The notes under the pieces: generated by a model
The model's input: the letters and a program-made list of their open reading frames with translations, nothing else
The model's database searches: none
What the model was told of the DNA's origin: nothing
Source of the DNA: Candidatus Zixiibacteriota bacterium
GTDB lineage: Bacteria > Zixibacteria > MSB-5A5 > GN15 > FEB-12
Assembly: GCA_017999435.1 (NCBI GenBank)
Contig: JAGNLV010000001.1
Span: forward strand, 858,993 to 922,992
Length of the DNA stretch: 64,000 nucleotides
Direction of reading: 5' to 3'
Translations under genes and position numbers: made by a program
In this document: positions 1-64,000 of the stretch, in pieces
How positions within the stretch are numbered: position 1 is the first letter of the stretch
How the letters are laid out: each line of letters begins with the position of its first letter

Positions 1-657
1 CACGACCACCACCACCGCGTCGGATATCTCGGACACGCCGATCGCCGCCTTGTGGCGCATCCCGTACAGCTTGCGGTAGCGCGGGTTGGTGGTCAGCGGC
101 AGCGACGCCGAGGCGGCCACGATATACTCGCCGGAAATAATCACCGCCCCGTCGTGCAGCGGCGTGTAGGGCGTAAACAGGGTGACCAGCAGCTCGCTGG
201 AGAGTTCCGCGTTGACCAGCTTGCCCGACTCGGCGAAATTCCGCAGCCCGGTGCGGCGTTCGATCACCACCAGCCCGCCGTAGCGCAGCTCCGACAGCCG
301 CAGGGCCGCCCGCGACACTTCCTCGAGCGACTTCTTTCGCTCGAGCTGCACGAACCGCCGGAAGAAGCGCCGCTGGCCGAGCTGCGCGAGCACTCCGCGC
401 AGCTCCGGCTGGAACACGACCACCAGCACGATCAGCCCGAACGTGGCCAGATTCGAAAACAGCCAGGTCAAACCCTCAAGTTGAAACCAGTAGGCAATGA
501 ACGCCACTCCGGCAACCAGGAACAGCCCCACGATGATCTGCGCCGACCGCGTCCCCTTCATTAGCTTGAGCGCCTCGTAGATGATGAACGAGACAATCAG
601 GACGTCGATCAGGTCTTTCAGGCCGAAACTGACGAATCCCCAGCTGAAGAGGCTCAC
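1..657 (-). CDS. dacA: diadenylate cyclase CdaA (3' end outside window)
   Basis: Membrane enzyme that condenses two ATP into cyclic di-AMP. The start is a GTG at 657 that overlaps the folP stop in a GTGA junction, so the two genes are translationally coupled. The first 219 residues are present, out of the usual 270-280. The N-terminus has about three hydrophobic helices (roughly residues 10-90), then FQPELRG, then the DAC domain with the catalytic motif LHDGAVI. The second catalytic motif reads MRHKAAIG, so the usual Arg-His-Arg is Arg-His-Lys. The sequence after SDAVVVVV runs off the window edge. The hydrophobic N-terminus plus the DAC domain identify the CdaA class rather than DisA. Confidence 0.93.
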   Translation of the reverse strand, partial: MSLFSWGFVSFGLKDLIDVLIVSFIIYEALKLMKGTRSAQIIVGLFLVAGVAFIAYWFQLEGLTWLFSNLATFGLIVLVVVFQPELRGVLAQLGQRRFFRRFVQLERKKSLEEVSRAALRLSELRYGGLVVIERRTGLRNFAESGKLVNAELSSELLVTLFTPYTPLHDGAVIISGEYIVAASASLPLTTNPRYRKLYGMRHKAAIGVSEISDAVVVVV

Positions 658-1538
658 CGGACCGCTCCCCGAAGCGCCTGGGCCACCCGCAGCGCCTCCA
701 TGGTCTGGTCGATGTCGTGCACCCGGACAATGTCGGCGCCGCCGAGCGCCGCCGCAACCACCGCCGCAATCGAGCCCCCCAGCCGCTGGTCAGCCGGTTT
801 GCTGCTCGGGTGGATCATCGCGATGAACCGCTTCCGCGAGGGGCCGACCAGAAGCGGAAAACCCAGATCGCGGAACCGCCCGAGATTTGCCAGGATCTCC
901 AGGTTGTCCTCCAGCCGCTTGCCGAACCCGATCCCCGGGTCGATGATGATCTGGGCCGGCGCGATCCCCTGCCGCTCGGCATGCACGATCCGCTCCCGGA
1001 AAAAGGCTGTGATCTCGGCCAGGCAATCATCGTAGCGGGGGTTTTTCTGCATGTCCCGGGGCGTCCCCTTCATGTGCATGATGACGACCGGCACGCCGCG
1101 CGCGGCCACCAGACCCGCCATCTCCTCGTCGAAGCGCAGCCCGGAGACGTCGTTGATGATGTCGGCCCCGGCATCGAGCGCCGCTTTAGCCGTGATGGCT
1201 TTGTAGGTGTCGATGGAAATCGGGATGTCCGAGGCCTTGCGGATCCCCTCGATCACCGGCAGGACCCGGCGCATTTCCTCGTCTACGTCGACCGGCGCCG
1301 CCCCCGGCCGGGTCGACTCACCGCCGACGTCGATAATGTCCGCCCCCTCCCCCTCCATTTCGAGCGCCCGCCCGATCGCCATCGACCGCGAGGTGTGCCG
1401 CCCCCCGTCGGAAAAGGAATCGGGCGTCACGTTGAGCGTGCCCATGATCAGGGGCCGCGCCAGCGACAAGCGCCGTCCGTCGGCCAGCCGAATGGCCCGC
1501 CCGCTCGTTCCGTCATGTGTCAGCGTTTCTCTGGACAT
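654..1538 (-). CDS. folP: dihydropteroate synthase
   Basis: Joins 6-hydroxymethyl-dihydropterin diphosphate with p-aminobenzoate to make dihydropteroate in folate synthesis. The family motifs are all visible: NVTPDSFSDGG near residue 36, GGESTRPGA, NDVSG, DPGIGFGK, GPSRKRF and a final RVHD. An ATG at 1538 gives 294 residues, a normal length. An in-frame ATG further up at 1607 is rejected because it lies upstream of the recognisable promoter at 1564-1593. The gene is first in a two-gene unit with dacA. The pairing with folE at 3854-4414 puts two folate genes within 3 kb, although they are separated by genes on the other strand. Confidence 0.96.
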   Translation of the reverse strand: MSRETLTHDGTSGRAIRLADGRRLSLARPLIMGTLNVTPDSFSDGGRHTSRSMAIGRALEMEGEGADIIDVGGESTRPGAAPVDVDEEMRRVLPVIEGIRKASDIPISIDTYKAITAKAALDAGADIINDVSGLRFDEEMAGLVAARGVPVVIMHMKGTPRDMQKNPRYDDCLAEITAFFRERIVHAERQGIAPAQIIIDPGIGFGKRLEDNLEILANLGRFRDLGFPLLVGPSRKRFIAMIHPSSKPADQRLGGSIAAVVAAALGGADIVRVHDIDQTMEALRVAQALRGAVR

Positions 1539-1563
1539 ACCGCTTTTTTGTCCCCGTGAGTGA

Positions 1564-1593
1564 TATATAACGCCGCGCCGCCGCGCCATGCAA
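1564..1593 (-). promoter_or_regulatory. promoter for folP-dacA
   Basis: On the minus strand a -35 TTGCAT (1588-1593) is followed after 18 bp by a -10 TATATA (1564-1569). Initiation would fall near 1557, about 20 nt before the chosen folP ATG. This supports the 1538 start. It is inferred from sequence only. Confidence 0.55.
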
Positions 1594-1672
1594 GACTCAA
1601 AATGCAAAGCCGCCGGCGTCGCCGGAACCGCCGCGGCCGCCGCCCGGTTACTCGGCCAGGAGGTAACTGCGG

Positions 1673-2026
1673 ATGAAACTGAAACGCACCTACGAACCGC
1701 CGTCGCCGGGCGACGGGTATCGCGTGCTGGTGGACCGCCTCTGGCCGCGCGGCCTGGTCAGACAGGACGCCCGGATCGACCGATGGCTGAAGGAGATCGC
1801 TCCCTCGCCGGCACTCCGCACCTGGTTCGGCCATGATCCCGAAAAATGGGCGGATTTCCGCCGCCGCTATTTCACCGAGCTGGCCGCCAATCCGGCCGTG
1901 GGGGAGCTCCGGGAGATCCTCCACACCCGCCGGACCGTCACCCTGGTCTATGCCGCGCGGGACAAAGACCACAATCATGCGGTGGCGCTGAAGATGTTTA
2001 TGGAGCGCGCCTCGGCCCGTTCGTGA
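1673..2026 (+). CDS. DUF488 (YeaO-like) family protein
   Basis: A 117-residue protein with the DUF488 signature: RTYEPPSPGDGYRVLVDRLW, then PRG, a FGHDPEKW segment, an FRRRYFTEL segment and a closing LVYAARDKDHNHA motif. An AGGAGG site lies 9 nt before the ATG. The molecular role of this family is not established. It stands alone, transcribed in the opposite direction to folP and followed by a secreted hydrolase gene about 145 bp away. Confidence 0.85.
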   Translation: MKLKRTYEPPSPGDGYRVLVDRLWPRGLVRQDARIDRWLKEIAPSPALRTWFGHDPEKWADFRRRYFTELAANPAVGELREILHTRRTVTLVYAARDKDHNHAVALKMFMERASARS

Positions 2027-2170
2027 GCGCCTCCGGCAGTCTCGTCCCGGCCCGCCGGGGTCCTTTCCCTGCAACCTGACCGGGGCCGGTCCGGTCAAAA
2101 GAGGCATGAGCCGCAGCCCCGCGGGGTGCTGTGGCGCCCTCGGAAAACCGACCTTGCAGGGAGACTGCTC

Positions 2171-3826
2171 ATGAAACCGCTCTGCGCTCTGGTCCTTCTG
2201 GCGGCCCTTGGCGTTTCCGCCGGCGCCGCCCCCGACCCGGCCGATAGCCGCCCGTCCGATTCTGTTCTCACGGTCGCCGTCCTCGGATCTTCCGTGGCCG
2301 CCGGCTGGGTGACCTCGTTCCAGACCAGGTACGACATGGAGAACGGCTGGGCCGCCCGCCTCGGCCGCGCCCTCGATCCCCGCCGCTACCGGCTGGTCAA
2401 CCTGTCCGTGCCGGGCGACAACACCGCGAAGGCTCTCGCCCGGTTCGACGGCGACGTCCTCCCGGCTGATCCCGATTTCCTCATCATCGCCCTCTCCCTC
2501 TCCAACGAGGGCCTCGAGACGCTCGACCCCGATTCCGTCTGCGCAGCCTTCGAAACCGGCCTGCTCAGCCTGGTTGCCCGCTGCCGCGACCGCGGCATTC
2601 AGCCAATCCTCGCCTCGTGCTACCCCAACAGCGGCTTCTCCGAAGCCCAGTATGCCTACCTCCAGCGCACCAACCTCCGGCTCTACGCCTGGAACCTCCC
2701 CGGCCTCAACCTCCTCGGCGCCCTTGACGACGGCCGGGGGCGGCTCCTCGACGGCTACACCTATGATGAGGGCCACCCGGACGACCTCGGACACGAGGAG
2801 TTGTCCCTGAGCATCGTGCCGACCATCTTCGATGCGCTTCGGGAGGGAAAGGAAGCGGTGACGGAGTTTTCCGGGGAAAGGTACGTCACGGTCGGGACCG
2901 CCGACAGCCCCCTTCCGCTCAGCTGGGTGCCGTCACACCCGGTCCACTCATTTACGTTCGCCTTCCAAGTCCGGACAGACGGACCGGGCGCTATCGCCGC
3001 GATCACCTCCCGTACGCACGCCGCGAGCCTGGCGATTGACGGCGACGGCCGGGTCATCTGGAGCGGCGGCGACGGTGCGGCGATCGTTTCCGCCGGTGCG
3101 GCGCCCGGCCGGTAGCGCCACATCGCGCTCGTGCAGCGCTACCTGAAACGCGAGACGGAGCTGTTTGTGGACGGCCTTTCGGCCGGTACGGCCGCAGCCT
3201 GCCTCGAACCCCTCCAGTTTGTCCTCGGGGGCGGCGGACCCGGGACGGGGGCTCGTCCGGGCGCCTCGGATTTTCGCGGCCTGACGATCCACCGCACGGC
3301 TCTGACCGCCGCTGAGGTGCCGGTGTTGCGCGACGGGTTCATTATCCCCGCGAGTTTGGAGATCTGCGCGCCACTGCAGGACGCGCTGCTTGCCGGAGAG
3401 CCGGTCGCCAACCTCGCTCTGAGCGCGGCCCAACTGGTGGCCTATGCCTCGGACTCAGAGGATTGCATCAGGGCGCTGGGCGCCCGCTACGCGGCGGCCG
3501 ACACCCTCCGCACGGCCCGGCTCATAGTCGCCGAAAAACAGCCGCTGTCCCTCCCCGAGAGCACCCTTCAATCGTATGTCGGCGTCTACGAAATCGCCCC
3601 CGGAAGCGCCATCGAGATCATCCTCGGCGCCGATGGTCTGGTCGCCATCAACCCCTATGGCGACCGGCTGAAGCTGTATGCCGAGGCGGCCGGCGCCTTC
3701 TTCGTCCGCTACCCGCTGGCGGAGATCACGCTCTCGTTTGTGCTCTCGGAGGACGGCTCCGTGTCGCACGCGGTTCTCCGGATGGGGGATTCGGAGGTGC
3801 AGGCCCGGCGGCGGGCGGACAACTGA
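2171..3826 (+). pseudogene. secreted SGNH/GDSL hydrolase with LamG and DUF3471-like domains, interrupted by an amber codon
   Basis: The first part (2171-3115, 314 residues) has a signal peptide (residues 1-20) and an SGNH hydrolase domain: block I AVLGSSVAAGW, block II NLSVPGDN, and the C-terminal catalytic DEGHPDD. A LamG-like domain then begins, but codon 315 is TAG (3113-3115). The same frame continues without further stops to 3826, resuming with RHIALV and later ELFVDG, which is the standard continuation of a LamG domain. Its Trp normally sits where the stop is, so TGG to TAG is the simplest explanation. The last 90 residues resemble DUF3471 (YVGVYEIAPG then FVLSEDG). It could be a pseudogene, a readthrough product, a sequencing error, or a truncated but active esterase. 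A GTG at 3131 could restart translation, but no good ribosome binding site precedes it. Confidence 0.75.
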
Positions 3827-3853
3827 TCGGTGCGCGGGCGGGGACCCGGTCCC

Positions 3854-4414
3854 CTACTCTCCGCGCCCCATGAGCGTGAGCGCTTCGTTGCGCGTGGCCG
3901 GCCGCCGCATCATCCCCCGGACCGCCGAGGTCACGATGCGGCTGCCCGGTTTCTTGATCCCCCGCATGGTCAGGCACAGGTGCTCCGCCTCGGCGACCAC
4001 GAGCACGCCTTTGGGCTCGATGGCCGCCTGCATGGCATCGGCGATGTCGGTCGTCATCCGCTCCTGCACCTGGAGGCGCTGGGCGAGGATCTCGACCACC
4101 CGGACCATGTTGGAGAAGCCCGCCACCTTGTCGTTCTGCGGGATGTAGGCGATGTGCACGAGGCCGAAAAAGGGCAGGAGGTGGTGCTCGCAGAGAGAGT
4201 AGAACGAGACGTCCTTGATGATGATCATCTCGTCCTTGTTGGAGGTCGTGTACTTGCGGAGCTCCTGGGTGGGATCCTGGGCGTACCCGGCGAGCACCTC
4301 CTCGAAGTACTCCGCCATCCGCTCGGGCGTCCGCACCAGCCCCTCCCGGTTCGGATCCTCGCCGATCCCCTCGAGAATCAGCTGCACGCCCGCCATGATT
4401 TTTTCGTGGTCCAC
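3854..4414 (-). CDS. folE: GTP cyclohydrolase I
   Basis: Converts GTP to 7,8-dihydroneopterin triphosphate, the first step of tetrahydrofolate synthesis. At 186 residues it has normal length, with zinc ligands in SLCEHHLLPF (Cys74, His77) and EAEHLCLTMRG (Cys147). The start is GTG at 4414. An internal ATG seven codons later is possible but would trim the first helix. It lies 60 bp downstream of ftsH on the same strand and is probably the last gene of the tilS-hpt-ftsH-folE unit. Its stop faces the end of the interrupted hydrolase gene 27 bp away. Confidence 0.97.
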   Translation of the reverse strand: MDHEKIMAGVQLILEGIGEDPNREGLVRTPERMAEYFEEVLAGYAQDPTQELRKYTTSNKDEMIIIKDVSFYSLCEHHLLPFFGLVHIAYIPQNDKVAGFSNMVRVVEILAQRLQVQERMTTDIADAMQAAIEPKGVLVVAEAEHLCLTMRGIKKPGSRIVTSAVRGMMRRPATRNEALTLMGRGE

Positions 4415-4474
4415 GCTATTGAATCCTGACCGCCGGGGGCCGGGGCGGGAGACTCCCGATCCCGGCGCCGTTTC

Positions 4475-6439
4475 TCACCGTTCCGGCGTCGGCGTCGGCG
4501 ACTCCACCTCTGCGGCCGCGCTCGGCGCGCGCCCGATGATTTCGTCCACCTCGCGGCTGTCGACTGCTTCCTTCTCCAGCAGCCGGTGTGACAGGGCGTG
4601 GAGCTTGTCGATATGGGCGGTGAGAATGCCGCGGGCGATTTCCTCGGCCGTCTCGATAAAACGCCGCACCTCCTGGTCGATCAGCTCGGCCGTCGCCTCG
4701 GAGTAATCCTTGGTCTGCGCCATCTCGCGGCCCAGGAAAATGTGGTCCTCCGTCCGGCCGAACGTCACCGGCCCGACCCGCTCCGACATCCCCCAGTTGC
4801 ACACCATCCGCCGCGCCAGCTTGGTCGCCCGCTCGAGGTCGTTGCCGGCGCCCGTGTCGAGCTGGTTGAACACGATCATCTCGGCCACCCGCCCGCCCAT
4901 GAGCACCGCCAGCGTCGACTCGAGGTACTCCTTGGAGTGGGTGTGCCGCTCGTCCACCGGCAGCGACTGGGTCACGCCCAGCGCCATACCGCGCGGGACG
5001 ATCGTCACTTTGTGAATCGGGTCGGCCTTCGGCAGATACTTGGCCACCAGCGTGTGCCCCGATTCGTGGTAGGCGATCACCTTCTTCTCCTCGTCCGAGA
5101 TCACCAGCGACCGCCGGGCCGAGCCCATGAGCACCTTGTCCTTGGCTTCCTCGAAATCCTCCATCGTCACCGCGTCGCGGTTCTTGCGCGAGGCCAGCAG
5201 GGCCGCCTCGTTGACCACGTTGGCCAGGTCGGCTCCGGACATCCCCGGCGTGCCGCGGGCCAGCACCTCGAAATCCACTTCCTCCGAAAGCTTCACCTTG
5301 CGCGCATGGACGCGGAGAATCCCCTCCCGCCCCTTCACATCCGGGTTCGGCACAACAATCTGGCGGTCGAAACGCCCCGGCCGAAGGAGCGCCGGATCGA
5401 GCACGTCGGGACGGTTGGTGGCGGCGATGAGGATCACGCCCTCGTTCGATTCGAACCCGTCCATCTCTACCAGCAACTGGTTGAGCGTCTGCTCCCGTTC
5501 GTCGTGCCCGCCGCCGAGGCCGGCGCCGCGGTGCCGCCCGACCGCATCGATCTCATCGATGAAAATGATGCAGGGGGCATTCTTCTTCCCCTGCTCGAAC
5601 AGGTCGCGCACCCGGCTCGCGCCGACGCCGACGAACATCTCGACAAAGTCGGACCCGGACATACTGAAGAACGGGACGCCCGCCTCGCCGGCGATCGCCC
5701 GCGCCAGGAGCGTCTTCCCCGTGCCGGGCGGCCCGAGCAGGAGCGCCCCCTTGGGGATCTTGCCGCCCAGCCTCTGGAATTTTCCCGGCTCCCTCAAAAA
5801 ATCGATAATCTCGCTCAGTTCCTCTTTCGCCTCGACCACCCCGGCCACGTCCTTGAACGTCACTTTCGGCCGCTCGTCGGTCAGCAGCTTGGCCTTGCTC
5901 TTGCCGAACGAGAACAGCCCCCGGGGACCGGACGCCCCCTGCATCTGGCGGATGAAGAACAGCCAGACGAGCACGATGAGGAGCCAGGGAGCCGCCGCCA
6001 GGAGGTAGCCCAAAAGCGGGCTCTCCGTTTTCGCGATAATCTTGACGTTCTGCTTCTGGAGACGGTCCACCAGCCCGTAGTTGTAGTCCGGGAAGGGAAT
6101 CCGGGTCTTGAATTTCGTCACCGTCTGCCCCCGCTGGATCGATTCGAACGCTTTCGGCTCGCGCAGACTGCCCTGGACCTCGCGATCCTTGAACGTGACC
6201 TCGGCGACGTTGCCGCTCTCGACCTCGGCCATGAACTCCGAGTAGGTGACCTCGGCCTGGTCACCCGAGAAGGAGTTCATGTACGAGTAGATGACGACGA
6301 CGGCCAGGGCCAGCGCGATCCAGAACATGAGGGATCGGCCCGCCCCCCGCAGTCCGGGCGGCTGCTTGGATCCGTCCGGCCGGTTCTCTCTCCCCGAACC
6401 CGGTGGGGGCGGGGAACCCTTTGGCTTATGACTAGACAC
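4475..6439 (-). CDS. ftsH: ATP-dependent zinc metalloprotease FtsH
   Basis: Membrane-anchored AAA+ protease that degrades unstable membrane and regulatory proteins. The 654-residue product has a proline-rich cytoplasmic N-terminus (residues 1-35), TM1 at about 37-54, a periplasmic domain, TM2 at about 143-163, Walker A GPPGTGKT (236-243), Walker B IIFIDEID (291-298), the second region of homology, and the zinc site HESGH (458-462). It follows hpt by 87 bp. The order tilS-hpt-ftsH with folate genes nearby is a common bacterial arrangement. Confidence 0.98.
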
Positions 6440-6526
6440 CTATGCTCCGCTGTGTTTTCTTCGTTAGCCGCAACTGACTCTTATACCCGGCAGGCGCCCG
6501 GGAATTCACGTGTCTCCCCCGACCGC

Positions 6527-7075
6527 TCACTCCTCGATCATCCGGCCGATGAAGGGGAGGTTGCGGTACCTCTGGGTGTTGTCCAGGCCGAATCCGATGA
6601 CGAACTCGTTGCCCAGCGCGAACCCGACATACTTGATCACCAGCTTGCGCCGGTGGTTGGCCGGCTTGTCAATGAGGGTAACAACCTCGACCGACGCCGG
6701 TTCCACGGCCGCCAGTTCCCGGCTGATCGCCTCCACCGTCCGGCCGGAGTCGACGACGCCCTCGACAATCAGCACGTCCCGGCCGCGCAGCGAGCGCGTG
6801 AACCAGTGGTCCAGCTTCAATTCCTGCTGCGCGGTCCCGTCATGGTAAGATTCGGCCGAAATGAACTCCACCTCCAGCGGGAGTTTGACGGCCCGCATGA
6901 GATCGGCCATGAACACCACGCACCCTTTGAGCACGCCGAGAAACACGGGGGTGCGCCCGGCGTAATCGCGGGTGATCGCCTGACCCAGCTCGTTGATGCG
7001 TCGGGCGATCCGATCCTGTGCCAGGAGCAACTCAAACGGTTTCGGCTTGGCCTGGTAATCTCTCGCTGCACTCAA
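6527..7075 (-). CDS. hpt: hypoxanthine phosphoribosyltransferase
   Basis: Purine salvage enzyme that makes IMP or GMP from hypoxanthine or guanine and PRPP. The product is 182 residues. The PRPP-binding loop reads VLIVEGVVDSGRT, where the family usually has an acidic Glu-Asp pair, so the Asp is replaced by Gly. The TTG at 7075 was chosen because GGAAGG lies 9 nt upstream. It overlaps the tilS 3' end by 44 nt. A later TTG at 7030, one base past the tilS stop, is the alternative and gives about 167 residues. The gene family is certain. The start is moderately sure. Confidence 0.93.
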   Translation of the reverse strand: MSAARDYQAKPKPFELLLAQDRIARRINELGQAITRDYAGRTPVFLGVLKGCVVFMADLMRAVKLPLEVEFISAESYHDGTAQQELKLDHWFTRSLRGRDVLIVEGVVDSGRTVEAISRELAAVEPASVEVVTLIDKPANHRRKLVIKYVGFALGNEFVIGFGLDNTQRYRNLPFIGRMIEE

Positions 7076-8426
7076 TTGTCAGCACCTTCCTCGTTGCACT
7101 ATCTATCTTTACCCGCTCTGCAATTTCCCAACCCACGAGCCAGACAATGCCGTGGCGGTCGGCCACCACCGGGATCTCGTCCCGCCGCAGCCGGGGAACT
7201 TTCCGATCGGTCAGGAAGTCCCCGACTTTCTTGCGGCCGCCCAGACCCAGCGGCCGAAACCGATCCCCCGGCCGAATCGAGCGCACCTCCAAAGGCGGCA
7301 CAACCTTTTCCCAGTCCAGATAGACCTTCCGCCCTCGGCGCACCGGTCGAATGGCCGACGACCCGCCGCGCCGGATGCGGGCCGTGATATTCAGCCGCGG
7401 CCGCTCCAGCTTCGCCGGTACGCCCGGAGTCAATTCGGCGCGAAAGGCGCCGACGCGACGGCCCAGCACCAGGACTGCGCCGATGCGCTCGGCGCGCGCG
7501 CCGCCGGGGAGCGACAGCATCGCCCGCCCGGCAAGGGCAGCCCGGTCGAGGCGTTCCACCACCTCTTTGTCCGGGCTCGTTCCGTCGCTTGAAATTTTTG
7601 AAAGACAATACCTTAACAGCCGGCGACGGATCCATTTATCATAACCATCAAACCGCCGCAAATCAAGCTCAAACTTGCCCCCCGGCGTCTCTGTGAGAAC
7701 CTTCTTCTGCACCCCGGCCAGCACTCCCTCGAGGTACTCTTCCTCCGCCGCCAGCGTATCGGCCAGATCCGCAAGGGCCCGCTCTACCTTCGGGTTGAAG
7801 CTCTTCCGGACAAGAGGCATGACCTTGTGCCGCAAAAAGTTGCGCCGGAACCGGAGGTCCCGGTTGCTCTCGTCGCGGCAGAAAGTCAGGCGATGCTCCT
7901 TCAGGTAGCCCAGGATCTCATCCCGCCACACATCGAGAAGCGGCCGGATCACCCGCCCGCGTTTCCGCGGGATCCCCGCCAGCCCCCGCCGCCCCGTCCC
8001 GCGCAGGACGCGGAACAGAACCGTCTCCGCCTGATCATTCGCCTGGTGGCCGAGTGCGATGCGCCGGCAGCCCCGCTCGTCCGCGAGCCGCTCATAGATC
8101 CGGTACCGATAGTCCCGGGCCGTCTCCTCCAGACCCTTCCGCTCCCGTCCGGCCAGCATCGGGATATCCTCGCGCACGATCGTCAGTTCCACCGCGAGCT
8201 GCCGGCACAGGGCGGCGCAGAAGCGCTCCTCCCTTTTCGCAGCCGCCGGTCGGATCCCGTGATTGATGTACACGGCGGTCAGGGCCAGGCCGAGCTCCTT
8301 CCGGAGCGCCCACAGGGCGTGCAGCAGCGCCACCGAATCCGGTCCGCCCGAAAGCCCGACCAGGACCGCGTCGCCGGGCGCCAGGAGATGGCCGTCCCGA
8401 ATCGCCTGTCGCACCTTGTTCAGCAT
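7032..8426 (-). CDS. tilS: tRNA(Ile)-lysidine synthetase
   Basis: Modifies C34 of tRNA-Ile(CAU) to lysidine so that it decodes AUA. The product is 464 residues from the ATG at 8426. An adjacent GTG one codon earlier is possible. The PP-loop SGGPDS lies at about residues 26-31, followed by INHGIRP and a conserved central part (LGHQANDQAET, RPLLDVWRDEI, DESNRD). The C-terminal region (IRPGDRFRPLG) is the TilS C domain. It heads the minus-strand unit tilS-hpt-ftsH-folE and is divergent from trkH. Confidence 0.96.
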   Translation of the reverse strand: MLNKVRQAIRDGHLLAPGDAVLVGLSGGPDSVALLHALWALRKELGLALTAVYINHGIRPAAAKREERFCAALCRQLAVELTIVREDIPMLAGRERKGLEETARDYRYRIYERLADERGCRRIALGHQANDQAETVLFRVLRGTGRRGLAGIPRKRGRVIRPLLDVWRDEILGYLKEHRLTFCRDESNRDLRFRRNFLRHKVMPLVRKSFNPKVERALADLADTLAAEEEYLEGVLAGVQKKVLTETPGGKFELDLRRFDGYDKWIRRRLLRYCLSKISSDGTSPDKEVVERLDRAALAGRAMLSLPGGARAERIGAVLVLGRRVGAFRAELTPGVPAKLERPRLNITARIRRGGSSAIRPVRRGRKVYLDWEKVVPPLEVRSIRPGDRFRPLGLGGRKKVGDFLTDRKVPRLRRDEIPVVADRHGIVWLVGWEIAERVKIDSATRKVLTIECSERLPGQAETV

Positions 8427-8489
8427 CACCTCAGAAGATACAGGCCGGCGGGCAAAGGTCGAGCGAAATCTTAGTGCGCCATTCAGACC

Positions 8490-8519
8490 TTGACAGGTCC
8501 GTCGGCGGGCGGCCATATT
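8490..8519 (+). promoter_or_regulatory. promoter for trkH, likely leaderless
   Basis: A perfect -35 TTGACA (8490-8495), an 18 bp spacer and -10 CATATT (8514-8519). Initiation would fall within a few bases of the trkH ATG at 8531, which has no ribosome binding site before it. This points to a leaderless or nearly leaderless message. Confidence 0.6.
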
Positions 8520-8530
8520 GGCCCCCAGCG

Positions 8531-9880
8531 ATGGAGTTCCTCGGCGCTGATCCCGGCCGGAAAGCAATCCTCTACTTTTTGGCCGCCATTTTGCTCGGCG
8601 CGTTCGTGCTGAGCCTGCCGCTCAGTCACGGCGCCCGGCCGGTCGGGGTCATCGACGCCCTCTTCACTGCCACCTCCGCCGTGTGCGTTACCGGCCTCAC
8701 CGTGGTCGACACCGGCACGGCGTTCTCCCCCTTCGGCCAGGTCGTAATCCTCGTTCTGATTCAGCTCGGCGGGCTCGGTATCATGACGTTCGCGACTCTC
8801 CTGATCGCCGCCGCCGGGGCACAGGTCGCTTTCCGCGACCGGCTCGGCGTGGCCGGGTCGCTCGCCGCCGGGACCTTCATGCGCACCAAGTCGCTCCTCC
8901 AGGCCGTCATCGGCGTCACCCTCACCATCGAACTGATCGGCGCCCTGGTCCTCTTCCTCCTCTTCAGCGGGTCGCTGCCGCTCGGGCAGGCCGCCTGGCA
9001 CGCCGTCTTTCACTCGGTCAGCGCCTTCTGCAACGCCGGGTTCTCGACTTTCTCCGCCAACCTTGAGGCCTGCGCCGACCGGCCGGCCATCCTGCTGACC
9101 GTGGCGGCCCTGATTATCCTCGGCGGGCTCGGGTTCGCCGTCATTACCGAGCTCCTCCACCGCGCCTCCGGCCAGTCCCGTCGCCTCTCGCTGCACACGC
9201 GCATCTGCCTGAGCGCGACCGCGGTCCTGCTCGTCGGCGGCACGCTGGCGGTCTTCTTTGCCGAGTACGGCAACACGCTGGCGGGTTTCAGCCCGGCCGG
9301 CAAAGCCGTCAACGCCTTCTTCCAAGCGGTCGTCTGCCGCACCGCCGGCTTCAACTCCGTCTCCCAGGCCCGGCTCACCGAGGTTGCCGTGCTGGTCTCC
9401 ATGGTGCTCATGTTCATCGGCGCCTGCCCGGGCTCGACCGCCGGCGGCATCAAGACCACCACCATTACCGTCATTGTCACCACCGCCTGGGACCGCTTCC
9501 GGGGACGCCGCACTCCGTCGATCTTCCACCGCCGCATCGGCGAGGAGTCCATCATCCGCGCAGTCGGCGTGTTCATCCTCGCGGTGTTCGTCGTCGCCGC
9601 CATGCTCGCCCTGCTCGCCGTCCTCTGGGACCGGCCCCCCCTGCGCGCCGGCTCCGTCCACGGCTGGCTGGCCGAAAACCTCTTCGAGGTCGTCTCCGCC
9701 TTCGGCACGGTCGGCCTCTCCCTCGGCATCACTCCCGAATTGAATATGCCGGGAAAAATCGTTATCATCCTGACCATGTTCATCGGCCGCGTCGGACTGC
9801 TGACGCTGGCCTTCGGCCTGGCGCGGCCGACCGCGACCGGGGAGATCGTTTATGTCGAGGAACCGATCGCCATCGGCTGA
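8531..9880 (+). CDS. trkH: TrkH/KtrB family potassium uptake channel subunit
   Basis: Integral membrane potassium-conducting subunit with four MPM repeats. The 449 residues contain the selectivity-filter segments TSAVCVTGLTVVDTG, FCNAGFST, VCRTAGFNS and FGTVGLS, plus the GACPGSTAGGIKTTT stretch. The ATG at 8531 follows immediately after the promoter. An ATG at 8474 lies upstream of the promoter and is rejected. The partner gene trkA lies 50 bp downstream. The length of about 450 residues fits KtrB better than the roughly 480 residues of E. coli TrkH. Confidence 0.95.
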   Translation: MEFLGADPGRKAILYFLAAILLGAFVLSLPLSHGARPVGVIDALFTATSAVCVTGLTVVDTGTAFSPFGQVVILVLIQLGGLGIMTFATLLIAAAGAQVAFRDRLGVAGSLAAGTFMRTKSLLQAVIGVTLTIELIGALVLFLLFSGSLPLGQAAWHAVFHSVSAFCNAGFSTFSANLEACADRPAILLTVAALIILGGLGFAVITELLHRASGQSRRLSLHTRICLSATAVLLVGGTLAVFFAEYGNTLAGFSPAGKAVNAFFQAVVCRTAGFNSVSQARLTEVAVLVSMVLMFIGACPGSTAGGIKTTTITVIVTTAWDRFRGRRTPSIFHRRIGEESIIRAVGVFILAVFVVAAMLALLAVLWDRPPLRAGSVHGWLAENLFEVVSAFGTVGLSLGITPELNMPGKIVIILTMFIGRVGLLTLAFGLARPTATGEIVYVEEPIAIG

Positions 9881-9930
9881 GCGCGGCCGCCGTCCCGCAG
9901 AGGGAACAACAGTTTAAACTGGTTGGGCTT

Positions 9931-10581
9931 ATGAAAGAATTCGTCGTCATCGGCCTGGGCAATTTCGGCGCCACCGTCGCCCGCGAGCTCACCCGCCTCC
10001 ACTGCCGCGTGACCGCGGTCGATGCCAACGAGGCCCGGGTGCGCGATCTGCAGGACATCGTCCACGTCGCCATTGTGGCCGACGCCGCCGAACGCCGCTT
10101 CCTGGAACACCTCGAGGTCGAGAACTTCGACGCCTTCATCGTCTCGACCGGCGTCGATTCCCACGCCTCCATCCTCATCACCCTCCACCTCAAAGAGCTG
10201 CGCGCCCGCCAGGTGATCGTCAAGGCCAACTCCGCCGACCACGCCAAGATTCTGATCAAGGTCGGCGCCGACGACGCCATCATCCCCGAGGAGCAGATGG
10301 CCTCGCGCCTGTCCCACTCCCTGGCCCAGTCCAACCTGCTGGACTACCTGCCCCTCTCGGCCGAGCACTTCGTCGCCGAACTCGTCCCCCCGGACAGTTT
10401 CGTGGGCAAGTCGCTCAGGGACATCCAGCTCCGCGCCCGCTTCAACATCCAGGTCATCGCCACCAAACACGCCCGCACCGGCGACTACATCTTCGCCCCC
10501 GGCGGCGACTACGTCATCCGCGATCACGACCTGCTCATCATCCTCGGCAAAGAGGAAGATATCGACCGCCTCCGCCAGTGA
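9931..10581 (+). CDS. trkA: TrkA/KtrA family potassium uptake regulatory subunit
   Basis: Cytoplasmic nucleotide-binding RCK protein that gates the TrkH channel. The 216 residues have one TrkA-N Rossmann domain (GLGNFG at residues 8-13, acidic DAN at the end of strand 2) and one TrkA-C domain (residues about 135-216). This is the single-RCK architecture of KtrA rather than the duplicated E. coli TrkA. A 12 bp palindrome lies in the 50 bp gap upstream (9910-9921). Its stop is 6 bp from the stop of the converging DUF885 gene. Confidence 0.95.
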   Translation: MKEFVVIGLGNFGATVARELTRLHCRVTAVDANEARVRDLQDIVHVAIVADAAERRFLEHLEVENFDAFIVSTGVDSHASILITLHLKELRARQVIVKANSADHAKILIKVGADDAIIPEEQMASRLSHSLAQSNLLDYLPLSAEHFVAELVPPDSFVGKSLRDIQLRARFNIQVIATKHARTGDYIFAPGGDYVIRDHDLLIILGKEEDIDRLRQ

Positions 10582-10587
10582 CCGGTC

Positions 10588-12342
10588 TCACCGGGCCGCC
10601 GGCGCCTCCTGCCCGGCCAGCCACCCCGCCATCCGCTCCTCCAGGACGGTCAGGGGAAGGCAGCCGTGGGCGAGCAGTTCATCGTGGAAGGCGCGGATGT
10701 CGAAACGCTCCCCCAGGCGCTCTTCGGCCCGGCGCCGGAGGGCCTTGATTTTCATCTCGCCCGTCTTGTACGACACTGCCTGGCCGGGCCAGACGATGTA
10801 GCGGTCGATCTCGACCGCGATATCGTGGTCGGCCTTGCTGGAATTCGCCCGGAAGAACTTGATCGCCTGCTGCCGGGTCCAGCCCCTGGCGTGGAGGCCC
10901 GGATCGACCACCAGGCGGATCGCCCGCCACATCTCGTAGGTCAGCCGGCCGAATTCCGCATAGGGGTCGCGGTAGAATCCCATCTCCTCGCCGAGGCTCT
11001 CGGCGTAGAGCGCCCAGCCTTCGCCGTATGCCTCCAGCCACGAATACCTGCGGAACTCCGGCAGATCCTCCATTTCCTGCATGAGCGCAATGTGCAGGTG
11101 GTGGCCGGGCACCGCCTCGTGCAGCGTGAGAGCCTCCATCTCCCAGGTCGGCCGCGAGGCCAGGTTATAGGTGTTGGCGTAGAAGTACCCGGCCCGGCCC
11201 GCCCGCAGCGATCCCGGCTGGTAGTACGCCGTGGTCTGCGATTTCTCCGCGTACGGCGGGATCGGAATGACTCCGTAGGGCAGTTGCGGGAGCCGTCCGA
11301 AAAGGCGGGCCAGCTCGGGGTCGATGCGCTTGGCGATGTCGCGGTACGTGCTCAGCAGTTGCTCTGCGCTCGTGCAGAAGAAACGCGGATCGGTGCGCAG
11401 AAACTCGCAGAACGCGGCGAAGTCGCCCGCGAAACCGGTCTCCGCTATGATGCGCTCCATCTCGCCCCGGATGCGCCCGACCTCCGCCATCCCCGTTTCG
11501 AATACCGCGTCGGGCGTCAGCTCGCTGGTCGTGTAGTACCGGATGAGCGTGCGGTACCAGTCGTCGCCCCCGGGCAGATCGCGCCAGGAGACCGTTTCCC
11601 GGCAGCCCGGCAGGTAGGACCCCTCGAGGAAACGGTGCAGGCCGCGAAAGGCCGGCGCCACCCGCTCCGCAAACAGCGCTGTCGCCTGGGCGCAAAACCG
11701 CTCGCGGGCGGCCCCCGACAGAGCCGTCGGCAGCCGGCGCAGCACCGACAACAGCGGCGCCTCGGCCGCCGCGGCGGGGATCTGGTTGAGCACCTGGCGG
11801 GGAACCTCCCGGAGCGGTTCTCGCGGCGGCGTGATCCCCCGCGCCAGCCCCTGCGCGAGCAGCCCTATCGTCTGCTCGACCAGCAGCGGCAGCCCTTCCA
11901 GCCGGGCGAGCACGGCGTCGCGCTGGGCCGCGGTTTCCACCGGCATCAGCCCGACTATGCGCGCCGCGTCCTGCTGCACTCCGTCCATCTGGTTGAGCCC
12001 GAGCAGCTCCTCGGGGAAGCGCTGGCGCGCCCGGTCCTGCTCCTGCCGCCAGAGAAAGAGATCGTAGCTCAGCCGGTCGCGCGCGGAGAGCTTCTCCCGG
12101 TCGATGGCGGCGAGCGTCTCGATCAGGAGCGCCGTCGCCTCGCGTCGCCGGGCGAAAGCGCCCTCGGAGCAGTCTGTCCAACGGTCATGGTACTTCGGAT
12201 AACCCGTGCTCGTCGCCCACTCGGGGCGATCGGCCATCGCCCAATCCCAGGCCGCCTCGAGCAGACGCCGCAACCGGGCGGCATCATCCCGCCCCCGGCC
12301 GCGCTGGATATCCATACAACCGGTGCGCAATTCTTCCCGCAT
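10588..12342 (-). CDS. DUF885 family protein, putative zinc peptidase
   Basis: A 584-residue member of DUF885. The metal-binding signature HEAVPGHHLHIA is followed about 30 residues later by a conserved Glu in WLEAYGEGWALYAE, as in gluzincin-type peptidases. The C-terminal part has FFRANSSKADHDIAVEIDRY and WPGQAVSYKTGEMKI, both typical of the family. The ATG at 12342 has GGAAAGGA 8 nt upstream. No signal peptide or membrane helix is apparent from that start. Some relatives are exported. The substrate is unknown. Confidence 0.88.
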   Translation of the reverse strand: MREELRTGCMDIQRGRGRDDAARLRRLLEAAWDWAMADRPEWATSTGYPKYHDRWTDCSEGAFARRREATALLIETLAAIDREKLSARDRLSYDLFLWRQEQDRARQRFPEELLGLNQMDGVQQDAARIVGLMPVETAAQRDAVLARLEGLPLLVEQTIGLLAQGLARGITPPREPLREVPRQVLNQIPAAAAEAPLLSVLRRLPTALSGAARERFCAQATALFAERVAPAFRGLHRFLEGSYLPGCRETVSWRDLPGGDDWYRTLIRYYTTSELTPDAVFETGMAEVGRIRGEMERIIAETGFAGDFAAFCEFLRTDPRFFCTSAEQLLSTYRDIAKRIDPELARLFGRLPQLPYGVIPIPPYAEKSQTTAYYQPGSLRAGRAGYFYANTYNLASRPTWEMEALTLHEAVPGHHLHIALMQEMEDLPEFRRYSWLEAYGEGWALYAESLGEEMGFYRDPYAEFGRLTYEMWRAIRLVVDPGLHARGWTRQQAIKFFRANSSKADHDIAVEIDRYIVWPGQAVSYKTGEMKIKALRRRAEERLGERFDIRAFHDELLAHGCLPLTVLEERMAGWLAGQEAPAAR

Positions 12343-12381
12343 GGGGCGCGTCCTTTCCGCAAGAGGTGGTGTCGTTGAAGC

Positions 12382-12410
12382 AATATAGGGGCGAGCCGGC
12401 CGCCGCACAA
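12382..12410 (-). promoter_or_regulatory. promoter for the DUF885 gene
   Basis: -35 TTGTGC (12405-12410), a 17 bp spacer and -10 TATATT (12382-12387). Initiation near 12375 gives a leader of about 33 nt carrying the GGAAAGGA ribosome binding site. Confidence 0.55.
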
Positions 12411-12420
12411 CCGCGCGCGC

Positions 12421-14571
12421 CTACGTGCGCCGATCGACAATCGCCGCCCCGACCCCGGCCAGCCCGACCAACCCGATCAGACCGATCAGTATCGCCGGGA
12501 CACCCAAGAGCGGGAGCAGCACGGTCGGGACCAGCAGGGCGCCCAGCGATGAGCCGGCCAGCTCGCACGCATACCCGAGCCCCCGGTTGGCCTCGGCCGC
12601 GCTCGGATAGCAGCGCCGCGTCGCCGCCACGAACAGACTCCCCGTGGCGGCCGCCGCCACAAAGAGGAACAGCATGTGGTAGAGCAGAAAGGCCGAGGGA
12701 TCTATCCGGCCGGTCAGAGTCAGGTAGATCGCCAGCGCCAGGGCCAGAGTCGACAGCGAGGGCCAGATCAGACCGCGCTGCTGCGGCTGGCGCGCCGCAT
12801 ACCACGTCCCGACCGCCAGCCCGAGCATGAAGGCGCCGATCAGCAGGGCGATTTCGGAGTACAGAGACCCCGCCCGCGACTGGTACACGTAGAACGCCAG
12901 CTGCTCGGCCGCGAGCGAGACGGCACCGGCGACGAAATAGAGGACCAGGCCGTAGCGCCGGCCGGCCCGTCGGCCGGCGGCGCCCCAGACGATCAGGCCG
13001 ACCAGCGCCGCGGGCACGCCGACCGCCCACCACGCCGGCGAGCCGGTCAGCCCGACGATCGCGGCATCGACCGGGTGCCGCTCGGCCCGGAAACCGATAT
13101 GCTCCAGTGTCAGCGCGGGGCGATCGATCGTGGTCGGCGCTCCCTGCCCCGCGAGCGCCGCCTCCAGCCGCTCCGTCCGCAGCGGGCTGAGCCGGTCAAA
13201 CAGGTACGACGAGTTCACCCACAAGGGTCGGCAGGGCAGACTGTCGAGGCGGGCAAAAACCGTATCCAGCGGGACATCGAATACCGCCGCATCGGATGCC
13301 AGAAGCAGCGTCTGCTCCCCCGGCCACAGGATGACGTGGGCGAACACCTGCGCGAACGATGCCCGGAGGGTCGCCAGCAATTCCGCCTCGCGCCGCCCGA
13401 CAAACCGGTCGGTATCGTAGGCCGTCGCCAGAAGCACGACCCCGGAGTCGTTCAGCACGCGCCGAAGTTGACCGAGGAACTGCGGGGTCAGCAGGCCGGC
13501 CGCGCGATAGGTCGATGGGTCGCCGGGGTCGAGCACGATCGCATCGAACTCCCCCCGCCCGGTCCCCCCCGCGATAAATCGCCGCGGCAGCTCGTGCACC
13601 GGGGGATCACCTTCTCCGGCGAGTCCGTGCTCGGCCAGCGCCGCAGTGAGCCGCGCGCGCGGGTCCACCGAAGTCACCGTCAGATCGGGAAGTTGGCGGG
13701 CCAGCGCGCTCACTCCGAATTCGGTCCGTCCGATGAAAAGCACCTCGCGCGCCCCGGGCCGGTAGGCCAGGACCGGCAGCAGGTGACTCTCGGCCGCGGC
13801 CGCGTCCGGTCGGGTTGCCTCCACCGCATTGTCGGTGAGCAAAACCCAGGCGCCATCCCGCAGGAGGAGCGCCTGGTGGCTGTAGGGAGTGTCGAACGAC
13901 GCCGCGACCGCGTAGCCGGCATACTTGGCGGCCTCGAGCGCGCGGTTGAGCGGATGGTCGAGCGCCGCCACCGCCGCCAGCAAACTAACCGCCGCCAGGA
14001 CCGCCCCCGCCCCCCGGACCGTCCGCATCGACGCGCCGCCGCCGAGCGCGGCGGCCATGACGATCACCACCAGCGCCAGCGCGACCGCCGGCGTCGAGAG
14101 CACCGTCCCGGCCGCGAGCACGACCGCGAGCCCCGCCGCAAAGGCGCCTATCCCCTCGAACAGGTACACCCGGACGATTCCATCGGCCGGCGCCCCGTGC
14201 TCCCCGGCCACGGCCGGAAAGAGCCAGCCCGAGAGCACCCCAAGGGGAGCCATAACGAGGAAGGAGATGGTCAGGGCCGGCACGAGCGGGATTGCCTCCC
14301 CGACCGCCACGCCGTAAGCGAGCGGCGCGAGGCGGGCAGCGGCCACGCAGAGCGGGAGCACAAGCGAGGCGAGGACGAGCAGGAGCGCAGCCCGCAGGCG
14401 GCCGGGCCATCGACCCCCCGCCCAGGCTCCCGCCGCGACCGCCGCCAGCCACCCGAAGAGCGCGCTCCCGATGAACAGCTCGCTCCCCCCGAGCGAGGAC
14501 ACCAGTTCCCGCAGCAGGAGGGTTTGTCCGCCGGTGGCTACGAAACCCAACAGAAACGCCGAACGGTTCAT
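12421..14571 (-). CDS. membrane protein with embedded spermidine-synthase-like domain
   Basis: A 716-residue protein with about six hydrophobic helices in residues 1-205, a soluble spermidine-synthase/SAM-methyltransferase-like domain at about 240-470, and about seven more helices to the C-terminus. The usual SAM loop GGGDGG is replaced by FIGRTEFG. The acidic SVDPRA at the end of strand 2 and an IVLDPGDPSTYR segment in the active-site region remain, so aminopropyl transfer is doubtful. Its ATG overlaps the stop of the radical SAM gene (ATGA at 14568-14571), so the two are coupled. Membrane-fused spermidine-synthase-like proteins are common in deep-branching bacteria but their role is unknown. 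Confidence 0.85.
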   Translation of the reverse strand: MNRSAFLLGFVATGGQTLLLRELVSSLGGSELFIGSALFGWLAAVAAGAWAGGRWPGRLRAALLLVLASLVLPLCVAAARLAPLAYGVAVGEAIPLVPALTISFLVMAPLGVLSGWLFPAVAGEHGAPADGIVRVYLFEGIGAFAAGLAVVLAAGTVLSTPAVALALVVIVMAAALGGGASMRTVRGAGAVLAAVSLLAAVAALDHPLNRALEAAKYAGYAVAASFDTPYSHQALLLRDGAWVLLTDNAVEATRPDAAAAESHLLPVLAYRPGAREVLFIGRTEFGVSALARQLPDLTVTSVDPRARLTAALAEHGLAGEGDPPVHELPRRFIAGGTGRGEFDAIVLDPGDPSTYRAAGLLTPQFLGQLRRVLNDSGVVLLATAYDTDRFVGRREAELLATLRASFAQVFAHVILWPGEQTLLLASDAAVFDVPLDTVFARLDSLPCRPLWVNSSYLFDRLSPLRTERLEAALAGQGAPTTIDRPALTLEHIGFRAERHPVDAAIVGLTGSPAWWAVGVPAALVGLIVWGAAGRRAGRRYGLVLYFVAGAVSLAAEQLAFYVYQSRAGSLYSEIALLIGAFMLGLAVGTWYAARQPQQRGLIWPSLSTLALALAIYLTLTGRIDPSAFLLYHMLFLFVAAAATGSLFVAATRRCYPSAAEANRGLGYACELAGSSLGALLVPTVLLPLLGVPAILIGLIGLVGLAGVGAAIVDRRT

Positions 14572-15710
14572 TTGAACCGTCCGGGTATTTCCCTCCCGCA
14601 GGCCACGCACCGGTCGCCGGCCAGGCCCGCGGCCGAGGTGCGGTACCCGCGGCGCTCGATCACCAAGGCGCCGCAACCGGGGCACCAGGTCGACTCCGCC
14701 CGGTGGCCGGGAACGTTGCCCACATATACGAAGCGCAATCCCTCGGCGCCGGCGATCGCGTGCGCCCGCTCGAGCGTCGCCACCGGTGTCGGCGGAAGGT
14801 GCTCCAGGAGGTACTGCGGCGTGAAACGCGAAAAGTGAAGGGGAACATCCGCGCCCAGATACCGGAAAACCCACTGGCCGAGTTCCCGGAACTCGGCGTC
14901 GCTGTCGTTGAGCGTCGGCACCACCAGGTAGACGAGTTCCAGCCACAGCCCGGCCTTGCGAATCTGCTGCAGACGCTCGAGCACCGGCGTGAGCTCCCCG
15001 CGCACCACGTCGCGGTAGTAGGACGCGCGGATCGCCTTGAGGTCAACTTTGATCGCGTCGAGATGCGGCATCAGCTCGGCCAGCGGAGCCTCTTCGATGT
15101 ACCCGCCCGTGATCATCACCGACCGGATCCCCTGCGCCCGGCCGAGCCGCGCGATGTCGTACATGTACTCGTAGAACACCGTCGGCTCGCTGTAGGTGAA
15201 AGCGATCGTCGGCGCGCCCTGCTGCCGGCAGAGCGCCACCGCCGCCTCCGGCGGCAGATCGAAATTCTTGGTTTGCTCCGGGCGGGACTGCGAAATCTCC
15301 CAGTTCTGGCAGAACTTGCAGTTGACGTTGCACCCGGCGGTGGCCAGAGAAAACGCCGCCGTGCCCGGGTAGAAATGATTGAGCGGTTTCTTCTCGATCG
15401 GGTCGACATTCACGGCGCAGGGCTTGCCGTACACGAGCGTGTGATAGGTGTCCCCCCGGTTCTCCCGCACCCCGCAGTAGCCGCGCTCGAGGTCGGTGAC
15501 GCGGCAGCGGCGCGGGCAGAGCCTGCACTCAATGCCCCCGCCCGCCAGCTTCGTATAGTGGCGCGCCTCCTCCGACGACAGCGCGTCGCTCAGGTCGATG
15601 GCGCAGGCATTCTCGATCCCCCCGAGGAGGTCGGGGAGGAAGTCGGCGTGCGGGAGCGCCGTCGCCGCCGCCCCGCAGCCGAGGCAGCGCAGAAAGCTCC
15701 GCCGGTTCAT
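14568..15710 (-). CDS. amrS: AmmeMemoRadiSam system radical SAM enzyme with Tat-like signal
   Basis: A 380-residue radical SAM enzyme. The cluster-binding motif is CNVNCKFC (Cys127, Cys131, Cys134), followed by QNWEISQ as in AmrS proteins. The N-terminal part has CRLCPRRC and GYCGVRENR, and two CxxC pairs close the protein (CPGC, CVAC). The first residues, MNRRSFLRCLGCGAAATAL, look like a twin-arginine signal, which would put a normally cytosolic enzyme type outside the membrane. The start overlaps the DUF362 stop and the stop overlaps the next gene, both through ATGA. The function of AmmeMemoRadiSam systems is not known. Confidence 0.93.
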   Translation of the reverse strand: MNRRSFLRCLGCGAAATALPHADFLPDLLGGIENACAIDLSDALSSEEARHYTKLAGGGIECRLCPRRCRVTDLERGYCGVRENRGDTYHTLVYGKPCAVNVDPIEKKPLNHFYPGTAAFSLATAGCNVNCKFCQNWEISQSRPEQTKNFDLPPEAAVALCRQQGAPTIAFTYSEPTVFYEYMYDIARLGRAQGIRSVMITGGYIEEAPLAELMPHLDAIKVDLKAIRASYYRDVVRGELTPVLERLQQIRKAGLWLELVYLVVPTLNDSDAEFRELGQWVFRYLGADVPLHFSRFTPQYLLEHLPPTPVATLERAHAIAGAEGLRFVYVGNVPGHRAESTWCPGCGALVIERRGYRTSAAGLAGDRCVACGREIPGRFK

Positions 15711-16624
15711 GAGAACAACTCCCCGCTGGTCTCCCGACCGGCCCCATCGACGGCGCGCACGATCACGTCGATCCGGGCGAGGTCCGCGGCGCCGAGCCCG
15801 CAGGCGGCGGTATCGAGATAGGTCACCGCCCGCTTGTCCTCCGCCAGCGTCCCCAGCCCCGCCCGCGCGCGCAGGTATTCGATGATCTCCAGGCCGACCC
15901 GGTCGACCGCCACCGGATCATCCGACAGCAGGACCGCCCCGTACGGCGCCACGTGCTCCTCGCGGAAACCCGGGCCGCCGTGGTACTGCACGAGCACCGC
16001 ATCGGCGATCGTCAGCCGGTTCTTCCGCCGCACCGGCTCCAGCAGCGAGACATGCGCGCAGTATGGATCCCCGCAGTGGTCATGATACTTGTTGGGATTG
16101 TGAATCGCGCCGTACATGTTCTTCAGCCCGCCCGAGAGACCGACAATGGAGTGGTCCTTGAGCACCGGCAGGTTGATGTTCGAGTCGACGGCCTCGGTGA
16201 GCACGCGGCTCACCCGCGAGCCGACCTCCCCGTACGTGTGGATCTCGGCGGTGTAGCCGAAGCCGGCGGTGTCGGTCCCGAAACAGCGCCGCCCATTTCC
16301 CCCCACGTTGAGAGTGAAACCCGCCCGGTCAAGCTCGCGGTTGGAGCGGTCCCACACGATCAGGTCGCCGGCGGCCCAGCCGGCCGCTTCGAGAAGGTCC
16401 CCGGCGGCGGCGGTGAGCGCGGGCGGCGTCGAATTGCGCGGCCCGACCAGCGCGTTCACCTTCATCCCGATTGTGCCCCCCGGAAGCAGGCTGCGCAGCG
16501 CCGCCGCCGGGGGAAGGCCCGCCAGGTGCGCCAGGCCGACCTCCAGCAGGCGCCGGTAGGTCTCCGGACCCGGCCGCCGTCCGCCGGAAAAAGATACTGA
16601 CTTGACCACAACGACGCGCTGCAT
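15707..16624 (-). CDS. DUF362 domain protein
   Basis: A 305-residue DUF362 protein: GMKVNALVGP near the N-terminus, NLPVLKDHSIVGLSGGLKN in the middle, a HDHCGDPYCA cysteine-containing segment, and LSDDPVAVDRVG near the end. There is no ferredoxin domain and no signal peptide. It is the first gene of a three-gene overlapping operon with amrS and the membrane spermidine-synthase-like gene. The ATG lies 6 bp after a good -10 box and no ribosome binding site is present, so the message may be leaderless. The biochemical role of DUF362 is unsettled. Confidence 0.88.
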   Translation of the reverse strand: MQRVVVVKSVSFSGGRRPGPETYRRLLEVGLAHLAGLPPAAALRSLLPGGTIGMKVNALVGPRNSTPPALTAAAGDLLEAAGWAAGDLIVWDRSNRELDRAGFTLNVGGNGRRCFGTDTAGFGYTAEIHTYGEVGSRVSRVLTEAVDSNINLPVLKDHSIVGLSGGLKNMYGAIHNPNKYHDHCGDPYCAHVSLLEPVRRKNRLTIADAVLVQYHGGPGFREEHVAPYGAVLLSDDPVAVDRVGLEIIEYLRARAGLGTLAEDKRAVTYLDTAACGLGAADLARIDVIVRAVDGAGRETSGELFS

Positions 16625-16630
16625 ATCTTA

Positions 16631-16659
16631 ATAATATACGGCCCGCCGGAGAACGACAA
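16631..16659 (-). promoter_or_regulatory. promoter for the DUF362-amrS operon, likely leaderless
   Basis: -35 TTGTCG (16654-16659), a 17 bp spacer and -10 TATTAT (16631-16636). The start codon at 16624 is 6 bp past the -10 box, where transcription itself should start. Confidence 0.6.
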
Positions 16660-16707
16660 ATTCTTTCCGCCCGGCGGGCCCGCACCGCCGGAGATCGGGG
16701 AGTGCTC

Positions 16708-18204
16708 ATGACACGCTTCACCGTTTGTTTCCTGCTCGTGCTGCCGGCGGCGGCTGCTCTGGCCGCATCCGCGCCGCCCGTCACCCGCCCGCCCGCGGTC
16801 GCCGGTTCCTTCTACCCCGGCGACAGCGCGGAGCTGGCGGCCATGATCGCCGGCCAGTTGGCCGCCGCCCCCGCGGCCGCCATCGACGGCCGCATCGTGG
16901 CCATCGTCGTCCCCCATGCGGGGCTCGTGTATTCGGGGCCGATCGCCGCGCACGCCTACAAAGCGCTCGCGGGACGGCCCATCGAAACGGCCATCCTCTG
17001 CGGCCCCGCCCACCGCTACGGGTTCCGCGGCGCCTCGGTTTACGGGCCGGGAGTGACCTGGCAGACGCCGCTGGGCCCGGTGCCGTGCGATGACGCCCGC
17101 ATCGAACGCCTCCTCGGCGCCTCCTCCTGGCTCAAAGTCGTCCCCGAGGCCCACCTCAAGGAGCATGGGCTCGAGGTGCAGCTCCCCTTCCTCCAAACCG
17201 TCCTCCCCGGCGCGCACATAGTCCCGATCGCTATGGGCTACCCCGACGGCCACACGGTCGATGGGCTGACCGCGGCGCTCGTTGCCGCCGCCCGGCCCCC
17301 CGGGGCCGTGCTCATCGCCTCAACCGACTGGCAGCACTACCGCCCGGCCGCCGGCGGGTACCCGATGGATTCGCTCGGCCTGGCCTGCCTCGCAGCTTTC
17401 GATGCCGACGCGCTGCTGCGCAACCTCGAGGCGAAGAAGGTCGAGGCCTGCGGCGGAGCGGGGGTCGTGGCCGTAATGCGCGCCGCCCGAAAACTCGGCG
17501 CCGATAAAGTGAAAATCCTCGGCTACGGCGACTCCGGCGATCTCACCGGCGACAAGAGCTCGGTCGTGGGATACGCGGCCGTCGCCTTCTATTGCAGCGC
17601 CGACGGCGAGAACTCGGCCGCGCCGGGTGAAGCCGCTGCCCCGGAAAAAGGTATGGAACCATATGATCTGACCCAGGAGGAGCGGCAGACGCTCCTGACG
17701 ATCGCGCGCCGCTCTATCATCGGGTATCTCGAGGACGGCGCGGCACCGGATTTCGAGGCGGCCGGCAAGCTGGCCGAACCCGGCGCCGCCTTCGTGACGC
17801 TCGAGAAACAGGGCCGGCTGCGCGGATGCATCGGGCATGTCGTCGCCGCCGATCCCCTCTTCCGGACGGTGGCGGCCTGCGCCGTGCAGGCGGCCGTCGG
17901 GGACCCGCGGTTCGAACCCGTCACCCGGTCCGAAATCGATCAACTCACGATTGAGATCTCGGTCCTCACCCCGCTGCAGGCGGTGACAATATTCGAGGAA
18001 ATCGAGGTCGGGCGGGACGGCCTGATCATTTCACTCGGCCCGAACCGCGGGCTTCTGCTGCCGCAGGTGGCGACAGAGTACGGGTGGACACGGGAGGAGT
18101 TTCTGCGCCAGACCTGCCGCAAAGCGGGCTTGTCGCCCGATGCCTACAAGTCGCCGCAGGCGAAAGTGGAGCGGTTTCAGGCGCTCGTGTTCGGCGAAGA
18201 GTGA
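16708..18204 (+). CDS. exported AmmeMemoRadiSam protein B-A fusion (MEMO-AMMECR1)
   Basis: A 498-residue protein with a Sec signal peptide (residues about 1-20, ending AAAALAA), a MEMO/AmrB domain (about 25-295, with VPHAGLVYSGP, CGPAHRYGF, EHGLEVQLPF and STDWQHY) and an AMMECR1/AmrA domain (about 315-498, with EPGAAFVTLEKQGRLRGCIG and VGDPRFEPVT). These are usually two separate proteins. The ATG at 16708 has GGGGAG 6 nt upstream and was preferred to a GTG two codons earlier. It is divergent from amrS, its usual partner. The AMMECR1 Cys of LRGCIG is conserved. Confidence 0.93.
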   Translation: MTRFTVCFLLVLPAAAALAASAPPVTRPPAVAGSFYPGDSAELAAMIAGQLAAAPAAAIDGRIVAIVVPHAGLVYSGPIAAHAYKALAGRPIETAILCGPAHRYGFRGASVYGPGVTWQTPLGPVPCDDARIERLLGASSWLKVVPEAHLKEHGLEVQLPFLQTVLPGAHIVPIAMGYPDGHTVDGLTAALVAAARPPGAVLIASTDWQHYRPAAGGYPMDSLGLACLAAFDADALLRNLEAKKVEACGGAGVVAVMRAARKLGADKVKILGYGDSGDLTGDKSSVVGYAAVAFYCSADGENSAAPGEAAAPEKGMEPYDLTQEERQTLLTIARRSIIGYLEDGAAPDFEAAGKLAEPGAAFVTLEKQGRLRGCIGHVVAADPLFRTVAACAVQAAVGDPRFEPVTRSEIDQLTIEISVLTPLQAVTIFEEIEVGRDGLIISLGPNRGLLLPQVATEYGWTREEFLRQTCRKAGLSPDAYKSPQAKVERFQALVFGEE

Positions 18205-18224
18205 GAACCCGGCCGGCGGCCCGG

Positions 18225-18253
18225 GGCGGCGCCGGGGCGCTCCCCGCGCCGCC
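18225..18253. terminator. strong hairpin between convergent stops
   Basis: An 8 bp arm (18225-18232 with 18246-18253) encloses a further 4 bp GGGG/CCCC stem. It sits exactly at the end of the minus-strand chimera gene and 20 bp past the AmrB-A stop. There is no T-run on either strand, so it is at best a weak or factor-assisted terminator. Confidence 0.4.
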
Positions 18254-21200
18254 TAGTGCCCGGCAGTTCCTTTGCCCGCCGGCTGCCGCTGCGCCATCGC
18301 CAGCGGACGGGCCGGATCGGTCACGGCGTCGATACGGGCTGCGTAACCCGACTTGGCGCTCACCTCGTCGTCGGTCACCATGTGTACATCGACGAGGCCG
18401 CCCGTCCGATAACCGGTGCGGATGAAATTCACCTCGTCGAGACTGAGGCTCCACCCTTCCAGCCACGACACCAGGTCCTGCCGCTGCTCGGGGGAGCCGC
18501 GGAAATGCACGAGAAGGTCGATATCGCTGTCGGGACCCGCGTTCGCGTTCTTGGCCGACCCGATCAGGTACAGCGCGGCCACGCCGAACCGGACCGGGTC
18601 GATCCGGGCGGCGATCTGCTCGGCCATCTGCAGGCGCCACCGCCAGAAATCCCCGCGCACCTGGGCGGGGGATTCCGCCGGCGAGGCCGCGATCTCCAGC
18701 CCGCCCCCCGGCGGCGTCAGGATCCCCACCGCCTCGTCCAGGTCGGCGTTCATGAGCACGGAGAGAACCTTCCCCCCCGTCGCCTGGGGAATGTCGATGA
18801 CGCGGATCACCTCCGCCAGCTCGTCGCACTCCGGAAGGAGCTCCGGCAGCACGCTCGGCGCCTCGGTGAGAAACCGCTCGCTGAACACCACGTGATCGTC
18901 CCCCGGGAAAAGCGGCAGGTACCGGATGTTGGCCTCGACCAGGTCCTGGAAGAAGTGCGTGCCGAACGACAGGTCGGGCACGTAGTTGCCGTGGCGGATC
19001 GCCACCTCGATGAGCATGGAGGTGTTGTTGATGTCGGAGTAGGTGACGTTGACGCCGAGTTTGATGTCGCCGCGGCTCCCCCATCGGCCCGGTCCGATGA
19101 GGATGAATTTGCGCTTGGGCAGCAGCTTGTTCAGGCGGCTGACCGCCCGCCCCACCGCCACCAGCGTGGCCCGGTCCTCGATCTCGGCGTACTTCCGCGG
19201 GTCCACGTAGACGACGTGCGTCACATCCGGAACCCGGCCGTTGGAGACGTAGCGGTTGGCCGAGAAGACAATCTGCTGCATCGGGATATCCTTGGGAATG
19301 GGGGCCGGGGCGCTTTCCGCTGAGTAGCTCTGGGCCCGGCACTGGAGCAGGTAGAAATCATCCCCGTCGCACGCGAACTCGATATCCACCGGCTCTCCCA
19401 GGGTGACCTCGAGCGTCTGCATGATCGCCCGCAGACGCTTGAGGAAGCGCGTCCGCGACACCAGGCCGTCGAACGTCACCACCGGCGCGCCGCTGGAAAT
19501 ATCGGCCGTCAGGCCCGGCGCCACCAGCCGCCCATCCATGCTGAGCGACAGCATGTGCTGGATCCCCGGAACTTCGAAATTCACCTCCCGGAGAAAGTCC
19601 AGCAGCGGAATCGTCTCAAAATCCTCCGTCTCCAGATTGATCACGTCGATATACTTCGGCGAGTACCGCGCGATCTCGTCCGGCGTCACGTTCGTCCGCA
19701 GCGTCGGCTGCCCCGGCGCGATCAGGATCGGGTAGTCGTTGCTCAGCCGGTCGACGGCGCGGGTGCCCAGGCCGGGAACCAGCCGGATGAGACCGTCCGT
19801 CCGCCGAATCCGCGGCGACCAGCGGAATTCGTTGTTGCTGAAAGCCACCCCCGCAAACGAGGGAAGGAAATACTTCCCGATCCGCCGCCCCACCACCTCC
19901 TGGATAATGATCCCCATCTCCTCGGCGAAATCAATCAGCCCGCGCTCGGCGCGGTATTCTATGGGGTCCGGGCCGAACGTGCTCGCATAGACCTCGGCGA
20001 TCGCATCCGTCAGCGCGTCCAGGCGCTGCTGCTTGGAGCCGCGATTGGCCAGAAAGAGGCTCTTGTACTTGCCGGAGAACGCCGCCCCGACCCGGTCTTC
20101 CAGAAGGCTCGAGCTGCGCACGATGAGCGGGCGGTCCCCCAGGTCGTCGAGCGCCATCGAGAGTCCCTTGATGATGTCGGCGGGGAAGCGGGCGTTTTTG
20201 AACGACTGGACGACGTGCGGGTACTCGCGGCGGATCTGCCCGATGTCCTTGTACTTCTGCTCCACCACGTCGTCCATGTTGTTGTAGTGCATGTAGTAGA
20301 GGATGACGTCGGAGGTGATGTACCAGGTCTTGGGGATCTGCACGTTGGCCAGCAGCTCGTTGTCCGCGGCTTTCTTGAGCAAAATCTGCTTGGCCAGGAA
20401 AAAGCCGGCGCTCTTGCCCCCCAGCCGCCCGTAACTCTCGGATGTGTAGATCAGGTTCTGGATGAGCTTGCAGAAGTCGGCGACATCGACATAGTTCTTC
20501 GCCACGTTGATATACTGCTGCTGGTCAGACAGGAACCGCCGGATCAGCGACACCTGGATCCCCCGCATCGACGACGACAGCGTCACCGGCTCGTCCTGGG
20601 TGAGGTGCTGGTAGCGCCGAATGGCGTCGGCCACCTCCGACAGCGTCAGGTTCCGGTTGACCGCCTGGACGAGGAAGCCGAGCTTGTCCTCCTGGATCCA
20701 CTTCTGGATGAGGTTGAGGATCTCGCCGGCGTCGAGGTGGTCGGCCGCGATTTTGAAAGCCGCCGAACTGAAAGCCGCCGACATCACCAGCGATTTGCGC
20801 TGGTGCGGTCGGTTCCAGTGCTCCGGGTTTTCCTCGTCCTCCAGCGACTCGTTCGAGGTGAACGAGCGGAGGAGTTTCTCGGCCTCGGCGATGCCGCTCC
20901 AGCACAGGTGGTTGAGCATCTTCCGCGCGATCGTCTGGTAGAGCTCCCGATCCGTGTCCCGCAGGAGTTTCAGCACCACCTGCCACTCGGGGCGCCCGAC
21001 CGAGACCTCGGGGCGGACTGTCTGCCACTCCTCCGTGATCTGCCGCATCTTCTGGTGGCAGATGAAATATCCGAGACGCTCGGCGATCGTCTTGAGCAGC
21101 CGCGACTCATCGGCGAGAAACAGCTTCTCGGCCGCGCTCGGCGTCTCCTCGCGGTAGGATACCGTGATCGACCCGATGACGATATCCTGAACGGCGATAT

Positions 21201-21474
21201 CGGCCGACTGCAGCCAGGGCGTCTCGATGAAGTTCGGGGTGGCGAAGATGTTGTCCTCAATGACGATCTTGACCTGGCACAGCTTGGGGTACTGCCAGCC
21301 GGTCGGAATGGCTTCGATGAGGAGCGGGCAGACGCGCCCGATCGGCTCGTCCGGATTGGTGAGAATCGCGCCCACCCGGTAGATGCAGTTGAGCTCCTTG
21401 GCCCGCTCCTGGAGAGAGCCGATCAGGCGATCCAACACCCAGTAGTCTCCTATCGGTTTCTGTTCATCGGTCAT
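18253..21474 (-). CDS. GAF / PEP-pyruvate-binding / nucleotidyltransferase chimera
   Basis: A 1073-residue cytoplasmic protein. Residues about 10-160 look like a GAF sensor domain (LNCIYRVGAILTNPD, TGWQYP). From about 370 to 760 it resembles the ATP-grasp domain of PEP synthase and pyruvate phosphate dikinase (LGGKSAGFFLAKQIL, RPLIVRSSSLLEDRVGAAFSG and the closing VDIEFACDGDDFYLLQCR). A conserved GPGRWGSRGDIKLGVNVTY block follows. The last 130 residues contain a MNT/Pol-beta type nucleotidyltransferase motif LIGSAKNANAGPDSDIDLLV. There is no PEP-synthase His domain or PEP-binding barrel, so it is not a PEP synthase. Function unknown. Start ATG 21474 follows AAGGA by 11 nt. Confidence 0.85.
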   Translation of the reverse strand: MTDEQKPIGDYWVLDRLIGSLQERAKELNCIYRVGAILTNPDEPIGRVCPLLIEAIPTGWQYPKLCQVKIVIEDNIFATPNFIETPWLQSADIAVQDIVIGSITVSYREETPSAAEKLFLADESRLLKTIAERLGYFICHQKMRQITEEWQTVRPEVSVGRPEWQVVLKLLRDTDRELYQTIARKMLNHLCWSGIAEAEKLLRSFTSNESLEDEENPEHWNRPHQRKSLVMSAAFSSAAFKIAADHLDAGEILNLIQKWIQEDKLGFLVQAVNRNLTLSEVADAIRRYQHLTQDEPVTLSSSMRGIQVSLIRRFLSDQQQYINVAKNYVDVADFCKLIQNLIYTSESYGRLGGKSAGFFLAKQILLKKAADNELLANVQIPKTWYITSDVILYYMHYNNMDDVVEQKYKDIGQIRREYPHVVQSFKNARFPADIIKGLSMALDDLGDRPLIVRSSSLLEDRVGAAFSGKYKSLFLANRGSKQQRLDALTDAIAEVYASTFGPDPIEYRAERGLIDFAEEMGIIIQEVVGRRIGKYFLPSFAGVAFSNNEFRWSPRIRRTDGLIRLVPGLGTRAVDRLSNDYPILIAPGQPTLRTNVTPDEIARYSPKYIDVINLETEDFETIPLLDFLREVNFEVPGIQHMLSLSMDGRLVAPGLTADISSGAPVVTFDGLVSRTRFLKRLRAIMQTLEVTLGEPVDIEFACDGDDFYLLQCRAQSYSAESAPAPIPKDIPMQQIVFSANRYVSNGRVPDVTHVVYVDPRKYAEIEDRATLVAVGRAVSRLNKLLPKRKFILIGPGRWGSRGDIKLGVNVTYSDINNTSMLIEVAIRHGNYVPDLSFGTHFFQDLVEANIRYLPLFPGDDHVVFSERFLTEAPSVLPELLPECDELAEVIRVIDIPQATGGKVLSVLMNADLDEAVGILTPPGGGLEIAASPAESPAQVRGDFWRWRLQMAEQIAARIDPVRFGVAALYLIGSAKNANAGPDSDIDLLVHFRGSPEQRQDLVSWLEGWSLSLDEVNFIRTGYRTGGLVDVHMVTDDEVSAKSGYAARIDAVTDPARPLAMAQRQPAGKGTAGH

Positions 21475-21559
21475 AGAGCTGTGATTCCTTCGCGTCGGCG
21501 GGGCGGCCTGCGGCGCGGCGGCGCCGGCCTGCGCCCCGCATCGGCCTGCCCCTCGCGAC

Positions 21560-21588
21560 AATATCGCGCGGGAACGCGCCCAATGCAA
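21560..21588 (-). promoter_or_regulatory. promoter for the chimera gene
   Basis: -35 TTGCAT (21583-21588), a 17 bp spacer and -10 GATATT (21560-21565). This gives a leader of about 78 nt. Confidence 0.45.
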
Positions 21589-21594
21589 CAGGAA

Positions 21595-21623
21595 ACGGCC
21601 GCGCGCGGGCTGCGCACGGCCGT
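21595..21623 (-). terminator. hairpin downstream of gdhA
   Basis: ACGGCCG (21595-21601) pairs with CGGCCGT (21617-21623), with more pairing inside. On the minus strand it ends GGCCGTTTCCTG, almost the same tail as the hairpin after the phosphofructokinase gene. It is a likely terminator for gdhA with a short T-run. Confidence 0.5.
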
Positions 21624-21648
21624 TGACTTGCGTTCACCGCACTAAATC

Positions 21649-22935
21649 TCAGACCCAGCCGCGATCCCGGCAGGCCTGCGCCACCCGGCCCACGGCGATC
21701 ACGTAGGCCGCGTCGCGCATGTACAGCTTCTTGCGGCTCGCCAGCTCGCTGACCGCCAGGAAGGCCGCCGTCATCTTCTGGTCGAGCTTCTGCAGCACTT
21801 CCTCCTTCGGCCAGTAGTAGTTCATGTTCGACTGCACCTGCTCGAAGTAGCTGCAGGTCACGCCGCCCGCGTTCGCCAGGAAGTCGGGGATGACGAAGAT
21901 GTTGCGGGCCGAGATGACCTTGTCGGCCTCCGGTGTCGTCGGACCGTTCGCCCCTTCCGCAATCACCTTCACCCGCCGCGAGATCTTCTCCACGTTCTCG
22001 CCCGAGATCTGGTTTTCCAGGGCGGCCGGGATGAGCACGTCGACCTCCTGCTCCAGCCAGGCCTCGCCCGGCAGCACCTCGTAGCCGAGCCCGGCGGCTT
22101 TACCCTTGTCGATGCCGCCGAAGCGGTCGGTGATGCCCAGGAGCTGCTGGAGATCGATGCCGCTCGTGCGCCGGAACGTGTACGAGGTCTGGTCCGCCTG
22201 GTCCCAGCTGGAAACCGCAATCACCGTCCCGCCGAGCTGCTGGTAGAGCTTGATGGCGTATTGCGCCACGTTGCCGAATCCCTGCACGCTGGCCGCCGTC
22301 TTGTCCGGCTGAATGTGGAGCTGCTTGAGCGCCTCGCGCAGCGTGAACACGACGCCGAAGCCGGTGGCCTCGGTGCGGCCGAGCGAGCCGCCCATCCCCA
22401 CCGGCTTGCCGGTGATGAACCCCGGATACTTGCCGCCGTGGATGTGCTCGAATTCATCGAGCATCCAGAGCATATGCTGCGGGCTGGTCATGACGTCGGG
22501 CGCCGGGACATCGGCGATCGGCCCCACGTTTTTCGCCAACTGGCGGACCCAGCCGCGGCAGATGGCTTCCTGCTCGCGCTGGCTCAGGTTGTGCGGGTCG
22601 CACACCACGCCTCCCTTGCCGCCGCCGAGCGGAATGTCGACCACCGCGCACTTCCACGTCATCCACATCGCCAGGGCGCGCACCGTGTCGATCGTCTCCA
22701 TCGGATGGAACCGGATCCCGCCCTTGCACGGACCGCGGGAGTCGTTGTGCTGGACGCGGAACCCCCGGAAAACCTGGACCGCCCCGTCGTCCATCCGGAC
22801 CGGGATGCTGAACTGGTATTCCCGCAGCGGGTTGCGGAGAAGTTCACGGGTCGCCTTGTCCAGTTCCAGGATGTCGGCAACGCCGTCGAACTGCGTTTGC
22901 GCCATCAAAAATGGATTGAATGACCCTTTACTCAT
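21649..22935 (-). CDS. gdhA: Glu/Leu/Phe/Val-type glutamate dehydrogenase
   Basis: Reversible NAD(P)-linked oxidative deamination of glutamate to 2-oxoglutarate. The 428-residue product has GPCKGGIRFHP, the catalytic lysine loop LGGGKGGVV, the catalytic Asp in VPAPDV, the Rossmann segment VQGFGNVAQYA and the C-terminal GGVTCSYFEQVQ. The ATG at 22935 follows GAGAGG by 8 nt. An in-frame GTG two codons earlier is less likely. It has its own strong promoter (23083-23110) and a probable terminator, so it seems monocistronic. Confidence 0.96.
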   Translation of the reverse strand: MSKGSFNPFLMAQTQFDGVADILELDKATRELLRNPLREYQFSIPVRMDDGAVQVFRGFRVQHNDSRGPCKGGIRFHPMETIDTVRALAMWMTWKCAVVDIPLGGGKGGVVCDPHNLSQREQEAICRGWVRQLAKNVGPIADVPAPDVMTSPQHMLWMLDEFEHIHGGKYPGFITGKPVGMGGSLGRTEATGFGVVFTLREALKQLHIQPDKTAASVQGFGNVAQYAIKLYQQLGGTVIAVSSWDQADQTSYTFRRTSGIDLQQLLGITDRFGGIDKGKAAGLGYEVLPGEAWLEQEVDVLIPAALENQISGENVEKISRRVKVIAEGANGPTTPEADKVISARNIFVIPDFLANAGGVTCSYFEQVQSNMNYYWPKEEVLQKLDQKMTAAFLAVSELASRKKLYMRDAAYVIAVGRVAQACRDRGWV

Positions 22936-23082
22936 GACCACGACCTCTCATCACTCATGCTGTGGCGATTGACCCGGCCCGGCCGACAACCGCCGTGTTT
23001 CTAAAAGTACTTGTTTGCCCCTTGGAACCAGCGCCGGCCGCCGGACAGACACCGGCGATATGTTACTTTTTTCACAAGTCCG

Positions 23083-23110
23083 AATATAGCGGGGCCACGC
23101 CCGCTGTCAA
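23083..23110 (-). promoter_or_regulatory. strong promoter for gdhA
   Basis: Perfect -35 TTGACA (23105-23110), a 16 bp spacer and -10 TATATT (23083-23088). Initiation near 23076 leaves a leader of about 140 nt before the gdhA ATG. The leader contains a run of six A residues but no structure I recognise. Confidence 0.75.
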
Positions 23111-23282
23111 GGCAAACCGCGAAGAAATGACAATTATCGGCCCACCCCGCGTTCCCGCTGTCTCCGCTTCATCCGGCGACCGGTCTCCGCCGGCCTCACT
23201 AATACCAGCACAACTTGTTGTATTACAGAATCTTACACCTTTCGCCCGGTCGGCCCCTACCTGTGCTCGGCCACCCACAGAA

Positions 23283-23306
23283 ACGGCCGGACGATTGTCC
23301 GGCCGT
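23283..23306 (-). terminator. terminator after the phosphofructokinase gene
   Basis: Perfect 10 bp inverted repeat (23283-23292 with 23297-23306) and a 4 nt loop, about 30 bp past the stop. On the minus strand it is followed by only TTTC, so the T-run is short. Confidence 0.5.
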
Positions 23307-23334
23307 CTGAATGTATTGACTCGCCGCGATCGCT

Positions 23335-24537
23335 CTACTCGCTGGTCATGATAAACAGCGGCTGCATCTCGAACGAGTGATAGAACGGCCGCAGCCGCTC
23401 CCGGTTGTAGTACCGCTCGACGTCGACCAGCTTCTTAGTGCTCGACACAACATCCACCGGAACATCGTCATAGCGGCCGTTCTTCAGCACGACCAGCCGT
23501 CCGTGAATGTTCTTCAGGATCAGATCCAGCGCCAGGTTCCCATAGGCCATCGGCACGATCGAATCGACAGCGTCGGGATCCCCTCCCCGCACGAGGTACC
23601 CGAGTTTCTGGGTGATGCACCGGATTTGCTTGCCGTTGTTGTACTTGGGGGACCGGACGAGCAGCTCCGCCGACACCAGGTCGCCAATGCCGCCCAGTTT
23701 CTTGTGCCCATAGGCGTCGGCGGCCGAATCCTGGAACACCATCTCCCCGCCTTCGAACATCGCTCCCTCGGAGACCAGCACAACCGCGTAGCGGCTGGGG
23801 TTGTGGTTGCGGTCATAGGTGAGCAATTCGGCGAGCAGGTCGATGTTGAACTGATGTTCGGGAATCACGCACCGGTTGGCCGCCCCGGCCATTGTCGGAA
23901 GCATGGCGGTGAATCCGGCGTAGCGGCCGAACACCTCGAGCACGAGGAACCGCTCGTGCGACCCGGCCGAAGTGCGCAGGAGATTGGTCATCATGATCGT
24001 GCGCGTCACGCAGGTGGAGAAGCCGATGCAGTAGTCGGTCCCCGGAACGTCGTTGTCCATCGTCTTCGGGATCGCCACGATCTTGACGCCCTCTTTGTAG
24101 AGGCGGACGGCGTAGGACAGGGTGTCGTCGCCCCCGATCGGAATCAGGTAGTCGATGCCGAGCCAGTCGAGGTTCTTGATCACCTCGGGCGTCAGATCGC
24201 TCTTGGCCCCTTTGTACTTGTCGCGGAGGTGGGGCGGGATGTTCTCCTGGGTGACGTGCCCCGGATGCGTGCGCGAACTGTGGAGGAATGTTCCTCCGGT
24301 GCGGCCCGCCTTGTTCACGATCTCTTCCGTCAGCTCTACAAAGGCCCCGCTGTTGTCGTGCTTCTTGTCGCGCACGATGTCGATCGTTCCGGCCCACCCG
24401 TGGCGGAGGCCGATCACCCGGTAACCTTCGCGGATGGCGCGGATGGTGACGGCGCGAATGGCGGGATTCAGACCAGGGACGTCGCCGCCGCCGGTCAGTA
24501 TGCCGATCACGCCCTTCTTGGTCTTCACGTTTGCCAC
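23335..24537 (-). CDS. 6-phosphofructokinase, probably PPi-dependent
   Basis: Phosphorylates fructose 6-phosphate in glycolysis. The 400-residue product has GILTGGGDVPGLN at the N-terminus, GGDDTLSYA and IPKTMDNDVPGTDY. Asp in GGDD and Lys in PKT are the residues that mark pyrophosphate rather than ATP as phosphoryl donor (ATP enzymes usually have GGDG and PGT). The GTG at 24537 was chosen because GGAGG lies 7 nt upstream. An earlier in-frame GTG at 24582 lacks a site. It lies 350 bp downstream of rpe on the same strand, probably as a separate unit. Confidence 0.93.
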   Translation of the reverse strand: MANVKTKKGVIGILTGGGDVPGLNPAIRAVTIRAIREGYRVIGLRHGWAGTIDIVRDKKHDNSGAFVELTEEIVNKAGRTGGTFLHSSRTHPGHVTQENIPPHLRDKYKGAKSDLTPEVIKNLDWLGIDYLIPIGGDDTLSYAVRLYKEGVKIVAIPKTMDNDVPGTDYCIGFSTCVTRTIMMTNLLRTSAGSHERFLVLEVFGRYAGFTAMLPTMAGAANRCVIPEHQFNIDLLAELLTYDRNHNPSRYAVVLVSEGAMFEGGEMVFQDSAADAYGHKKLGGIGDLVSAELLVRSPKYNNGKQIRCITQKLGYLVRGGDPDAVDSIVPMAYGNLALDLILKNIHGRLVVLKNGRYDDVPVDVVSSTKKLVDVERYYNRERLRPFYHSFEMQPLFIMTSE

Positions 24538-24597
24538 CTGTGTACCTCCGTGTTCAGTCGGCGGGTCGACCTTGGCCCGCACTCACTACTACATCGA

Positions 24598-24886
24598 CAG
24601 GAACCCTCCGATTCATTATTAACATACGCTCGACCCGGCCGCGCGCACAAGGGTCCGCCGCCCTCCCCCCCCCACCGCGGGCGGACCGGCGCCGCAATAG
24701 AGACCGGGAACCGGCCTCCCCGCCGACCGGCCGCTCCTCCCGCACGAATCAGAACCGGAACTCCGCCCTTTTCGTGGCTCCCCTAAGCTATCCGGCCGCC
24801 GCCACCCCGCCGCAAGCGAGCCATGCTGCTGTTGCACAATGTGCTACAAGTCCTCAGGAATACCGGCGGCAAGTACGCCCCCCGCT
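24598..24886. other. intergenic region between rpe and phosphofructokinase genes
   Basis: About 290 bp with no convincing gene on either strand. An AT-rich patch (24615-24630, TAATAAT on the minus strand) is probably part of the promoter for the phosphofructokinase gene, but no clear -35 box was found. Confidence 0.4.
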
Positions 24887-25546
24887 TCATCCTGCCCGTT
24901 TCAGCCCATGGACCTTTCGCACCAACCCCGCCCGGTCGGTGCTCCGGTAAAAGGCCGATCCCATGATCAGCAGGTCGGCGCCGGCGTCTACCGCCCGCTG
25001 CGCGTTGTTGCCGTCGATCCCCCCGTCAATCGCAATCTGCGTGCGCAGGCGGTGGCGATCGATATACCGTCGGGCGGCCTCGACTGTCCGCAGGGTCTCC
25101 TCGATGAACCGCTGGCCGCCGAATCCCGGAAACACCGACATCACCAGAAGTTGGTCGCACAGTTCCAGAAACGGCAGCACGGACTCGGCCGTCCTGTCGG
25201 GATTGAGCGACAACCCGCGCGCCACCTTCATTTCCTCGAGGCGTTTCAGATGGGCGACCGGGTCGGGGTGGACCTCGATGTGGAACGTGATGGCATCGGC
25301 GCCCGCGGCGGCGAACGGCTCAAAGAAGGCCTCGGGATTGGTCAGCATCAGGTGGACGTCGAGCGGCAGGCCGGTCAGACGGTTGACGGTTCGGACGATA
25401 TCCGGTCCGTAGGAGATGTTCGGCACGAAGTGGCCGTCCATGATGTCCAGGTGCAGGCGGTCGGCCCCGGCGGCGGCTGTGTCGGCGATCTCCGCGCCCA
25501 GGCGGCTGAAGTCGGCGGCGAGAACCGACGGTGCGATTTCGATCAT
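24887..25546 (-). CDS. rpe: ribulose-phosphate 3-epimerase
   Basis: Interconverts ribulose 5-phosphate and xylulose 5-phosphate in the pentose phosphate pathway. The 219-residue TIM barrel shows APSVLAADFSRLG, the metal-binding HLDIMDGHFVPN, LPLDVHLM, SVFPGFGGQRF and AIDGGIDGNN. The ATG sits 5 bp past a -10 box with no ribosome binding site, so the message looks leaderless. Confidence 0.97.
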   Translation of the reverse strand: MIEIAPSVLAADFSRLGAEIADTAAAGADRLHLDIMDGHFVPNISYGPDIVRTVNRLTGLPLDVHLMLTNPEAFFEPFAAAGADAITFHIEVHPDPVAHLKRLEEMKVARGLSLNPDRTAESVLPFLELCDQLLVMSVFPGFGGQRFIEETLRTVEAARRYIDRHRLRTQIAIDGGIDGNNAQRAVDAGADLLIMGSAFYRSTDRAGLVRKVHGLKRAG

Positions 25547-25551
25547 GGCGC

Positions 25552-25581
25552 AATGTAGGACGGGCGCGGGCGGGGAGTCAA
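25552..25581 (-). promoter_or_regulatory. promoter for rpe, likely leaderless
   Basis: -35 TTGACT (25576-25581), an 18 bp spacer and -10 TACATT (25552-25557). The rpe ATG (25546) follows the -10 box by 5 bp. Confidence 0.6.
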
Positions 25582-25624
25582 GTCTTCACATGCGCGCCCC
25601 GCGCCTCGGCCGGGGCGGTTTTGC

Positions 25625-25653
25625 TTGACCCCCGGCCCCCCCCGTCCTATGTT
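25625..25653 (+). promoter_or_regulatory. promoter for the PNPOx-like gene and lipoprotein
   Basis: -35 TTGACC (25625-25630), a 17 bp C-rich spacer and -10 TATGTT (25648-25653). It is divergent from the rpe promoter, with the two -35 boxes about 43 bp apart. It places transcription start near 25660 and rules out start codons upstream of 25660. Confidence 0.55.
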
Positions 25654-25705
25654 GCGGCGGGGTCGCCTCCGCCGGCGGCCTCTCACTCGGACAAGGATGG
25701 ATCGC

Positions 25706-26263
25706 ATGGATCAACATCGCGCCGACAGCGCCGATCTCCACCGGATGCGCCGCGCCGACCGGGCCCGCGACGAGGCCTGGATTTCCGACCTGGTCGCCCG
25801 CGCGCCCTTCTGCCACATCGCCACGGTCGCGGGTGACCAGCCGTTCATCACGCCGATGAGCTTCGCCTATGACCCCGACCGGCAGGCCCTCTATTTCCAC
25901 ACCGCCGGGGCCGGCCGCCTCCGCACCAACACCGAGCGGGGCTCGCGCGTGTGCGTGTCGTTCGCCGAGATGGGGCGGCTGCTGCCGGCCAAAACGGCCC
26001 GCGGCTTCTCCGTCGAATACCGCAGCGTCATCGCCTTCGGACGAATCTCGCTGGTGGACGACCCCGCCGCCGCCGCTCGACACATGCAGATGCTCATCGA
26101 CCGCTACTTTCCCCGCCTCCGCCCGGGCGTCGACTACCGGCCGATCCAGCCGGAGGAAATCGAGGAAATATCCGTCTACCGGATCGACATCGACGCCTGG
26201 TCGGGCAAGGAGAAGAGCGCCCCGGACGAATTCCCCGGCGCGTTTTCCTGGGAGAGCCGCTGA
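25706..26263 (+). CDS. pyridoxamine 5'-phosphate oxidase-fold protein (flavin reductase/NimA-like)
   Basis: A 185-residue split-barrel flavoprotein of the PNPOx-like type. It has FCHIATVAGDQPFITPMSFAYD, then the FHTAGAGRLRTNTERGSRVCV segment, then EYRSVIAFGRISLVDD and a closing RIDIDAWSGKEK. This matches small pyridoxamine-oxidase-related or 5-nitroimidazole-resistance-type proteins, which bind FMN or heme and are often of unknown substrate. The ATG at 25706 is preferred because AAGGA lies 8 nt before it. The ATG at 25697 overlaps that site. A lipoprotein gene follows 49 bp later. Confidence 0.85.
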   Translation: MDQHRADSADLHRMRRADRARDEAWISDLVARAPFCHIATVAGDQPFITPMSFAYDPDRQALYFHTAGAGRLRTNTERGSRVCVSFAEMGRLLPAKTARGFSVEYRSVIAFGRISLVDDPAAAARHMQMLIDRYFPRLRPGVDYRPIQPEEIEEISVYRIDIDAWSGKEKSAPDEFPGAFSWESR

Positions 26264-26312
26264 ACCGGCCGGCGCTGAAGATGCGCCGGCATCGAAATCG
26301 AGGAAGGTTGCT

Positions 26313-27200
26313 ATGAAGCATTCGTTCGCGGGCGCCGCGGCGGCCGCCGCCCTGCTCGCCCTCTCTGTCGCCGGCTGCGGCGGGAAGGAGTCAGCCGGGA
26401 CGGCCGGGGGACCGGCGCAGTTCCTTCGGACCCGCCTGGGGGCGGCGGAACCGACCGGCGAGGTACGCACCTTCACCGGCGAAACGCTCTGGGAATACAT
26501 CGACGGCGACGCCGAGATGTACCGCCAGTACCGCTTTGTCGAGATCGCCACCGCCGACTATCGCTTCCCCGAGGTTGAGTTCATTGTCGATGTCTACCGG
26601 TTCGCCGACGATGCCGGCGCCTACGGCCTCTACGCCGCGGTGCGACCGGACGAGCCGGACCTGCTGGCGATCGGGACCCAGGGATTTTGCACTGAGTCGA
26701 CCGTCACCGCCGTCAAGGGCCGGTACCTCGCCCGGCTGATCGCATTCGACGAGTCTTCGCAGACCGGCGCCATGCTCGCCGTGGCCGCGGATTCGCTCAT
26801 GCGAAGGCTGCCGGGGAGCACCGACCGCCCGGCGGCGTTCGCGCGCTTTCCCGATTCCGCCCGCGTGCCCTGCGGGGACCGCTATTACCCCGCCTCGTAC
26901 CTCGGGCAGGCGTTTCTCACCGATGTGTACGAGCAGGCGTACGCGCTCGGACCCGACACGGTCCGCCTCTTTTTTGCCGCCGATTCCAGCGGCGGGAAGT
27001 TCCTCCGGTGGCAGGAGGCGGCGGGCGCCGAGAAGGTCCAGACCGACCTTCCGTTCGACGGCGGTGCGGCCTTGATGATTCGGTCGTATGCGGACACGGC
27101 GGCCGCCGGCCTGCGGCAGTTCACGCTGGCGGGAATGCGCGCCTACGCCCCGCGCCACCGCGACTTCTTCGCCCGGTGGCTGGCCGCGCTCGGGGGCTAG
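26313..27200 (+). CDS. lipoprotein, DUF6599-like
   Basis: A 295-residue protein with a lipoprotein signal (lipobox LSVAGC at about residue 22). Conserved-looking segments are LWEYIDGDAEMYRQYRF, VEFIVDVYRFADDAGAYGLYAA and AYAPRHRDFFARWL. The first two resemble DUF6599 proteins of FCB-group bacteria, whose function is unknown. AGGAAGG lies 6 nt before the ATG. It is probably cotranscribed with the PNPOx-like gene. Its stop faces the aldo/keto reductase stop 12 bp away. Confidence 0.75.
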   Translation: MKHSFAGAAAAAALLALSVAGCGGKESAGTAGGPAQFLRTRLGAAEPTGEVRTFTGETLWEYIDGDAEMYRQYRFVEIATADYRFPEVEFIVDVYRFADDAGAYGLYAAVRPDEPDLLAIGTQGFCTESTVTAVKGRYLARLIAFDESSQTGAMLAVAADSLMRRLPGSTDRPAAFARFPDSARVPCGDRYYPASYLGQAFLTDVYEQAYALGPDTVRLFFAADSSGGKFLRWQEAAGAEKVQTDLPFDGGAALMIRSYADTAAAGLRQFTLAGMRAYAPRHRDFFARWLAALGG

Positions 27201-27212
27201 CCCGGACCCGCC

Positions 27213-28448
27213 TCAGGCGTAGATCGTTTTCAGGCGCTCGATGCGGCCCGGGATATCGACCGCGTGGGCGCAGCGCGCCGCGCACCTTTCGCACGCCCCG
27301 CAGGCGTGCAGTCCGCGCCCCGGCGCGATCTCCCCGAGCGTCGCCCGCGCCTCCTCAAAATTCGCATACTGCGCCGCGTACATGTGCGTGCGCATGAGCG
27401 CGGGGATGTCCGCCCGGTGCGGACAGCTCGGCTCGCACCGCCGGCACTGGCGGCAGAAAGCGAGACCGAGCGTGAGGCGGTTATCCGACAAAAACTTCGC
27501 CTCCTCCGCCGTATAATCGAGCCCGCGCGCCACCGAAAAATCCTCTTCCATGTGCTGGAAATTGTCGTAGCCGGGAATGGCCGATGCAATGTGCTCGTTC
27601 CGGAGCACCCACTTGAGCGAGGCCGTCGCAATCGTCCCACCGGCATAGTCCTTCAGGGTCGCCGGATTGGGCAGGCGCGCCCCCCCGGCCTGCGTCTTCA
27701 TCGCCACCACCCCGACCCCCGCGCGCGCTGCCGCCGCGATCGCGCCGAGCAGGTCGGCATCGTCCGCCAGCGAGACATTGATCACGGTGAGCACGACGTC
27801 GTAGAATCCCCCCTCCGCCGCCGCCTTGAGCACGGCGGCCATGTTCTGGTGCGTGGAGACCCCGACCGCAGGCACCTTCCCCTGCTTCTTCAACTCCGCC
27901 AGCGCCTCGAGTGCCCCCGCCTCTTTCATCTCCTCCGGCGACGACACTCCGTGGAGATAGAGAATGTCGACCGTCTCCATGCCGAGCCGTTTCAGGCTGG
28001 CTTCGCACTGCTCGACCAGTTTGCGCTTCACCGCCCCGGCGCCGTCTCCCTCGCGGCGGCCCGGCAGGATCTCTTTGGTGCTGATGACGACTTTGTCCCG
28101 TACCCCGAGTTGTCTGATGACCGCGCCCACCATCTCCTCGTTCCGGCCGTTTTGGTACCGCGCGGCGGTGTCGAAGTAACGGACCCCGAGTTCGTACGAG
28201 GCGCGCACCACCTCCGGGGAATTGTTGTTCATCACCCCCATGTTGACTATCGGCAACGTGAAACCGGTGCGGCCGAGAGTGCGATGGATGATCGATCCGG
28301 GCGCGGGAGTGGACGGTTGGGTCGCGGGCGGTTCGGCCTGGCCGAAAGACCGGCCGGGAACGAGCGTCGCCAGCCCGGCCGTGACCGCGCAGCCCAGCGA
28401 GGTCTCGATAAAACGTCGGCGGGTCAAAAACGTGTCGGGGTTGCCCAT
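27213..28448 (-). CDS. Tat-exported aldo/keto reductase with C-terminal iron-sulfur domain
   Basis: A 411-residue protein. A twin-arginine signal is visible (LTRRRFIETSLGCAVTAGLA, residues about 9-28). The aldo/keto reductase barrel follows, with DTAARYQNGRNEEMVG (catalytic Asp and Tyr), VVISTK (catalytic Lys) and DILYLHGV (catalytic His). The last 90 residues contain two ferredoxin-like clusters, CRQCRRCEPSCPH and CGACERCAARCAH, each suited to one [4Fe-4S]. The ATG at 28448 has AGGAAG upstream. Longer in-frame starts upstream would bury the Tat motif. The substrate is unknown. Confidence 0.9.
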   Translation of the reverse strand: MGNPDTFLTRRRFIETSLGCAVTAGLATLVPGRSFGQAEPPATQPSTPAPGSIIHRTLGRTGFTLPIVNMGVMNNNSPEVVRASYELGVRYFDTAARYQNGRNEEMVGAVIRQLGVRDKVVISTKEILPGRREGDGAGAVKRKLVEQCEASLKRLGMETVDILYLHGVSSPEEMKEAGALEALAELKKQGKVPAVGVSTHQNMAAVLKAAAEGGFYDVVLTVINVSLADDADLLGAIAAAARAGVGVVAMKTQAGGARLPNPATLKDYAGGTIATASLKWVLRNEHIASAIPGYDNFQHMEEDFSVARGLDYTAEEAKFLSDNRLTLGLAFCRQCRRCEPSCPHRADIPALMRTHMYAAQYANFEEARATLGEIAPGRGLHACGACERCAARCAHAVDIPGRIERLKTIYA

Positions 28449-28632
28449 GGCTGTTCTTCCTGTCTCGGAGGATTTTCCTCTCGGAGTTTCGCTCTTGCTG
28501 CCGCTTGTCATTCGTCGGTCCGCGGACCGCCGCCAGGCCGGGGACGCCTGCGCCGCCGGACGCTTCCGCGCGGGCCCGGGCCTCCCGGCCGCCGCGCAGC
28601 CGTGTCCGGCAAAGGCGGGAAGGAACAGGTCC

Positions 28633-28662
28633 AAGGTACGGTGCGCTCCCGCGTTTTGTCAA
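28633..28662 (-). promoter_or_regulatory. possible promoter for the aldo/keto reductase gene
   Basis: Perfect -35 TTGACA (28657-28662) but a weak -10 TACCTT (28633-28638) after 18 bp. The leader would be about 175 nt long. No conserved structure recognised in it. Confidence 0.4.
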
Positions 28663-28736
28663 CGTTCGGCTCCCCTCCGGAGGGGCGGAATCGTCTCCGG
28701 CGGCGCCCAAAAATCGAACTCCCGCACTATAATTGA

Positions 28737-28764
28737 TTGCCGAATTCGCCGGACCGCGTATATT
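28737..28764 (+). promoter_or_regulatory. promoter for the secreted deiminase gene
   Basis: -35 TTGCCG (28737-28742), a 16 bp spacer and -10 TATATT (28759-28764). Leader of about 55 nt ending with GGAGGA. Confidence 0.6.
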
Positions 28765-28824
28765 GGTGGTGTCATACCGTGTCCGCCGCAACCGTCGCGC
28801 GTCAACGCTGATTGGAGGACCCGC

Positions 28825-30672
28825 ATGTCTCGCCGACTGCTCTTTGCCCTCGCCGCACTCCTGCTGCTTGGGATCGCCGCTTCCGCCGCCGGGCGGGAAG
28901 ATGAGTCGCTCCCCATCGGTCTCACCGAAGAAGAAAAGGGCCGCCTCGATGACATCGGCAAGGCCCACCGGTCGACTTACCCGCCGACCGGTTCGCTCCG
29001 CAACCCGGCCGAATGGGAACGCTCCGTCGGCGTCATCATCCGCTGGCCCCTCGGGATCTCCTACGCGCTTGTCGCCGAGATGTCGGAGGAGCTGATGGTC
29101 ACCACGATCGTCAGCAGCACCACCGTCGAGGCCCAGGCCCGCGCCGCCTACCAGGCGAACGGGGTCAACATGGCCAACGTCAACTTCCTCATCGCCGCCA
29201 CCAATTCCATCTGGACGCGCGACTACGGCCCCTGGTTCATATTCTCCGGCGATCGAATCGGCATCGTCGACCACATCTACAACCGCCCGCGGCCGCTCGA
29301 CGACGTCATCCCGCAGGCGATCGGCTCCGCCTGGGGGATTCCCGTCTACGGCATGGACCTGATCCATACGGGCGGCAACCACATGTCCGACGGATTGGGG
29401 AGGTCAATGTCGACCCGGCTCGTGTACGATGAAAACCCGAGCCTCACCTCGGCCCAGGTCGATTCGATCATGCTGGCGTACCTCGGGAACCAGTACACCG
29501 TTCTGGGTTACGTGGAGTCAAGCGGCATCCACCACATCGACTGCTGGGCGAAATTCCTCGATCCGGCGACCATCATCGTCAAGGATGTCCCTCCCAGCGA
29601 TCCCAGCTATTCCCTCCTGAATGCCCGCGCCGCCTACCTCTCGCAGCAGATGTCGGCCTGGGGACGGCCCTATGAGATCATCCGCGTCTACTGCCCGGCC
29701 GGGACCGCCTACACCAACTCGATCATTCTGAACGGCAAAGTGCTGGTGCCCATTTTCGGCAGCCCCTCCGACGCCGTCGCCATCCAGACGTACCAGGACG
29801 CCATGCCGGGCTACGAGATCCTCGGCTTCACCGGTTCCTGGCTGGATGACGACGCCATCCACTGCCGCGCCATGGGGGTCCCCGACCGCCAGATGCTGTT
29901 CATCGACCACGATCCTCTCCACGGCCGCGTCCGGTCGGGCGGAAACGGACAGACAGTCAGCGCCTTCATCGACGACTACTCCCGCGCCGGGTTGATCGCG
30001 GAGTCGCTCCTGGTCCGGTATCGGGTCGACGGCGGCGTGTGGAGCGACGCCCCGCTGGCGCCCGCCGGCAGTTTCTACGACGGCCTGATCCCGGCGCAGC
30101 CGGGCGGCAGCGCGGTCGAATACTTCATTCTCGCCGCCGACAACTCCGGCCGGGTCGAGCAGCACCCCTTCATCGGCGCCCCGGGCGCTCATGCCTACAG
30201 CGTGAACTTCCCCCCCGCTATCATCTCGCCCGATTCGTTTCTCTGCAGGGTCGGCGATCGATTCGCGTATTCGCCGGGGCTCTCCGACAGCGACGATACG
30301 GCCCATGCGGTGTGGTTTGAGGGATACCCGGCCTGGCTGCAGCCGGCCGGCGATTCGCTCGCGGGGACTCCCGCCGAGCGCGATACGGCGACGTTCTCGG
30401 TCTTCGCCGCGGATCCGTTCGACACAACCGGCGCCGACGTTTTCGTCCGGACCTACATCTGTGGCGACGTCGACGACAACGGCGCGGGACCGAATGTCGC
30501 CGACCTGACTTATCTGGTCACGTTTCTGTTCCGCGGCGGGCCCGAACCGCCCGTGCTGCCGGCGGCGAACCTGAACGGCAGCACCGGCCCCGGCAACAAC
30601 ATCGAGGTGTCCGACCTGACCCTGCTGATCGCCTACCTGTTCCGAGGCGGCCCGGCCCCGACCTGCGGGTGA
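28825..30672 (+). CDS. secreted peptidylarginine-deiminase-like enzyme with dockerin-like tail
   Basis: A 615-residue exported protein with a Sec signal (about residues 1-22) and a guanidino-modifying deiminase domain (about 60-370). The family residues are visible: WTRDYGPW (Asp133), the NRPRP substrate loop (Arg154, Arg156), HHIDCW (His237, Asp239), YTNSI (Asn298) and IHCR (Cys347). Order and spacing closely match Porphyromonas PPAD (Asp130, His236, Asn297, Cys351). This suggests citrullination of peptide arginine or agmatine-type deimination outside the cell. An Ig-like region follows, then two dockerin-like repeats (VADLTYLVTFLFRGG and VSDLTLLIAYLFRGG). GGAGGA lies 5 nt before the ATG. 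Confidence 0.88.
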   Translation: MSRRLLFALAALLLLGIAASAAGREDESLPIGLTEEEKGRLDDIGKAHRSTYPPTGSLRNPAEWERSVGVIIRWPLGISYALVAEMSEELMVTTIVSSTTVEAQARAAYQANGVNMANVNFLIAATNSIWTRDYGPWFIFSGDRIGIVDHIYNRPRPLDDVIPQAIGSAWGIPVYGMDLIHTGGNHMSDGLGRSMSTRLVYDENPSLTSAQVDSIMLAYLGNQYTVLGYVESSGIHHIDCWAKFLDPATIIVKDVPPSDPSYSLLNARAAYLSQQMSAWGRPYEIIRVYCPAGTAYTNSIILNGKVLVPIFGSPSDAVAIQTYQDAMPGYEILGFTGSWLDDDAIHCRAMGVPDRQMLFIDHDPLHGRVRSGGNGQTVSAFIDDYSRAGLIAESLLVRYRVDGGVWSDAPLAPAGSFYDGLIPAQPGGSAVEYFILAADNSGRVEQHPFIGAPGAHAYSVNFPPAIISPDSFLCRVGDRFAYSPGLSDSDDTAHAVWFEGYPAWLQPAGDSLAGTPAERDTATFSVFAADPFDTTGADVFVRTYICGDVDDNGAGPNVADLTYLVTFLFRGGPEPPVLPAANLNGSTGPGNNIEVSDLTLLIAYLFRGGPAPTCG

Positions 30673-30730
30673 ACAACCCGCGGATCCCTGCCCGGATCGA
30701 ACACCCGGCAGCGTGCCCCCCGCCGCGGCC

Positions 30731-31726
30731 TCAGTGCGCCGCCTCCGGATGCTCCCCGGAGCCGGCCTGCGGCACCAGACCCTGCGGCTCCAGCACTTCC
30801 ACGCGGTCGAGCCAGCTGCCGATCCAGGCCCGAAGTTCGTCGGAGATAACCGTGCACATTTCCAGCGTCAGCGAACCGTCGGCGTTGCGCGTCATCTGCT
30901 GGCTATAGTGCCACACGCGCTCGGCGACCACGTCGGCGATCTCCGGCTTGAACTTCAGCACCACCCGCTCCGGCCGGTACTCGGGTCCGCCGTAGATGCC
31001 GAATCGCCCCTCGCGCAGTTTGTCCAGGCTGAACCCGGCCTGGCGCGTGAACCTCTCCCCCGTGTATTCGACCGAGCGAATCCGCTGCACCGGCAGGAAG
31101 ATGTAGTTGTCGTGGGCCGGCACGTACACCACCGCGTACATCGCCCCCTTGTGGTAGAGCATCAGATACGGTTCGGCCTCGAATTCGGAGGGTTTCTCCC
31201 GCGTCGCCGCCTTGTAGACAAATCGGCAGGTGCGCGATTCGGCGCAGGCCTTGACGAGCGTGTCGATCTTCTCGGAGTGCTCGCTGTAGTCGACATAACC
31301 CATGAACGTCGCCCCGAACATGTCGTGCGCCAGATCCCCGCTCTGGAGGGACTGAAAGACTCCCGGCCCGGCCAATTGCCGCGCCTTGTCCAGGAGCGAG
31401 CGGACATCCTCTTCCAGCTGTGTCCCCCGCGCTGCGAGAGCCAGTTGCTCCAGGAAAAACGACGCCAGCAGTTCCTGACTGCCGATCGTCTGCGGAACAA
31501 AACGCAGAAAGTGCTTGTCGACACACCAGATCTGCTCGCGGCCCCGCCCCTTTTCGTTGTACAGCGGAACCCCCGCCCCCGAAATATCAACGAGGTCGCG
31601 CTGCAGCGTCCGCTTCGGGACCTGGCGCTCAAACAGCTCGTAGAGTTCTCTGACGGTGACGTGCCCTTGCTGGTAAAGCCTTTGAAGAATGCGGATGACC
31701 CGGTCGATCTGCTTGTACTCAGGCAT
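30731..31726 (-). CDS. WYL-domain transcriptional regulator
   Basis: A 331-residue regulator. Residues about 5-60 form a winged helix-turn-helix of the HTH_11 type (HVTVRELYELFERQVPKRTL). The middle is the WYL domain (PYLMLYHKGAMYAVVY, with FLPVQRIRSVEYTGERF), and a WCX-type C-terminal extension contains RPERVVLKFKPEIADVVAERVWHYSQQ. WYL proteins act as ligand- or nucleic-acid-responsive regulators. A GGAGGG site precedes the ATG. It converges on the deiminase gene and is not clearly linked to a target. Confidence 0.92.
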   Translation of the reverse strand: MPEYKQIDRVIRILQRLYQQGHVTVRELYELFERQVPKRTLQRDLVDISGAGVPLYNEKGRGREQIWCVDKHFLRFVPQTIGSQELLASFFLEQLALAARGTQLEEDVRSLLDKARQLAGPGVFQSLQSGDLAHDMFGATFMGYVDYSEHSEKIDTLVKACAESRTCRFVYKAATREKPSEFEAEPYLMLYHKGAMYAVVYVPAHDNYIFLPVQRIRSVEYTGERFTRQAGFSLDKLREGRFGIYGGPEYRPERVVLKFKPEIADVVAERVWHYSQQMTRNADGSLTLEMCTVISDELRAWIGSWLDRVEVLEPQGLVPQAGSGEHPEAAH

Positions 31727-31779
31727 CTAAACCCTCCATTAGCGAGCTCTCGTGCTCATGTTTTCCCGAAATTAAACAG

Positions 31780-31808
31780 AGTATGAGTCACCGAATGACG
31801 CATGGCAA
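31780..31808 (-). promoter_or_regulatory. possible promoter for the WYL regulator
   Basis: -35 TTGCCA (31803-31808), a 17 bp spacer and -10 CATACT (31780-31785). Confidence 0.4.
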
Positions 31809-32103
31809 CACTAATTATGGGTAGACGTCGTGCGGGCCGCAGTTCGCACCCCGTGATCGGGGGTCATCGCGGGGGTGCGGTGCGGCAAGCGGGGGTCTGA
31901 GCGGTCGAGGCGCTGATCGGGGAGGCAGCGACCGACCGCGAATTGCGAAAGTGGCTGCATTCCGCCATTTTCGGCGGCTCCGGACGGCGCCAATGAAACC
32001 GGCATCGAGCGCCGGACTATCCCTGCCCGCGCCGCCCCGGATTATTCGAGTTCGTGTCTTACCGGAATGGGGATACGAGGAGCGTGCTCTCTTCGGGGTC
32101 CCT
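31809..32103. other. intergenic region without visible gene
   Basis: About 300 bp between the WYL promoter and the beta-helix gene terminator. It holds several GATCGGGG-like words (around 31855, 31915) but no convincing repeat array, RNA gene or coding region. Confidence 0.35.
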
Positions 32104-32126
32104 CGGCCCTGGTCCTATCAGGGCCG
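32104..32126 (-). terminator. hairpin downstream of the beta-helix protein gene
   Basis: CGGCCCTG (32104-32111) pairs perfectly with CAGGGCCG (32119-32126) around a 7 nt loop, 10 bp past the stop. There is no T-run on the minus strand, so termination strength is uncertain. Confidence 0.45.
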
Positions 32127-32135
32127 GCCAACGAG

Positions 32136-35100
32136 CTATGGCATGACCACGATCTTGCCGTTGTACGCGCCCCCCTTGGCGAACCACGAATACACGCCGA
32201 TCGCCACGAGATTGCCCGAGGCGTTGCGGCCGTCCCAGGTCCACCGGCCGGAGACGCCGTCTTCGATCAGCACGGTCTCGCCCGATATGCTCTGGATCAA
32301 GAGATCGATCGGCTCATCGGGGAGCGTGATCGTGACAACCTCTCCCTGCTGGAAGTGCACCGGGTTGGGGTACGCGACCACCTCGAATCCAACCTGGAAG
32401 GCCGCCGGCGCGCTGTAGGCTTCGTTGTCGGCGCGCACCCGCCAGTAGTAGGTCTCCCCGACCTCAAGATCATCCGCCACCTGCCACTCGGTCACCCCCG
32501 AAGGATCTTCGGCCACCGGATCCGAGGCGGAGACGATGCCGGTGAAGGTCTCGTCGGACGCCACTTGAAAGAAATACGCAGGCGTGCCGGCGAGCGCGGC
32601 GTTACGGGCCTTCAGGACCGGGCGAGTGGTGTAGACGGTCGCGCCGCTTCCCGGACTGACCGGTTCGGGGACTTCGTCCTCGCCGCCCGTGTAGAGGCTG
32701 TAGTAGAAGAACGAGGTCGCCTCGGTCGGCGCCGTCGCGCCGATGCCGTCGCTCGCGCGGACCCGCCACCAGTACGTCGATCCGTCGACCGGGGTCAGAT
32801 CGAGCACGACGGCGGTCTGCTGCGGCGTCTCCGGGACGCCGAGGTGCTCTTCGACGAGCTCACTCAAACCGGCATCGGCGTAGAGGAAAAAATCATATGT
32901 CACGTCGTCGCCGTCCGGGTCGATCGCGTTGTCGACCCGCAGGACGATGGGCGCCGACACGAGTGTGTCGCCGGCGCTCGGCGAGGCGTGGACGGGGAGC
33001 GTGGGGAGATTGTTCTCCCCACTGCTCATATCGATGCTGAACGAGGCGGTGCTCATCCACGGCGAATACTCCTCGCCGTCGTAACTCCGGGCCCGCCACG
33101 TGTAGGCCGCTCCGTCCTGGAGCGCCACCGGGACCGTCCACCGCGTGGTCGCCGCTCCCTCCGCCACCCCGCCGACCCCGGCCACCAGGCTGGGTACGGC
33201 GTCGTACACCTCGAAATCATAGGTGAGCACGTCGCCGTCCCGGTCATCGCTGTTGAGCACGCCCAGCACGGGCGTGGTCGTCCGCAGCACCGACCCCTGG
33301 GTGGGTGTGTGGAGGACGGGCGCCGCCGGCGGCGTGTTGTCCGTGCCGGTGTCGTCGTCGATGATCGTCCCGACCGCGGTCGCGCCCGTGATCGCCCCCT
33401 GCGAGGAATTGGAGATCACGAACGTCATGGCCTCATTGCTCTCCGCGATCGCGTCGTTCACGGTGGCGACCGAGATGGTGTCCGCCGTCTGGCCGGCGAG
33501 GATGGTGCCGACCCCGGACGCCGCGGTGAAATCGCCGGGCGCCTGCGCCGACCCGTTCTGCGTGGCAAAATTGTAGGTCACGTTCTGCGCCGCCGCTCCG
33601 CTGGCCCGCACGATGAACATGAGGCTCGTCCCCTCCGGCTGCGAGCTGCCCTCGACCCACAGGCTGATCTCCTCCGATCCCCAGGCCCCGTCGCCCGCCG
33701 TGTTGGGCAGCGCCAGCGTATCCTGGAACTGGCCCCACTCGCGCTCATTGACATTGGGATCGGTCAGCGTCGTGCGCCGCCAGGTGATGTCGCCGCCCTT
33801 GGCCACCCGCAGGCGGTAGTCGTTGTAGGTCGACTCGGCCGCCAGGGAAGCTCCGGACCAGCGGCGGTAGAGGTACGGCACCGTGTCGCGCACCAGACCG
33901 TTCGTGCCGGTGGTCTTGGCCACCACCGCCGCCGACAGGTTGGTGGAATCGGCATAGGCCTGGCGCGGCCACAGATGAACGGTGGCGCCCGAAACCGGCA
34001 GACCGTTGGTCCCTTTGACCGCCAATTCCACGCTCCGCATGACGTACGCGGAACCGGTGTTGCCGCCGCGAACGACGTTGTTGACGGCCGCGTTGATGAA
34101 CACGGGGTCGATCACCCGGTTGTTGTCTGACGGTCCGTTATAGTACCCGACAGTCACGGCTCCCGAGAAGTTGTATCCGTCGGTCATGTGCGGCAGCGCC
34201 CACTCGATCGTGTCCTGGTAGGAGGTCCACTCCTGGCAGCCGCCGTTGAGCTCGCCGAACATGAGCGGGTGCACGTTGCTCACCAGACGGTTGTGGTAGC
34301 TCCGGCACCCGTTACCGAACGGTTTGGAGGGATCCTGCACCTGCTCGATCATGAGCGCCCCGACATGTGTCGGTGTCGCGCCGGAACTCCCGCTCCAGAT
34401 CGTCTTGATCGTGTTATTGTAGATTTCGTTGTACGACCCGAGGGCCGAACCCTCTTCGCCGATCTCCGTATACCAGATTCCGTGCGCTTCTTCGGATATC
34501 TGTTGGGTCGCCGGGTCGTCATCGGCGTACACTTCGATGTAGTTGTGGTGGACGCGCAGGTAGAAACATCCCCACCGAATGCGGATACCGCGCGCCGCCG
34601 GATTCTCCGTGGTTTGCCCGCTGGAGATGCGGATGTCGTTGTAGGCAATCTCGATCGGGGCCGCGGCCGTGCCGACCGAGTAATCGAAGTACATGCCACG
34701 CCCGCCGTAGTGGTTGCTGCCGGAGCGAACGGTGTTGTACCGGAAACGGCTGCCAGCTTCAAGATTGCCGCCGCCGATACCGTGCGCGTTCGCCCAGCTC
34801 GTGCTGGGTCTTTCATTGTGCGCATCAATCGTGACGTTGTTGTACTCGAACCACGCGACGTCCATCACCAGAAGGCCGGTATGGCAGGCGCTGTCGACCA
34901 CGACGTTGTGCACGTAGAAGTTGTACTGCTCCGGCTGGACGAACGGCTTGCAGTCGAGCTTCATGACCGCCGCATCGTTCCACATGCGGTTGTCGAACGA
35001 CTGGACGTAGCTGGTGAAGTTGCCGCCGTCAATCTCGATCTCCGTCTTGACCCCCTCCGCCCAGGAGTCGAACGGCGCATCGCCGTAGGCGCCGTCAAAC

Positions 35101-35561
35101 CCGATCGAGCTGTGCCCGCGCACGTGGACGTTGCAGTTCTTCACGAGGATGTGATTATTCGGACCGAGAATGAACCCGATCACGTTGGGTCCTCCCGTGT
35201 TGCCGTAGAGCTGCCCCGACGTGGCCGCCTGCATGATCGTGAGGCCCTCCACCACCACGTGGTCGGAGGCATGCAGGTACACCCCGTAGTGGCCGCCGGT
35301 CCCGCTGCCGTCAAACGTAAGAGTCCGGCCGTTGCCCTTGATTTTGGAGTAGCTGACGCCGTTGATGTGGATTCCATTGGCCGCCGTAGACAGGTCGCCC
35401 GCCACCGTGTACAGCGTGGAATCCCGATCGACCGTGAAGGGGAGTGAGCTGATAGTGACTTGGTAGGGGTAGGCAGCATCGCTCCAGTTGTTCCATTGCG
35501 CGTGCGAGGTGACGGGAACAAGAAGGGCGGTAAGACCGAACAGGACAATCAGCTTTCTCAT
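32136..35561 (-). CDS. large secreted right-handed beta-helix protein with Calx-beta, Fn3-like and C-terminal sorting-like domain
   Basis: An 1141-residue exported protein with a signal peptide (residues 1-21). Residues about 30-500 show the repeated short strands of a pectate-lyase-like parallel beta-helix (VEGLTIMQAA, LVKNCNVHVRG, VVDSACHTGLLV). A Calx-beta-like segment lies near 640-735 (GTILAGQTADTISV, FVISNSSQGAI). Three Fn3/Ig-like units follow, each with a YTWRARSYDG-type motif. The last 90 residues (YPNPVHFQQGE then GRWTWDGRNASGN and GVYSWF) match a FlgD/T9SS type A sorting-like Ig fold. GGAGGC lies before the ATG. Probably binds or cleaves a surface polysaccharide. No catalytic residues can be assigned. 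Confidence 0.85.
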   Translation of the reverse strand: MRKLIVLFGLTALLVPVTSHAQWNNWSDAAYPYQVTISSLPFTVDRDSTLYTVAGDLSTAANGIHINGVSYSKIKGNGRTLTFDGSGTGGHYGVYLHASDHVVVEGLTIMQAATSGQLYGNTGGPNVIGFILGPNNHILVKNCNVHVRGHSSIGFDGAYGDAPFDSWAEGVKTEIEIDGGNFTSYVQSFDNRMWNDAAVMKLDCKPFVQPEQYNFYVHNVVVDSACHTGLLVMDVAWFEYNNVTIDAHNERPSTSWANAHGIGGGNLEAGSRFRYNTVRSGSNHYGGRGMYFDYSVGTAAAPIEIAYNDIRISSGQTTENPAARGIRIRWGCFYLRVHHNYIEVYADDDPATQQISEEAHGIWYTEIGEEGSALGSYNEIYNNTIKTIWSGSSGATPTHVGALMIEQVQDPSKPFGNGCRSYHNRLVSNVHPLMFGELNGGCQEWTSYQDTIEWALPHMTDGYNFSGAVTVGYYNGPSDNNRVIDPVFINAAVNNVVRGGNTGSAYVMRSVELAVKGTNGLPVSGATVHLWPRQAYADSTNLSAAVVAKTTGTNGLVRDTVPYLYRRWSGASLAAESTYNDYRLRVAKGGDITWRRTTLTDPNVNEREWGQFQDTLALPNTAGDGAWGSEEISLWVEGSSQPEGTSLMFIVRASGAAAQNVTYNFATQNGSAQAPGDFTAASGVGTILAGQTADTISVATVNDAIAESNEAMTFVISNSSQGAITGATAVGTIIDDDTGTDNTPPAAPVLHTPTQGSVLRTTTPVLGVLNSDDRDGDVLTYDFEVYDAVPSLVAGVGGVAEGAATTRWTVPVALQDGAAYTWRARSYDGEEYSPWMSTASFSIDMSSGENNLPTLPVHASPSAGDTLVSAPIVLRVDNAIDPDGDDVTYDFFLYADAGLSELVEEHLGVPETPQQTAVVLDLTPVDGSTYWWRVRASDGIGATAPTEATSFFYYSLYTGGEDEVPEPVSPGSGATVYTTRPVLKARNAALAGTPAYFFQVASDETFTGIVSASDPVAEDPSGVTEWQVADDLEVGETYYWRVRADNEAYSAPAAFQVGFEVVAYPNPVHFQQGEVVTITLPDEPIDLLIQSISGETVLIEDGVSGRWTWDGRNASGNLVAIGVYSWFAKGGAYNGKIVVMP

Positions 35562-36257
35562 CTATGCCTCCTGAGCTATTGACATCGCGGTGGCGAGCCG
35601 CCGGGTTCGGGACCGACCCGCCGAGCAGTATCCGGAACAATCCCCGCTGCAGTATCGTGTCAGGCCGTTTCGCCTCGCGGCGCGAAGACTTCCCCCGCCT
35701 TCCCGGCCTAGCCGCAGCCGCACATCAGGGTTCGATAATCCGTCCTCTCTCCATGACTTAATCGGTAATTTCGGTTGTCAAATACAGTTCAATCTACAAC
35801 CGGTGGTGATCCTCGCCCGGAGTTTCCATGTCCCCACGCTTGCACTTGCAACTGCCGATGGCAGAATAACTTGCGGGCCAAGAGCCATTCGCTGAGCCGA
35901 AGCCCTTGGACGGAGACCATCTTACGCCAAAATACCGCGAACTACAACAAAAAACTTCCGTCCGGAAAGCAAGCGCAATATCCGTGCCGGGCCCGGTAGC
36001 CGATAACTCGCGCAGCGCGCTCTCCAATAACGCCTTACGAGGGCTGCCCGCAGACGTTCGCAACGCAGTGCCGTCAGCGTGGTCAACGCACGTACAAGAA
36101 GCTCATCGACTGAGCATAACCTTGTACATTCGGCCCGGATGAACCACCAGCCGCCTGGACAGCCCTCGAATCGACTGCCCCCTTCGCTGTAACTGCTTCG
36201 ACCGTCCGGCCGAGGACGGGTTTGCCACCACGTGATCCCTCGCGCAGTCAATGCCGG
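35562..36257. other. long intergenic region upstream of the beta-helix gene
   Basis: About 700 bp, lower in GC than its surroundings between 35740 and 35960. A TTGACA on the minus strand (35777-35782) could be a -35 box for the beta-helix gene, but no good -10 follows. A small hairpin CTGCC/GGCAG lies near 35851-35863. No RNA gene or plausible coding region was recognised. Reading frames here have no ribosome binding site and no familiar motif. Confidence 0.4.
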
Positions 36258-39200
36258 CTACGGCGCCGGGCGCCACAGCCAGCCCGCCGGAAGAGCCTGC
36301 TTGGCCAGCGACGGACCGGCGATCGAAACCCCCAGCCCGGATCCCCCCTTGCCCTGAAACATCTGCACCGTGAAGCGGTGAAGCCCGGCTTTCAAACCGA
36401 TCAACCCGCTCAACTCGGTGTCGCCGTGCAAACCGTCGTTGTCGACCACGAGCGTGTCCGCCACGTACAGCCGGCTGCCGTCGTCGGAGTTGATCGAAAA
36501 CGCATACATACCGTCGGCCGGCACCCGGATATATCCCTCAAAGAGCAGACCGAAATCTTCCTGGCGGGCGAGCGGCGGGAGAGCAACGGTCTCGGCCGTA
36601 AATTCGGCCGCGGCCGTCAGCGTATCGAATCGCGGCAGGCGTTCCCATTCGCCTTCGTAGTAGCGCGCTGTCAGCCCGGCGGCCAGCCCCTCAACCGACA
36701 CCGGCGCGCGCAGTTCCAGGCGGTGCACGGTGCGCTCCGCGACGTACGAATTGTCGTACCCGTCCCGCACCGCCCGCGCCCGCAGAGTGGTCGTGCGGTC
36801 AACGGCCACCGGCGCGGTGTAGCGCGCGGAACGTACCGAGGGCTCCGTGCCGTCCAGCGTGTAGTAGATCGCGGCCCCGGGAGTCGGCGAACTCAGAGTC
36901 AACCGGCATCGGCCGGCGAACGCGCCGCTGTCGGCCGCGACCTTCACTACCGTGGCGCGGGTTTCATCGTACAGCGGCCGGGCCGGCGTCACGTCGCCAT
37001 GCGGCTTGGCCCCCACGGTCGCGGCCAGCACCCGGATGCGCGCGTTGTTCGGCAGCGCCACCGCGGTCGCCCCCGGCGGAACCTCCAGCGAAACCAAAAA
37101 GGCATAGGTGAAGCGGTAGATGTCGTTGCCGCACTCCGGGGTGTGGCGGTGCGAGCCGTACCACGCCACGGGCGCCGCAGTGAGATAGGCCGGGGCGATC
37201 GCCGAGGGAGACTCAACCAACTGCCCATCGACCACCCGGTTGTGCCACTGCCCGAGCGGCGCGGCGTAATCCGGCAGCTCCACCGGAAGGGCGCGGCCGC
37301 CGATCCGAAACGTGTCCACGGCCGGGCCGTCCACGGCCGCCGCGAGCAGCCAGAGACGGTTCTCCCCGAGTCCCGGCAAGGGCACTTGCTGGCCGCGGCA
37401 GGTGAGCATGTTGGACGCTCCCGCCGCGCGCGGGCCGAGCACAAAGGGAATGTCAAGATAGTCGAGAGTGTCGGGCAGGAGCTCCCCGGCCAGCGAATAC
37501 CCGCGACCATCGAAGTCGCCGCCGCACCGCTCGTCATCGGTGCTGACCCCGTCGCCGTCGTACGGCAGTTCGAGCGGAGAATACCAGGGAAGGAGCAGGT
37601 CGGTGACGACTCCTTCATCAAGCGTGACTGCGAACGCTTTCGGCTGAAATGCCGTGAGCGACACGACCAGCCGGCCGTCGGCCACCTCGGCGGGCCCGAC
37701 ATTCTCCTCCGCGCCGTTCACTTCGCGCGCGGCCGCGATCGGTCGGTCGAAGGCGAGTGCCGCCTGCGTCCGCGGGGCGCCCGCGGTTTCCCGAACGCGG
37801 ATGATGATCTCGTCGCACTCCTCGGCCATCTTCACCGCGGCGATCATCACGCCCGGCGCTTCGGTCGCTGCGCCGCCCCGCGCCGGAGTCTCCTCCGCCC
37901 GGACCAGCGAGTAGGTCTTCCCCAACTCCCCTTCGTGCGGCTGCGCCCGGAAAGCCTGCAGCGGCTGGTTGAAGCGCGCCCCCTGCCGGACGACGCCTCC
38001 GGAGCGCCAGTCGCCGGCGTGTCCCTGAAGGGCGAATCCCAGGAGGTGGCGCCCGAGATCCTGGGAGCGCTGATCGCCCACCCAGTCCCAGCCTTTGCCC
38101 ACGCCCGGGGTGCGCACGAGGGTGAGGCGCACGGTCGCCGAGTCGGGGTGGTCCCAGCCGTAGCGGCAGTCGTTCAGGACCGCCACCCCCCAGTCGCCCG
38201 CAGGGGCGGCCAGGTCGGCCCACTGGTGCCCCGGCACTTCGTAGCGCTTTTCGGAATTGCGGCCGCGTTCGATCACGCCCAGCCCCAGGTCGTAGGTCAC
38301 GGTTTCGTTGGCGGTCGCCGGCGACACGGCGAGCTTGAGCATCCGCTCCCGCTCATACCAGTCGATCGCCGCCTGGAACTCGACCCGCTCCCCGGCCTCC
38401 CCCGCCGCCAGACTGACGATCGTGCGGAGCGTGGAAGACGCCGTGCGCCGCTCGATACTGACCGCCACCCGCGCGCATCCTTCCTCGACCACCGCGATGA
38501 CCGGATCGCCCGCCCATTCGTCGCGGGCCGGAGCCATGACATCCTCGTAGTCCACCTCCCACGCCGGCCAATTGTGCGGCGTGTCCTCCAGCAGTTCGTA
38601 GCGCACCGGCGCCCCGAGCAGCTCCCGACCGAGCTTCTTGTCGTAGATCGACGCCACCTCTCCCTTCTCATTCAACCCCACCCGGTAGCGTTCGTTCTCC
38701 AGTTCCCGGGGCGAGACCCGCAAGCCGGTCGCCAGCGGGCAGGGGGCGTCGGCCGGCCGCGCATCGAAGACGGCGTAACCCACCGAGGGCACCCGGGCGA
38801 GAAAACGAAGGCGCAGCGAATCGCCGGCCATCGGGACCGCATCCGCCGGCGCCTCCCGGCCGTCCGGACCGAAGACGCGAACGAACCGCGTCTTCCGGTC
38901 GCCGAAGTGCACGGCGGCTTCGACGACATCTTCGCGGTCAAAACCCAGCGGGTTGAAGACGACCAGGGGGATCCCCTGGGTGCGGGTGTCCAGAGCGCCG
39001 GCGGTCGCCTCCACGGCGCCGGTGAGCAGCGCGGCGAATCGGTTCTGGCAGAGGAGTTCGTCGTTCCACGAGAACTCGTACGCCTCGGGAATGCTGGTCC
39101 CGGTCAGGTCGTCATGGAACTGGTGCCAGAGGAAGCGGATCCAGGTGTCGCGCAGCAGGCCGCGCGGGTAGAAGCTCCCACCCCGCCGCGCGGCGATCAC

Positions 39201-40208
39201 CGCGGCCCGCTCCGCCGCCTCGGCGAGCAGCTCGTTGCGGCGGTTCCACCGCTTCATAGCGGCCTGCGAGGTGTAGCAGCCGGCCCCGTGGCGCGTCATC
39301 ACCAGCTCGCCGTCGAAGTGCGGCAGCCGCGCGGTGTCGACGCCGGCGAGCAGATCAACCAGGTCATCGGCGCCCGCGCTGACAACACGCAGAGGACCGT
39401 CGCTCTGCATCGAGGCGACCAGGCGGTCGACCGAAGCGGAGTCCGGCGACCCGCCGGTGTCGCCCGTACCGAAATACCGGTAGGCCGCGAAGAGCCCCGA
39501 TTTCTCCCCCTGCCGCCGGGCGGCGCCGAGCCAGGTCGTGTCCCGGCTTAAGTCGCCGGTAATCCGCGAGACGTACTCGCCCGGATTGACCCCGCACAGC
39601 AGCGTCGCACCGTCCACCCCCCGCCAGACCCCGATGTCAAAGGGGATGCCGACCCAGCAACCCCACCCCAGCTTCTGGGTCGAGAAGCTCCGGAGGCCGC
39701 AGTGGCGGGCAATCGAGGGAAGGGCGTAGCCGAAACCGAAACAGTCCGGCAGGAAGATGTCCCGGCTGGTCCGGCCGAACTCTTTCCGGAAGTACCCGTT
39801 GCCGTAGAGCGTCTGGCGGACGAGCGACTCGAACGAGGGAATGTTGACATCCACAGCATCGACCCAGCTCCCCGTCACCCGCCACTGTCCCGATTGGACA
39901 TAGGGCCGTATGCGCTCGAAGTCCTCCCGGTAGTACTCCTCCATGAGCATGTAGCGGAAAGCCCCTTCGAAGCTGAAGACGTACTGCGGGTACTGGGCCA
40001 TCAGGGCGAGATTCCGCCGAAAGGTGTCGGGGATATACTCGTCGATGCTGTTCCGGATCGTCCACCGCCACTGGGTATCGAGGTGGGCGGTGCCGATCAC
40101 CTGGAGCGTGGGGCGCTGCTCCGGGGGCGCGGCCTGTTCCGGCTGCGAGCCCGCCGGTGTCCCCACGGCCGCCAGGAGGAGAGCGAGAAGGGCCGTCTTG
40201 ATGCTCAT
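36258..40208 (-). CDS. exported GH38 alpha-mannosidase with chitobiase-C-like and PA14 domains
   Basis: A 1316-residue exported enzyme with a signal peptide (about residues 1-21). The GH38 catalytic domain has GTAHLDTQWRWT, SFEGAFRYMLMEEYY, and FLPDCFGFGYALP, which contains the nucleophile Asp. The middle has the mannosidase beta-sandwich regions (VFNPLGFDREDVVEA, NERYRVGLNEKGEVASIYD). A CHB_HEX_C-like segment (GAAIYYTLDGTEPSVRSARY) follows and then a C-terminal PA14 domain (FEGYIRVPADGMYAFSINSD, DDGSRLYVADTLVVDN). The ATG overlaps the permease stop in ATGA, so hydrolase and transporter are coupled. It probably trims alpha-mannosides outside the cytoplasm for uptake by the ABC system. Confidence 0.92.
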   Translation of the reverse strand: MSIKTALLALLLAAVGTPAGSQPEQAAPPEQRPTLQVIGTAHLDTQWRWTIRNSIDEYIPDTFRRNLALMAQYPQYVFSFEGAFRYMLMEEYYREDFERIRPYVQSGQWRVTGSWVDAVDVNIPSFESLVRQTLYGNGYFRKEFGRTSRDIFLPDCFGFGYALPSIARHCGLRSFSTQKLGWGCWVGIPFDIGVWRGVDGATLLCGVNPGEYVSRITGDLSRDTTWLGAARRQGEKSGLFAAYRYFGTGDTGGSPDSASVDRLVASMQSDGPLRVVSAGADDLVDLLAGVDTARLPHFDGELVMTRHGAGCYTSQAAMKRWNRRNELLAEAAERAAVIAARRGGSFYPRGLLRDTWIRFLWHQFHDDLTGTSIPEAYEFSWNDELLCQNRFAALLTGAVEATAGALDTRTQGIPLVVFNPLGFDREDVVEAAVHFGDRKTRFVRVFGPDGREAPADAVPMAGDSLRLRFLARVPSVGYAVFDARPADAPCPLATGLRVSPRELENERYRVGLNEKGEVASIYDKKLGRELLGAPVRYELLEDTPHNWPAWEVDYEDVMAPARDEWAGDPVIAVVEEGCARVAVSIERRTASSTLRTIVSLAAGEAGERVEFQAAIDWYERERMLKLAVSPATANETVTYDLGLGVIERGRNSEKRYEVPGHQWADLAAPAGDWGVAVLNDCRYGWDHPDSATVRLTLVRTPGVGKGWDWVGDQRSQDLGRHLLGFALQGHAGDWRSGGVVRQGARFNQPLQAFRAQPHEGELGKTYSLVRAEETPARGGAATEAPGVMIAAVKMAEECDEIIIRVRETAGAPRTQAALAFDRPIAAAREVNGAEENVGPAEVADGRLVVSLTAFQPKAFAVTLDEGVVTDLLLPWYSPLELPYDGDGVSTDDERCGGDFDGRGYSLAGELLPDTLDYLDIPFVLGPRAAGASNMLTCRGQQVPLPGLGENRLWLLAAAVDGPAVDTFRIGGRALPVELPDYAAPLGQWHNRVVDGQLVESPSAIAPAYLTAAPVAWYGSHRHTPECGNDIYRFTYAFLVSLEVPPGATAVALPNNARIRVLAATVGAKPHGDVTPARPLYDETRATVVKVAADSGAFAGRCRLTLSSPTPGAAIYYTLDGTEPSVRSARYTAPVAVDRTTTLRARAVRDGYDNSYVAERTVHRLELRAPVSVEGLAAGLTARYYEGEWERLPRFDTLTAAAEFTAETVALPPLARQEDFGLLFEGYIRVPADGMYAFSINSDDGSRLYVADTLVVDNDGLHGDTELSGLIGLKAGLHRFTVQMFQGKGGSGLGVSIAGPSLAKQALPAGWLWRPAP

Positions 40209-41644
40209 GGTCGTTGCTCCGTATTTGCAGTCGCTGTGTTATCCGGTTTCGGGTCGCGGCGGGCGGATGGTCCCGGCCGGCGGCGCGCGAGTCGCCGCTG
40301 TTTGAGACGGTCGGCGAGCACGGCGGCGAGAATCACCAGCCCGAGAATGACCTTCTGCGTATAGCTTTCCACGTTGATCAGGTTCATGCCGTTCTGGATG
40401 ACGGCGATAATGAAGGCGCCGATCAGCGTGCCGAGGATCCGCCCCTCCCCCCCCATGAGGCTCGTCCCGCCCACCACCACCGCGGCAATCACGTACAACT
40501 CGTAGGTCAGTCCATAGGTCGGGGCGCCGCTCTTAAGCTGCGAGGCCATCACCACCCCGCCGAGCCCCGCCAGGAGCCCGCAGATCACGTAGACCGAAAA
40601 GAGCACCGCCTTGACGCGGATACCCGCAAGGTGGGCCGCCTCCGGGTTCCCGCCGACCGCGTACACATAGCGGCCGTAGGTCGTCCGCGTCATCACCACG
40701 TGGGCGGCGGCGTAGAGCAGGACCATGAGGATCACGGCGTTGGGGATGTGGAAGACCGGGTCGACCCCGCGCCCGAGCCAGACAAAGGAATCGGGAAGCT
40801 GGTAGATCGGTTTGCCTTGCGAGATGATGTAGCCGAGACCCGCCGCCACCTGCATCATCGCGAGCGTCGCAATGAACGGCGGAATGCGAAAACCGGTGAC
40901 CATGAAACCGCTGAAAGCCCCGACGCCCCCCGCCAGGAGTATGCCCCCGAGGCTCGCCAGGATCATCGCGGCCGGCCCGGCCTGGTCCCCCCCGGCCCGG
41001 CCGATTAGCCAGGCGGAGACAACCGCCGAGAGCGCGATCAGGCTGCCCACCGAGAGGTCGATGCCGGCGGTGATGATCACCAGCGTCATCCCGACCGCGA
41101 TGATGGCGATGACCGAGATCTGGTTCGCCACGTTGCGGAGATTGTCGGCCAGCAGGAAAGTCGGCCAGCGGTGGGGCGAGGGTTCGCACACTTTGGCCGC
41201 GCGGAAACCCGCCACCTGCGCCGCCACCATCGTCACGGCGGCATAGTAGGCGTGGCTGGTCACAATCAGCGGGGCCGCCTGGCCGGCCGAATCGAGCGCC
41301 TCGAGTCGCGCCCGCACCTCCGCGGGCGAACCGAACACCGGCGGCCGGACTGTCCGGCCGGCGTTCGCCAGTCGCCCGACTAGCGTCCGCACCATGGCCG
41401 AATCGTCGCCGGTCGCCTGGCCGATCACCACCACCGCACCCCCCGGCGCCGTCCCGGCGGCGAGCTGGGCGCACAGGTTGTCGCCGGCCGCCGCGCCGGT
41501 CGGGTGCTGCTCGGAAATCGTCAACAGCGAAAACAGCGCGCACAGGGCGGCCAGCACGAGCGCCATGCCGTAGTCGGAGAACGCCTGCCGCAGCCGCGCC
41601 GCGCCCGCCTCGCGGCGGTGTTTTTTGCCCCGTGAATTTTCCAC
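40205..41644 (-). CDS. sugar ABC transporter permease (RbsC-like) with extra periplasmic domain
   Basis: A 479-residue permease of the ribose/xylose family: NLRNVANQISVIAIIAVGMTLVIITAGIDLSVGSL, and the EAA-like ATPase contact YAVGGNPEAAHLAGI. Between the first helix (about residues 27-45) and the second there is an insert of about 120 residues containing AVVVIGQATGDD and LIVTSHAYYAAVTM. Ribose-type permeases lack it. It looks like an alpha/beta lobe and would lie in the periplasm. The start is GTG at 41644 with AGAGGAAAGG upstream. It lies 19 bp after the ATPase gene and overlaps the mannosidase gene. Confidence 0.92.
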   Translation of the reverse strand: MENSRGKKHRREAGAARLRQAFSDYGMALVLAALCALFSLLTISEQHPTGAAAGDNLCAQLAAGTAPGGAVVVIGQATGDDSAMVRTLVGRLANAGRTVRPPVFGSPAEVRARLEALDSAGQAAPLIVTSHAYYAAVTMVAAQVAGFRAAKVCEPSPHRWPTFLLADNLRNVANQISVIAIIAVGMTLVIITAGIDLSVGSLIALSAVVSAWLIGRAGGDQAGPAAMILASLGGILLAGGVGAFSGFMVTGFRIPPFIATLAMMQVAAGLGYIISQGKPIYQLPDSFVWLGRGVDPVFHIPNAVILMVLLYAAAHVVMTRTTYGRYVYAVGGNPEAAHLAGIRVKAVLFSVYVICGLLAGLGGVVMASQLKSGAPTYGLTYELYVIAAVVVGGTSLMGGEGRILGTLIGAFIIAVIQNGMNLINVESYTQKVILGLVILAAVLADRLKQRRLARRRPGPSARRDPKPDNTATANTEQRP

Positions 41645-41663
41645 GCGCCTTTCCTCTGCGGCC

Positions 41664-43172
41664 TCACACGGCCAGCGCCATCAGGTCCTCCTGCGTGGCG
41701 CGGGCCGCCTCGGCCACCTCGCCGGCCACCCGCCCCCGCCGCAGCACGAGAATGCGGTCGCAGATCCCGAGGAGTTCCGGAAGCTCCGAGGAGATCACGA
41801 TGACGCATTTGCCGAGCGCCGTGAGCCGGCCGATCAGGACGTACATTTCGTATTTGGCGCCGACGTCGATCCCCCGTGTCGGCTCGTCGAAAATGACCAC
41901 TTCCGAATTGGTCTCCAGCCAGCGGGCCACGAGCAGCTTTTGCTGGTTGCCGCCCGAGAGCTCCTCCGCCCGCTGCTCCGGGTGGGAAAGCCGGATGTTG
42001 AGACCGGCCGTCCGCTCGGCGAACCGCTCCTGTTCGCGGCGCCGGTCGATCCAGGCCAGGCGCGACCAGGAACCGAGATTGGGCAGCGCGAAATTGTCCC
42101 GGGCCGAGGCCCCCAGCACGAGCCCCTGGCGGCGCCGGTCCTCGGTGAGTAGACATACTCCCGCGCCGATCGCCGCGCGCGGCGAGGCGATTTCCAGCGG
42201 CCGGCCGCCCAGCCGGATCTCGCCGCGCCGTTTCCGGTCGGCCCCGAAAATGAGCCGGGCGACCTCGGTCCGGCCCGCACCCATCAGTCCCGCCAGCCCG
42301 AGCACCTCCCCCCGCCGAACGGCGAACGAGACATCCTCGATAAACCCGCCGCTCAGTCCGCGCACCTCGAAATGTACGGGCCCGATCGGGGCCGGCGCCT
42401 TCGGGTACTCCTGGTCGAGCGGCCGCCCCACCATGAGCTCGATCAGCTCCGCCCGCGAGAACTCCCCTGCCCGACGGACCGCGATCGTCGCCCCGTCGCG
42501 CATGACCGTGATGCGGTCGGCGATCGCCGCCACCTCGTCGAGGCGGTGGCTGATGAAGACAATCCCCATCCCCCGCCCGGCCAGGTCGCGAAGGATGGCG
42601 AAGAGGTGCGCGACCTCGTGAGGGGCGAGGGCGGCGGTCGGCTCGTCCATCACGAGGATGCGAGCCTCGCGGGCCAGCGCCCGCGCCACTTCGACAATCT
42701 GCTGCTGGGCCACCGTGAGGCCGGAGACGAGCGCCGAGGGATCCAGGGCTGCGCCCAGGCGGTCGAGAAGGGCGGCGGCCGCGCGCCGCTCGCGGCCGTG
42801 GTCGATCAGACCGCGGCGGGCCGCTTCGTGGCCGAGAAAAATGTTCGCCGCCACCGAGAGCGATGGCACGAGAGTGAATTCCTGATAAATGGTGGCGATG
42901 CCCGCCCGCTGCGCCTCGAGCGGCCGCCGAAACTCCGCCGGCTGCCCGAGCAGCCGGATCTCCCCGCCGTCCCGCCGGTGCACCCCGGTGAGGATCTTGA
43001 TGAGCGTGCTCTTGCCGGCGCCGTTCTCCCCGACCAGCGCGTGGATCTCCCCCGCGCGCAGGGCGAAACTCGCCGCCCGCAAAGCCCGAACGCCGGGGAA
43101 CGATTTCTCGATCCCCGACATCTCCAGCAGGCTGTGCCCGCCGGGGGCGGGCGTCTCAGAGGAGGAATCCAT
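41664..43172 (-). CDS. sugar ABC transporter ATPase (RbsA-like)
   Basis: A 502-residue protein with two fused ABC domains that energises sugar import. The first half has Walker A GENGAGKST, signature SGLTVAQQQIVEVARAL and Walker B ILVMDEPTAAL. The second half has the typical degenerate Walker A GLMGAGRTEV and an LSGGNQQKLLVARWL signature with VVIFDEPTRGID. The length is normal for the family. It sits between the binding-protein and permease genes, 21 bp from the binding protein. Confidence 0.96.
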   Translation of the reverse strand: MDSSSETPAPGGHSLLEMSGIEKSFPGVRALRAASFALRAGEIHALVGENGAGKSTLIKILTGVHRRDGGEIRLLGQPAEFRRPLEAQRAGIATIYQEFTLVPSLSVAANIFLGHEAARRGLIDHGRERRAAAALLDRLGAALDPSALVSGLTVAQQQIVEVARALAREARILVMDEPTAALAPHEVAHLFAILRDLAGRGMGIVFISHRLDEVAAIADRITVMRDGATIAVRRAGEFSRAELIELMVGRPLDQEYPKAPAPIGPVHFEVRGLSGGFIEDVSFAVRRGEVLGLAGLMGAGRTEVARLIFGADRKRRGEIRLGGRPLEIASPRAAIGAGVCLLTEDRRRQGLVLGASARDNFALPNLGSWSRLAWIDRRREQERFAERTAGLNIRLSHPEQRAEELSGGNQQKLLVARWLETNSEVVIFDEPTRGIDVGAKYEMYVLIGRLTALGKCVIVISSELPELLGICDRILVLRRGRVAGEVAEAARATQEDLMALAV

Positions 43173-43193
43173 ATCTCGGCCGCGGCCGTCCGG

Positions 43194-44255
43194 TCACTGC
43201 GCCGCGGGCTTGGCAAACAGGTCGCACGGTATCAATATCTGCGGCTCGACGGCGCCGCCGGAGAGGTAGGTTTGCACCGCCTCGACCGTGCGCTGCCCGA
43301 TCTTGCGCGGCTGCTGGATCACGTCGGCGTGGATCTTTCCCGCCTCGATCGCCTGGCGCGCCTCAGGGACGGCGTCGAACCCGACGATTTTCACGCGGCC
43401 GAGCTTGCCGGCTTTCTCGATCGCCGCCAGCGCGCCGAGCGCCGAATCGTCGTTGATGCCGAAAAACCCCGCCAGGTCCGGATGGGCCTGCAGAATGTCC
43501 TCGGCCGTGCGGAAGGCCTGGTCTTTGACGCCGTGCCCCGACAGCTTCGCCACTATCGTGATGTCCGGGTACTTGGCGATCTCCTCCTCGAACCCCTTGA
43601 CCCGCTGGATCACCGATTCGACTTCGGGGTGGTCGATGATCGCGACCGCGCCCGCGCCGTGGATGGCCTCGGCGAGCGCGCGGGCGGCCAGCCGCCCGCC
43701 CTCGACATTGTCCGAGGCCACGTGCGTCACGATCGCCACGCCCTCGGCCAGACAGGCGATATCGGCCGTGAACACCGGAATGCCGGCCTCGTTGGCCGCC
43801 TTGATCGCGGTGCCGATCGAACGAGAGTCGCAGGGACACACGATGATCGCATCGACTCTCTGAGTGAGGAAATCCTGAAGTTGGTCTTTCTGGCGGGCGA
43901 CATCGAACTCCCCGGCCGTAATCCGCACCTGGAAACCGGCCGCCCCGGCCGCTTCTTTCAGACCCTCCTCCAACTCCTGATAGAACGGATGGGTCCGCGT
44001 CAGCAGCGACACGCCGATGGTCACGGCGCCCTCCGATGCGGGGTTCTGTTTGACCTTGGCGGTGTCGTCGGCGCCGCTGCATCCGAGCACCGCGGCCGCT
44101 GCGGCGGCGGCGATCCACCCGACTGTTCTGGCAGCGGTGCTGCGCCCGGCTGTTCTGACGGCAGCGATCCGGCCAGTTGATCTGGCGGCGGCGATCCACC
44201 CGGCTGTTCGCAGGGCGGCAATCCGCCCGGTTGTTCTGGCGATGTGTCCTGGCAT
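43194..44255 (-). CDS. sugar-binding lipoprotein of the ABC transporter (RbsB-like)
   Basis: A 353-residue periplasmic-binding-protein lipoprotein. The body (VTIGVSLLTRTHPFYQELEEG, DAIIVCPCDSRSIGTAIKAANEAGIPVFTADI, GFFGINDDSALGALAAIE) is Peripla_BP_4. The leader is unusual: after MPGHI come five near-perfect copies of a 9-residue unit (for example LRTAGWIAA) before the hydrophobic run and lipobox VLGC. These are encoded by five 27 bp tandem repeats at 44107-44241. The ATG at 44255 has AAGGA 5 nt upstream and lies 63 nt past the promoter. First gene of the transporter-mannosidase operon. Confidence 0.92.
   Translation of the reverse strand: MPGHIARTTGRIAALRTAGWIAAARSTGRIAAVRTAGRSTAARTVGWIAAAAAAAVLGCSGADDTAKVKQNPASEGAVTIGVSLLTRTHPFYQELEEGLKEAAGAAGFQVRITAGEFDVARQKDQLQDFLTQRVDAIIVCPCDSRSIGTAIKAANEAGIPVFTADIACLAEGVAIVTHVASDNVEGGRLAARALAEAIHGAGAVAIIDHPEVESVIQRVKGFEEEIAKYPDITIVAKLSGHGVKDQAFRTAEDILQAHPDLAGFFGINDDSALGALAAIEKAGKLGRVKIVGFDAVPEARQAIEAGKIHADVIQQPRKIGQRTVEAVQTYLSGGAVEPQILIPCDLFAKPAAQ
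44107..44241. repeat. five tandem copies of a 27 bp repeat
   Basis: Units at 44107-44133, 44134-44160, 44161-44187, 44188-44214 and 44215-44241 share the pattern GCGGCGATCCRCCCGGYTGT then TCTGGC with a few substitutions. All are in frame with the binding-protein signal peptide on the minus strand and encode the 9-residue unit ARTxGWIAA. The copies differ from each other by only a few bases, which suggests recent expansion. Confidence 0.9.
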
Positions 44256-44324
44256 GCTGGTCCTTAAGCCCGCACCGGCGGTCCGGTCCGGGGATAGTCG
44301 ACAACGGGTTCTTTTTCGAGGTGA

Positions 44325-44353
44325 AGTATACGCGGTCGGGCGACGGTCGGCAA
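44325..44353 (-). promoter_or_regulatory. promoter for the ABC transporter-mannosidase operon
   Basis: -35 TTGCCG (44348-44353), a 17 bp spacer and -10 TATACT (44325-44330). Initiation near 44318, about 63 nt before the binding-protein ATG. This excludes in-frame starts further upstream. Confidence 0.65.
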
Positions 44354-44434
44354 GCTTGGGCTGTGCTCCGAGACCGGCGAGGTACTGGGAAGGCGCCGCG
44401 CTCGCCCCCTGCATTTTCCGACCGGCAAGAGAAA

Positions 44435-44508
44435 TAGCGGTGCAGGGATTCGAACCCCGGACACGCGGATTATGATTCCGCTGCTCTAACCAGCTGAGCT
44501 ACACCGCC
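44435..44508 (-). tRNA. tRNA-Met (CAU), elongator type
   Basis: A 74 nt cloverleaf on the minus strand: acceptor GGCGGTG/CACCGCT with a G1-U72 pair, D-arm TAGCTCAGCTGGTTAGAGCA, anticodon stem GCGGA/TCCGC with loop ATCATAA (anticodon CAT), and T-arm CGGGG-TTCGAAT-CCCTG. A73 follows and CCA is not encoded. The acceptor and D-arm resemble bacterial elongator tRNA-Met more than tRNA-Ile2 or the initiator (which lacks a 1-72 pair). Ile2 cannot be fully excluded by eye. Confidence 0.93.
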
Positions 44509-44562
44509 ATCTGTGTCGAACGTATCCGCAGCGCACCGCCCAGGGCGGGGCTGCAGACATGG

Positions 44563-44590
44563 AATTTAACACAATTTCATCTCCTGTCAA
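44563..44590 (-). promoter_or_regulatory. promoter for tRNA-Met
   Basis: Perfect -35 TTGACA (44585-44590), a 16 bp spacer and -10 TAAATT (44563-44568), about 48 nt upstream of the tRNA 5' end. No terminator was seen between the tRNA and the transporter operon, so readthrough is possible. Confidence 0.65.
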
Positions 44591-44932
44591 GCGCACTTCC
44601 GATTTACAGGGTGCGGCTACGATAATTCCGTGTCCGGCGGTGAAAAACCCGGCGCTAATGTCACGCCGGGCGGGGGGAACGGCGAGGTCTGCGGGCTTGA
44701 GGGCGGATACTGCCCGGCAATGCCCCCTCCGGCGGGGCCACCGCTCTGAGCGTCGGTGATCTCCTTGAAACAGGTCGAGAACTCAGGCCGCACTTGATTT
44801 GCAGTCCGCGCCTGTGGCGGGGCGGGATCATTATTGCACGGGCAAATGTGAAGGCGGCATTCAGCCCGCAGCCGCGATCGGGCGGGAGGACGATTGCCGG
44901 AGCGCGGTCCAGCACGGGAGAAGATGGCGGGC

Positions 44933-44967
44933 AAAAAAACGGGAGTCACTCTCTCGAAGTGACTCCC
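44933..44967 (-). terminator. strong intrinsic terminator without an adjacent gene
   Basis: A perfect 10 bp stem (44941-44950 with 44958-44967), 7 nt loop, followed on the minus strand by G and seven T residues (A-tract at 44933-44939). The nearest upstream minus-strand gene, lpdA, ends 373 bp away. Confidence 0.7.
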
Positions 44968-45339
44968 ATCAATCCCCACCTCTTACATACCCTTCACCGC
45001 CATGTCGACTATGTAAGAGCATCCGATTCGTAGAACTAACATACAAGATCTATGCCGGAATCTCGGCACTCTTGCGCCGTTCCCATAACCGACTGAGTGA
45101 CAATTCCTTACCATAGTACACACACGACCCGGAGGAACCCGCCGGAGCGGCAAGCGCAATAGCTGCGCCGACGTGCGGTCACGCATTGGACAAACAAATG
45201 TTAAGTAATTGGCATCCAGTGGCGAATGCAATCAGCTTAACCGATGGGTTCTGCGCAAGCGTGGTATCCGAGCGGAATCGCCGGCAGAATTTGCGCCGCC
45301 TCGGCGAAAACAGCCGGTTCGTTCGTTGGCTCGGCCGCC
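44968..45339. other. unassigned region between lpdA and a terminator
   Basis: About 370 bp, less GC-rich than its neighbours. It contains a 9 bp inverted repeat (44981-44989 with 45010-45018). A minus-strand frame at 44983-45231 has no recognisable features. The strong terminator at its end hints at an lpdA 3' leader or an untranslated RNA, but no known RNA family was recognised. Confidence 0.35.
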
Positions 45340-46734
45340 TCAGCGTTTCTTAGCCAGATGCACCGACATCCCGTGGACATCGTGGGCCGCCTCCATGAGC
45401 GCCTCGGAGATCACCGGGTGGCCGAAGATGAGGTTGCCGAGTTCGCGGGCGGTGAGTCCGTTGCGGATGGCCAGCGCAGCGGTGTGGATGACCTCGGTGG
45501 CATGGGCGCCGACTATGTGCACGCCGAGCAGGCGGTCGGTTTTTTTGTCGGCGATGACTTTGACCTCGCCGGCGATTTCGTTTTCCGCGTGCGACTTGCC
45601 CAGCACGCGCAGCGGGAACCTCCCGATTGCCAGATCGTGCTCCTGGGCGGCCCTGGCCTCGGACAGACCGACCGAGGCGACTTCGGGGTGAGTGAAAATA
45701 ACCGAAGGGACGCCGCGGTAGTCTTTGGTTGTCGTCTCTCCGAGGGCGTTGGTGACCGCCACCGCGCCATCGTGCACCGCCGTATAGGCCAGCAGGATCT
45801 CGCCGCGGACATCGCCGATCGCGAAGATGTTCGGGATGTTGGTGCGCATATCGTCGCCGGTGGGGATCGAGCCGTTCTTGTTGACTTTCACCCCGACCTC
45901 TTCCAGCCCGATATCTTCGGTATTATAGGCCCGTCCGACGGCCACCAGCACCTGATGGGCCTCGACCGCCTGGCCGCCCGAGAGATTGGCGCGGACGGTC
46001 TCCCCGGCCGGGGTCAGCGATTCCACGGTGGTTTTGGTGTGCAGGTCGATTTTCAGTTTTTTCAGTTCGCGCTCGAAGAGTTTGGCCGAGCCGGCGTCTT
46101 CGAGAGGAAGCGCCTGGTCGAGCATTTCCACGACCGTCACCCGCACATCGAGCAGCGCGGCCATGCAGGCCCACTCGCACCCGATCACGCCGGCGCCGAT
46201 GACGAGGAGGGATTGGGGGAGGTGGTCCAGCTCGAGCATGTGGGTGGAGTTGAGGATCCGCCGGCCATCGACCGTCAGCCCCGGCAGATTGCGCGAGCGC
46301 GAGCCGGTGGCGATGATGACGGTGTCGGTTTTGAGTTTCGATTCGTTGCCCTGGTCATCGACGACGGTGACCTGGTTGGCGCCGGTGATCCGTCCGTAGC
46401 CGGCGAGGTGGGTGACCCCGTGGGACTTGAAAAGCTGGGCGATCCCGCCGGTCATCAGTTTGACAATTCTGTCTTTGCGGGCGCGCATGGCGGTCCAATC
46501 GTAGACCGGCGGCGAGGCGAGGCGGATCCCCCAGAGCTCCGCGTCTCTCATGCGCCGGTACTCATTGGCCGAGGCGATGAGGGCTTTGGAGGGGATGCAG
46601 CCGACATTGAGGCAGACGCCGCCCAGTTCGCCGAGTTCGACCACGGCGACTCTGGCCCCCTTCTGAGCAGCCCGGATGGCAGCGGTGTATCCCCCGGGGC
46701 CGCTTCCGATGATGACGATATTAAACTTCTCTAT
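45340..46734 (-). CDS. lpdA: dihydrolipoyl dehydrogenase, apparent ATA start
   Basis: FAD enzyme that reoxidises dihydrolipoamide in 2-oxoacid dehydrogenase or glycine cleavage complexes. The sequence shows the FAD loop GSGPGG, the redox disulfide GGVCLNVGC, the NAD loop GAGVIGCEWA, FAIGDVRG and the C-terminal GHPVISEALMEAAHDVHG. The natural start lies at IEKFNIVIIG, where an ideal AGGAG is followed after 8 nt by ATA (46734). The next in-frame ATG upstream (46779) directly abuts the -10 box at 46780-46785, so it should not be in the transcript. No ATG, GTG or TTG occurs in frame before the FAD loop. From the ATA the product has 464 residues. Confidence 0.9.
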   Translation of the reverse strand: MEKFNIVIIGSGPGGYTAAIRAAQKGARVAVVELGELGGVCLNVGCIPSKALIASANEYRRMRDAELWGIRLASPPVYDWTAMRARKDRIVKLMTGGIAQLFKSHGVTHLAGYGRITGANQVTVVDDQGNESKLKTDTVIIATGSRSRNLPGLTVDGRRILNSTHMLELDHLPQSLLVIGAGVIGCEWACMAALLDVRVTVVEMLDQALPLEDAGSAKLFERELKKLKIDLHTKTTVESLTPAGETVRANLSGGQAVEAHQVLVAVGRAYNTEDIGLEEVGVKVNKNGSIPTGDDMRTNIPNIFAIGDVRGEILLAYTAVHDGAVAVTNALGETTTKDYRGVPSVIFTHPEVASVGLSEARAAQEHDLAIGRFPLRVLGKSHAENEIAGEVKVIADKKTDRLLGVHIVGAHATEVIHTAALAIRNGLTARELGNLIFGHPVISEALMEAAHDVHGMSVHLAKKR

Positions 46735-46779
46735 GACTGAATCTCCTGGTTTTGACCTAGGCCGCCTGTATTGGGGCAT

Positions 46780-46807
46780 AATGTAAGGGATTCCCGGCGA
46801 ATGGCAA
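46780..46807 (-). promoter_or_regulatory. promoter for lpdA
   Basis: -35 TTGCCA (46802-46807), a 16 bp spacer and -10 TACATT (46780-46785). Initiation near 46772 gives a leader of about 40 nt with a strong ribosome binding site before the ATA codon. Confidence 0.55.
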
Positions 46808-47424
46808 GGATCATCGGGAAATACCGCGCCTGGCCCCGGCGGGCCGCTTTGTTGGTTCGTTTGTTGGTCGCGGCTGGCGCGGGCGGCGGCCCGGCCGGAT
46901 TTCGCCAGAGGACGGTCCCGGCCACGGGCGGCAGAGTTTGCGGTGCGCTCCGGCCGGCGGGCCGGAGCCGGCGACGAGATCCGATGGGCATCTTTTGTAC
47001 GGCAAGAGATTAGCCCGTCCCGGGGCGCGTGTGGCGGCGAGGCCCATGCCTCTCCCCTCGCGAGTTGGACCGGTCAGCCGGGCCGCACCCGAGCGCGCGC
47101 TCTCCCACATTAATGAATCCGGGGCGGCTGTCTCGTCCGGTTCCGGCGCGAATCAGTCCGTCGGGGCGCCCCGGACCGGGGGCAAGGCCGGGGCCGGGGA
47201 GGTTGCGGGCGGGCGGAATCGGGAGCGGCCGTCGCAATAAAATGACACGGTGAGCCGTTTTAACCGCGCTTTGTTGCCCGAAACCGATGATCTCGGCGTG
47301 GAATTTGCAGAACCCGGAGGGGGCTTGTGGGGTTTCATTTTGGTCAGGCGGGCTACCGGTTGGCGCAGAATCAGTTTGAATTCTCCGATAACAAAAAAAA
47401 GTTCCGGGAGGGTGAAATAATGTC
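46808..47424. other. intergenic region upstream of the polyamine operon
   Basis: About 600 bp, very GC-rich to about 47230 and then AT-richer. No convincing gene on either strand. An A-tract at 47390-47399 lies just before the operon promoter and could act as an UP element. Short frames here lack ribosome binding sites and familiar motifs. Confidence 0.4.
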
Positions 47425-47452
47425 TTGACATTTCCGGGGCAGGTGTTATTTT
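47425..47452 (+). promoter_or_regulatory. promoter for the polyamine operon
   Basis: Perfect -35 TTGACA (47425-47430), a 16 bp spacer and -10 TATTTT (47447-47452), with an A-tract upstream. The leader to the regulator ATG is about 67 nt. Confidence 0.65.
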
Positions 47453-47525
47453 CTGCCAATTTTATTAGACCATCGGTGTAACTTTTACTGAACATTTTGC
47501 CGATGGGGATGTTTAACGGCAGAAG

Positions 47526-48068
47526 ATGAAGGTCACGATCGGCGAAAAGATCAAGGCGCTGCGGCTGGCCTCGGACCTGACGCAGGCGGAACTCGCCAGC
47601 CGGGCACGGCTGACGCGGGGATTCATCTCGCAGATCGAGAACGATCAGAGTTCGATCAATCTCGATTCGCTGGCGGATATCCTCGAGGCCCTGGGTGTGG
47701 GTCTGGGGGAATTTTTCTCCGATGTGGAGAAACGCCGCGTGGTGTTTCGCCCCTCGGAGCGGGTGAATGTGGAGGGGAAAGGGGCGCGCCGTTTTGAGTT
47801 GTTGATGCCCGGGTCGACGAACAACCTGATGGATCCGATACTTCTCGAGCTCGGCCCGGGGGAATTTCTCGAACTGCGGGATCCGATGCCCGGCGAGCAA
47901 TTCGGTTTTGTACTGGCGGGCACGGTCACGCTGCGGATAGATGGCAAGAGTTTCAAGGTTCCGCGAGAACACTGTTTTTATTTCAAGTCCGACCAACGAC
48001 ATCAGATTGGCAACGCCGGCGAGCGGGCCGCCAAGCTGCTGTGGGTAACAACACCGCCGCATATGTGA
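47526..48068 (+). CDS. XRE-family regulator with cupin domain
   Basis: A 180-residue transcription factor. Residues about 5-60 are an XRE helix-turn-helix (LRLASDLTQAELASRARLTRG FISQIEN, read continuously). Residues about 105-175 are a cupin (GEQFGFVLAGTVTLRI, HQIGNAGERAAKLLWV). This architecture is that of PuuR and related regulators, which often bind polyamines or amino acids. It is the first gene of the operon with speD, an ornithine decarboxylase gene and speE, so feedback control of polyamine synthesis is the natural inference. Confidence 0.93.
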   Translation: MKVTIGEKIKALRLASDLTQAELASRARLTRGFISQIENDQSSINLDSLADILEALGVGLGEFFSDVEKRRVVFRPSERVNVEGKGARRFELLMPGSTNNLMDPILLELGPGEFLELRDPMPGEQFGFVLAGTVTLRIDGKSFKVPREHCFYFKSDQRHQIGNAGERAAKLLWVTTPPHM

Positions 48069-48104
48069 CGGGACAACCGCGTACCCCGAGAAGGAGGCTA
48101 CGAA

Positions 48105-48527
48105 ATGAAAATTCTTGGTCGCCATCTGGTAGTTGAACTCTCCGAGTGCAACCAGGAAAAGCTCAATGACCTGAGTTTCCTCGAAGAGTGCCTGGACGAG
48201 GCGGTACGCCGTTCGGGAGCGACCAAGGTGCGATCGGTGTTTCACCGGTACAATCCGCAAGGTGTTTCCGGAGTAGTGGTCATCGCCGAGTCCCACATTT
48301 CGATTCACACGTGGCCGGAGTACGGGTATGCGGCGGTGGATTTTTTCACGTGCGGCGAGTCGGTGGATCCGCACCGGGCGCTGGCGCACGTGAAGGGGGA
48401 GCTCGAGGCGGGGAGCGCGCAGGTGAGCGAGTTCAAGCGGGGGATTCCCTCGCACGCCGACGAGATTATCGATCACAAGCCCTCATCCCGGCGCCGGCCG
48501 ACGCAGGCCGCGGCGGCCCTGCGGTAG
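48105..48527 (+). CDS. speD: S-adenosylmethionine decarboxylase proenzyme
   Basis: Pyruvoyl enzyme that makes decarboxylated AdoMet, the aminopropyl donor. The 140-residue product is the small prokaryotic type (SpeH). Self-cleavage should occur between Glu62 and Ser63 in AESHISIHTWPE. Ser63, His68 and Cys83 (FFTCGE) match the known catalytic positions of the Thermotoga enzyme. AAGGAGG precedes the ATG. The C-terminal tail (SRRRPTQAAAALR) is a short species-specific extension. Confidence 0.96.
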   Translation: MKILGRHLVVELSECNQEKLNDLSFLEECLDEAVRRSGATKVRSVFHRYNPQGVSGVVVIAESHISIHTWPEYGYAAVDFFTCGESVDPHRALAHVKGELEAGSAQVSEFKRGIPSHADEIIDHKPSSRRRPTQAAAALR

Positions 48528-48543
48528 AAAGGGAGCACACGCG

Positions 48544-49716
48544 ATGACGCCTCATGTTGATGTGTCCGTGATGGAGCAGCGCGCCCGGGCGACGGGCGGC
48601 GACCAGGGTCTTCTGCGCGAACTGCTGGCGGGGGCGCGGGCCGACACGCCCGCGCTTCTGGTGTCCCGGTCGGCCATCGTGCGGAATATCCAGGCACTCC
48701 GGCGGGCGCTGCCGCGGGTCGACATCCACTACGCCGTCAAGCCCAACAACCACGAAGTCTTTATCGACGAGGTGTTCGGACAGGGCGGCAATTTCGACGT
48801 TTGTTCGGCGGGCGAGATCGACCTCGTCCTGCGCCGGACCTCGCTTGACCCGGCCACCCTGATCCACTCCCACCCGATCAAATCGGTTCCGGAATTCGAT
48901 TACGCGGTCGGACGCGGGCTGGAGCTGTTCGTGGTCGACAATCCGGCCGAGGTCCCCAAGTTCACGCGCTACGCCGAGAAGAAGCTCAAGGTCATGATCC
49001 GCTACCGCACCGCGGTCAACACCAGTGCGGTGGTCAATCTCCAGTACAAGTACGGGTGTATGCCGGACGAGGTGCTGCCGCTGGCCCGCCTGGTGCGGGA
49101 GACGGGGCACGACTTCTACGGCCTGTGCTTCCACGTCGGCTCGCAGTGCGTCTACAGCGACAACTACGTCAACGCGATCGCGACGGCGCACGCGCTCATC
49201 CGCGCGCTCGACGAGGAAGGCTTCGACACCCGGCTGCTTGATATCGGCGGCGGGTTTCCGGTCGAGTATGTCGAGCCGGTGCCGGCGATCGCCGCGTTCG
49301 CGGCGCCGATCGCCAAAGCGCTCGACGACCACATCCGGCCGGGCATCCGGATCGTGAGCGAGCCGGGACGGTTCATCGCGGCTACGCCGGTCACCCTGGT
49401 GACCTCGGTGGTCGGGCGATCGTACCGGGACGGGAAGATCTGGTACTACCTGGACGACGGGTTGTACTCGACGTTTTCGGGGATCGTGTTCGACCACTGC
49501 CAATACCCGGTGGTGACGAACAAGAAAGGCGAGCAGTTCCTGTCGGTGCTGGCGGGGCCGACGTGCGATTCGTTCGACGTCATGTACGACGGGCTGATGA
49601 TTCCGCTGCACGAGGTCGGCGACCGCATCGTCTTCACCGCCACCGGGGCCTACTGCTCCGTATCGGGCTCCAACTTCAACGCCCTGCGGCGGCCGGAATA
49701 CCTGGTCATCGACTGA
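48544..49716 (+). CDS. type III PLP ornithine/lysine decarboxylase
   Basis: A 390-residue alanine-racemase-fold decarboxylase. The PLP lysine is in YAVKPNNH (Lys66). HVGSQC, DIGGGFPV and EPGRF follow, and the active-site Cys of the partner subunit is in GPTCDSFD. This matches eukaryote-like ornithine decarboxylases and not the bacterial fold-type I enzymes. It lies between speD and speE, with 16 and 19 bp gaps, so putrescine formation from ornithine is most likely. Lysine or both substrates remain possible, since specificity cannot be read with certainty. Confidence 0.93.
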   Translation: MTPHVDVSVMEQRARATGGDQGLLRELLAGARADTPALLVSRSAIVRNIQALRRALPRVDIHYAVKPNNHEVFIDEVFGQGGNFDVCSAGEIDLVLRRTSLDPATLIHSHPIKSVPEFDYAVGRGLELFVVDNPAEVPKFTRYAEKKLKVMIRYRTAVNTSAVVNLQYKYGCMPDEVLPLARLVRETGHDFYGLCFHVGSQCVYSDNYVNAIATAHALIRALDEEGFDTRLLDIGGGFPVEYVEPVPAIAAFAAPIAKALDDHIRPGIRIVSEPGRFIAATPVTLVTSVVGRSYRDGKIWYYLDDGLYSTFSGIVFDHCQYPVVTNKKGEQFLSVLAGPTCDSFDVMYDGLMIPLHEVGDRIVFTATGAYCSVSGSNFNALRRPEYLVID

Positions 49717-49735
49717 GGCCGGAGAGGGCAGCGGC

Positions 49736-50635
49736 ATGGGACAGAAGAAGACCGGCGGGGAGGTCTACATCGCCGAAGAGGGGATGAAGGATCTCTGGAA
49801 TGTCTGGTACAGCGAGCTGCACGAGGGGCAGTCGGGGCTGACGATCAAGGTCGACCGGATGGTCGAGTCGGTGCAGTCGGAGTATCAGCGGATCGATGTG
49901 CTCGAGACGTTTGATTTCGGCAAGATGCTGGTGCTGTACGGCTCGCTCATGGTGTGCGACCGCGACTACAACGCCTACAACGAGATGCTCGCCCACGTAC
50001 CGCTCTTTGTCCACCCGCGGCCGCGGCAGGTGCTCATCATCGGCGGCGGCGACTGCGGCTGCCTGACCGAGGCGCTCAAGCACCCGGGGGTGGAGCGGTG
50101 CACGATGTGCGAGATCGACCGGATGGTGGTTGAAGTGTCGAAACGGCACTTCCCCGCCCTCACTGCCGGGCTGGCCGACCGGCGGGCGCAGGTGGTGTAC
50201 CAGGACGGCAAGCGGTACATCGAGGAGGCGACCGAGCGGTTCGACGTGGTTCTCCTGGATCTGTCCGACCCGATCGGGCCGGCGGCCGACCTGTTCCAGA
50301 AGTCGTTTCACCAGACTGTCCACGAGCGGCTGGCCGACGACGGCATCATGGTGGCGCAGTCGGAATCGCCGTTTTACAACCGGGACACGGTGCACCAGAT
50401 GTACCGCAACCTGCGGGAGATTTTCCCGATTGTCCGCATGTACACCTGCTTCATGCCGATCTACCCCTCAGCCCTCTGGTCGTTCGCGTTCTGCAGCAAG
50501 AAGTATGATCCGATCCGGGATTTCCGGGCGGATGATCACGCCCGGCTGCGGCCGACGACGAAGTACTACAACGCCGAGGTCCACCACGCGGCGTTCGCTC
50601 TCCCCCAGTTCGTCAAAGAGATCGCGGCCGATTGA
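49736..50635 (+). CDS. speE: polyamine aminopropyltransferase (spermidine synthase)
   Basis: Transfers the aminopropyl group from decarboxylated AdoMet to putrescine. The 299 residues show the N-terminal LTIKVDRMVESVQSEYQRI, the SAM loop GGGDCGCL, the acidic CEID, and the catalytic LDLSDPIGPA. The loop normally reads GGGDGG, so a Gly is replaced by Cys. The active-site Asp residues are kept, so the enzyme is probably functional. Last gene of the operon, followed 26 bp later by a strong terminator. Confidence 0.95.
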   Translation: MGQKKTGGEVYIAEEGMKDLWNVWYSELHEGQSGLTIKVDRMVESVQSEYQRIDVLETFDFGKMLVLYGSLMVCDRDYNAYNEMLAHVPLFVHPRPRQVLIIGGGDCGCLTEALKHPGVERCTMCEIDRMVVEVSKRHFPALTAGLADRRAQVVYQDGKRYIEEATERFDVVLLDLSDPIGPAADLFQKSFHQTVHERLADDGIMVAQSESPFYNRDTVHQMYRNLREIFPIVRMYTCFMPIYPSALWSFAFCSKKYDPIRDFRADDHARLRPTTKYYNAEVHHAAFALPQFVKEIAAD

Positions 50636-50661
50636 CCCCGGGCCGGCCGGCAGACTCAGCG

Positions 50662-50688
50662 AAACGCGCGCTTCGGGCGCGCGTTTTT
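50662..50688 (+). terminator. intrinsic terminator of the polyamine operon
   Basis: An 8 bp GC-rich stem ACGCGCGC/GCGCGCGT (50664-50671 with 50677-50684), flanked by AA/TT pairs, a TTCGG loop and five T residues after the stem. Confidence 0.85.
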
Positions 50689-50708
50689 GGTTACGCGCGG
50701 GTTGCCGC

Positions 50709-50737
50709 TGGACAAGCGGGCGGCGGGGGGTTATTTT
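50709..50737 (+). promoter_or_regulatory. promoter for the glutamine amidotransferase gene
   Basis: -35 TGGACA (50709-50714), a 17 bp spacer and -10 TATTTT (50732-50737), just after the operon terminator. The leader is about 15 nt, with GGAGG before the ATG. Confidence 0.5.
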
Positions 50738-50757
50738 CGGCCCACGGAGGACGCGCC

Positions 50758-51447
50758 ATGACCAAACCGATCCTGCTGATCCAGAACGTTGCGGCGGAGG
50801 GGCCGGGCACCATAACCGAATGGCTGGAGAGCCGGGGGCGGCCGTTTATGCTGGTCAAGGCCTACGAGGGAGAAGCGCTGCCCGACCCGGACGCGATCGA
50901 GGGGGGGATCTGTCTGGGCTGCCCGCACTCGGCGGCACGGTATCACGAGCATGTTTATCTCAAGGCCCTCTTTGCCTGGCTGGCGCGAGTCGTTCGGGAG
51001 GACCGGCCGTATCTCGGGATTTGTTTCGGCGGGCAGCTCTTAGCCCGCGTGCTGGGGGCGCCGGTGGAGGAGGGAAACGCGCGGGAGATCGGGACCTACA
51101 TGGCCAAACTCACCGAGGCGGGAGCGGCCGATCCGCTGTTCGCGGGGTTTCCGCGGGAGTTTGCCATGTTCCACTGGCATAACGACACGTTCCGAACGCC
51201 ATTCGGCGGGGTGCATTTGGCGGAGGATGAGGTGTGGGCACATCAGGCGTTCCGGAGGAACCGCCAGGTGGGGCTGCAGTTTCATCTGGAGCCGCGGGCA
51301 TGTGATGTTGTGCGCTGGTGCGAGGCGTATCCGGACGAGTTGGCGGTACTGGGGAAAACGAAGGAGGAGGTTGTCGCCGAGTTCGAGGGGGCGTACGAGA
51401 CGATTCGGGGGACGAATTTCCGGTTGCTGGATAACTGGTTGGGGTGA
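50758..51447 (+). CDS. class I glutamine amidotransferase (GMP synthase-like)
   Basis: A 229-residue stand-alone GATase1 domain. The nucleophile Cys is in LGICFGGQLL and the catalytic His-Glu pair is in LQFHLEP. Relatives include YfeJ/GuaA-like proteins and gamma-glutamyl hydrolases of polyamine or amino-acid catabolism, such as PuuD-like enzymes. Its position behind a polyamine operon makes such a role worth testing, but it has its own promoter and is separated by a terminator. GGAGG lies 7 nt before the ATG at 50758. Confidence 0.88.
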   Translation: MTKPILLIQNVAAEGPGTITEWLESRGRPFMLVKAYEGEALPDPDAIEGGICLGCPHSAARYHEHVYLKALFAWLARVVREDRPYLGICFGGQLLARVLGAPVEEGNAREIGTYMAKLTEAGAADPLFAGFPREFAMFHWHNDTFRTPFGGVHLAEDEVWAHQAFRRNRQVGLQFHLEPRACDVVRWCEAYPDELAVLGKTKEEVVAEFEGAYETIRGTNFRLLDNWLG

Positions 51448-51698
51448 GGTGCCGGTAGGGCTCGTCGCCCACAGCTCTGCTGTGGGTGCTTGCCCTGGCG
51501 ACGGGAAATGGTCGGGCTATAATTCCTGCCTGGGACGGCATGACTTGCTCCTGCAGGCGGACATGTTGGACAAGACAGTGAGTGCATAACGCTAAGTCCC
51601 CGCAGCGGAGCTGTGGGGTACCGCGTTTCTCTTCCGCGGTGGACCGGCACCGGCTTGTTGTCACAGCGCTCCGTGACCCGGAACACGATATCCACAAG
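51448..51698. other. intergenic hairpin-rich region
   Basis: No gene recognised. It holds a nested set of inverted repeats: CCCACAGC/GCTGTGGG (51468-51475 with 51479-51486), a 9 bp stem with one G-T pair (51598-51606 with 51610-51618) and ACCGCG/CGCGGT (51620-51625 with 51635-51640). The first two share the word CAGC...GCTGTGGG. They could be REP-like elements. Confidence 0.45.
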
Positions 51699-51726
51699 AA
51701 AAGCCCGGTCGGGGGACCGGGCTTTT
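51699..51726. terminator. bidirectional intrinsic terminator
   Basis: Perfect 12 bp stem AAAAGCCCGGTC/GACCGGGCTTTT with a GGGG loop, placed between the convergent amidotransferase and outer-membrane barrel genes. It has T-runs in both orientations. Confidence 0.85.
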
Positions 51727-51749
51727 CGGTGTCATCTCGCGGGTGTCGA

Positions 51750-53009
51750 TTACATCATTTCGTAGACAGCCGAGAGCTGGAAGTTCATCTCGCCGCTGTC
51801 GGCGCCCGACAGGAAGTTGAACCCGTTCAGGAACAACTCCGGATCGGTCCAGGCATCGACGTGGAAGCGGCCCCAGTGGAATCCGAACCCGAGGTAGGCG
51901 CTGTTGTCGGCGTAGTTGGCCTTGTACTTGACATCCTCGGCGAGCTTGGTCTCATCGCTCTGGCGATTCCAGATGCTCACGGCGCCCATGCGGATGTCGA
52001 GCCACTTGAAGACGTCGGCGTCGAGGCCGAGCTTAAAATACGGCAGCCAGACGTCGGTCTTGTTCCGCTCGGTGTATTCGGGGAGATCGGGGTCGGTGAC
52101 ATACGTGTCGGTGGTGTCGAATTCCTCCTTCACCTTGTTGTAGCCGAGGCCGAAGTCGGCCACAGCCAGCACGTTGGTGGCGGGGGTGTAGTTGAGGCCG
52201 ACACCGAGTTGCAGGCCGGTGCGGCTGGTGCTGATGGAGTAGTCCTCGCTGTCGACATCATCGTCGTTGGTGTAGTTTACAATCCCGCGCTTGCTGTAGG
52301 CCAGCCCGGCGTGCGGGATAATCGTGTAGCTCGGGTTCACCTGGTAGAAGAAGCGGCCCTGGAGACTGAGGTCGTAGAAGCCGTCCTTCTCGTTCTCCGC
52401 ATCGCCGTCTTCGTTGTCATCGGTGAAAGAGCCGAGGGCGATGTTGCCGGCCACGTCCCAGCCGCCATCGGGGGCGGTCAGGCCGAGGGTCAGGTCATAG
52501 TAGGAGAACCCCTCTTTGGCCTCGTTGTCGGTCATGTCGGCCGAGACGCTGCTGTGGAGGAGCCCGAGGCGGGCGCCGAAGTTGATATTGCCCAAGGAAT
52601 TGCCGTAGAACAGGTTGATGCGCCGGTTGTTCCACCCGTCATCGAAGAGGGTATCGAACTCGACAAGGTTGCCGTCATCGAACAGGTTCTCAGGCTCAGA
52701 CGCAGGGAGGTTGTCAAAGTAGGCGCCGAGCACCCACGGGTTGTCGCGGCCGATCTTGAAATGCACGCCGAAGCGGGTGAAGTCAGCCGGAGAGCTGCTC
52801 TCGATCGGGTCGGAGTCGGGGTCATAGCCGAATTCGCCGATCGCCAGGTTCGGGTAATCCATGATGCGGCTCGGGTAGAGCCAAATGTTGGCTTCGTCCA
52901 ACAGGACGTTGTTGGTCTGACCGAGGGTCAGGGTTCGCGTTTCGGTCGCGAAGGCGCTTGTGCTCAGCACACACAGCGCGAGAATCGAAAGCATTACCAG
53001 TTTCTTCAT
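51750..53009 (-). CDS. outer-membrane beta-barrel protein
   Basis: A 419-residue exported protein with a signal peptide (residues 1-21, ending SAFA). The mature part alternates aromatic and polar residues in many short strands (INFGARLGLLHSS, GRFFYQVNPSYTIIPHAGLAY, LQLGVGLNYTPATNVLAVADFGLGYNKV) and ends in FQLSAVYEMM, as in outer-membrane barrels. Several Asp-rich loops (DDNEDGDAENEKDG, DDDVDSEDYS) suggest acidic, possibly cation-binding extracellular loops. AAGGAT precedes the ATG. The specific role is unknown. Confidence 0.85.
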   Translation of the reverse strand: MKKLVMLSILALCVLSTSAFATETRTLTLGQTNNVLLDEANIWLYPSRIMDYPNLAIGEFGYDPDSDPIESSSPADFTRFGVHFKIGRDNPWVLGAYFDNLPASEPENLFDDGNLVEFDTLFDDGWNNRRINLFYGNSLGNINFGARLGLLHSSVSADMTDNEAKEGFSYYDLTLGLTAPDGGWDVAGNIALGSFTDDNEDGDAENEKDGFYDLSLQGRFFYQVNPSYTIIPHAGLAYSKRGIVNYTNDDDVDSEDYSISTSRTGLQLGVGLNYTPATNVLAVADFGLGYNKVKEEFDTTDTYVTDPDLPEYTERNKTDVWLPYFKLGLDADVFKWLDIRMGAVSIWNRQSDETKLAEDVKYKANYADNSAYLGFGFHWGRFHVDAWTDPELFLNGFNFLSGADSGEMNFQLSAVYEMM

Positions 53010-53419
53010 AACCGTTTATCCTTAGTTGTGATTCGTGTCATCAGGAAACCTACCGCTGCCTCGGCAACGGGATTGGGGTTTCGGCTCGCCAGCCCGTCGC
53101 TCGAGCGCGGCAGCCGCTTCGTGACCTCATCCCTACCTTCACACCATAGGCGTACCTCCTGCGGCGGCCATTGCCGCCGTCACGATCGCACTCCTGTTAC
53201 GACCACCTATAACATCTATCATCATCACAATTGGCCTCGGTGCCTTCAAAAAAATCGAGCCAATTTTAATTGGAGGGGCAAGGAAATTCAACAAAAAAAA
53301 GACTTGTCAAACCTTCGTCTCAGCAGGATGCCGCTGTCGCAATCTCTTGTTGTACAGCGAATTGCGAAATGAGATTCTCATTGAAAGGTTTACTCCCATA
53401 GCAATAAGCGGCTGCAGCG
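53010..53419. other. long leader/regulatory region of the outer-membrane barrel gene
   Basis: About 410 bp with no normal gene. On the minus strand it contains a perfect 7-1-7 dyad AATGAGA-T-TCTCATT (53368-53382), reminiscent of a metal-regulator operator. It also has an AT-rich block at 53265-53300. Closer to the gene, a GGCGGC/GCCGCC hairpin is followed by AGGAGG and a two-codon reading frame ATGGTGTGA (53139-53147). Confidence 0.4.
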
Positions 53420-54211
53420 CTACTTTATCGACTGCCAGATGGCTTCCAGCTCCTCCAGGGAGTAGTCTCTGAACCTCCGGCCCGAGCCGTTCACTGCATC
53501 TTCGAGTCGTTCGAACCGGCGACGGAACTTGTCGAGGGCCTGCTTGAGCGCCCGTTCGGGGTCGACCTCCGCTTTTCGGGCCAGGGAGGCGGCGGCAAAC
53601 AGAAGGTCGCCAATCTCTTCAGCCACTCCCTCGGGTTCGGCGACCGCCAGTCGGGCGCGGATTTCGCCAATCTCCTCCTCTATTTTGCCCAACACCTCTT
53701 CGGGGCTGTTCCAGTCGAACCCGACACCGCCGGCTTTCTCGCCCACCCGGTAGGCCATAGTCAGGGCGGGCATGGCTTTGGGGACGCCGGAGAGGACCCG
53801 GTCCTTCTCCCCCGACTCGACTTTGATCTGTTCCCACTGGTCGCGTACCTGGCGGGGATTGAGGTTTTTTCGTTCGCCGAACACATGGGGGTGGCGGGCG
53901 ACCAGTTTCTCGACCACGTCGGCGATCGAGTTGTCGATAGTGAACCGGCCGGCTTCGGCGGCGAGCTGGGCGTGGAAGACAATCTGAACGAGGAGATCGC
54001 CGAGCTCCTCGCGGAGGGCGGCCGGGTTGTCGTTTTCGACGGCCTCGACCACCTCGTAGGTTTCCTCGATCAGGTAGGGCAGGAGGCTGCGATGGGTCTG
54101 CTTGCGGTCCCAGGCGCATCCCTCGGGAGAGCGGAGGATAGCGAGGAGAGCGACGAGGCGTTCGAACGGGGGTCGGCGGGGATCCAGGACGCGGTCTTTA
54201 ATTGTGTCCAT
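53420..54211 (-). CDS. mazG: nucleoside triphosphate pyrophosphohydrolase MazG
   Basis: Hydrolyses NTPs to NMP and PPi, cleaning aberrant nucleotides. The 263-residue product has two MazG domains. The first has GCAWDRKQTHRSL, YLIEETYEVVEA and REELGDLL. The second has KVLSGVPKAMPAL-type linker residues (VLSGVPKAMPALTMA) and EEIGEI, EEIGDLLF. The order and length match E. coli MazG. A -10-like TATACT lies at 54222-54227, 10 bp before the ATG, divergent from the valS promoter. Confidence 0.96.
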   Translation of the reverse strand: MDTIKDRVLDPRRPPFERLVALLAILRSPEGCAWDRKQTHRSLLPYLIEETYEVVEAVENDNPAALREELGDLLVQIVFHAQLAAEAGRFTIDNSIADVVEKLVARHPHVFGERKNLNPRQVRDQWEQIKVESGEKDRVLSGVPKAMPALTMAYRVGEKAGGVGFDWNSPEEVLGKIEEEIGEIRARLAVAEPEGVAEEIGDLLFAAASLARKAEVDPERALKQALDKFRRRFERLEDAVNGSGRRFRDYSLEELEAIWQSIK

Positions 54212-54273
54212 ATCTGACGATAGTATAAGTAATTAGCGCACTTAGCGGCACGCGGGCGGACGCCTTTCGCGCC

Positions 54274-54302
54274 TTGACAAACGCCCCGGGCGCCAGTATA
54301 CT
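54274..54302 (+). promoter_or_regulatory. strong promoter for valS
   Basis: Perfect -35 TTGACA (54274-54279), a 17 bp spacer and -10 TATACT (54297-54302). Leader of about 60 nt. No T-box was recognised in it. Confidence 0.75.
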
Positions 54303-54368
54303 AGGCGGTTTACGTTCCGCCCGCCGGAAGGTTCGATCCGGTCGGCGAATATATGGAATGAAAGCGGC

Positions 54369-57056
54369 ATGAACAAGCAAAACGAGACCGAAATCAAGAA
54401 GTCCGCGGCCTACGCACCGGCGGAGGTTGAGGACCGCATATACCGGAAGTGGCTGGAGGCGGGGGTGTTTGTCGGCGATCCGCATTCACCCAAGAAGCCG
54501 TACTCCATCGTGATTCCCCCGCCCAATGTGACCGACGTCCTCCACCTCGGGCACGCGCTGAACAACACGATCCAGGACATCCTGATCCGGCGTCACCGCA
54601 TGATGGGGTACGAGGCGGAGTGGATTCCCGGGTCGGATCATGCGGGGATCGCCACCCAGGTGATCGTGGAGAAGCGGGTGGCCAAGGAGGGGACAACGCG
54701 CCGGGAGATGGGCCGGGAGAAGTTTGTCGAGCGGACCTGGGAGTGGGCCAACCAGAACAAGGACAAGATTCTCAGCCAGCTCAAGCGCATGGGCTGTTCC
54801 TGCGACTGGTCGCGGACGCGGTTCACGCTCGATCCGGGGCTGTCGCGGGCGGTGGCCGAGGTGTTCCGACGCCTGCACGAGAAAGGCTGGATCTACCGGG
54901 GGTTCCGCATCGTCAACTGGTGCCCCTCCTGCCAGACGTCGCTGTCGGACGACGAGGTCGAACACGCCGAGTTTGACAGCCATCTGTGGTACATCAAGTA
55001 CAAGCTGAAAGGGTCGGACGAGTACCTCACGGTGGCCACGACGCGCCCGGAGACGATGCTCGGGGACACCGCCCTGGCGGTCAACCCGAAGGACACGCGC
55101 TATAAGAAGTACGTCGGCAAGACGATCATCCTGCCGATTCTCGAGCGGGACATCCCGGTGGTGGCCGACAGTTATGTCGACCCCGAGTTCGGCACCGGAG
55201 TGGTGAAAGTGACGCCGGCGCACGACCCGAACGATTTCGAGATCGGCAAGCGGCACGATCTCCCCGAGATCAACATCCTGAACGCCGACGGGTCGCTCAA
55301 TGAGAACGCCGGCAAGTTCAAGAACCTGGACCGGTTCGAGGGACGCACCCAGCTGGTCGAGGAGCTCCAGCGCAAGGGGCATATCGACCGCATCGAGAAG
55401 TACCGGCTCGCGGCCGGGACCTGCTACCGGTGCCACTCGATTGTCGAACCGTACCTGTCGGAGCAGTGGTTCGTGAGGATGGACCAGCTCGCGCAGCCGG
55501 CGGTGGAGGCGGTGAAGACGGGCAAGCTGCGGTTTCATCCGGAGTACTGGTCGAAGACTTACCTCCACTGGATGGAGAACATCCGCGACTGGTGCATCTC
55601 GCGCCAGCTCTGGTGGGGGCACCGCATCCCGATCTGGTATGCCGAGGACGGGACGGTGTTTGTGTCGGCCGAGCGGCCGCGGAAGGAGGATCTCCCCGCC
55701 GGCTGCGATCCGGAGGCGCTGGTGCAGGACGAGGACGTGCTGGACACCTGGTTCTCATCGTGGCTGTGGCCGTTCTCGACCATGGGGTGGCCGGAGCGGA
55801 CGGCGGAGCTGGAGAAGTTTTACCCGACCAAGGTTCTCTCGACCGCCAGCGAGATCATTTTTCTCTGGGTGGCCCGCATGGTGATGGCCGGGTACGAGTT
55901 CGCCGGCGAGCTGCCGTTTTCGGATGTGTACATCCACGGCACGGTGCGCGACGCCAACGGGATCAAGATGTCCAAGTCGCTGGGCAACGGGATCGACCCG
56001 GTCGAGATTATCGAGAAGTACGGGGCGGACGCCCTGCGGGTCTCGCTGACGCTGGCGACGCCCGACGGGCAGGACCCGTGGATCAGCAAGAATACGTTCG
56101 AGGTCGGCCGGAATTTCGTCAACAAGCTGCACCAGGTGTCGCGCTTTGTCATGATGCGCCTGGAGGGCCGTCCCCCGGTGCGGGACACGATCGACGAGAG
56201 CGACCTGGTCCTTTTCGACCGGTGGATTCTCTCGCGGCTGGAGCGGACGATTCGGGCGGTCGACCGGAATTTCGCCGAGTACCGGCTGTCGGCGGCCACC
56301 AAGACGCTGTACAATTTCGTCTGGAACGACTACTGCTCCTGGTACATTGAGCTGATCAAGCCGGACCAGCCGGGGCAGGCGATCCGGCCGGGCTCGCTTG
56401 ACGTCGCGACCTACGTTCTGGACAAGATCGTGAAGCTGCTCCACCCGTTCGCGCCCTTCGTCACCGAGCGCATCTACCTCGACCTGATCGGGGCCGATCT
56501 CGAGGCCGTGGACCGGAAGACGACGATCGTTTTCGGTCCGTGGCCCACCACCCAGGGACGGTTCATCGACGACCAGCTCGAGAGCAGTCTCGAGCAGATC
56601 CAGGCGGTGGTCAACGCCGTGCGCTCGGTCCGTTCGGAGCTCAACGTGCCGCCGGGGCGCAAGTCGGACCTCTACGTGCGGGTGGACAACCCGCAGTTCG
56701 GCGACCTGCTGCAGAAACACATCGAGTATTTCCGGTCGCTGGCGCGGGTGGAGAACCTCCATTGCGGGACGGCGGTCAAGCGGCCCAGTCCCTCGGCCAC
56801 GGCGGTCATCACGGGGGCGGAGATATTTGTCCCGCTTGAGGGGCTGATCGATCTCGAGGTGGAGCGCAACCGGGTGGAGCGGGAGCTCCAGAACCTCGCC
56901 CTCCAGCTCGAGAAGGTGTCCAAGAAGCTGGCCAACCAGGATTTTCTCGCCCACGCGCCGGCCGAGGTGATCGAGCGGGAGAAGGCGAAGAAGGCGGATT
57001 TCCAGGACCGCATCGAGAAGCTGAACAAGAACCTCGAGCAGATCATGGGCTGGTAG
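54369..57056 (+). CDS. valS: valyl-tRNA synthetase
   Basis: Charges tRNA-Val. The 895-residue product has the class I motif HLGH (residues 59-62) preceded by PPPNVTD (usually NVTG), the editing domain (TTRPETMLGDTALAV), CISRQLWWGHRIPIWY, KMSKS (about 533-537, followed by LGNGIDP), and the C-terminal coiled-coil (EVERNRVERELQNLALQLEK). Length and domain order fit bacterial ValRS. It has its own promoter and terminator. Confidence 0.98.
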   Translation: MNKQNETEIKKSAAYAPAEVEDRIYRKWLEAGVFVGDPHSPKKPYSIVIPPPNVTDVLHLGHALNNTIQDILIRRHRMMGYEAEWIPGSDHAGIATQVIVEKRVAKEGTTRREMGREKFVERTWEWANQNKDKILSQLKRMGCSCDWSRTRFTLDPGLSRAVAEVFRRLHEKGWIYRGFRIVNWCPSCQTSLSDDEVEHAEFDSHLWYIKYKLKGSDEYLTVATTRPETMLGDTALAVNPKDTRYKKYVGKTIILPILERDIPVVADSYVDPEFGTGVVKVTPAHDPNDFEIGKRHDLPEINILNADGSLNENAGKFKNLDRFEGRTQLVEELQRKGHIDRIEKYRLAAGTCYRCHSIVEPYLSEQWFVRMDQLAQPAVEAVKTGKLRFHPEYWSKTYLHWMENIRDWCISRQLWWGHRIPIWYAEDGTVFVSAERPRKEDLPAGCDPEALVQDEDVLDTWFSSWLWPFSTMGWPERTAELEKFYPTKVLSTASEIIFLWVARMVMAGYEFAGELPFSDVYIHGTVRDANGIKMSKSLGNGIDPVEIIEKYGADALRVSLTLATPDGQDPWISKNTFEVGRNFVNKLHQVSRFVMMRLEGRPPVRDTIDESDLVLFDRWILSRLERTIRAVDRNFAEYRLSAATKTLYNFVWNDYCSWYIELIKPDQPGQAIRPGSLDVATYVLDKIVKLLHPFAPFVTERIYLDLIGADLEAVDRKTTIVFGPWPTTQGRFIDDQLESSLEQIQAVVNAVRSVRSELNVPPGRKSDLYVRVDNPQFGDLLQKHIEYFRSLARVENLHCGTAVKRPSPSATAVITGAEIFVPLEGLIDLEVERNRVERELQNLALQLEKVSKKLANQDFLAHAPAEVIEREKAKKADFQDRIEKLNKNLEQIMGW

Positions 57057-57093
57057 GAGGGCCGGCGGGGCGGCGCCCCGCGGGGACAAGGCA

Positions 57094-57128
57094 GCCGCCG
57101 GGCCGCAGGCCCGGCGGCCTTCTTTTTG
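57094..57128 (+). terminator. intrinsic terminator of valS
   Basis: 11 bp GC-rich stem (57094-57104 with 57108-57118), GCA loop, then CTTCTTTTTG. Confidence 0.85.
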
Positions 57129-57252
57129 CCGGGCGCGGCCGTCGAAGACGCCCCCCGCGAACCGCGCTGGGCGCGCGGCCCGGGACAGCCGATACATAAG
57201 ACGGGAGCTTGCCTCCGGCCCGGACCGCCGGCGCGGCGGGGCCGGTTCGCGA

Positions 57253-57280
57253 TTGCCCATTCCGCGAATCCGCGTATATT
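57253..57280 (+). promoter_or_regulatory. promoter for the following exported-protein gene
   Basis: -35 TTGCCC (57253-57258), a 16 bp spacer and -10 TATATT (57275-57280). Confidence 0.6.
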
Positions 57281-57319
57281 GAGGGCGAGGGTCGGCGGAG
57301 TCCGCCGACGGGAGTACAC

Positions 57320-59071
57320 ATGGGCAGAGCAGTAATCATACTCGCGCTTCTTCTGGCGGGCGGGGTGTCGGCGGCGACGGTCGAAATCGACCCGATCCCC
57401 TCCGGCCGCCTGCGCCTGCGCGTGTACGCATCGGCGGTGCTGACGCCCGCCGACAGTTTCCAGACGCTCCACAGCGGGCTGGTGGCGGTGCCGGGCGAGG
57501 GGATCTACGCCTACGGCACGCCGCTCACCAGCGGCGGAGTCGACACGGAGCAGTTGTCGGTGTGGCTGCTCGATGCCTCGGTGGACGCGGGGTCGGAGGG
57601 CATTCTCGACCTTGACGTCTGGCATACGCCGGCTGCGCCCGGCGGCGACACGCTGATCAATCCGCTGGTCCCCGACAGCATCTTCCGCGTCCCCGACAAC
57701 AGCCTGTTTGCCTGGGCGGATTCGTGCCGCTGTGTCCATACGTCGGACCCGTTCATGTACCTCGACCGGGAGGGGACGAAGTCGTTTCTCGTGCGGGTAT
57801 CGCGGGTCTGCTACGAACTGGGGGGCGATGAGCGCTGGGTCAATTTCGTGTACGCGGTCCGGTGGACGCAGGCCGGGGCGATCGACACTGCGCATGTGAT
57901 CAACGGCTACTACAACCGCGGGAGTCCGCTGGCGCCGGTGCACGCCTCGCTGGGGCTGTGGGCGCCGTCGCTGACGGTCGAGGCGGCGGTCTACCGGATA
58001 TTCACGGTGGAAGACACGGGGGCCGGGCGCACCGTAGTTCTGTGGGAGACGCCTGATCCGATAACTTCCCCCGCCGCGCCGGCCGAGTGGGTGGGGCAGC
58101 GGAAAGTGATCGGCAATCCGGCGGCGGAGCACCACGCGCTCGCGGTGGTCCAGTGGACGCTGCCGCACCCGAACCAGCACTGGCACACGACACTCCATTC
58201 GCCGAGGGCAGGGCGCTGGGAGGGGTTCGCGACGGGAGGGCTGGTGGACGACCAGCCGGTGTTTTTCGGCGTCAGCAGCGACCTCGAGCACTTCACCACC
58301 CACCCGGAGCCGCTCATCCCCCGTAGCAGCGAGCGGCCGGGGACGCCGATAATCGATTCGACTGTGTACACCGTCCGTCCGCTGGTCCTGCGGGTCGGGG
58401 ACACGTCGGTGTACCGCCTGGCGGTGTCGGGAGCGCGGGACACAACCGACCGCCACACCTGGTGCAGCACGGCGCTCACCATGCGGGTGATCGATCTTCA
58501 GACGCCGACGGCTCCGGCGCCGTATGCGCCGGCCGACCCGGGGTGCCCGCCACTCACGCTCTATCCGACGTTTGTGTGGGGCGCGTCGACCGATCCGAAC
58601 CCGGGTGAGGCGGTGTCCTATTGCGTGTATCTGGCGCCCGACGAGGGTTTTGAGGCGGCGCGGGCAAGCCCCCGTGTCCAAGACACCAGCTTTGTCTTCA
58701 GCGAACCGCTCGCCCGGTCGACAAGGTACTGGTGGAAGGTTTCGGCCGAGGATTCTTCCGGGCACGTGCGGATGTCGCCGGCGGCGACGTTTCGGACGTG
58801 GCTGCCGGGGGATGCGGACGGCGGCGGAACGATCGCGGTGGCGGACGTGACGCTGGCGGCGGCGTACCTCTTCCGCGGGGGGGTGTTGCCCTGCGGGGAG
58901 GCCGCGCTCGATGTGACCGGAGACTGCGCGGTCTCGGTGGCCGACCTCGGCCGGATGATCGCCTATCTCTTTCGGGGGGGGCAGCCGCTTTCCGCGGGAT
59001 GCGGAGGGGACGCCGGGAGGACCCGCGGCGGGGAGCCGGGCGGGCGGATTAGTTCCCCGGCTGCCGATTGA
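57320..59071 (+). CDS. exported protein with Fn3-like and dockerin-like repeats
   Basis: A 583-residue exported protein (signal peptide residues 1-19, ending VSA). The N-terminal 140 residues look like a cohesin- or Ig-like beta-sandwich (RLRVYASAVLTPADSFQTLHSG, LDASVDAGSEGILDLDVW). A central part of unknown fold follows, then an Fn3-like unit (YPTFVWGASTDPNPGEAVSY, TRYWWKVSAEDSSG). Two dockerin-like repeats follow (GDADGGGTIAVADVTLAAAY then LFRGG, and VTGDCAVSVADLGRMIAYLF then RGG). GGGAG lies 5 nt before the ATG. The cohesin-like reading of the N-terminus is tentative. Confidence 0.8.
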   Translation: MGRAVIILALLLAGGVSAATVEIDPIPSGRLRLRVYASAVLTPADSFQTLHSGLVAVPGEGIYAYGTPLTSGGVDTEQLSVWLLDASVDAGSEGILDLDVWHTPAAPGGDTLINPLVPDSIFRVPDNSLFAWADSCRCVHTSDPFMYLDREGTKSFLVRVSRVCYELGGDERWVNFVYAVRWTQAGAIDTAHVINGYYNRGSPLAPVHASLGLWAPSLTVEAAVYRIFTVEDTGAGRTVVLWETPDPITSPAAPAEWVGQRKVIGNPAAEHHALAVVQWTLPHPNQHWHTTLHSPRAGRWEGFATGGLVDDQPVFFGVSSDLEHFTTHPEPLIPRSSERPGTPIIDSTVYTVRPLVLRVGDTSVYRLAVSGARDTTDRHTWCSTALTMRVIDLQTPTAPAPYAPADPGCPPLTLYPTFVWGASTDPNPGEAVSYCVYLAPDEGFEAARASPRVQDTSFVFSEPLARSTRYWWKVSAEDSSGHVRMSPAATFRTWLPGDADGGGTIAVADVTLAAAYLFRGGVLPCGEAALDVTGDCAVSVADLGRMIAYLFRGGQPLSAGCGGDAGRTRGGEPGGRISSPAAD

Positions 59072-59073
59072 CA

Positions 59074-59101
59074 TTGACCTTCCCCCGGCGGTCCCTATAT
59101 T
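59074..59101 (+). promoter_or_regulatory. promoter for the beta-helix/dockerin gene
   Basis: -35 TTGACC (59074-59079), a 16 bp spacer and -10 TATATT (59096-59101), starting 3 bp after the preceding stop codon. Confidence 0.6.
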
Positions 59102-59149
59102 GGGTGCGGCCCCGACAACGCTCTCAGATCCGCTGACTCGAAGGTTATC

Positions 59150-62100
59150 ATGGTGCGAGTGTCTATCGTCATCGTCATTCTGCTCGCGGCTGTGCCGGCC
59201 GCGGGTGCGGCGACACGCCATGTGCCCGAGGACTACCCGACAATTCAGGCGGCCATCGACTCGGCGGCCGGGGGCGACACGGTGCTCGTGGCCAAAGGAA
59301 ACTACTCGGGGCCGGGGAATCTCGACCTCGCGACCCGGGGCAAGAACCTGGTGATCCGCTCGGACACCGGCCCGGACAGCACGCGGATCATATTTCGGCT
59401 GACCGTGGGGGAGCAGTGGTTCACCCGGTGTTTTCTCTTTGACTCGGCGTCCGGGGGAACGGTGCTCGAGGGGTTCACGTTTGTCGACTCGGGCAGTTAT
59501 ACCGCGACGGAGGGGCGGGGGCTGCTGATCCAGGGATCCTCGCCGCTGATTCGCCGCTGCGTCGTCAGCGGATTTCACGCCGGCTCGCCGGTGGTGTGCG
59601 AGGGCGGTTCGCCGACTTTCGACCACTGCACGTTTACCGGGAACACGGGCGGGTGTTCGACCTGCAAGAGCGGGGACGACCGGGCGGCGCCGTGGCTGGG
59701 ACGAGCATCGGCCGTGCGGTGCACAAACGGCGCGACGGCGCGGTTCGATAACTGCGACTTTGTCGGTAACACGGCCGACCTCTCGCAGGGCGCGCTCGTG
59801 TGCGATGCCTCCTCTCCCCTGCTGACCGACTGCCGCTTTGTCGACAACGGCGGCTACGCGTCCCACGCCGCGGCGGTGACGGCGGGCAACGGCTCCGGTC
59901 CGGTTTTCGCCAAGTGCCTCTTCGAGCGCAACCGGAACGACGGGTTGAACCGGGAGGTGTTCGGCGGGGCGGTGTACTTGTACGGGTCGACGGGGTCGTT
60001 TGACGGTTGTCTTTTCGACAGCAACGCGACGCTCGGCGGGAACCGGCGGTTTGGAACCGGCGTGTGCGCCGATTCCGGGTCGGCGGCGACGCTCGCCGGG
60101 TGCACGTTCACCCGCAACGAGGGGGGCGGGAACAGCGGTTTCTCTGCGGTGTGGTGCGGTCCGGACGCAACGGTGGCGATCAGCCGGGGGCTGGCGGTGT
60201 TCAACCGCGACTGCCCGCCGGTCGGGCGGGCGGACTCGACCGGGACGGTCACGCTGTCGTGCAGCGACCTGTACGGCAACAGCGGTGGCGACTGGACGGG
60301 CGATATTGCGCCGCAGTTCGGATTGGACGGCAATTTCAGCCTCAATCCCCATCTGTGCGACACGGCCAATCCGGCGGTCGGGTTGTTCGACATCTCGCCC
60401 TGCGCACCGCCGCACAGCCCCTGCGGGGAGGTGATCGGGGCTTTCGGAGTCGGGTGTCTCGACGCCCGGCCGATGATTCTCTCGCCGGCGGCGGTCCTGG
60501 CCATGGAAGACCAGCCGTTCGGGTATGAGCCGGAATTCGCAGACCCGGACGGCCCGGACACGGTGATTTCTTTTGGGGCGGCGCCGGGATGGTGCAGCGT
60601 GTTCCAGAACACCCTGGTCGGGACGCCGCCGGAGGGTGCCTCGGACACGCTGTTCGTGCTCGTCGTCTCCGACGGGTACAAGGCGGACACGCGGACGGTG
60701 GTGATCGACGTCATCCCGGTCAACGACCCGCCGGCGCTCGATACGATCGGCGACCAGGCGGTGGACGAAGGGGAGCAGCTTGAGTTCCGGGTCTACGCAG
60801 CGGACGACGACAGCGACAAGCTGATCCTCGCGGCCGAGGGTATTCCGGAAGGCGCGGTTTTTGTCGACAGCGGCAACGGCGCGGGCGGTTTCTCCTGGCG
60901 GCCGGGCTACCGCCAGGCGGGGGCGTACGAGGTGTGGATCGCGGCGACCGATGATTCGCTGGCCGCCGACAGCGTGAGGGTGGGCCTCACGGTGCGGGAT
61001 ATTAATGTGGCGCCGGTGCTTGACCCGGTGGACTCGCAGTGGGTGATCGAGGGACGCACACTGGCGATTCCGGTATCGGCCGGCGATGCCGACGGGGATG
61101 TGCCGGTTCTCGCCGCCGAGGGCCTTCCCGCGCACGCGGTCTTTGTCGACAGCGGCAACGGGCGCGGGCGGCTCAGTTTCACCCCGGACTCGACTCAGAA
61201 CGGGGTGTACGACGTCCTCATCGTGGCGGCCGACACGGCGCTGGCGGATTCGCTGACGGTGACCCTGATCGCGGTCGATTCGGTTCCGGTTATCGCCGCG
61301 CTGGTGTTCGCGGCAGAGACGGACATGCAGCACGTGGTGGGAAATGCGCCGACGGTTGCGTGGCACTACACCGACTCGCTCCAGGCACGGATGCAGACAC
61401 GGTTCGAGATCGCGGTCGGTCTCGATTCGGACTGGACGACGGCGGAGTTATGGGCGGACACCGTGTTCGATTCGCCTTCGACGACGGTCGCGTACGCCGG
61501 CGCGCCGCTGGCGGACGGGCTCTCGGGCCGGGTGCGGCTGCGCGCCGCCAACGGAGCGGCCTGGTCCGAATGGTTCGAGGCGTCGTTTCGCCTGAATTCG
61601 CGGCCCGGCGAATTGGCGGCGCTGGCGCCCTCTGAAGGCAGCTCGACGGGCGCGCGGCCGATGCTCCGCGTGACGAATGCGGCCGACGCCGAAGGGGACT
61701 CGCTGGCATACTCCTTTGTGGTTTTTCTCGATACGGTGCCGCGCACGGAGGACTCGCAGTACGTGGCCGGACTGCCGGAGGGGATCGACTCGACCGGCTG
61801 GCAGCCGCCGCTTTCGCTGACGGAGAACCGGCGCTACCGCTGGCGGGCGCAGGCGTTCGACGGATATGAGTATTCGGACTGGACGGATTCGACCGGCAGT
61901 TTGTTCTGGGTGAACGACGCGCCGGAGCCGCCGCCGATGCCGCACACGACCCCGATCACGAGCGGCTGCTCGCTGCTGGACCTGCTCCCGACATTCACCT
62001 GGTCGCGCTCGCTCGACCCGGACCCGCTCGACACGATCGTCTACTTCCTGCACCTGGCGACCGACTCGGGGTTTGTCGCCCTGCAGGTGTTCGGACCGCT

Positions 62101-62434
62101 CGCCGACACCGCCTGGACGCCGGCGGATTCGCTCGCGCCGGGGACCGCATACTGGTGGAAAGTGGCAACCGAGGACAACACGGGGCAGCGGACGGAGTCG
62201 GCGGTGACGTCGTTCTGGACCTGGCTGCCGGGGGACGCCAACGACAACCACGATGTTGCGGTGTCCGACCTCACGTTGATGATCAGCCACCTTTTCCGGG
62301 GCGGCAGCCTTCCCTGTGAATTCCGAACCGGGGACGTGACGGGTGATTGCGCGGTGACGGTCGCCGATCTGACCCACATGATCTCCTACCTCTTTCGCGG
62401 GGGGCCGGCGCCGCTGCTGTGGTGCGCCGAGTAG
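59150..62434 (+). CDS. exported beta-helix protein with cadherin/Ig-like, Fn3-like and dockerin-like domains
   Basis: A 1094-residue exported protein with a signal peptide (about residues 1-20). Residues about 20-430 are a right-handed beta-helix of the DUF1565 type (VPEDYPTIQAAIDSAAGGD, SSPLIRRCVVSGFHAG, SPTFDHCTFTGN, SPLLTDCRFVDNGGYAS). Three cadherin/putative-Ig units follow (for example NDPPALDTIGDQAVDEGEQL). Fn3-like units come next (TAYWWKVATEDNTG). The end has two dockerin-like repeats (VSDLTLMISHLFRGG, VADLTHMISYLFRGG). Two Ig units share an almost identical stretch encoding FVDSGNG (around 60858-60880 and 61141-61163), a sign of internal duplication. Function unknown. Probably a surface or secreted structural or glycan-acting protein. 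Confidence 0.83.
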   Translation: MVRVSIVIVILLAAVPAAGAATRHVPEDYPTIQAAIDSAAGGDTVLVAKGNYSGPGNLDLATRGKNLVIRSDTGPDSTRIIFRLTVGEQWFTRCFLFDSASGGTVLEGFTFVDSGSYTATEGRGLLIQGSSPLIRRCVVSGFHAGSPVVCEGGSPTFDHCTFTGNTGGCSTCKSGDDRAAPWLGRASAVRCTNGATARFDNCDFVGNTADLSQGALVCDASSPLLTDCRFVDNGGYASHAAAVTAGNGSGPVFAKCLFERNRNDGLNREVFGGAVYLYGSTGSFDGCLFDSNATLGGNRRFGTGVCADSGSAATLAGCTFTRNEGGGNSGFSAVWCGPDATVAISRGLAVFNRDCPPVGRADSTGTVTLSCSDLYGNSGGDWTGDIAPQFGLDGNFSLNPHLCDTANPAVGLFDISPCAPPHSPCGEVIGAFGVGCLDARPMILSPAAVLAMEDQPFGYEPEFADPDGPDTVISFGAAPGWCSVFQNTLVGTPPEGASDTLFVLVVSDGYKADTRTVVIDVIPVNDPPALDTIGDQAVDEGEQLEFRVYAADDDSDKLILAAEGIPEGAVFVDSGNGAGGFSWRPGYRQAGAYEVWIAATDDSLAADSVRVGLTVRDINVAPVLDPVDSQWVIEGRTLAIPVSAGDADGDVPVLAAEGLPAHAVFVDSGNGRGRLSFTPDSTQNGVYDVLIVAADTALADSLTVTLIAVDSVPVIAALVFAAETDMQHVVGNAPTVAWHYTDSLQARMQTRFEIAVGLDSDWTTAELWADTVFDSPSTTVAYAGAPLADGLSGRVRLRAANGAAWSEWFEASFRLNSRPGELAALAPSEGSSTGARPMLRVTNAADAEGDSLAYSFVVFLDTVPRTEDSQYVAGLPEGIDSTGWQPPLSLTENRRYRWRAQAFDGYEYSDWTDSTGSLFWVNDAPEPPPMPHTTPITSGCSLLDLLPTFTWSRSLDPDPLDTIVYFLHLATDSGFVALQVFGPLADTAWTPADSLAPGTAYWWKVATEDNTGQRTESAVTSFWTWLPGDANDNHDVAVSDLTLMISHLFRGGSLPCEFRTGDVTGDCAVTVADLTHMISYLFRGGPAPLLWCAE

Positions 62435-62477
62435 CCGGTCTCATGGCCGTGCGTGTCGGCGGCCGGGGAAGGACCCC

Positions 62478-62515
62478 AAAAAAGATGAAGATCGCCTGGG
62501 GGTCAGGCGATCTTC
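62478..62515 (-). terminator. intrinsic terminator for the GGDEF-like gene
   Basis: Perfect 12 bp stem (62487-62498 with 62504-62515) and 5 nt loop, followed on the minus strand by ATCTTTTTT (A-tract 62478-62483). It lies about 70 bp past the gene's stop. Confidence 0.8.
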
Positions 62516-62586
62516 TGAAATGGGAGGCATAGAAACAAAAAAGGCAGGGGGGTCTTGTTTACGTGCGGGAACGCAGCCCGCTTCTC

Positions 62587-63006
62587 TTAATTCCTGTGCC
62601 GATCGAGATAGTCTCCAAGGAAATCCCGGATGGTGCGCGCCCCGGCGGCATCGGGGTAGGAAGCCATCTCGAGGGGGATGATTTTCTCCGCCGCCGCGCT
62701 GTTGTCCCGGGAGAGGCGATCCCGGAGGATCTCGCTGACCCGGCGGCTAGCGATTTCGGCTCCCTGGCGCGGCGTCTCGGGCAACAAGAGCACGAGCTTA
62801 CAGCCATCCATCACCGAGACGACGTCGATTTCCCGGACATTGCGGCGCGCCTCCTGCGAGAGCGAATGCACGACCGAGGAGGCGCCGGGGCCTAAGTGGT
62901 TCTCCAGGAATGAGAGGTCGAAAACGACGAGCGAGACGAAGACCGAATATCGCTCGGCTCGTTTGAGCTCGAGGTCGACCTTGTCAATGAAGTTGCAGTC
63001 ATCCAT
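62587..63006 (-). CDS. small degenerate GGDEF-like protein
   Basis: A 139-residue protein that resembles the core of a diguanylate cyclase domain. LELKRAERYSVFVSLVVFDL matches the start of GGDEF domains, and REIDVVSVMDGCKLVLLLPE aligns with the active-site hairpin. The GGDEF signature is replaced by DGCKL, so no c-di-GMP synthesis is expected. It may bind a nucleotide or another protein. It is on the same strand as the sigma-54 activator, 290 bp downstream, and ends before a clear terminator. Confidence 0.7.
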   Translation of the reverse strand: MDDCNFIDKVDLELKRAERYSVFVSLVVFDLSFLENHLGPGASSVVHSLSQEARRNVREIDVVSVMDGCKLVLLLPETPRQGAEIASRRVSEILRDRLSRDNSAAAEKIIPLEMASYPDAAGARTIRDFLGDYLDRHRN

Positions 63007-63296
63007 GATCGTTGCACCACGTCGTTATTCGTCGCTATCGCGCTTCTGTGCACTATTTTACAAGCAAGTTTTGTTCCCCATGCAACCCCGATGCCGGATT
63101 GCGGAAAACATTTCCGAAACTTGTGCCGAGATTTGTCGCGGTCAACAACTTACACGTTATTTCACAACAACTTAATGTTATTCACATGGAGTGAAAAATG
63201 TGGAAAATAAGAAAGGATGTGTGCAGAATATGCACACCGATGCATATAAGACGCAGGCGGGCATCGGGTACGTTTTTGGACAGATCGCCGGAACGA
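63007..63296. other. AT-rich intergenic region upstream of the GGDEF-like gene
   Basis: 290 bp, unusually AT-rich between 63150 and 63260 for this genome. It contains one exact DnaA-box-type word TTATTCACA (63178-63186), a near-match at 63199-63207, and a perfect 7 bp dyad GTGTGCA/TGCACAC (63219-63225 with 63231-63237). A weak -10 TAAAAT (63055-63060, minus strand) may serve the GGDEF-like gene. Confidence 0.4.
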
Positions 63297-64000
63297 CTAC
63301 TTCGAAGAATTCAAGTTGTAGTCTTTAATCTTATAGAGGAGCGAGCGGTAGCTTATCTCGAGAAGGTCGGCGGCTTTGCGGCGATTCCAGTTGGTTCGGG
63401 TGAGGACTTCGCTGATCAACCGCTTTTCTTCCTCGGCGACGGTGCGGCCGATCCGTTCTTTGAGCGAGTAGGTCTCGGTCCCGGCGGCGTTAGTCGGGCC
63501 GACGTCGGTGGTGGCAGGGGTGTAGGTGGAGCGGGAGGGCATGGTCGGTGCGGCGGCCGCGGAGTTGATCAGGTCGATAATGATCGACTCATCGCCGCGC
63601 ACCGCCACCTGTTTGAGCATGTTCTCGAGCTGGCGGACGTTTCCGGGCCATGAGAAGGTCATGAGGCGGTCGATAGTGGAGGGGGAGAGCTCTCTGAAGT
63701 CTTTGGAATAGAGCTGGTTGTATTTGTCGATAAAGTGCCGCACGAGCAGGGGGATATCTTCGGGACGTTCCCGCAGGGGGGGCAGGAACAGGGTGATCTC
63801 GTTCAGGCGGTAGAACAGGTCGTCGCGGAATTCTTTGTCGTGGATCGCCTGTTCGAGGTTGCGGTTGGTGGCGCAGATGATCCGCACATCGACGTGGATC
63901 GAGGTGATGCCGCCGACCCGGACGAACTCCTGCTGTTCGAGGACCTGGAGCAGTTTGGACTGGAGCTCCATGGGCATGTCGCCGATTTCATCGAGGAACA
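63297..64000 (-). CDS. sigma-54-dependent response regulator (5' end outside window)
   Basis: The C-terminal 233 residues of an NtrC-type activator. The visible AAA+ part runs from FLDEIGDMPMELQSKLL (Walker B region) through VRIICATNRNLE, FRDDLFYRLNEI and LPPLRERPEDIP to SWPGNVRQLENML. The end is a Fis-type helix-turn-helix (NWNRRKAADLLEISYRSLLYKI). A linker of about 35 residues rich in Ala, Thr and Pro separates them. The receiver or sensor domain and the GAFTGA loop are outside the window, so the input signal cannot be named. Confidence 0.96.
   Translation of the reverse strand, partial: FLDEIGDMPMELQSKLLQVLEQQEFVRVGGITSIHVDVRIICATNRNLEQAIHDKEFRDDLFYRLNEITLFLPPLRERPEDIPLLVRHFIDKYNQLYSKDFRELSPSTIDRLMTFSWPGNVRQLENMLKQVAVRGDESIIIDLINSAAAAPTMPSRSTYTPATTDVGPTNAAGTETYSLKERIGRTVAEEEKRLISEVLTRTNWNRRKAADLLEISYRSLLYKIKDYNLNSSK

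Follow-up and report, generated by a model that had tools for sequence, protein, structure and literature searches.

The window, a stretch of 64,000 nucleotides from a Candidatus Zixiibacteriota bacterium, carries a compact locus built around the components of AmmeMemoRadiSam, a set of radical-chemistry enzymes with no assigned function whose parts are usually regarded as cytosolic. On the reverse strand, genes for a DUF362 protein (15707..16624), for the 380-residue radical SAM enzyme AmrS (14568..15710) and for a membrane protein with a spermidine-synthase-like domain (12421..14571) form one operon, both junctions of which are ATGA overlaps of four bases. Divergent from this operon across a gap of about 80 bases (16625..16707), a fusion of AmrB (MEMO) and AmrA (AMMECR1) is encoded on the forward strand from 16702, or from an ATG at 16708, to 18204. 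An earlier note on this DNA had described both the ATGA-joined operon and the divergent fusion, and this layout stands. AmrS scores 367.7 bits against TIGR04337 (cut-off 220) and the fusion 245 bits against TIGR04336 (AmrB, cut-off 26) and 183 bits against TIGR04335 (AmrA, cut-off 99). All three components lie above their curated cut-offs and their genes are clustered, as expected of AmmeMemoRadiSam members. The conserved histidine and cysteine positions of AmrB are kept in the fusion on inspection by eye, and the DUF362 protein matches Pfam PF04015 at 68.7 bits (gathering score 24).

Although the radical SAM residues of the known system are kept, the set in the window departs from it in carrying a Tat-type signal on AmrS and a Sec-type signal on the AmrB-AmrA fusion, in being tied to DUF362 and the membrane protein, and in coexisting with a signal-less copy in the same genome. 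The N terminus of AmrS (MNRRSFLRCLGCGAAATAL; residues 1-37, MNRRSFLR...NACA, 15600..15710 on the reverse strand) combines a twin-arginine motif, a weakly hydrophobic stretch and an AxA-type cleavage site. Signals were called here and below with an in-house motif script together with conservation. The Pfam TAT_signal model gives the window AmrS 15.8 bits, below its cut-off of 22.7, and at E 0.1 it matches 10 of 50 exported AmrS and none of 13 signal-less ones; as this model is only 21 positions long and insensitive, we limit the claim to a ‘Tat-type’ signal, and Pfam and NCBIfam Tat models were dropped as proof of a signal. Read from a single sequence the Tat call is weak, but twin arginines and an AxA-type site are present in 61 of 61 AmrS of Tat type from relatives in the phylum and missing from the signal-less paralogues, which makes the signal more than a chance resemblance and upholds the export signal that had been proposed for AmrS. 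Nearly all of these 61 sequences have x-F after the arginine pair, and the AxA-type site falls at about residues 25-48. The window genome also encodes TatC (225.8 bits).

The exported enzyme looks catalytic, judging from its residues. The radical SAM cluster motif CxxxCxxC (C127/C131/C134, 15309..15332 on the reverse strand) and the SAM-binding residues are invariant across 50 exported AmrS, as are most of the other residues common to signal-less AmrS, in exported sequences drawn from many phyla. This conservation weighs against the suggestion that exported AmrS is an Fe-S electron-transfer or scaffold protein rather than a radical SAM catalyst, a reading that would suit both the standing of Fe-S redox proteins as typical cargo of the Tat system and the fact that no SAM is known outside the cytoplasm, and which we regard as improbable. 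Six AmrS, one of them from the window's phylum and the remainder including records labelled Latescibacterota, Acidobacteria and Chloroflexi, additionally carry a CxxCH motif between the signal and the first cluster. Attachment of heme c takes place outside the cytoplasm, and both of the genomes with such an AmrS that were checked encode genes for cytochrome c assembly (2/2). A search for multiheme genes adjoining exported AmrS found none.

An internal control is provided by the window genome itself (3.5 Mb, 98% complete), which encodes a second AmrS of 331 residues that lacks the N-terminal extension and, at a separate place, a second AmrB-AmrA fusion. These second copies are linked neither to each other nor to DUF362 or the membrane protein, and in relatives the loci of signal-less AmrS likewise have none of the DUF362, membrane-protein or AmrB-AmrA partners nearby; the sole locus of that set with linked partners (L093) proved to encode an AmrS of Tat type. 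Since both partners and signals are missing at the signal-less copies, the set in the window is the special one.

Export signals are not confined to AmrS. The fusion begins with a Sec-type signal (16708..16767, forward strand; N terminus MTRFTVCFLLVLPAAAALAAS), and Sec-type N termini are found on nearly all of the linked AmrB-AmrA fusions. Unlinked fusions were examined in lineages in which a Tat-type AmrS is present and a single AmrB-AmrA lies elsewhere, and in genomes without Tat-type AmrS. Among 20 regions, 15 of which were readable by the search pattern, a Sec or lipobox signal was present in 11/11 cases from genomes with Tat-type AmrS and in 0/4 from genomes without it, which indicates that the localisation of AmrS and of AmrB-AmrA travels together. 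The Sec signal that had been claimed for the fusion is thus shared by nearly all linked relatives and by the 11 readable unlinked ones from genomes with Tat-type AmrS.

In the window's phylum no Tat motif was seen in the DUF362 sequences read, and the window protein has no signal of its own, so that it may ride out with AmrS; outside the phylum, the DUF362 protein encoded beside AmrS has its own Tat motif in 9/9 loci. The export of DUF362 by hitchhiking on AmrS, which may occur, would have a precedent in the PaoABC trimer, a known Tat hitchhiker (PMC4273604). A Foldseek search with the predicted structure of DUF362 finds LarA and malate racemases (E 1e-6, TM-score 0.4-0.5), in line with the LarA/DUF362 clan (Pfam CL0471, PMC11770544), although at about 305 residues it is shorter than LarA at about 400.

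The partnership is conserved within the phylum. Across a sample of 132 genomes, AmrS falls into two groups, one of about 380 residues that aligns from residue 1-3 of the window protein and one of about 330 residues whose alignment begins only at about residue 47. Of the 132 genomes, 76 encode both a Tat-type AmrS and the membrane protein, 3 and 3 encode one without the other, and 50 encode neither (Fisher p 6e-29, although the genomes are related to one another and the events behind this value are therefore not independent). Several of the discordant genomes are drafts. The order DUF362-AmrS-membrane protein is kept in nearly all of 60 Tat-type AmrS neighbourhoods, and AmrB-AmrA is linked in 38 loci, the window included. 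The co-occurrence survey that the earlier note had called for therefore finds the four-gene linkage conserved in relatives, and conservation in about 60 genomes rules out a chance linkage.

The same note had placed this arrangement in ‘this lineage’, a limit that does not hold, since the branch recurs in many phyla. We scanned named genomes for exported AmrS and took the best 80 of 592 candidates, a sample that is biased to exported forms and so gives no frequency. Export signals together with a linked membrane protein appear among these 80 in records labelled Latescibacterota, Acidobacteria, Chloroflexi, Omnitrophota (with Sec or anchor signals), Desulfobacterales, Bacteroidales, Ignavibacteriae, Planctomycetia and an Altiarchaeote, and a quirk of one lineage is thereby ruled out. 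Of 61 exported loci, one of which (L127) is from the window's own phylum and the others from outside it, 31 have the membrane protein linked, as against 0 of 17 signal-less loci; these counts omit one unresolved locus, and when it is included, p = 7e-4. About half of the exported loci have no linked membrane protein, and some of these sit at contig ends. The split between Tat and Sec made by the motif script is rough, for three Omnitrophota sequences (L106, L109 and L141) scored as Tat resemble Sec or anchor signals. A signal of Tat or anchor type could be read from the DNA at L117, L140, L162 and L132, in some cases beyond an apparent frameshift, and none at L104. On a tree of the AmrS catalytic domain (105 rows) export changes only about 4 times, compared with 23.9 for shuffled labels.

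A Pfam search of the membrane protein gave no match, and polyamine aminopropyltransferase models scored below threshold (21.6 for the curated polyamine model, with a cut-off of 260), while a profile of its family matched solved spermidine synthases in the PDB at E 3e-26. AlphaFold, run on a 36-sequence alignment, returned a model with a pLDDT of 91 in which seven transmembrane helices are followed by a soluble domain (residues 221-510, 13042..13911 on the reverse strand) and by seven further transmembrane helices, the domain being inserted between TM7 and TM8. In VIA-align comparisons the transmembrane part superposes over its whole length on transporters of the major facilitator superfamily (MFS) with Z 26-28 (G6PT1, 9ll1: Z 27.6, rmsd 3.5, 338 residues aligned; NorA and SotB also match), from which it differs in having two extra helices that carry the inserted domain. 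The soluble domain in turn has the fold of the polyamine aminopropyltransferases and spermidine synthases 1uir and 3anx, with 21% identity (1uir: Z 27.0, rmsd 2.7, 270 residues aligned). Counts of lysine and arginine, 17.3 against 1.4 per sequence and agreeing in 36/36 sequences, put the positive residues almost solely on the N-terminal side of the membrane, which places the soluble domain outside. The spermidine-synthase-like domain is therefore predicted, from this distribution of charge, to be extracytoplasmic, so that the soluble domain of the membrane protein that had been recognised in the earlier reading probably lies on the outer face.

This predicted position also bears on where AmrS itself works. 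It could be argued that the N-terminal signals are anchors and that AmrS acts inside the cell, either as an uncleaved membrane tether or through cytoplasmic retention, as SAM and reductant are both inside and the N termini of some Omnitrophota relatives could be signal anchors. Set against this are the twin arginines with conserved AxA-type sites, the heme-c motif in some AmrS, the export signals of AmrB-AmrA, the Tat motif of DUF362 outside the phylum and the spermidine-synthase domain predicted on the outer side, and we give the idea a similarly low probability to that of a non-catalytic AmrS. Export of AmrS and AmrB-AmrA, and their membership with DUF362 and the membrane protein in a four-protein unit, are in our judgement very probable on the strength of these sequence patterns.

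In the outer domain the acidic residue of GxG(D/E)G on which spermidine synthases depend for decarboxylated SAM is missing, the window clade reading GRxEFG (GRTEFG in the window), with VDPR in an altered adenosyl-binding region, whereas most relatives outside this clade keep the nucleoside-binding GGG, commonly followed by a hydrophobic fourth residue. The catalytic DxxDP reads DPGDP in the window, but the position varies across the family and its first aspartate is often asparagine. The description of the domain as ‘degenerate’ accordingly fits the window clade best; in most relatives GGG is retained and the main loss is that of the decarboxylated-SAM residue. The aminopropyltransferase fold and homology might suggest a true polyamine synthase joined to an exporter of polyamines, but the domain differs from spermidine synthases in being embedded in a membrane protein and predicted to lie outside, and neither GxG(D/E)G nor DxxDP is kept family-wide. 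Motifs, membrane side and curated score together rule this proposal out for us, and we attach hardly any probability to it.

A parallel may lie in the fungal N-terminal histidine methyltransferase NHMT (AN4663), in which seven transmembrane helices are followed by a domain of spermidine-synthase fold, and which acts on the secretory side, where it modifies secreted proteins (PMC10349129). NHMT and the membrane protein alike have lost the acidic residue of GxG(D/E)G, and for NHMT this replacement served as an argument for a methyltransferase rather than a spermidine synthase (PMC10349129). By analogy, the outer domain could be an extracytoplasmic SAM-dependent methyltransferase, with AmrS, AmrB, AmrA and DUF362 maturing or modifying the same exported target. 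The likeness is one of layout and motif; NHMT, however, ends after the domain, and the seven further helices that complete the MFS fold here favour transport. The window clade moreover lacks the GGG motif, and no gene for a target is linked. We consider a methyltransferase unlikely, if less so than the alternatives above.

Our preferred account is instead an extracytoplasmic branch of AmmeMemoRadiSam, an account that we hold as a whole with moderate confidence. AmrS would be folded and loaded with its [4Fe-4S] cluster while still in the cytoplasm, and the Tat system would carry the folded enzyme out, probably with DUF362 along, while Sec would export AmrB-AmrA, which in some relatives would be a lipoprotein. 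All of them would then act beside the 14-helix MFS-fold protein, at the outer face of the inner membrane. The general view is that radical SAM chemistry belongs to the cytoplasm, and we know of no low-potential donor or SAM pool in the periplasm. As SAM is not expected there, we propose that the MFS protein carries either SAM or its products, methionine and 5'-deoxyadenosine, through the membrane, and that its outer domain binds the adenosyl compound and serves AmrS, a tentative assignment to which we give less than even weight. The altered GRxEFG/VDPR motifs weaken this step for the window clade. AmrS, with AmrB and its metal site and with AmrA, might then bring about the radical modification of a secreted protein, a peptide or an envelope molecule, and electrons could come from a periplasmic donor, helped in some AmrS by their own heme-c motif. 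The broadest form of the proposal, that a radical SAM enzyme works extracytoplasmically in many bacteria and that the MFS-spermidine-synthase protein supplies it by exporting SAM and binding it in the outer domain, is more doubtful still.

AmmeMemoRadiSam is a known system; in the open-access literature we found no description of an exported branch of it, of an exported AmrS or of the linkage of AmrS to DUF362 and the membrane protein. The abstract of Burroughs et al. 2019, the main study of the genome contexts of Memo proteins, is said to announce new Memo gene contexts, and some of this linkage may already be described in that paper.

AmrS, AmrB and AmrA are the prokaryotic context of human MEMO1 and AMMECR1, two proteins linked to disease whose underlying chemistry is still unsettled. 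If the branch acts outside the cytoplasm its substrate must be found there as well, and the search can be limited to secreted proteins or envelope molecules, with the second, signal-less set of the genome as a control. Export, if true, would also mean that SAM and a strong reductant are needed on the outer side. Should the MFS protein be the supply of SAM, this would amount to an extracytoplasmic SAM economy, and covalent heme c would be the point of electron entry into a radical SAM enzyme in some lineages.

The immediate downstream neighbour of the operon in the window is a gene for a DUF885 protein (10588-12408, 577 bits), and in the neighbourhood comparison DUF885 was absent from the conserved neighbours of the gene set in relatives. 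The genome holding the window also contains a third, weak radical SAM match (G000:C1:1227800-1228126), which scores below the AmrS cut-off.

A CxxCH heme-c motif, situated after the Tat signal and before the first cysteine cluster, is found in the AmrS proteins of loci L093 (5279-6577), L098, L099, L100, L101 and L103. In six loci, exported AmrS is adjoined by a membrane gene judged by eye to be CcdA/DsbD-like (L126:10444-11104 and five others), whose product may supply reducing power outside.

Many relatives carry, downstream of the membrane protein gene and on the opposite strand, a gene for a NapH-like membrane polyferredoxin together with one for a second DUF362 protein bearing a Tat motif (L021:7658-8633, L051:1878-3570 and about 18 more loci). 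The window genome encodes homologues of this second DUF362 protein at other places. It is possible that the NapH-like polyferredoxin and the Tat-motif DUF362 protein form an electron route into the periplasm.
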